Source: a virus
DNA: 23,532 bases
Virus record (IMG/VR): IMGVR_UViG_3300048778_000050
Coordinates: 1 to 23,532 of that record
Reading direction: 5' to 3' (one strand)
Position 1 is the first letter of the stretch. Each line of letters opens with the position of its first letter. This document shows positions 1 through 23,532 of this stretch, in pieces. The notes under the pieces are model-generated. The model was not told where the DNA came from and ran no database searches. It saw only the letters and a list, made by a program, of their open reading frames with translations. A program made the position numbers and the translations under genes.

Positions 1-2
1 TC

Positions 3-473
3 GGGACGGCCTCGGCTTACGAGTGGAACATTCCAGCCAATCAGGTTCGTTTCTCTCAATCCACGTTGAAAAGTTTGGCGTTGAATAAAAAGCTGACGGC
101 GGGAACGAGTGAGACGGACATTATCACGGCCCCGACCGCCGCGCTTGCTTGCGGGACGGTTAAATCCTCATACGGGTTTAGTTTCTCGTATGCGGTGCTG
201 GTCGGAAAAATTTCATACGTGAACGACACAACCAGCAACTACTCAAATTATTTCGGGTTGGGTGTTTCGGGTTACGCCGACTTGGGAAATTTTATGACGA
301 CCGATTACAGCATAAAGGACACATTTAAAGGCGGATTCAACGCGATCCTTCCCGAAATGTGCGGCGTCACTCCGGGTGTGTCCGAGGTTTGGGCCTACAA
401 GCAAAAACCTACTTTTCTCGTAACGGCAAACGTTCCGTTGGGATCGACTCACAAAGTTTGCAAGGTTCATTGA
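3..473 (+). CDS. 3' end of an unrecognised plus-strand protein (partial)
   Basis: The frame is open from the window edge to a TGA at 471-473, so this is the C-terminal 156 residues of a longer protein. An internal TTG at 66 is not needed as a start. I recognise no family. The sequence is rich in Gly, Ser, Thr, Tyr and Val, has no clear transmembrane segment or catalytic motif, and reads like a beta-rich structural or surface protein (for example TFLVTANVPLGSTHKVCKVH at the very end). Four Cys residues are present, two near the C-terminus. It is the only gene here on the plus strand and converges on the virion cluster. A strong terminator follows 14 nt after the stop. The opening 60 bases are about 53% GC by hand count, higher than the cluster it faces. 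It could be a virion accessory or host-attachment protein of the same phage, or flanking sequence if this is a prophage; I cannot decide. Confidence 0.6.
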   Translation, partial: GTASAYEWNIPANQVRFSQSTLKSLALNKKLTAGTSETDIITAPTAALACGTVKSSYGFSFSYAVLVGKISYVNDTTSNYSNYFGLGVSGYADLGNFMTTDYSIKDTFKGGFNAILPEMCGVTPGVSEVWAYKQKPTFLVTANVPLGSTHKVCKVH

Positions 474-487
474 TTCGTTATTCGTTC

Positions 488-519
488 GGCGGGGTGGGTC
501 AAACCATCCCGCCTTTTTT
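488..519 (+). terminator. Rho-independent terminator of the left-edge gene
   Basis: The arms GGCGGG (488-493) and CCCGCC (508-513) pair. Four more pairs (494-497 with 504-507, one of them G-T) close a 6-nt loop, giving a 10-bp stem, and six T follow at 514-519. It starts 14 nt after the plus-strand stop. On the minus strand the hairpin lies just past the tail fibre stop, but no T-run follows it in that direction. It may still block or protect the 3' end of the late transcript. Confidence 0.85.
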
Positions 520-521
520 AT

Positions 522-1451
522 TTAAGCATATAATCCAGTAGACGTTACCAGCCATCCCTTATATAGAGAAGTTCCAGCTGGAGTGTTAATAAATCTAATC
601 ATGGCCCATCCATTTTCTGGGATAACAACATCAGATGGAATGTTAAATCTATTAATCGCCAATGATTCGGTGTTTTTAGATTTCAAAGTTATGGTTCCCC
701 CTATCACATTAAACAATAGCAAATCTGTATCTATTGTTCTGCTTTCGGAGTTTATCCCAGTGATGTTTACGACTTCTGAAGTAACTATTCCCAGTTCGGT
801 AACATTTCCATCCGCGAAATCTTTCCCAGCAGTATCAACCGGGCTATAATTATTTATAGTCCCGTTAATTACCGGAGCAACCATTGTGTAAACATAAGGA
901 ACATATGCCGGTCCAGCCGGTCCTTGAGGTCCAACTGCGCCTTCTGGAGGTTGAACGCCAAGGTTTCCATCTTCATCGAACACGATCGTTTTATTTGCTC
1001 GAATATAGGCCGTTGGAAGATCAAGCGTTGTAGCCCCAGCAGGTTCACTATCAGGAGCTTTGACGCTCTTGGATATTTGTTCCTTATTCTGCAAGTCTTC
1101 CAACGCAAGTTTGTCAAACTCATTTTCGTGCAACACAGCGTAGTATTCCGCGTTGTTTCGTATTGAAGTGATTTGAGTACCATCCAGGTTGGATATGATC
1201 GAAAGTTTATACCCGGAGCTAAGTATATCCGTGAGCGTTATCGTTCCGCCTTCGGTATAATCCGTTGGTGCTTTGATTCCAACAACCGTGTAATCGTCGT
1301 TTATTACCAAGTCTGCGCTTGACCCGGTTGAAACCTTGGTAACTATCAGCCTCAGGTTCGAGATGTTGAACACGCAAAACGAAAATGTGAATGGTCCAGC
1401 TATGCCTGTCCCGGCATAATCAGTGCGTATGGAAGTCGATGCGATTGTCAT
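522..1451 (-). CDS. Tail fibre with T7-type N-terminal attachment domain
   Basis: This is a 309-aa fibre protein. Residues 1 to about 150 match the T7 gp17 N-terminal domain, which anchors the fibre to the tail tube. Visible signs are an early GTGIAGPFTFSF segment, a DYTV strand, GGTITLTDIL, a basic/hydrophobic strand, and an HENEFDKLALEDLQ helix. A short collagen-like Gly-X-Y run (GPQGPAGPA) follows at about residue 170, then a Thr/Ile/Asn-rich beta region of about 130 residues that would carry receptor binding. It is far shorter than T7 gp17 (553 aa). GAGG lies 8 nt before the ATG, and the gene starts 1 nt after the giant ejection protein gene ends. It is the last gene of the cluster, as the fibre is in T7-like late operons. 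The family of the C-terminal domain is not recognised, so host specificity cannot be read from it. Confidence 0.88.
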   Translation of the reverse strand: MTIASTSIRTDYAGTGIAGPFTFSFCVFNISNLRLIVTKVSTGSSADLVINDDYTVVGIKAPTDYTEGGTITLTDILSSGYKLSIISNLDGTQITSIRNNAEYYAVLHENEFDKLALEDLQNKEQISKSVKAPDSEPAGATTLDLPTAYIRANKTIVFDEDGNLGVQPPEGAVGPQGPAGPAYVPYVYTMVAPVINGTINNYSPVDTAGKDFADGNVTELGIVTSEVVNITGINSESRTIDTDLLLFNVIGGTITLKSKNTESLAINRFNIPSDVVIPENGWAMIRFINTPAGTSLYKGWLVTSTGLYA

Positions 1452-1452
1452 T

Positions 1453-4400
1453 TTAGTACCTCGTTTTTCTGGTTAACAAATCTTTGATGGATGCGTTACC
1501 ATTTTCGGCAATATCGTCGTATAAGTTTTCGGCCCATGTATCAATTAGTTTCGGAACATGAGATACTTCAGAATAGAATTTAATCATTTCTTCGGCATCT
1601 TTCTTTTTAAATTCATTATTATTGAAAATCATTTTTTCGGTATTGGATAAACCGTAAATCGCATCTTCTCCAATTTGTTCTAATGGAAGCAAATGCAACG
1701 CAGGTTTAAATGCGTCGCTTTTTTTTGTTACGGCTCTATACGCGAAAGAAGCTAAGTTTTTTCCTCCAGGAGCCAATTCCAAAGCAGAAGTACCAATCTT
1801 TTCCCAAAGTCTCTTTTTCTGTTCTTCGTCATTTTTGTTTCCATTTGTTGAAGAAATATTTCTTAACAATTCTGAAGAACCAAATCCTATCAAACTCATC
1901 ATTAATGGGAATCTAACAATCATTCTTGCCACAACAGCGGAGGCGGCCAGGAATCCTTTGCTATCATAAGCTGGTCCAACTTGTTTTCCCATTTTATAGG
2001 CCCTGTTATACATCGTTGCAAACACTTGATATGCCGGACTAAAGCTCTTGGTTAATTCCCCTCCTCTCATAACTCCGGTATGTTGAAGTTTAGAGGCGCT
2101 TCCCAAAAGGTTATCTACCGTTTCGGAAGCCATGTATTTTGCGGTTTCTTCGTTTTTGCCCTCTTTAATTGCATCAGAATAAACTCTGTACCACTCAACG
2201 TGAGAAACAATTTTATCTGCGCTCCGTTCAGTTATGAACGTTGTATGTTCAATGAATGAAAGCAATTTATTCTTTCCAGAAAGCGCTTCGTGTAACGCCT
2301 TTGAATCGTAGCTAAACATTTCAGAACGATATTTCATTGAAGGTTCTAGTTCTTGAACCTTTTTAACCAAGTCGTCAAGTTTTCCGCTCCAAGGGTTGAT
2401 GCCGTAACCAAACAATATATTAGATGCGTGAGAAACACCTTTTTCCCAGAATATATTATTCACGTCCGATCCATATTTAACCAAAAACATTGGGGCTCTG
2501 TATCCAATATTATAAAATATGCTGGTGACTCTTCCGTATCTGAACAGTTTATCGAGCATTCCTTTTGCATCATCACTACCGCAAGCCAAATAATTAACTT
2601 GTGTTTGAAATACGCTTGCGCCTCTAACAGTAAAAGCATCTTCTAAGGCCGTTTTAACGTTCTTGTCTTTAAGTATTTTGTTGGCGTCTCTGATACCTTC
2701 TTGCCAAGCCAAATAATGGCATGTATCTTTAATATATTGCTCATGAACTTCGGGGTTTAAATTTAACGCTTTTCCCGTACCTTTTTCTATCTGATTTTTC
2801 AAAAAACCATTATTAACATCAAAAGGTTTAAACGAGTTCATTTGATCGGGTCTTGAAACTTCAACGGGCTTAACATCAGTTCCAAAGTCTTTATCATAAG
2901 ACTTATGGTAATACCATCCTTCGTACATTTTACCTTTAAAAGTAACAGGAACTTTTTCAACCGGCTTTGGAGCAACACCATGAGCCCTTAATTCTTGTGC
3001 AACGAACTTTGGCCAAAACTTCTCGTCTTCTTTTGAAATATCTGAAATATAATCCATATCCTTTTCTGTAAGTTTATCTTTCATTCTTTCAATGGTTGCT
3101 TCATCAAACCCGTTTCCTTTAATTATGTCCGCTTTGCCAGCAACATTTCCAATGTACCTCATTACTCCGTACAGTTGACCAATCGTAAAATCTCTCATTT
3201 TCCCATTACCAACATCAACCGAAACCGTTTCATTCATCCGTTTACCAATGCCATCTTTCCCAAAATGCTTTTCTGCAATGTCTAATTCAGATTTAACGCG
3301 TTCATGCGTTAATTCTCGCTCTTTGTTATCGCAATCCCTTAACGGCCTTGTAAAAAACTTGTGCGCGGGTCCGTCCGGGCCTCCGTCGATGATCTCGGCA
3401 AGAGTTTCAATTTGGCCCATTTCAAGCAACGTTTTATCTCCGACCGAAGTCCACCAATGTTTTAGTTCCTTGGCTCTATCCGAATGAGAATCTCCAACAT
3501 TGGCCTTAATTGCATCGGTTATAGACTTATTTATTTCTTTTAAATTTGTTTTTGTTTTGTCATTGAGCAAAACGTTTTCGTGCCTTCCGTCCGTATAAAT
3601 GGCACTTACCGCATTAACTACTGTAGATAATTCATCAAGAGTTAAACTGTTTTTATCAATGGGTTTCGATTCTAACAAATCCACCGGGACATAATCGCTT
3701 AATCCTGCGTGTTCCAAACCTTCGGATTTCAACCTACTCAAAAACGATGAAACCGTTTCTGGCTTCCAAGAACCTTGCGCTCCGGTCATTCCAGTAGCGT
3801 CTGAAATTTCTTTTTGACTTTTACCTTCCATGTTGTCTGCCATTGATTCCCAAGTGCCACCGGGTTGAGGTTTGACCTTATCCGCTAATCCAAACTTTTC
3901 CAGCAAACCATGAGCAATTTTTGCGTGTCCAACCGGAACCGTTAATAATGGTCTGTTATCAATGGACGTTCTATCAGCCAAGTCTTTGGCCTTGGATTCA
4001 AACTTCCCGATTATTTCTGCGTTGCGAATGGCTTGTTTTGCCATCTCGTGATTGATTAACTCCTTCTCCTTCCAAATGGCCGCATTCTTATAATCTTTTT
4101 TATTGGCATATTCCGAGGCTTTAATTGCTGAATTTTTGGACGCCGTTATATATGTCGAATAACTCTTGGCTTCGGTCAAACCTTTTCCAGAAAGATTTAT
4201 TCTGGCCTGTTCTTTTGCCTTCTCTTTTAATGCACCTCTTGAAGCGCGTTCTTCTGCTTGCGTTTGTTTTTTTACTTCCGAAACTTCTGCAAGTGTTTTT
4301 TGAATGTCTTCGTTAGACATTCTCTTGTATAAATTTAATTCTGCACTCAACGCTTCTGATCTAGCATCTCCATAAAGCGTTGATATTTTTCCCGCAGTGT

Positions 4401-7400
4401 CCGAATTATAGGCCAACGGCTTACCAACTCCCAATTCCGTTTTAATCTTTTCACTTATTTCGTATTTTTTATCTGCGTTAACCATAACCTTTGCCACTTC
4501 GGAAGCGTCTTCGTATCCGTATTTAATGGCAAGGGAAGTCAACAAATCTTGTTTTGAACGATCTCCATCAATGAACTTTTGAGCCTCTTCTTTGTAGTTT
4601 TTGAATCCAAAATCATCAATCATCTTGTATTTAGGGTCTGCATCTACTTCTTTTGTGGCCTTATCTTCAGCCAAGGCATAGGCATGGGATTCTTCAACAT
4701 TGTCGTAAGGAATCAAGTTCCTTATTTTTTGCTCAATCACTTCTTCAACAGACCTGTAATTAATATCTTTCTCCGCCTTGGCTCTTGCAACGTCTTCATC
4801 TTCTCCATGCTCCATATAAGATTTCATTTTAGTTTTTAGATTAATGTCAATGGCGTCTTGTGTAGCCTTTGCGTATCTTGCAGTCCAAAGAGACATTTCA
4901 TTAGGATCAACTCCCTCCGGGGATTCAGAATTATATCCCATGTCTTTTTCTGCTTTTTTAATTTCATCTTTAGACGCCAAAATCCTATCGTAAACTCCGC
5001 GCATCCTAGGAGTCATTTCAACTCCAAGATACCTTTGCATGATGTTTGCCGTTGGATAAACTTCTCTTACCCAGTTCATAAAACGATCAAACATTCGTTT
5101 CATGCCTGGAACAGGAACATCACCTTCCCAAAGCCTATATTCAAAACCACGAGCAAACTTTTCGTGCATCTCCCTTGCTTCTTTGGTGTACTTTCCGCCT
5201 TCTTTTGAGAAAACATCATCCCAAGACTTTGCTCCAACCCACTTAAAGAACGATTCAGAATCTTCTTTTAAGTCTTTGGGCGCGCCTTCCAATTCAGACA
5301 AATGTTTCATCATGAACAAAAACGCATGTCCGATTTCATGGAACATTGTGGACTTGTCGGAGTTTTCGTTAAGTAACACTTTAAACGTCATTTTCTTGGT
5401 CAACGGATCATAGGCCGGTTGCATTGCTCCGCGATTCTTTTGATTAAACATCGCGTTTTCTTCTTCGGATATTGGCTTTCTATTTAAAATAAAATCTCTG
5501 GCGTCTTGCGTTTCTGGTATTTGACCAGAACGCAAAATTCCAAATTTTTCATTAGCCTCGTCTCTGTTTACGAATTTGCCATCTCCCAGCAAGAACCCCG
5601 CGTCCTTATCAGTTACGTTTTTATATCCAGCAAATCTTGCTTGTTCAAATGCCGCAAAATGACCTTCGGTTCCGGTGGTAGCAGTAAATATTCTTCCTGT
5701 CTCTGGGTCTTTAACTGCGGCTTTCATGCCTTCAAGTTGCCTCTGTCGATCTTTTATATCTTTTTCACTGACATTATTTTTTTTAAAAAAGTTATCGTAA
5801 TCAGATTGGAAAAACTTTTCTGGAGCAGAAACTCCAAAAATTTCTTTTTGCTTGTCTTCCGAAATAACCGGAGCGTGTTCTTTTGATTCTTCAAATCCAA
5901 ACATATCCCGAAGTTCTTTAACGGACTTTCCGGTTCTCTCAGAAAACGTTTTGTAACCAGCGGCAACGGTTTCCCCAAAAGATTTATTTTTAAACTCGTT
6001 TTTTATCTTTTGAAGTTCGGATTCGTTTTCATTCTTCTTTTGAACATCTGCCTTTAATTGAGCTACTGTTTTATCTTGCGGATTTATTTTAATGCTATCT
6101 GACAGCTTATCTACATCGCTCTTCCTTTCGGAAGTCAAAAACTTTTCCATTGGAATCACAACCTCGGTCGATCCCGGCTCTTGATAAGACTTTAATGCCT
6201 CTTCCCCAAATTGTTTTGCAACATTTTCGGGGCCTTCTTCTTGGTAAAGACGTTCAAATTCTTCCACCGGGATACGAACGTTTTCTGCTCCGTGTTGATC
6301 GGTGAATGCTTTTATGGCTTTTTGAGCCATTTCAGTATTCATTTCTGGGATGGATTTAGAAAGTTCGATTAACTTTCGTTTTGTATCCTCGGCATATTTA
6401 ACATTGTTTTTAAGAACATCAGATTCAGACTTGTTACCAATAGCGCCTAAAAAGTGTGGCACTCCCATTACAGCGCCTATTGTTAATCCTCCGATGGTTG
6501 ATTCTGCCAACTTGTTACCGAAATTTTCGAACGCTTTGGGGTTCTCTCCGCTTATTTTATCAACAGCAGAATCACCAAAAAGCTGAGCATCGTTTTGTGC
6601 GGACATTCCTAACGTACTTTTAGCGAAATTAGTGAACGCTATTCTGTATGTTGTTTTAGCTCCTTCATTTCCAAGAAATGAAGCCACAGCGGGAAATGTT
6701 TTTGAAAAAACATTTAAAACCGGAAGCATTGTCGCCGCCGTAATCCCTCCTTTGGCGGTTGCAGAAGCCAAAGCCATTTCGTCAGAAAGACCGTTCTTTT
6801 TGGATTCTTCATAACTTTCGGATAAAGTCCCAGCCCCCAAGTACGCCGCCGTTCCAAAACCTCCAGTTGCAACAGTAGACAAAATCAAAGACGCTATATT
6901 TGGAATTTCAGTAGTTAATTTTGCCGCAAGAGCATTGTAGTCGTGGTCTTTATAAGCTTTTTGCCAAGACGCATCATCGGCAACAGGAGTTGAAATAGTT
7001 TTTATGTATTCATCAAGTTTTGTTCTTGCAGATTCAAAAACACTTGGGTCTGAATAATCGTCATGTGCAATGGATTTTAAAACCTGATTAGGAGCGTCCA
7101 ATGCGTTTAATGCAAAAGAACCCATCTTCAACGTTCCCTTGTATAAATCTTTTATCTTTCCTTCGGCGTCCGAAAGACCTTGCAAAGAATTGTGGCAAGC
7201 CGCCATGTTCTTGGGGTCTTCAAGAAATCTTGCCAATCCTGGACTTCTATCTTGCAAATTGTCCCAATATTCTTTATCTGGACCGCTCATTACAGACTTA
7301 GCTTCTTTTAAATTGTTTAAAACCTTGTCTGGATCAATTCCAGTTTTTTTAGAAATTTCCAAAGCGTCCGCATTGTCATTGGCATTGGAATCTGAAACTT

Positions 7401-7644
7401 TGCTGTAAAGCGACTGAAGATACGACTTTTTGTCTTCCGATGTTGCAATGCCCATCTGCATTTCGCCTTCAACCGTAGACTTGTCTCGATAGTTTGGAAC
7501 AGGTTTTTCTGGATATGTATTCCCCTCCGTAGGAGCCACCCTTGCCCAAGGCTCTTCCGTTGGTTGAACCATAGGTTGATTTTGGTCAACAGCTTTTAAA
7601 TCAGAGCTAGGAGCCACTCTTGTCCACGGCTCATTATCTGGCAT
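1453..7644 (-). CDS. Giant internal/ejection virion protein with HEIGH metallopeptidase-like domain
   Basis: This 2063-aa protein is encoded where T7 gp16 would be, between the smaller core proteins and the fibre. The N-terminus carries a duplicated PWxRVAP motif (E5-P12 and E31-P38). Hydrophobic, glycine-rich stretches lie near residues 247-275 and 1899-1925 and may insert into the host envelope. A zinc-peptidase-like motif HEIGH lies at 769-773; downstream HEKFARGFE (827-835) offers E828 or E835 as a third metal ligand. This arrangement is typical of the peptidase segment in large polyvalent phage proteins such as those of Bcep22-like phages. Long charged helical stretches fill much of the rest. 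I see no lysozyme or SLT transglycosylase motif. AAAGG precedes the ATG by about 9 nt, and the gene starts 1 nt after its upstream neighbour. The inferred role is ejection with the DNA, forming a channel or cleaving envelope proteins. The coding sequence is AT-rich compared with the window edges. Confidence 0.85.
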   Translation of the reverse strand: MPDNEPWTRVAPSSDLKAVDQNQPMVQPTEEPWARVAPTEGNTYPEKPVPNYRDKSTVEGEMQMGIATSEDKKSYLQSLYSKVSDSNANDNADALEISKKTGIDPDKVLNNLKEAKSVMSGPDKEYWDNLQDRSPGLARFLEDPKNMAACHNSLQGLSDAEGKIKDLYKGTLKMGSFALNALDAPNQVLKSIAHDDYSDPSVFESARTKLDEYIKTISTPVADDASWQKAYKDHDYNALAAKLTTEIPNIASLILSTVATGGFGTAAYLGAGTLSESYEESKKNGLSDEMALASATAKGGITAATMLPVLNVFSKTFPAVASFLGNEGAKTTYRIAFTNFAKSTLGMSAQNDAQLFGDSAVDKISGENPKAFENFGNKLAESTIGGLTIGAVMGVPHFLGAIGNKSESDVLKNNVKYAEDTKRKLIELSKSIPEMNTEMAQKAIKAFTDQHGAENVRIPVEEFERLYQEEGPENVAKQFGEEALKSYQEPGSTEVVIPMEKFLTSERKSDVDKLSDSIKINPQDKTVAQLKADVQKKNENESELQKIKNEFKNKSFGETVAAGYKTFSERTGKSVKELRDMFGFEESKEHAPVISEDKQKEIFGVSAPEKFFQSDYDNFFKKNNVSEKDIKDRQRQLEGMKAAVKDPETGRIFTATTGTEGHFAAFEQARFAGYKNVTDKDAGFLLGDGKFVNRDEANEKFGILRSGQIPETQDARDFILNRKPISEEENAMFNQKNRGAMQPAYDPLTKKMTFKVLLNENSDKSTMFHEIGHAFLFMMKHLSELEGAPKDLKEDSESFFKWVGAKSWDDVFSKEGGKYTKEAREMHEKFARGFEYRLWEGDVPVPGMKRMFDRFMNWVREVYPTANIMQRYLGVEMTPRMRGVYDRILASKDEIKKAEKDMGYNSESPEGVDPNEMSLWTARYAKATQDAIDINLKTKMKSYMEHGEDEDVARAKAEKDINYRSVEEVIEQKIRNLIPYDNVEESHAYALAEDKATKEVDADPKYKMIDDFGFKNYKEEAQKFIDGDRSKQDLLTSLAIKYGYEDASEVAKVMVNADKKYEISEKIKTELGVGKPLAYNSDTAGKISTLYGDARSEALSAELNLYKRMSNEDIQKTLAEVSEVKKQTQAEERASRGALKEKAKEQARINLSGKGLTEAKSYSTYITASKNSAIKASEYANKKDYKNAAIWKEKELINHEMAKQAIRNAEIIGKFESKAKDLADRTSIDNRPLLTVPVGHAKIAHGLLEKFGLADKVKPQPGGTWESMADNMEGKSQKEISDATGMTGAQGSWKPETVSSFLSRLKSEGLEHAGLSDYVPVDLLESKPIDKNSLTLDELSTVVNAVSAIYTDGRHENVLLNDKTKTNLKEINKSITDAIKANVGDSHSDRAKELKHWWTSVGDKTLLEMGQIETLAEIIDGGPDGPAHKFFTRPLRDCDNKERELTHERVKSELDIAEKHFGKDGIGKRMNETVSVDVGNGKMRDFTIGQLYGVMRYIGNVAGKADIIKGNGFDEATIERMKDKLTEKDMDYISDISKEDEKFWPKFVAQELRAHGVAPKPVEKVPVTFKGKMYEGWYYHKSYDKDFGTDVKPVEVSRPDQMNSFKPFDVNNGFLKNQIEKGTGKALNLNPEVHEQYIKDTCHYLAWQEGIRDANKILKDKNVKTALEDAFTVRGASVFQTQVNYLACGSDDAKGMLDKLFRYGRVTSIFYNIGYRAPMFLVKYGSDVNNIFWEKGVSHASNILFGYGINPWSGKLDDLVKKVQELEPSMKYRSEMFSYDSKALHEALSGKNKLLSFIEHTTFITERSADKIVSHVEWYRVYSDAIKEGKNEETAKYMASETVDNLLGSASKLQHTGVMRGGELTKSFSPAYQVFATMYNRAYKMGKQVGPAYDSKGFLAASAVVARMIVRFPLMMSLIGFGSSELLRNISSTNGNKNDEEQKKRLWEKIGTSALELAPGGKNLASFAYRAVTKKSDAFKPALHLLPLEQIGEDAIYGLSNTEKMIFNNNEFKKKDAEEMIKFYSEVSHVPKLIDTWAENLYDDIAENGNASIKDLLTRKTRY
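7531..7632 (-). repeat. Duplicated PWxRVAP-encoding DNA repeat
   Basis: Two near-identical 24-bp units (7531-7554 and 7609-7632, 78 bp apart) encode EPWARVAP and EPWTRVAP at the N-terminus of the giant ejection protein. They differ at three bases, two of them silent. The duplicated short motif in an otherwise low-complexity tail suggests a docking peptide; that role is an inference. Confidence 0.75.
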
Positions 7645-7645
7645 T

Positions 7646-9679
7646 TTATTCGACCTTTGTTTTGTTTACCTTCAGGCGTTTGCTTCCTGGAGTTGTGATT
7701 GATTTAGAGTATTCTTGCTGATCGTTTCCAACAGTATACCCGCCTTCAATGGCTTTTTCTATGTGTTCGACAGTTATTGGAACAATATTCCCGTTTTCAT
7801 CCGGAGGTATTGATTTCAAATAATCAATGGCCTTTTTTACGGTTTCAACGCCTTCTGGTTTTGATAGATACGCGTCAAGCGCATTGTTTACAGAATCAAT
7901 ATCTTTGTACCCACCGGAATGTTTCATGTCTTTAACTATATCTTGGGCAGACGGGCCTATTTTTGTTTTAAGATTTTCAACATATTTTGCCGTTCTGACC
8001 TGTTCTTCTGGAGTGGTTAAGTTTCTATACAACGGTTGTTGCGTAGGAACGTTAAAAGTATTCCAAGCGCCGGACAAATTCTTGAAAAATTCAGCGTTTA
8101 CTTTTTTTTCAGAACCAGGAGTTTCCAGCAAATTTTCATTAGCCCACTTTCTTATTTCGTCAGGTTTTAAATCTTTACCTTTTAAATAACTATCAAAAGC
8201 ATCTCTGTTTTTGTAATATTGTTCTGAGCTTTCCCCAAATTTATTTTTCAGCATTTCGTCCACGTTATCAACCGCAAGCACCTTTCCTTTATCTAATCCG
8301 GTTCCGCTTCCTTTGCTTAACACTGAGTCTACATGTTCCAAACAATCCGAATAATCTTGAACGCTTATTTTACCCAAATCTTTATCTTTTTTTAACTGAT
8401 CCATTTTTTGGTAAACGCTATCGTCTCCGGGTTTTATACCGATTTTAAAATTAACTTTGTATTCTGGGTTTGTACGAATGTCTGGAGGAGCATAAGCCCC
8501 GGCCGCAATTTTTGTCAAATCGTTTCTACTTACTGGATCGCCCTCTTTTGAATATTTCGCCCACTGTTTAACGGTTGAATCATAACTATATCGAGGGTCT
8601 TTAGTTTGATCGTATTTTTCTTTCTGAGTAATTACAAAATTCTCCCAAGCCCTAAATTCATCTGCTTTTTCTCCAATTATTTTTCCCTCTTGAATCTTCG
8701 CAAACCTCCACATGTCATTATAAACGGCTTGGGCGTGATTTTCATCTCCTTTAAACCGTTCATGGTTTCTTACGTAGTCCCAAAGTTGTTGAGGCTTAAC
8801 GTTTCCTTGTTTATCAAAAAACTTTTTACTCTCGTCGTCGTAAATTCCTTTAATGCCTTCGTTCTTGTCTCCATAAAACTCTTGGTATGCCTCAGAAAAG
8901 TTAACGTCTGGCTTGTAATGCTCGGATAACTTTTGGTATTGATCTTCGGATATTAACTTTGCGTCTTTGTCTTTTTTAAGATCATCGGGTATCTGATATC
9001 CCAGGTTATGATCTTTTTTCTGATCAGAAATATTAACCCTAACCATTGCATGGTCTTCTTCGTTTTCTTTTTGAATTGCTTCTGGAGTCCAATGGTTAAC
9101 CTTGGCCGCCTTTTCATTCATGTCGTGAAGATCGTTTAACGTCTGATTAACAATTGACGGATTATCATAATTATTTGAAATCGTGTGCATCATCTGAGCT
9201 TTTCGCGTCACAATTGCCTTGGCGTCTATAATTGGTATTTGAGACGCAACATGAGCGCCTATTTCAGAAGAAAGACGGTCTTTGTATTTGGCAGTTAAGT
9301 TGTCAAACGCTTGCTGTTGTCTTTGGTCTGTGATTCCAGACCTTAAAGATTTCGCGCTTTCATCAAATGCTTTTGCGGCAGGAGACACAGCTTCAAATGC
9401 GTTTGTACCTTTGTAGTCTTCAGCTTTCCCAACTAAGTTGTCTTTGAGTAGCCCCATCTTTGTTTCATAATTATTCTGAATCGCAAAATCCGCGTGTTCT
9501 TGAGCTTGCTTCATGTAATCTTCGGCAGACTTCTTTACTTCTTCTGCACCTTGAGCGTACCTCTGATTAACGTCTTCGTTGCTCGGAATATCAATATGTT
9601 CCCGAACATCGGGAGTTATTTCAGGTCTAACTTCGGGGGCCTTGAACGGACTTTCTACCGTTGGAACTCGTGTACTCAT
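7646..9679 (-). CDS. Internal virion (ejection) protein, T7 gp15-like position
   Basis: This 677-aa hydrophilic protein is rich in Lys, Asp, Glu, Gln and Asn, predicted largely alpha-helical, with no signal peptide and no membrane segment. Its start ATG overlaps the stop of the upstream 213-aa gene in an ATGA, and it ends 1 nt before the giant 2063-aa gene. The order small (gp14-like), medium (gp15-like), giant (gp16-like), then fibre is that of the T7 internal core and ejection proteins. The assignment rests mainly on this order, on size (T7 gp15 is 747 aa) and on helical, heptad-like composition; I see no diagnostic motif. The expected role is to form part of the internal core and be ejected to build a DNA conduit across the host envelope. 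Confidence 0.72.
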   Translation of the reverse strand: MSTRVPTVESPFKAPEVRPEITPDVREHIDIPSNEDVNQRYAQGAEEVKKSAEDYMKQAQEHADFAIQNNYETKMGLLKDNLVGKAEDYKGTNAFEAVSPAAKAFDESAKSLRSGITDQRQQQAFDNLTAKYKDRLSSEIGAHVASQIPIIDAKAIVTRKAQMMHTISNNYDNPSIVNQTLNDLHDMNEKAAKVNHWTPEAIQKENEEDHAMVRVNISDQKKDHNLGYQIPDDLKKDKDAKLISEDQYQKLSEHYKPDVNFSEAYQEFYGDKNEGIKGIYDDESKKFFDKQGNVKPQQLWDYVRNHERFKGDENHAQAVYNDMWRFAKIQEGKIIGEKADEFRAWENFVITQKEKYDQTKDPRYSYDSTVKQWAKYSKEGDPVSRNDLTKIAAGAYAPPDIRTNPEYKVNFKIGIKPGDDSVYQKMDQLKKDKDLGKISVQDYSDCLEHVDSVLSKGSGTGLDKGKVLAVDNVDEMLKNKFGESSEQYYKNRDAFDSYLKGKDLKPDEIRKWANENLLETPGSEKKVNAEFFKNLSGAWNTFNVPTQQPLYRNLTTPEEQVRTAKYVENLKTKIGPSAQDIVKDMKHSGGYKDIDSVNNALDAYLSKPEGVETVKKAIDYLKSIPPDENGNIVPITVEHIEKAIEGGYTVGNDQQEYSKSITTPGSKRLKVNKTKVE

Positions 9680-10317
9680 GATGCGGCTCCCGCGACTTTC
9701 ATTCCGTCCGAAGCAAACCCAGACAACGCTCCATAGAACCCGGAACTCTTCTCGGATTCGGCCTTAACATCTTGAAGTTTGGCTTCGCCTTGGGCTTGTA
9801 TAGCTTCCATGTTGTATCCAAACGCCTTAGCATAAGCGTTGTTTCTGATCGTTAAAATGTCTCTAGCACCTATTTCAGCCGTGGCGTTTGTTACGGATTG
9901 GGCGCCTTCGCTACGAACATTTATGCCTTGGCCTGCTTGAGCGGATACTTCTCCACCTATTTGTTGGGCGTTCCGTTCGCTCATGCGTTGTTCATCAAAC
10001 GACTCTTGGTTCCAAAGTTCTTTGGTTCTGATGGATTGCAACTGGGCGTTGCGCATATATTCGCCAGAACGAAACTTGGCGGTTATAGCATTGGCGTTTC
10101 CTTCAATAAACGAACTAATCCCGGAATCCAAACCTTTGAGTATGTTGAGACCCGATTGGGTTGTTTCGTCTTGTTTTGAAGTCTTGGCCGCGGCGGTGGG
10201 TTCAATTGAAGATGTATCGTCGCTTCCGGTTGAAGACGAAGCATTAATCGTGTTACACAAATCATCAATACTTGATCCTGTATCTCCGGTTTCGGATGCA
10301 ATGTTTTCGTCCGACAT
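9676..10317 (-). CDS. Small internal virion protein, T7 gp14-like
   Basis: This 213-aa protein begins with about 60 acidic, Ser/Thr/Asp-rich residues that look disordered. A helical body follows, rich in Ala, Gln and Asn. The stretch IRNNAYAKAFGYNMEAIQAQ has the look of the gp14-like/internal virion protein B core region, where ejection proteins carry an R/N-N-A-x-x-AFGY helix. The C-terminus is Gly/Ala-rich and mildly hydrophobic (SGFYGALSGFASDGMKVAGA), compatible with membrane association. T7 gp14 is 196 aa. GGGGA precedes the ATG and the gene starts just after the nozzle gene ends. Its stop overlaps the next start (ATGA). It probably crosses the outer membrane or nucleates the core during DNA ejection; this role comes from the T7 model and gene order. 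Confidence 0.72.
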   Translation of the reverse strand: MSDENIASETGDTGSSIDDLCNTINASSSTGSDDTSSIEPTAAAKTSKQDETTQSGLNILKGLDSGISSFIEGNANAITAKFRSGEYMRNAQLQSIRTKELWNQESFDEQRMSERNAQQIGGEVSAQAGQGINVRSEGAQSVTNATAEIGARDILTIRNNAYAKAFGYNMEAIQAQGEAKLQDVKAESEKSSGFYGALSGFASDGMKVAGAAS

Positions 10318-10318
10318 G

Positions 10319-13300
10319 TTATTTCCCCATTTCCTTCGCGTCGATGGTAAATCCTAGCGCGGAAATTGTTAACGGAAGCGGGTCTAAACTACGCACAAAC
10401 CCTGCGGCTCCGTAAGTAAATGTACCTGCAAAGTTAACCAAAACACGCCCAGTAACCAAATCTACCGAACTGTCGTATCCGGCCTGATCCCTGATCTTCG
10501 CCTCAGTTAAACCAAAAACATTGTCCGTTGCATGGTTCGACCCTGGCATGTTCTGAGGAGAACTCAAGTTATCTCCGGGGTCTTGTGATCCAACCCAGAA
10601 GCTTTGAGATGATTTTAGCATTAAAGAGCATTGCTTGAGTATTGTCTTTTTGTTTATGTACGAGTCTTTGGGTTCATCATAATCAAGTGTTTCAATGCTT
10701 GACATGTAAGGAAATCCAACACGAAGCACTTCTCCGAAATCAGGCAACTTTGCGTATGTGTTTGAGTCCAAGGTTATGAACGACACCGTGTCCGAAATGT
10801 TTAGATTCATTGGATTGCAAGCAACGTTGGCGTCAATGGTGGCCGCAAGTCCCGTTGCTCCATAAATAGGAGTCGAGCATTGAACAATATCTTGTGCTAA
10901 GCTCCAATCTGTTGTTGCTAGATTCCTCATGTTTGCATATATTGCGTTATCCGTTGACCCGCCGTTTGTACCATCTGGAACAAAACGGTCAACTTCAACG
11001 ATCATATTTTTTGGATCAATATATGAAACGGGAGTACACTTAACCAAGTATCCATCGGTTCCACGAATAAACCACTTTATGTGTTGATATAACCCATCCG
11101 AAGTGTCGGAAGGGAAGTAATTTTCAGAACAAGTCAACGTCCAAAGTTCTCCGTTTGTTGGAGGAATAAATGTCATGGTTTTATCACTCGTGTTTCTTCC
11201 GTCATACGAAACCGAGCAATCCAAAAAGTTTGAGTCTTTAACGTCAAACCATTGGTCCGAAGACATGCGTTCGATGAACCTGTAATCCGTTCCACCAATG
11301 GTTCGTTTTACAACAGCGTAAACGGCGTCTTCGATTCCCTCAATAACAGCGCAGAAGTTCTCAAAAGTACCTTGAGTGGTCCTTCTCCACCAAGCCGCAA
11401 GCTGTTGCTCTGGACAATAAGTCAATCCCAACGCTACTCCATCATTACGAACGCACCAAACTGTACCGTCATAAATGCGTTGGTAGTCCCAATCCTTGAT
11501 CGAATATCCTTCCACCAAATGTTTCGAGAATAAAGTTATTTCTTCGGACGATGCAATGTATGTATAACCGTAAGGCGTTATTTGCACCTGCATATCTCTA
11601 ACAAGCGAAGTCTGGGCTTGGGAGTATAGAACTGACTTGTTTATCTTTAACGGTCTTAAGTCTGAACAACCGTTATACGTTTGAGGAGTGCAATTAATGT
11701 TTGTTGTAGTCAGCGTTCCTGTAGAATCCCCCTTGAGTACAATTTCACCTTGATCCGTAAACACAATCAAAAACCCAAAGTTTACTAAGTGCTTGATCTT
11801 TGCCCCAGCATCAGCTTCAAGGTCTTGATGAATAATGGCATCATCCGACTGCAAGTTAGTTCTGGTGGTAAAGTTTTCTAAATATCCGGTTCTTGATGCG
11901 TTAAAACCCAAAAGTTTTTTATTCGTTGCGCACAAGCAAAGCCGTTGTTGGTAACTTTCAACGCACGAAGGATAATCATCTTTAGTAACAAATACCGGAT
12001 TATAAGTGGGGGGGCAGTAGGTTGTGTCCGCTGTCATTCCAGTATCTTCAAAAGTATAACCCTGAGTTGAACCAATAAATCCATAAACTCCTCCAACGGA
12101 TTTATAAATGTTGTATTCAACCTGAAACGGATAAGTGTTCTCAATAGAATACCTATTTATATCGAGAGTTATTGTTATCGGTTTTTCTCCGGTAGGAGCC
12201 GAAACGTTTTTTGATTTAATCTCGGTTGGCGCAATTTTTCCTGAAATCGTTGAAGGAATCGTTCCATATCCCGACGGATCGGTATAAATTCTAAAAACAT
12301 TGTCTGCCAATCCGTTAATATAAACATTGAAAACCCTGTCATCAATTAATTCAATTTTTGTGCCCGTTATAAGTATTTGACTTCCGTTGTCTAAAATTTC
12401 AGCCGACGATCCATGAGAATTTTCTAATGTAGTTATCTCTATGTATTTGTTTGTTGTATCAAAAACAATGTTTGAAATATTTAAATTTCCGGAAGACCCG
12501 GCTTGAGTTTGTTCAGCAATAAACAGACCGTTTGTTAAACGTTCTCCGGCCGAATTATAACACTCTATTGGATTAAAACTAAATAAAGGGAAACTTTGAT
12601 CCGCCCAATCTCCAACATATTCAAAATAAATGGCGTGATCTCCTGTGTTTTGGTCATACCATTGAGTCATCCAAAGAGGACCTACGGTTGAAGATCCATA
12701 TGGAGTTTGAGAAACCAAAATTCTTCCTATGCCAACGGCATTGTCTATTATTGTTTGCAATGCTGATACCGATGCGGGTCCACTAAATTCAGATGTAGTA
12801 ATGTTGTCAAATGTAAGTGAAAATCTAGTTATTATATACAATTGTCCCGGAGCAACTCCCCCGGTATCTCTTTTTAATCTTTGTATGGCGTTTTTTGGAG
12901 TTGCATATCTTAAAGGAATCGGAAAAGATTCTTCTCCATCAGAAAGTCTTTCGACGGTTACTTTATAATCATATTCATATAACCCAGCTTCATATCCATC
13001 AACATGAGCTTGCAAGTAATCGGATTTAATCGACGGGATAGTCATTACTTTTTTAAAGTAAAAGCCCGGAACATCTTTGTCAAACACGAGTTCCATTGGA
13101 GCATAAGACGGATGAACGATGTAAAGAACGCCGTTGACTTGCCTAAACTTCAATGCACTTAAATCATCTTGGGCGTAATTCGTTTGAAGTTCGTAAGTGG
13201 TTCCGGTTATTTGATACCAATAATCGGTATGCGTATCCGGTTCTTTGTTTGAGTTATCATTGTTTTGATTGTATATCGCAATATATGTATTCCCTGAATA

Positions 13301-13651
13301 AGTAACCACACTTCCTGGAGAATATGTTATCCCAGTCGTCGGAGTGTTCCACGTGGAACCGTTTGGAGCTACTATTTTACCGTCTTGGTAGAACCTAACC
13401 AGGCTATCCGAAAACTCAAGTAAATATCCTTCTTCATCGTCAATGACAAATTTAAACAGTCTAACCGGAAGATCGTTTGGAGTCCTTGCAACTAATTCAG
13501 TACCTGGACACTTCGTCAAGTTTCCGGCACGAGTAACTTTGAAATTTTCACACTTCTTTAGGGCGATTGGATACTTCGGGTGATCCGTCTTGCCCCACAA
13601 CTCAGGAGCAATCTCTCCACCTCCGAATCCTTTTTGAAGGTTAGTAAACAT
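10319..13651 (-). CDS. Tail tubular protein B / tail nozzle
   Basis: This 1110-aa protein forms the distal tail tube (nozzle) under the tail adaptor. The N-terminus shows the family signature: a GGGEIAPELWGKTD segment, then YPIALKKCENF, then GNLTKCPGTELVA, matching the pattern Ge(I/L)(A/S)P.L..R.D, Y..al....N, G.l..RPGt seen in gp12-like nozzles. The rest is beta-rich with many Trp, Tyr and Gly, as expected of a beta-propeller nozzle. It is longer than T7 gp12 (794 aa) but within the range for Bcep22/BPP-1-like phages. The ATG directly abuts the upstream stop (TAAATG) and has GGGAG about 6 nt upstream. It lies between the adaptor/staple genes and the ejection genes. Confidence 0.88.
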   Translation of the reverse strand: MFTNLQKGFGGGEIAPELWGKTDHPKYPIALKKCENFKVTRAGNLTKCPGTELVARTPNDLPVRLFKFVIDDEEGYLLEFSDSLVRFYQDGKIVAPNGSTWNTPTTGITYSPGSVVTYSGNTYIAIYNQNNDNSNKEPDTHTDYWYQITGTTYELQTNYAQDDLSALKFRQVNGVLYIVHPSYAPMELVFDKDVPGFYFKKVMTIPSIKSDYLQAHVDGYEAGLYEYDYKVTVERLSDGEESFPIPLRYATPKNAIQRLKRDTGGVAPGQLYIITRFSLTFDNITTSEFSGPASVSALQTIIDNAVGIGRILVSQTPYGSSTVGPLWMTQWYDQNTGDHAIYFEYVGDWADQSFPLFSFNPIECYNSAGERLTNGLFIAEQTQAGSSGNLNISNIVFDTTNKYIEITTLENSHGSSAEILDNGSQILITGTKIELIDDRVFNVYINGLADNVFRIYTDPSGYGTIPSTISGKIAPTEIKSKNVSAPTGEKPITITLDINRYSIENTYPFQVEYNIYKSVGGVYGFIGSTQGYTFEDTGMTADTTYCPPTYNPVFVTKDDYPSCVESYQQRLCLCATNKKLLGFNASRTGYLENFTTRTNLQSDDAIIHQDLEADAGAKIKHLVNFGFLIVFTDQGEIVLKGDSTGTLTTTNINCTPQTYNGCSDLRPLKINKSVLYSQAQTSLVRDMQVQITPYGYTYIASSEEITLFSKHLVEGYSIKDWDYQRIYDGTVWCVRNDGVALGLTYCPEQQLAAWWRRTTQGTFENFCAVIEGIEDAVYAVVKRTIGGTDYRFIERMSSDQWFDVKDSNFLDCSVSYDGRNTSDKTMTFIPPTNGELWTLTCSENYFPSDTSDGLYQHIKWFIRGTDGYLVKCTPVSYIDPKNMIVEVDRFVPDGTNGGSTDNAIYANMRNLATTDWSLAQDIVQCSTPIYGATGLAATIDANVACNPMNLNISDTVSFITLDSNTYAKLPDFGEVLRVGFPYMSSIETLDYDEPKDSYINKKTILKQCSLMLKSSQSFWVGSQDPGDNLSSPQNMPGSNHATDNVFGLTEAKIRDQAGYDSSVDLVTGRVLVNFAGTFTYGAAGFVRSLDPLPLTISALGFTIDAKEMGK

Positions 13652-13972
13652 TTACTTGCTCCCATAAACCTTCTTCGCAACCTTCTTGAAGTAGTCTTCT
13701 TTAGTTTTTGACAAATCCATCTCTTCAATCTGTAACGTAAATTGACGTTCAGACATATCTTTGTTTTCATACTGGCTCACACCAGCAACGTGGCATTCGG
13801 CCTCAATTTTAAACTTTGCGCCAACTTCAGGCAATTCCTTGATATCTAGAATATCCAAAAGCTCGTGATTAATCGTAATACAAGTACCGTAAGGCCATTT
13901 AGGGCGTTCTTTTTCTTCAGCCTCTACGGTTTCTTCTTCGGAACGTTTATCGTCTAGTTCAATGCTTTTCAT
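13652..13972 (-). CDS. Capsid-staple-like small protein
   Basis: I place the start at the ATG at 13972 (106 aa, beginning MKSIELDDKR). GAGG sits 6 nt upstream, whereas an upstream in-frame TTG at 13984 would include that SD in the coding region. After a charged N-terminus, the segment WPYGTCITINHELLDILDI, then LPEVGAKFKIEAECHVAGVS and RQFTLQIEEMDL, follows the pattern YG..I.L....L..Lg...LP.vG....(I/L).A...V..vs........v.LQI..M.L that I remember from small proteins annotated as phage capsid staple. It is probably a small beta-barrel that binds the head. It lies between the two tail tubular genes. The family call is from memory of the sequence pattern; the alternative is a generic hypothetical phage protein. 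Confidence 0.6.
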   Translation of the reverse strand: MKSIELDDKRSEEETVEAEEKERPKWPYGTCITINHELLDILDIKELPEVGAKFKIEAECHVAGVSQYENKDMSERQFTLQIEEMDLSKTKEDYFKKVAKKVYGSK

Positions 13973-13980
13973 GCTTAACC

Positions 13981-14718
13981 TCAAGGAACGTAGTTTGAAC
14001 CAACCATTTGGTAACCATGCGAAGTAAAAGCCATCCTAGTTCCAATTCGGCTTCTGGTAAGTTCTCCAATTCGCATGATATCCGGTTTGTCTTCCATTGC
14101 GTCTCTAGACATTGCCGAATACATTGCGTTTTGACCCATCTGCAAGTTCTTCTCTCTAAGATCAATCATCCCTATCTGAGAAATACTTGGAGCCGCCCAC
14201 CCTGCCAGCATAAGCGAAAACGCGAACACGAAGTCTGCCGGAATGTAAGAAATTCTCGAAAATGCTTGCGTGTACTCCAAAACAGGAACCATATCGCCTT
14301 GAGCAACTGTAAAATTTGTCGTTGGAGTGAGTGGAGTACCAGTTAACGCGCTTGAAGGCCCGTGATTCGTTAAAATCACACGTCCTTGAGCATCGCTGGA
14401 CGTAACATAATTTACGACGGTAGTTCGATCATCCAAGTGGCTACCATTCCAGAACCGCCTAACAAACAAGCAATCCGCTGGATAACGATATTCAAACTGC
14501 CATTCTTGATTTGGATTTACAACGATGGGAGAAACATTTGCGTAAACGTGAGCGAAGTTCCAGTTATAACCACGAAGAACCGATTCCATCCAATGGTCAA
14601 ACAATTGTCTAAGTGTTTTTGCTTCGCTTGATTGATCGGTATCTAAATCGGAAATTTGCTTTCCTGTACCCATGTGCATCAAGGCAAGATTCGCAATATC
14701 CGTTTTAGTGTTAGCCAT
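13981..14718 (-). CDS. Tail tubular protein A (head-tail adaptor, gp11-like)
   Basis: This 245-aa protein connects the portal to the nozzle. The N-terminal helix signature TDIANLALMHMGTGKQISDL, then the SSEAKTLRQLFDHW helix and RGYNWNFAHV (WNFA at 53-56), is the classic adaptor pattern N.AL..lG...I.sl...s..A..c...y...r...L....WnFA. A YRYPADCLFVRR strand follows, and the C-terminal helix contains the usual Ala/Ile/Leu-rich segment before AMSRDAMEDKPD. It is somewhat longer than T7 gp11 (196 aa). The start overlaps the stop of the upstream 54-aa gene by 8 nt, so translation may be coupled; AAAGG lies about 11 nt before the ATG. Confidence in function is high. Confidence 0.9.
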   Translation of the reverse strand: MANTKTDIANLALMHMGTGKQISDLDTDQSSEAKTLRQLFDHWMESVLRGYNWNFAHVYANVSPIVVNPNQEWQFEYRYPADCLFVRRFWNGSHLDDRTTVVNYVTSSDAQGRVILTNHGPSSALTGTPLTPTTNFTVAQGDMVPVLEYTQAFSRISYIPADFVFAFSLMLAGWAAPSISQIGMIDLREKNLQMGQNAMYSAMSRDAMEDKPDIMRIGELTRSRIGTRMAFTSHGYQMVGSNYVP

Positions 14719-14875
14719 GATAATGCTTTACCTTTGGGGCGTGATGCACTTTCCCAGACTTACCAGCCATCCTCATGGCCGCGGCTACTGCTTGTTTCTG
14801 AGGATGACCAGCGGCTACCATCTCCTTGATATTTGAGGAGACGGTAGCCTTTGAAGTTCCTTTATGAAGAGGCAT
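14711..14875 (-). CDS. DUF6496-like small basic phage protein
   Basis: This is a 54-aa protein starting MPLHKGTSKATVSSNIKEMV. I choose the ATG at 14875, which lies 1 nt after the upstream TGA (TGATATG) with AAGG upstream. A GTG six codons earlier overlaps the upstream gene, and starting there would prepend residues the family lacks. The pattern MPL.KG.S....S.NI.EM..aG.PqKQAVA.A is a widespread small phage/prophage protein, known to me as DUF6496, usually 60-80 aa. The C-terminus is His/Lys-rich (HHAPKVKHYHG) and could bind nucleic acid or metal. Function is unknown. Its stop lies inside the start region of the adaptor gene. Confidence 0.75.
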   Translation of the reverse strand: MPLHKGTSKATVSSNIKEMVAAGHPQKQAVAAAMRMAGKSGKVHHAPKVKHYHG

Positions 14876-14876
14876 A

Positions 14877-15533
14877 TCAAGCCTTCGCTTCACTTAAATT
14901 TCGCATTTGAACCTTCAACACATTCTTAACTCGGTCACGTCCTTGAACTCTCTTTTCAGCTTCATTCCATTGATTAAGAATACTTGCATCGTTGCACTTG
15001 TTAACCATCTTAATGGCCTCGTCTTCCGAAAGACGAGAAATATTACTAACAATGTGTTGCTGAGTATCAACGTCTCCAACGGACGTTGTTTGCGCTCCCA
15101 TGACGTTAGGAATCAATCGAGCTTCTTCTTCTTCTGGAAGTGTCTCTCTCTTGCTAATGTTAGGAACACAATTACGAGGCGCAGGTTCCATCCAATCAGG
15201 CGCGTATTCAAAAAATTTCAGGAACCGCTCCTTGTCTTCCTTACTCCACCTTGCGCAAGAAGGGCTTTTCTGAAGCGTGAACCTTCTATATTCAAGCTCC
15301 GTCATGTCCTTCTTCTCGTTGTCGCTTACTGGAACCCCCAAGTGAGTAATCAACCGTTCTTTGATTGGTTTCTTCGTCTGGGGATCAACTTCTAAATCCG
15401 AATCGGCTTCGTGGATAACTAGGGTATCAGGGATTTCAAAGATATCCCCTCCGTGAAGCATTCGGCAAAATCGTTCTGCGCGAGGATATCCCTTCTTATC
15501 GGCCGTGGGCCACTCTTTTACTCGTACAAGCAT
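14877..15533 (-). CDS. Unrecognised 218-aa head-region protein
   Basis: I do not recognise this family. The N-terminal half has mixed charge and strands (RVKEWPTADKKGYPRAERF, then HGGDIFEIPDTLVIHE). The middle is Pro/Glu-rich and looks like a linker (about residues 115-145). The C-terminal 70 residues form a likely helical domain, from ISRLSEDEAIKMVNKCND through an LNQWNEAEKRV stretch to a Lys/Arg-rich end; similar small helical ends occur in phage head-completion or decoration proteins, but that is only a resemblance. AAGGAG lies close upstream of the ATG, and this SD overlaps the T-run of the terminator at 15547-15583, so translation and termination may interact. It lies between the capsid block and the tail adaptor block, so a virion or assembly role is likely. 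Confidence 0.72.
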   Translation of the reverse strand: MLVRVKEWPTADKKGYPRAERFCRMLHGGDIFEIPDTLVIHEADSDLEVDPQTKKPIKERLITHLGVPVSDNEKKDMTELEYRRFTLQKSPSCARWSKEDKERFLKFFEYAPDWMEPAPRNCVPNISKRETLPEEEEARLIPNVMGAQTTSVGDVDTQQHIVSNISRLSEDEAIKMVNKCNDASILNQWNEAEKRVQGRDRVKNVLKVQMRNLSEAKA

Positions 15534-15546
15534 GGATTGTCTCCTT

Positions 15547-15583
15547 AAAAATTTGGAGGGATGGCTGTGATTTCCATCCCTCC
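15547..15583 (-). terminator. Terminator after the capsid/cementing genes
   Basis: Reading on the minus strand, a perfect 10-bp stem GGAGGGATGG / CCATCCCTCC (15583-15574 with 15564-15555) encloses a 9-nt loop and is followed by AAATTTTT. It lies 20 nt after the cementing gene stop. Its place just behind the capsid genes matches the T7 T-phi terminator behind gene 10, which lowers expression of downstream tail genes. Partial read-through is expected, because no promoter is evident before the tail genes. Confidence 0.75.
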
Positions 15584-15604
15584 GTTACATACATGCCATT
15601 CTTT

Positions 15605-16087
15605 TTAGGGAATGTAATTCGCGGCGTGAGTATAAGTCTGAGTAAACTCGGCCTCGTTCATCAGGTACGCATTGACCGTGATCGAGTTACCAGCCGCAAT
15701 CGCCTTCATACCGATGAACTCCTGACTGACCCGATTAGGATCAATCGTCAAAAAGATGTTCCCGCCACCAACAACTCCAGCAACTGTGGCAGTCTGTTCG
15801 ACTCCGGGAGTCAAACGAGAATCGGTGTTAGCCATAGCACCAGTGGTTCTGATAACCGTAGGATTAGAAGTAAGCGCGGCATTATCAGCCGAAATTACTT
15901 GGAATTCAATGGTATCAGAAGCATTGGCCGCAAACGTCTTCGGGAAAACTCCAAACCCAATTTCAGTTCCGTTTTCAGCATGTCGAGAAGCAACAGCCAA
16001 ATCAACGGAATAGGTCGAAAGTACCGTCCCGGTAATGGTAGTGCTGAACGACCAAACTTGAAGTTGAGCATCAAGACCTGTACTCAT
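15605..16087 (-). CDS. Capsid cementing/decoration protein, Bbp16-like
   Basis: This 160-aa protein is Gly/Ala/Thr-rich and beta-dominated, as expected of a jelly-roll decoration protein. The pattern resembles Bordetella phage BPP-1 Bbp16, the capsid cementing protein: an N-terminal ST.VDL..A strand with a basic residue (TYSVDLAVASRHAENGTEIG), then a strand like DTIEFQVISADNAAL, then NPTVIRTTGA, and a C-terminal SQEFIGMKAIAAGNSITVNA strand pair followed by a short tail. It follows the major capsid gene directly, where Bbp16 lies in that lineage. A strong SD (AAGGAG) precedes the ATG, and hairpins lie on both sides of the gene. Bbp16 binds as trimers on the head surface; I infer the same here. 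Confidence 0.7.
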   Translation of the reverse strand: MSTGLDAQLQVWSFSTTITGTVLSTYSVDLAVASRHAENGTEIGFGVFPKTFAANASDTIEFQVISADNAALTSNPTVIRTTGAMANTDSRLTPGVEQTATVAGVVGGGNIFLTIDPNRVSQEFIGMKAIAAGNSITVNAYLMNEAEFTQTYTHAANYIP

Positions 16088-16111
16088 GATTTTCTCCTTG
16101 GAGCGGGTATC

Positions 16112-16133
16112 GGAGGGTTCCGAAGAACCCTCC
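16112..16133 (-). promoter_or_regulatory. Perfect 9-bp mRNA hairpin with UUCG tetraloop
   Basis: Between the major capsid stop and the cementing gene SD, the minus strand reads GGAGGGTTC-TTCG-GAACCCTCC, a perfect stem closed by a C(UUCG)G loop, an exceptionally stable tetraloop. No T-run follows, so termination is unlikely. It may protect the capsid mRNA 3' end, guide RNase processing, or set the ratio of capsid to cementing protein. Confidence 0.75.
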
Positions 16134-16140
16134 AGGTTTA

Positions 16141-17205
16141 TTACAACGCGAGAAGGTTGGATTCAGTAAGAAGAATCTGGTCAACGATTCCGTAAGGAAC
16201 ACCGTTGTATTCCCACTCCCAACGAGGATGGTAAGCCCCGGCCATACCTTCTTTTGCGTAACCAGCACCTTGAATCGTAACACTCTTGATTTGGTGCTTC
16301 AGGTTACGTTGAACCGTACGGGGACCGAAGAAATAATACGTCGGTTTCGTGGTTTCCACGCCTTCTTCAGGAGGAAGATTTGTGTCTTCAGGCAATCTGG
16401 ACTGGGCTTCGTCCATGTAGAACGCAATATCGGCTCCGTTCTGAGAATTCAAGAGCGGAACGTCAATGTCACCGATACGAACCACATGCCGCCAATCAGC
16501 CAAGAAAAGTCCAAAGTCCATCGTGAATTCATCTTCGTACATCGCCAAGTTACCAACAGCATTTCCGCTGGCGTTGATTGCGTTGTTTACTGGACGAAGA
16601 CCCCAATCACGATGATGAATCCCAGCAATGGAACCCTTTGGGAAAATACCCGTCAATGCGTACTCGTTAAGACCGAGCAACCAAACGGACGTGTTGGTAT
16701 TAGCGGTACCACCGGCAGACAAAACGTTCTGTGAGTTTGGAGCGCCGCTCTTGGCGGAGAAACGCATCGACAGACCGTTAATATCCGAAGGATTCGCGCC
16801 ACGATTTCCATAGAACCAAAGGTAAGCAAACTTTCGGCCCATTGCGCGAAGACGACCCTGGGCTTGACGAACACGGTAACTTTGAGGATCGCCGCCATAG
16901 TTGGCAACGTCTTCGTCGATCTTCACCCAGTCTTTTAACTGAGCGCAAGTCTCTTCGATTTGAGCAGAAGTCCCGTATTGCGCGTCAACGCCTTGATTCA
17001 AAATACGAGTGGAAGGCATGGGGCATGACGTTTCAACGGAAGCTTGGTGAGAACGAGCTTGATTGGTTTCAATGAAAGAAAGCAACCGAAGCAAAGCGTT
17101 GGCTTGAGAAAGAGCATGGATGTAAGGCAAAAGTTTGCCCGAAGCATCCCGCTCCTTGGCGATATCAACAATCGTAGGGTTTGAAGTACTAAGTGCAGTA
17201 GTCAT
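16141..17205 (-). CDS. Major capsid protein (GP7 / BPP-1-type HK97 fold)
   Basis: This 354-aa protein forms the head shell. The sequence follows the GP7-family capsid of Bcep22/BPP-1-like phages: an N-terminal TIVDIAKERDASGKLLPYIH helix, a stretch ending TRILNQGVD, EETCAQLKDWVKIDEDVA, then YGNRGANPSDINGLSMRF, NSQNVLSAGGTANTNTSVWL, and TGIFPKGSIAGIHHRDWG followed by DWRHVVRIGDIDV. These blocks match the family in order and spacing as I remember it. An SD AGGAG lies close before the ATG. The gene ends in a tandem double stop (TAATAA), common in strongly expressed genes, and is followed by a UUCG hairpin. The scaffold gene lies directly upstream. Confidence 0.92.
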   Translation of the reverse strand: MTTALSTSNPTIVDIAKERDASGKLLPYIHALSQANALLRLLSFIETNQARSHQASVETSCPMPSTRILNQGVDAQYGTSAQIEETCAQLKDWVKIDEDVANYGGDPQSYRVRQAQGRLRAMGRKFAYLWFYGNRGANPSDINGLSMRFSAKSGAPNSQNVLSAGGTANTNTSVWLLGLNEYALTGIFPKGSIAGIHHRDWGLRPVNNAINASGNAVGNLAMYEDEFTMDFGLFLADWRHVVRIGDIDVPLLNSQNGADIAFYMDEAQSRLPEDTNLPPEEGVETTKPTYYFFGPRTVQRNLKHQIKSVTIQGAGYAKEGMAGAYHPRWEWEYNGVPYGIVDQILLTESNLLAL

Positions 17206-17219
17206 TGTTTATCTCCTGA

Positions 17220-17936
17220 TTATGAATTGTACGAAACTTTCATGGGGTCGTAGTTTAATCCGTAGGCTTTTTCCCCAATAGTTTTCGGTTCGACTTTCGG
17301 AGGATCAGGCTTTTCTCCCATGTGTAACACGGAATCACCTGACGCCTCAGCGAATTTAACCAACCCTTTAACAATTTCAGGGTGGTGAAAGAAGAAGTTA
17401 ACTTTTACTTCGGACTCATAAAACGTATCGCCGAACAAAGTTTTAAGCGACCGTTCTACAAGTTGACTGGTACGATTCAAGTTATCTCCGCCAAGTTTCG
17501 GATCGGATTTAACGGAATTGTCCCATTCTGCTTGTTGGGCCTTGATGCGAGAATCTCCAAAGGCCGCAACTTCCCGAAACGTATTGAACTTGGAATCCAT
17601 ATCTCCTTGAACGGCGGTGATTGGCTGTTTGCCATCCACGGCAGTTTTAGAAGCTTTACCAAGCCATTCGTTGAGGAATCCTTTTTCAACGTCATTGATT
17701 CCTTCGGGCATTTTCAACTGTTTAACATCAGCAAACAACTCAGGTGCCTTAACGGCAGGCGTTTCCGCTGGTTTAGGAGCGGGTTTTTCTTCGGTTCCGG
17801 CGGCAGGAGGCGCGGCAACAGGCGGCGCAACTTGTGCGGCAGGAGCAGGAGTGGGTTCTGCAACCTTTGGTTGTTCAACAGCCGGAGGTGTTGCGGGTGC
17901 TTGTGCGCTTCCGGTTGTGTTATTCGGTGTTTCCAT
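17220..17936 (-). CDS. Scaffolding protein
   Basis: This 238-aa protein lies immediately upstream of the major capsid gene. The first 75 residues are a Pro/Ala/Glu/Thr low-complexity tail. A charged helical region follows. The block WDNSVKSDPKLGGDNLNRTS, then a helix with LKTLFG, then HHPEIVKGLVKFAEASGDS, matches the C-terminal pattern W....k.Dpe.GG.......n...a...l..fg.......l.......HPe.vr.l...G....D of scaffold proteins in Bcep22-like podoviruses. It would guide procapsid assembly and then leave the head. The start overlaps the vicinity of the Bbp19-like gene's stop; the SD (AAGAGG) is about 12 nt upstream, which is rather far, so translation may depend on coupling. Confidence 0.8.
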   Translation of the reverse strand: METPNNTTGSAQAPATPPAVEQPKVAEPTPAPAAQVAPPVAAPPAAGTEEKPAPKPAETPAVKAPELFADVKQLKMPEGINDVEKGFLNEWLGKASKTAVDGKQPITAVQGDMDSKFNTFREVAAFGDSRIKAQQAEWDNSVKSDPKLGGDNLNRTSQLVERSLKTLFGDTFYESEVKVNFFFHHPEIVKGLVKFAEASGDSVLHMGEKPDPPKVEPKTIGEKAYGLNYDPMKVSYNS

Positions 17937-17938
17937 AG

Positions 17939-18307
17939 TTATGTTTTACCTCTTTTAAAATGTTCGTCAAGCTGTTTTTGTTCTACGCCTCGTTCTGTGT
18001 TCTCAATATCTTGGCGTTGTTTTGCCTCAAAAATCATTGAAATCCAAGGATTAGCTCCAAACCAGAAGGATATCTTGTTCTTTATGTTCTGAGCGCACCC
18101 TTGTCTTGCCACCTTAGCGGACATTTCTTGCCCGTTTTTATCGAAACAATCCTGGTACAAACCAAATTCTTCCATCAATTCGTACAACACTTGACGACCT
18201 TGGGGAGTAGACAAAACACTTTCCCATGCTTCTTTTAGGCGTCTGTTGCGCTTTCCAAGCAAGCGCTCTTCCATTGAGATTCTTGCTTTGTTGCCGTCTT
18301 CGTTCAT
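17939..18307 (-). CDS. Bbp19-like protein between portal and scaffold
   Basis: This is a 122-aa protein. The central block LSTPQGRQVLYELMEEFGLY, then CFDKN, then ARQGCAQNIKNKISF and a last helix SMIFEAKQRQ follows the pattern L.T..GR.vl..LL...g.f...f.......ar..G...v...l...i......l..m..e of Bbp19-type proteins, encoded next to the portal in BPP-1-like and related phages. Function is unknown, probably head assembly. The charged N- and C-terminal extensions are helical. The start overlaps the portal stop in an ATGA with GAGG upstream, so it is translationally coupled to the portal. The family call is from remembered pattern and position. Confidence 0.68.
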   Translation of the reverse strand: MNEDGNKARISMEERLLGKRNRRLKEAWESVLSTPQGRQVLYELMEEFGLYQDCFDKNGQEMSAKVARQGCAQNIKNKISFWFGANPWISMIFEAKQRQDIENTERGVEQKQLDEHFKRGKT

Positions 18308-20043
18308 TGCGGAGCCTCACTAGCCGCGGCTTGCGCTTGAGCCATATCTTTTTGGCCTTTTCCAATTTGAGGCATGGCCTGAGCTTGCATGGCGGCAGAA
18401 CGTTGTTTTGCTTTTTGATCTCGTTCTTGTTTAACTTGAGCGGGGTCTTTAAATACCTTCAAGTTAACACCGCTTGCAATGAAATAACGTTTTGCCATTT
18501 CATCACGATCAATGGTATCCAGAACACTTTCAGTTGCTCCGGCGGCTTGCTCTACATTTACCACGCTTTGAATAAACGCCACGCCTTTTTCATAAGGCGT
18601 CGTTTCAGTCAACTTCAAAGCCATCGCCACTCGAGACACAAGATTCCATTTAAGATTTTTCCCTTGTAACTTTTTTGGAGGTGGTGGTATTTCACCTTGG
18701 CGCCATAATATTCCGAAAATATAAGAGAACATGGGTTTGAGCCAGTCATGTTCAAAGTTTCCGTACACGGGCGCAAGAATGTTGTAGTTTTCTTGAATCC
18801 GTTGCAACCAGTATGTAGCCGTTTCAGGCTGAGTCTTCATGGCCGTTTCGTTAGCAATCATTCGGAAAATATCAGCGTAAGTTGTTTTATCAATTCGTTG
18901 TTTAAGTTCCATGATCTTGTCTTTAATCGCGGCAAGATCGGGCTTAATTTGATACTGAGGTCTTACTCCATTTTGAGCATCAGAAGCAGAAGGAGCAGTA
19001 ACCAAGAACCCAGGAGTCGTTCCCATTGGGTATTGACCCGTTGTTGGAGGCGCAACCATCGGAGGTTCAATCATTTTTTCGCAAGCGTTGTTCCACATGC
19101 CGTTGGTCTTGAAAATCTCCTTAACGTCACCAATGGCTTTTCGCCCAGGTCCGTCAACTCCATAAGCGTCTGTTGGTTGGCGAAACCACCTAAATACGAA
19201 CACTGGGAATTCATCGAATCCGCGACATTGCAGAATGCGTTTTTCCCCTGAATTTCGAAGGTAATAGGTAGCTTTGTAACGTTTAAATTCAGAACGATAT
19301 TTGGCTTTATTTTCGTTGTAGTCAAGGTTTGGTTCAACAACCCACACCACATCAAACGGAATTTCTCGTTGCTTGGGATCGTCCCATGCGTGTTTTAACG
19401 CGCTTCCCAAGTTTGAAGTGTCCGGCGATCCGTCCGAATTTTTCTCGCAAAATTTGCCTATGATCTGCCTAACCTTCATCCTCGTTTCAAAGATAAACGT
19501 ATCCACTTGACCAAGATCGTTATTTGAGCAATAAAACGATCCAATCGGAAAAACCGTAAACTTGCAGTGGTGCTTGAAATCTTCTTCGATCATCATTGCC
19601 GAAGTAAGAAACCTTGAACCCATGCGGTAAAATGTTGGGACTTCTTGGTAAAAGTTGGAGTTCTGAAACACGAATTTAAACTTCTGATTTACGATGTGGC
19701 ACCAATTTATGGTGTCGATATCATCCATAAGGTCTTCATCTTCGGGTTCAGTAACATGCCATTCCGAATTTTCGGGAGTAATTCCAGTACACAATCCGGC
19801 CATAAGATCATCAAACGCCTGAAACGGGTATGAAGTAATTTTAATATCGTCAAAATCTGGATATCCAGCAGTTGCTGGACTCCAAATAACCAAGTGAGGA
19901 TCAAGCAAATGCTGTATTTCTTCCCAAGTGTCTTGATAAGGCGAACGTTGGGTAAGCAAATACGAACGAAGTACTTCCAAACGCGAGTATTCGCTATATT
20001 GCTTCTGTTCGTCTGGCTGAGTAATAATCTCTTTATTTTCCAC
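18304..20043 (-). CDS. Portal / head-tail connector protein (T7 gp8 type)
   Basis: This 579-aa protein forms the dodecameric portal at the head vertex. Diagnostic stretches are the N-terminal helix RSPYQDTWEEIQHLLDPHLV, then FDDLMAGLCTGITPENSEWH (the A..LaaGl..gLt.P...WF-like block of the head-to-tail connecting family), the FYQEVPTFYRMGSRFLTSAM helix, a PIGSFYCSNND strand, and a long C-terminal part with a PPMVAPP loop and an EQAAGATESVLDTID helix. The tail is Gln/Ala/Lys-rich. T7 gp8 is 536 aa. Translation starts at GTG (20043) with GAAGGGA upstream, inside the last codons of the preceding 96-aa gene. The coding region ends in an ATGA overlap with the Bbp19-like gene. I see no terminase next to it. 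Confidence 0.92.
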   Translation of the reverse strand: MENKEIITQPDEQKQYSEYSRLEVLRSYLLTQRSPYQDTWEEIQHLLDPHLVIWSPATAGYPDFDDIKITSYPFQAFDDLMAGLCTGITPENSEWHVTEPEDEDLMDDIDTINWCHIVNQKFKFVFQNSNFYQEVPTFYRMGSRFLTSAMMIEEDFKHHCKFTVFPIGSFYCSNNDLGQVDTFIFETRMKVRQIIGKFCEKNSDGSPDTSNLGSALKHAWDDPKQREIPFDVVWVVEPNLDYNENKAKYRSEFKRYKATYYLRNSGEKRILQCRGFDEFPVFVFRWFRQPTDAYGVDGPGRKAIGDVKEIFKTNGMWNNACEKMIEPPMVAPPTTGQYPMGTTPGFLVTAPSASDAQNGVRPQYQIKPDLAAIKDKIMELKQRIDKTTYADIFRMIANETAMKTQPETATYWLQRIQENYNILAPVYGNFEHDWLKPMFSYIFGILWRQGEIPPPPKKLQGKNLKWNLVSRVAMALKLTETTPYEKGVAFIQSVVNVEQAAGATESVLDTIDRDEMAKRYFIASGVNLKVFKDPAQVKQERDQKAKQRSAAMQAQAMPQIGKGQKDMAQAQAAASEAPQ

Positions 20044-20323
20044 CTAAGCTTCCCTTCAGTCCGCCAAGAGCGGAAAAGTTAATGGCGTTCGTATAAGGAG
20101 AGGCCGCATTAGCAATCCTCTGGTTAATTTGTTCTTGTTGCTGTATAACCTGGACCATTGCCGGTTGAAGTTGTTCTTGTCTAAGTTCTTTGTTTTTTGC
20201 ATTAATGGCGTCTTGCTCTTGCTCGGCGGTTTCTGCAAGAGCGTCTTTTTGTTTTTTTGCGGATTGGGCAGACGAATAAGCTTTAATCCCGTAACTAATT
20301 GCCATCAATGCAAGAGAAAACAT
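20033..20323 (-). CDS. Small protein with hydrophobic N-terminus, before the portal
   Basis: This 96-aa protein starts MFSLALMAISYGIKAYSSAQ, a short hydrophobic helix, followed by a Gln/Glu/Lys-rich helix (about residues 20-70) with coiled-coil character and a Gly/Ser/Lys-rich end. An ideal SD (AGGAGG) lies 5 nt before the ATG. The stop overlaps the portal start by 11 nt, so portal translation is probably coupled. Small phage proteins with this layout (hydrophobic N-terminus, then ASSAQSAKKQ-like segment) occur among minor internal virion proteins; an inner-membrane spanin component next to the holin-like gene is the other option. Nothing decisive is visible. Confidence 0.7.
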   Translation of the reverse strand: MFSLALMAISYGIKAYSSAQSAKKQKDALAETAEQEQDAINAKNKELRQEQLQPAMVQVIQQQEQINQRIANAASPYTNAINFSALGGLKGSLGGK

Positions 20324-20324
20324 T

Positions 20325-20381
20325 TTATCCTCCTAAAGGGATACCCCGCCATTCTGAAACGATCACTTCGTCATCCGTCAT
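20325..20381 (-). CDS. Possible 18-aa minigene coupled to the 96-aa gene
   Basis: The frame ATG...TAA encodes MTDDEVIVSEWRGIPLGG. Its ATG overlaps, as ATGA, the stop of another open frame coming from upstream. Its own stop lies inside the spacer between the AGGAGG and the start of the 96-aa gene. The ATGA junction is the same coupling style used by known genes in this cluster. There is no strong SD for it, and its frame is open further upstream to a TAG at about 20448, so it may instead be the C-terminus of a longer or frameshifted product. It could also be chance. Confidence 0.3.
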   Translation of the reverse strand: MTDDEVIVSEWRGIPLGG

Positions 20382-20443
20382 GGTCTTGAAGGAATCCGAA
20401 CTGCGTCCATGCCGCAATTCAACCGTTTCAGAATTTGGCGGGG
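20344..20443 (-). repeat. Long inverted repeat (18-bp arms, 62-nt loop)
   Basis: Arms CCCCGCC + ATTCTGAAACG (20344-20361) and CGTTTCAGAAT + tt + GGCGGGG (20424-20443) are perfectly complementary over 18 bp with one 2-nt bulge. On the minus-strand transcript the stem closes about 15 nt before the AGGAGG of the 96-aa gene. The hairpin could regulate that ribosome site, be an RNase III site, or be part of a larger RNA. Confidence 0.8.
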
Positions 20444-20551
20444 GCTACGCCCAGTGACGCCGTTAAGCGAGTCGATTTCGGCTTTGCCGTTCCTCCATCG
20501 AGTCGAACACTTATTTCGTATTACCTGAAATCCACATCCAAACAAACGCAA
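20378..20551 (-). pseudogene. Possible remnant of a small helix-turn-helix gene
   Basis: A frame is open from a TGA inside the holin-like gene to a TGA at 20378. The part beyond the holin-like gene includes SLNGVTGRSPRQILKRLNCG followed by MDAVRIPSRP. This resembles the (l)a...Gi..rtI..RL..GM...eAl..P helix-turn-helix element found in small phage proteins and near HNH endonucleases. There is no good start: only TTG codons within the upstream gene, and the GGAGG at about 20493 has no start codon in this frame. A 12-codon frame (MEERQSRNRLA) starts nearby in another phase. Three consecutive partial frames look like a frameshifted gene or programmed shifting; chance cannot be excluded. Confidence 0.25.
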
Positions 20552-20768
20552 TCAAAGCCGCAAAACCGGAACCAACCAATCCCCATGCCCCAGACTTAAC
20601 CCTCAATTGCGCTTCGGCAATTTGAAGTTTGTTAAGACGGTTATAAATCTCTGCGTCCGTTTCGGATTGTCTACTTTCAATGCGTTGAAGTGTAGCGTCA
20701 ATTCGTTCAAGCGTCTTATTCAAATACAAACGCTGTTCTTTCCAGTCGCAATCTTCGCACGTTGGCAT
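20511..20768 (-). CDS. Holin-like membrane protein
   Basis: This 85-aa protein has a charged, heptad-like helical N-terminal two-thirds (about residues 10-55) and a single C-terminal membrane segment (about 60-81, GLVGSGFAALIAFVWMWISG) ending in a short polar tail. This topology matches XhlA-like or class III-type small phage holins and related lysis-accessory proteins. The N-terminus carries C4-x-x-C7, which is unusual and may bind metal or form a disulfide. It starts 1 nt after the upstream gene ends; the SD is weak (TGGA), so expression may rely on coupling. No endolysin is next to it, so the lysis role is an inference from topology only. Confidence 0.6.
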   Translation of the reverse strand: MPTCEDCDWKEQRLYLNKTLERIDATLQRIESRQSETDAEIYNRLNKLQIAEAQLRVKSGAWGLVGSGFAALIAFVWMWISGNTK

Positions 20769-20769
20769 T

Positions 20770-21729
20770 TTAGTATTCCATCCACTCTACGTCGTAATCT
20801 ATGTATGTATTACCGCCTTCTCCGGTTAACACCCATCCCGAAGGAATTGAAATGCAGAAATTTTGTGAAGCTCCTCGAACAATAAAAGGTGCCCTACCGT
20901 TGTTATCGTCCCAAACGATTGGTGCTACGGACCAATTACGCAATGAAGCCAAACCGGACGTTGTGGGAGTAGTCACGGGGAAAATAGTACTCCAAGCAAC
21001 ATCGTAAACTGGTTGAGCCTTGCAAAATGCGTATTCACTAGCTCCAAGATTTGTTCCTGGAGTAGAAGGGGACGTATAATTGAATGTAATTGCGGCATTT
21101 GAAGCGGGAGCGTTAATATCCAATTTGCTAATAGAAGGGTTCACAAAATGCGTCGAAGGCCCACTATCTGGATTCCTAATAGAAAATTGTATTGGTTGAG
21201 AAGTATTCATCGTAGTGTTGGCTACGTTATCGTATTGAAATGCCAGCCTAATCCTTGCAATAGCAATAGTCCTATAAGCGCTTCCTGTAATTGTTAGGAA
21301 GTGTTGAGATGAAGAAACCGTTCCGCCAGGAAGCGTAGCTTCACCACCCGTAGTATAAACCCAAGCGTTTTGTGGAACTGGAATAGCGTCCGAAAGAGGT
21401 CCAACTGTCCAAGTGTATGTAGGGGTAGAAGTGTATGTGTTTGTCGGAGTATCAGTAGGACTAGTACCAGGCCAACCAACAGAAGACGGAGTTTTGGTCG
21501 CTGTAAACGTACTTGTGTTTGTAAATGTAGAAGTCGGAGTAAATGTAGGAGTAGGTGTAAATTTTGGAAAAATGTTATTATAAGTTTGATTGATAACTAC
21601 CATAGGAGTAAGTGCGTATACTGGAGTTCCGTTAATGGTACCAATTCCAAACAGACGTTGTTTAACATTTTGTTCCAACTGGGCATGAGCAGTTCCAGCA
21701 ATCAGCAACAGCAATAAAAATTTCTTCAT
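20770..21729 (-). CDS. Secreted protein with Thr/Pro stalk and jelly-roll-like end (2)
   Basis: I start it at the ATG at 21729 (319 aa). GAGG lies 6 nt upstream, and starting at the TTG at 21741 would spoil the signal peptide. Residues 1-16 are a Sec signal peptide (KKF, then a leucine-rich core) with a clear AHA|Q cleavage site. About 35 residues follow, then a Thr/Pro/Ser stalk (about 53-110) with repeats such as FTPTPTFTPTSTFT. The C-terminal 200 residues are beta-rich; the last part (APFIVRGASQNFCISIPSGW, then a Y-x-x-x-VEWMEY end) resembles the tail end of jelly-roll phage virion proteins. It overlaps the stop of its paralogue-like neighbour, with its SD in the overlap. It would be exported across the inner membrane. 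The combination with a virion-like domain is odd. No enzyme motif is visible. Confidence 0.78.
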   Translation of the reverse strand: MKKFLLLLLIAGTAHAQLEQNVKQRLFGIGTINGTPVYALTPMVVINQTYNNIFPKFTPTPTFTPTSTFTNTSTFTATKTPSSVGWPGTSPTDTPTNTYTSTPTYTWTVGPLSDAIPVPQNAWVYTTGGEATLPGGTVSSSQHFLTITGSAYRTIAIARIRLAFQYDNVANTTMNTSQPIQFSIRNPDSGPSTHFVNPSISKLDINAPASNAAITFNYTSPSTPGTNLGASEYAFCKAQPVYDVAWSTIFPVTTPTTSGLASLRNWSVAPIVWDDNNGRAPFIVRGASQNFCISIPSGWVLTGEGGNTYIDYDVEWMEY

Positions 21730-21737
21730 GTCTAACC

Positions 21738-22751
21738 TCAAGGTTTAATTTGTAACCAACCAGTTACAGGCGTAAGCGAAACTCCAATGTAAACAGTCGT
21801 GCCAGCACTATTAACGTAAACATCTCCAACACGACGAGGAGCAGGAGTCGGTTGCGCTGACCCGGTTTGGGCGGTTGTGGCATTAGTAATTGAATTTGAT
21901 ACATACAACGCGTTTGCGGCGCCATCATTTGTCGATGGAGTAGGAACATTCGTCACCGGAGCATTGTTACAATCGGTTGATTTTCCATTAAGTAAAACTG
22001 AACCATAAGTTGAATTTAACTTTATTCCGCCACCAACAACAACGCTGTCTCCATTCCCTCCAGTAACTGTTACTGCCGAATAATGCGCAATATTAGAACT
22101 AATTAAATTTCCCAAAACATAAACATTTCCGTTGTAAGGCGTGTAATAAACTAACTCGATTTCATTTCCAAACGAATCAATTTCGTTGGTTTGGATTCTT
22201 CCAGAAGACGGAATTCTCAGAGTCAACTGACCATTTAACCATCCCCATTCAACCCCCGGAGTCGTTACGGGCGTTATCGCCTGTGTCGGAGTAAACGTCG
22301 GTGTACTCCAAGTGCCCGTTGGAGTGGGCGTTGCAGTCGGTGTCGCAGTAACCGTAAACGTCGGAGTCGCAGTCCCGGCATAATACAATAACCGAGGCAA
22401 CGTTCTAATCGTGTGACCGATAATCAATCCTTGCTTCTGACTCTGAACCGTCCATGTCCCTTGTGCGTTCGCAGTTGCTATAGTTCCTCGCCGAACCGTT
22501 ACTGAATTATTATTACCGGAACTAACCCAAACCGGCTCAATGTATTTATCCAAACCTTTGTTGTAAGGAACATTTCCTGAAATGATAGAAGCCCCATAAG
22601 CTCCACTAGGAACGGGAGTGGTTGTAGGAACAAAAATAATAGTCTGAGCCGAGTCAACTCCATAAATCAAAGAAGTGGAGTTGCTAGGGACTGGGTATGT
22701 CTGAGCATTAGCCGAACACGCTAAGATAAAAAACAGTAACATTTTTTTCAT
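21738..22751 (-). CDS. Secreted protein with Thr/Pro stalk (1)
   Basis: This 337-aa protein starts at the ATG at 22751 with GGGGA upstream. Residues 1-16 form a Sec signal peptide (KKM, hydrophobic core) with an ANA|Q site; C12 lies in a poor lipobox (ILAC), so signal peptidase I is more likely. Residues 17 to about 122 are a beta-rich domain (with SGNNNSVTVRRGTIATANAQ). A Thr/Pro stalk follows (about 123-168; TPTFTVTATPTATPTPTG). The C-terminal domain is beta-rich; its end (GDVYVNSAGTTVYIGVS, then TGWLQIK) resembles the short strand pair closing many phage fibre or knob proteins. It shares the layout signal peptide, domain, stalk, domain and the cleavage at 16/17 with the next gene. It is probably the first gene of the transcription unit started by the promoter at 22773-22800. 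Exported adhesin, receptor mimic or exclusion factor are guesses. Confidence 0.78.
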   Translation of the reverse strand: MKKMLLFFILACSANAQTYPVPSNSTSLIYGVDSAQTIIFVPTTTPVPSGAYGASIISGNVPYNKGLDKYIEPVWVSSGNNNSVTVRRGTIATANAQGTWTVQSQKQGLIIGHTIRTLPRLLYYAGTATPTFTVTATPTATPTPTGTWSTPTFTPTQAITPVTTPGVEWGWLNGQLTLRIPSSGRIQTNEIDSFGNEIELVYYTPYNGNVYVLGNLISSNIAHYSAVTVTGGNGDSVVVGGGIKLNSTYGSVLLNGKSTDCNNAPVTNVPTPSTNDGAANALYVSNSITNATTAQTGSAQPTPAPRRVGDVYVNSAGTTVYIGVSLTPVTGWLQIKP

Positions 22752-22772
22752 TTTCGTTCCCCTTTGGATAGT

Positions 22773-22800
22773 ATGTTACCAAAACCCATGTAGTGGTCAA
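22773..22800 (-). promoter_or_regulatory. Probable sigma70-like promoter for the late cluster
   Basis: On the minus strand a TTGACC -35 box (22800-22795) is followed 16 nt later by TAACAT (22778-22773), a 4 of 6 match to TATAAT. It lies in the 85-nt gap before the first secreted-protein gene, where composition also changes. A phage-encoded RNA polymerase promoter cannot be excluded, because the phage polymerase, if any, is not in view. Confidence 0.45.
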
Positions 22801-22820
22801 GGTGTATTTTACTTCAAGGT
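22797..22820 (-). repeat. ACCTTGA direct repeat overlapping the -35 box
   Basis: Two copies of ACCTTGA (22820-22814 and 22803-22797 on the minus strand) lie 17 nt apart, start to start. The second shares TTGA with the putative -35 box. This spacing is compatible with an activator or repressor site, but seven bases twice could be chance. Confidence 0.35.
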
Positions 22821-22836
22821 CGTTACCACTTCCGTC

Positions 22837-23532
22837 TTACTGCGTGTTGGCCCAATACTGCCCAGAAACATATATCTGGGTTACGGCGTTTGTTAACGTC
22901 AATGACCATGGTTGGTTGGCCGTTTTTTCGCATAGGGACGGAACGTCGTACGTGGTGTTAGCCGCAACGATGAACGGTCCATAAGCAACCGTCGCGGATG
23001 TCTTGATAGTCATGGTGCAAGCCGTCGCGGATTGGTTTTGGATGGTCATCGGCCAGATGTCGTTGTACGCCGAAGCCCCGGCGACGATAAATGTCAAGGG
23101 CGTTGTGATTGAAACGGACATGTTGAAATAATTCTCGATTGATCGAAGCCCCTGCATCTGATATTGAGTGCCTTGCGCCACGGTTACAGGTTGTGCAACT
23201 GTGACGCCGTGAGCAGGCACAGGGCCGATAATCGTCACACTTCCGGTGTCCTCTCGCGTTACTTTTCCGTTCAAAGAATTCATTAGGGTCGTGACCGCTT
23301 GAGTCAAAGTGTTGAGGGTATAAAGCAGGGTCGACACCGGAATATCGTTGACAGATACAGGGGCGGACCCATTCAGCAACGAAACAGATCCCGCAACGTT
23401 CGGTAGGGATGAAACAGACACCGATGTCGTAGGGTTAGTGATGCTTACCGGTATCTGCGGGGTGGGGGGCAACGTTGGCCAAGGGCATTGTGTGGGCCAA
23501 TTTTTGACGTTTACGTCCGCGGTCGGCACCGC
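22837..23532 (-). CDS. Virion- or fibre-like protein of unknown type (partial, start outside)
   Basis: The frame is open through the window edge; a GTG at 23529 is not required as the start. The visible 231 residues begin with a Pro/Thr-rich stretch, then a run rich in VSV, PVSV and IPVS motifs (SLPNVAGSVSLLNGSAPVSV), which resembles the repetitive beta region of phage and prophage tail or head-decoration proteins. A short helical segment (LNTLTQAVTTLMNSLNG) follows, then a beta-rich C-terminal domain ending in VTQIYVSGQYWAN, like the last strand of a virion jelly-roll. It has no catalytic motif. By hand count its first visible 60 bases are about 58% GC, higher than the cluster core. It lies upstream of the promoter and probably ends the preceding transcription unit. 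Confidence 0.7.
   Translation of the reverse strand, partial: AVPTADVNVKNWPTQCPWPTLPPTPQIPVSITNPTTSVSVSSLPNVAGSVSLLNGSAPVSVNDIPVSTLLYTLNTLTQAVTTLMNSLNGKVTREDTGSVTIIGPVPAHGVTVAQPVTVAQGTQYQMQGLRSIENYFNMSVSITTPLTFIVAGASAYNDIWPMTIQNQSATACTMTIKTSATVAYGPFIVAANTTYDVPSLCEKTANQPWSLTLTNAVTQIYVSGQYWANTQ

Follow-up and report, generated by a model that had tools for sequence, protein, structure and literature searches.

Predicted exported, stalked proteins encoded between the terminase and portal genes in a clade of uncultured epsilon15-like podoviruses

Several phage-encoded proteins are known to end up outside the cytoplasm of the infected cell. Lom of phage lambda is an exported surface protein of the Ail/Lom membrane-barrel type that is encoded among the late virion genes. 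The receptor-blocking exclusion lipoproteins of phages, Llp of T5 and the Cor type, are small exported proteins thought to act on receptors. Released structural enzymes and adhesins of phages act on neighbouring cells (PMC9917116), and PblA and PblB of Streptococcus mitis phage SM1 coat streptococci after the action of holin and lysin (PMC2920869). Here we describe a row of stalk-protein genes in an uncultured phage, and compare its predicted products, their relatives and their possible role with these systems.

The analyzed stretch of viral DNA (the window, 23,532 nucleotides of IMG/VR record IMGVR_UViG_3300048778_000050) corresponds by position to bases 20440-43971 of a longer contig, G001 (IMG/VR contig 3300046673_000032, 43,971 bp), and the two are identical across the gene compared. 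Judged from its gene content, the window comes from an uncultured podovirus of the epsilon15 type. It encodes a portal protein of the PF12236 family (18304..20043, minus strand, E 7.8e-81), which lies 3' of the stalk-gene cassette, and a GP7-type major capsid protein (PF20911, E 2e-66 in Pfam), and the phage has the gene order large terminase (TerL), portal, capsid, tail tube, ejection proteins and fibre. The nearest isolated phages are epsilon15-like, with a portal identity of only ~28%. A search for the portal in bacterial and archaeal genomes returned a single match, of 25% identity, in a Lysobacter MAG. The ordinary tail fibre (522..1451, minus strand, 309 aa) has no signal peptide, matches a PHROG tail family (tail fibre N-terminus, E 1.9e-19), and is 97% identical to its counterpart in the related genome G002, although the stalk genes of the two phages differ.

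Other genes of this clade showed features of their own. A 257-aa protein (window 3-473, plus strand; whole gene G001:20139-20912) begins with membrane segments, after which come an internal signal-like site, ASAYEW, and a beta-rich-looking domain; its N-terminal part is replaced in G002 and in the related locus L006, and its gene adjoins that of a GH25 endolysin and that of a putative protein resembling cysteine proteases. Six tandem paralogues of ~170-200 aa are encoded at G001:7218-10964 (L108), of the form MNAKDLKKLESLNPCADG...WADAWLDGSDR..., with a variable, Ala/Ser-rich middle part. At G002:42608-43248 (L115), an ORF with degenerate GNARVYGNAWV repeats, probably a beta-helix, reaches the contig end and continues beyond it.

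The stalk genes occupy the interval between the large terminase and the portal. In G001 the order is large terminase, 319 aa, ~352 aa, 337 aa, 319 aa, an 85-aa membrane protein, 96 aa and portal; the first of these stalk genes directly follows the terminase. Protein 1 (337 aa; 21738..22751, minus strand) is an ORF preceded by the Shine-Dalgarno sequence AAAGGGG. It consists of a signal peptide, MKKMLLFFILACSANA, cleaved before Q (22704-22751), an N-domain common to proteins of L006, L005 and L017 (22383-22703), a Thr/Pro stalk (22251-22382) and a C-terminal region (21741-22250), all on the minus strand. Protein 2 (20770..21729, minus strand) has the signal peptide MKKFLLLLLIAGTAHA, likewise cleaved before Q (21682-21729), an N-region (21580-21681), a stalk (21391-21579) and a C-terminal region with two cysteines (20773-21390). 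Its ORF had been reported as 20770-21741. The ORF itself is real; the start is most likely ATG 21729 and not TTG 21741, giving a predicted length of 319 rather than 323 aa, since a GAGG lies a few bases upstream of this ATG and overlaps the stop of the gene for protein 1. The two genes are coupled by overlap, and both are preceded by ribosome-binding sites. Only the 3' part of the gene for protein 3 (22837..23532, minus strand; ~352 aa when whole) lies in the window, whose end cuts the ORF; its signal peptide, MKKLLVLILLMVSSAHGQ, and first stalk were read from L015 (5' part from L015:10970), the end of which overlaps the window end at 23532.

All four genes share one layout: a Sec-type signal peptide, an N-terminal region, a Thr/Pro stalk and a C-terminal domain. 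The earlier note had described a tandem pair of such genes. Both are real, on the minus strand and in the virion gene cluster, but the row holds four genes and not two. The common layout of proteins 1 and 2 held for signal peptide, stalk and C-terminal region; their N-regions are not homologous, being ~107 aa of a 'PSNSVSL' type in protein 1 and ~34 aa of a 'VKQR..GIGT' type in protein 2. Directly after the stalk genes lies the gene for the 85-aa protein (20511..20768, minus strand), an ORF with a C-terminal membrane segment. This protein is possibly holin- or XhlA-like, the match to phrog_1103 being weak (E 0.0017), and it travels with protein 2 between the window and L006 (93% identity).

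Signal peptides were identified by a lax rule, used in place of SignalP, that asks for a basic n-region, an 8-residue hydrophobic core and a small-x-small cleavage site. Each of the clade's 12 complete stalked proteins passed the rule, as did one stalkless relative. The canonical n/h/c structure is present, the cleavage site is A-x-A in most members, and a ribosome-binding site is clear for most of the genes. For comparison, viral contigs were scanned for TPTxTPTxTPT, which gave 76 stalked ORFs complete at the 5' end among the matches listed; seven of these 76 unrelated ORFs passed the rule. Thus, a Thr/Pro stalk alone does not predict a signal peptide among the matches listed. The difference from the clade (12/12 against 7/76 among the matches listed) gives a Fisher p of 2e-10, which is overstated as the 12 proteins are related. 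The signal peptides of protein 2 in the window and in L006 differ at 15 of 48 bases and keep their form; random substitution sets of equal size keep the rule in 13% of cases for this pair, and in 8% for protein 1 in the window and G002. The Sec signal peptides that had been noted on both proteins are therefore found above chance. A bacterial lipoprotein lipobox, [LVI][ASTVI][GAS]C, is absent from proteins 1 and 2: the signal of protein 1 contains ILAC, in which position -2 is Leu, and a normal ANA|Q site comes after it; that of protein 2 has no Cys. One further viral stalk protein with a lipoprotein-like signal (L189) was set aside as unrelated to the clade proteins. Every clade member begins with a signal-peptide-like sequence, which is not expected of a tail fibre or spike, and predicted Sec export of the clade stalk proteins is well supported.

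Relatives carry one to three stalk genes at the same terminase-portal site: three in L006 (578, 299 and 319 aa), two in G002 (525 and 327 aa) and one in G003 (283 aa). G003 has three further genes of this kind between its tail fibre and lysis genes, two for stalked proteins and one for an exported protein that lacks a stalk. Its stalk proteins stop shortly beyond the stalk and have no head domain there. Between the window and G002, TerL, portal, capsid and tail fibre are 97-99% identical, whereas the C-domains of the stalk proteins are unrelated and only the signal peptide and N-region are in common. The opposite pattern is seen with L006: identity in the virion DNA is 76-79%, and protein 2 is near-identical beyond residue 20 but has a different signal peptide. 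Together, these two patterns indicate that exchange occurs around the boundary of signal and N-region, and the modular architecture and inferred swapping of the cassette are well supported. The cassette is not the sole variable region, because the two ejection proteins (677 and 2063 aa; window 1453-9679) also differ strongly between G001 and G002 (34% and 43% identity); the capsid and tail tube proteins of the same phages are mostly 96-99% identical. In the mature part of protein 2 (window 20773-21681 against L006:7113-8021) we counted 10 nonsynonymous and no synonymous differences, or seven changes without the junction, mostly G/A transitions; this is suggestive of selection and not significant (probability of seeing no synonymous difference under neutrality ~0.06 to 0.15).

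Outside the clade, contigs with a located terminase and portal had no convincing signal-peptide gene in intervals of up to 2.1 kb, the three weak matches to the rule being in likely spurious ORFs. The corresponding intervals of epsilon15 and Cobetia phage Carin1 contain small hypothetical genes only. As far as these intervals tell, the cassette insertion is specific to the window's clade. No relatives of the N-domain were detected in a genome collection of ~85,000 bacterial and archaeal species.

The C-terminal domains of proteins 1 and 2 had been likened to phage fibre or jelly-roll proteins. We could not confirm this: the only matches of the two proteins in Pfam, NCBIfam, PHROG or PDB fall on the low-complexity stalk. 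In 50,697 phage records, no match was found for full-length proteins 1 and 2 or for the C-domains of protein 3, L006 578 and G003 120, and the C-domain of protein 2 reached E 3 at best; no relatives of the C-domains of proteins 1 and 2 were found outside the clade. AlphaFold models had a mean pLDDT of 29 for protein 2 (3-row alignment) and 39 for the N-domain (8-row alignment). Among the clade stalk proteins, PHROG tail matches were likewise confined to the low-complexity stalk. A match to phrog_15511 (E 1e-6) was attributed to stalk composition and not to homology, since different proteins show it at their Thr/Pro stretch, and a tail-fibre repeat motif picked by eye, GVPTP..A.NKTYVD, was dropped for want of a significant database match (best E 5).

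Support for virion-type esterase and binding domains comes from the relatives only. The 525-aa protein of G002 ends in a putative GDSL/SGNH domain (PF13472, E 7e-6, under the curated Pfam cutoff) in which GDST, IND and GAH motifs can be read and the Asp of the DxxH block is replaced by Asn. Along 94% of its length, this domain is homologous to Arthrobacter phage tail esterases (E 8e-9), which have neither signal peptide nor stalk. The C-domain of the 327-aa protein of G002 is 35% identical over 116 aa to UOF78147 (183 aa) of podovirus ctDrO704, which also lacks signal peptide and stalk and whose gene comes after that of the large terminase and immediately before that of the portal; the database match alone is weak (E 0.03), and the homology is strengthened by the shared genomic position. 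In G003, an exported protein combines a signal peptide, a laminin-G-like domain (E 0.0012, below cutoff) and a stalk, and its gene lies near endolysin and signal-peptide transglycosylase genes. Also near the GH108 endolysin of G003, at L112:13126-13677 and L112:14208-15083, we observed a lytic transglycosylase with a signal peptide (SLT, E 1e-13) and a patatin-like phospholipase (E 5e-7). The simplest account of the relatives' proteins appears to be that virion-type binding and esterase domains have been put behind an export signal and a stalk.

We propose, as a tentative reading on which we stand just short of evenly divided, that the cassette encodes Sec-exported, stalked relatives of phage adhesion and esterase domains that bind or trim surface glycans outside the cytoplasm, so that superinfection is excluded and less progeny is lost on debris. 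The proteins would be made late, together with the virion genes, cross the inner membrane via Sec and lose the signal peptide, mostly at A-x-A|Q. They would then act outside the cytoplasm, in the infected cell's envelope and, once that cell has lysed, on debris and neighbouring cells, where surface glycans used for phage attachment may be bound or chemically trimmed. The likely benefits would be the exclusion of superinfecting phages and a smaller loss of progeny on debris. Several findings speak against this reading. If the host has an outer membrane, proteins with no more than a Sec signal would stay in the periplasm until the cell lyses, and the clade proteins showed no signal for secretion across the outer membrane, so that they may act either in the periplasm or outside the cell. 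The G003 stalk proteins are headless, the C-domains of proteins 1 and 2 had no relatives beyond the clade, and the ejection proteins vary as well. A more specific version, which we consider possible and rather doubtful, is that receptor-binding or receptor-modifying virion domains were turned into multi-copy exported free fibres, in which signal peptide and stalk would form the constant chassis and the C-terminal head would be exchanged like a cartridge. Such fibres would destroy or mask receptors in a role like that of the neuraminidase or haemagglutinin-esterase of animal viruses.

The same proteins could simply be ordinary virion components in which the hydrophobic N-terminus does not function as a signal and serves, for example, as a segment inserting into membrane or capsid. 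In favour of this are the position of the genes between terminase and portal and the related ctDrO704 domain, which is encoded next to the portal and has no signal. However, the n/h/c structure is canonical with A-x-A sites in most members, the signal peptide is retained through swaps, and such starts are nearly absent from other stalked viral proteins, which makes this reading very unlikely. Export, as the earlier note had argued, is the better reading than ordinary virion incorporation, because all members retain the signal peptide whereas the remainder of the protein is exchanged, and because the C-terminal domains of the relatives are homologous to signal-less proteins of phage tails and virion regions. 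Receptor blocking, virion capture and host decoration, the functions that the note had suggested, are each candidates. If exported, the proteins might still become virion parts: fibres could mature in the periplasm, for folding, disulfides or O-glycosylation of the stalk, and attach to virions at lysis as extra receptor-binding proteins. The variable C-domains behind conserved N-regions, with esterase and virion-type domains among them, resemble the evolution of receptor-binding proteins; the conserved ordinary tail fibre (97%) stands alongside the variable cassette, and the cysteines of protein 2 would suit disulfides. Yet at least two different N-regions would each need their own docking, the G003 members have no head to present, and assembly of fibres via the periplasm is, to our knowledge, not known from any tailed phage. 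We hold such a route to be distinctly unlikely.

Exported proteins might also coat the infected or lysogenic cell, in adhesion, biofilm formation or protection from grazers, to the benefit of the host as with the moron products Lom and PblA/PblB and with no action on phage receptors. The export signals agree with this, as do stalks that would hold a domain off the surface and the laminin-G-like domain, and there is precedent for phage proteins that coat cells (PMC9917116, PMC2920869). We nonetheless think such decoration unlikely: the genes share the late strand with the virion genes that surround them and show no hint of being expressed separately, promoter-like sites being no commoner than in shuffles; no integrase was identified in the ORF list of G001, which is not exhaustive; and an esterase fits receptor change better than adhesion. 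An accessory function in lysis, with the exported proteins acting on the envelope, is to us the least probable explanation. The gene for the 85-aa membrane protein does come right after the cassette, and some G003 members precede the GH108 endolysin and the exported transglycosylase, but no peptidoglycan-acting domain was found in any clade member (the domains found being esterase, lectin-like and virion-type) and the GH25 endolysin of G001 is located elsewhere.

The assumption for tailed phages is that their fibre-type domains serve on the virion only. If this lineage exports a swappable multi-gene set, the host envelope and the debris left after lysis would form a second arena for phage-receptor evolution. 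The exported set would then be a concrete candidate for sparing progeny from spent receptors or for excluding competitors, and the constant chassis with swappable heads offers a signature for finding similar systems in other viral genomes.

The statement that no phage system of this form has been described was too strong, as Lom and PblA/PblB are known as surface or cell-coating phage proteins. The clade proteins resemble Lom in being predicted exported surface proteins of a late virion gene region, and differ from it in being stalked and modular and in having no Pfam Ail/Lom match. From the T5 Llp and Cor-type proteins they are separated by the lack of a convincing lipobox, a length of ~280-580 aa and a late structural locus. 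PblA and PblB are likewise phage-encoded and serve as adhesins at the cell surface (PMC2920869, PMC9917116), a location and role that the clade proteins may share, but PblA and PblB reach the surface via permeabilisation by holin and lysin, whereas the clade proteins have their own Sec-type signal, a Thr/Pro stalk and domain swapping, and no Pfam match to a cell-wall-binding domain. Soluble tailspike depolymerases likewise bring virion-type enzyme domains to the surface of neighbouring cells (PMC9917116); they are virion proteins that are overproduced and released by lysis, whereas the clade domains are preceded by a signal peptide. The Arthrobacter phage tail esterases (Bridgette gp30 and relatives) share a homologous SGNH domain with the G002 protein, but are encoded among minor tail proteins and have no signal peptide or Thr/Pro stalk. 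UOF78147 of ctDrO704 shares both the C-domain and the position between large terminase and portal, and differs by the same two absences. In the open-access literature searched, which omits most subscription papers, we found no description of a set in which proteins with a Sec signal, Thr/Pro stalk and swappable virion-type head occur in multiple tandem copies, and none of the known systems compared here combines these four features.
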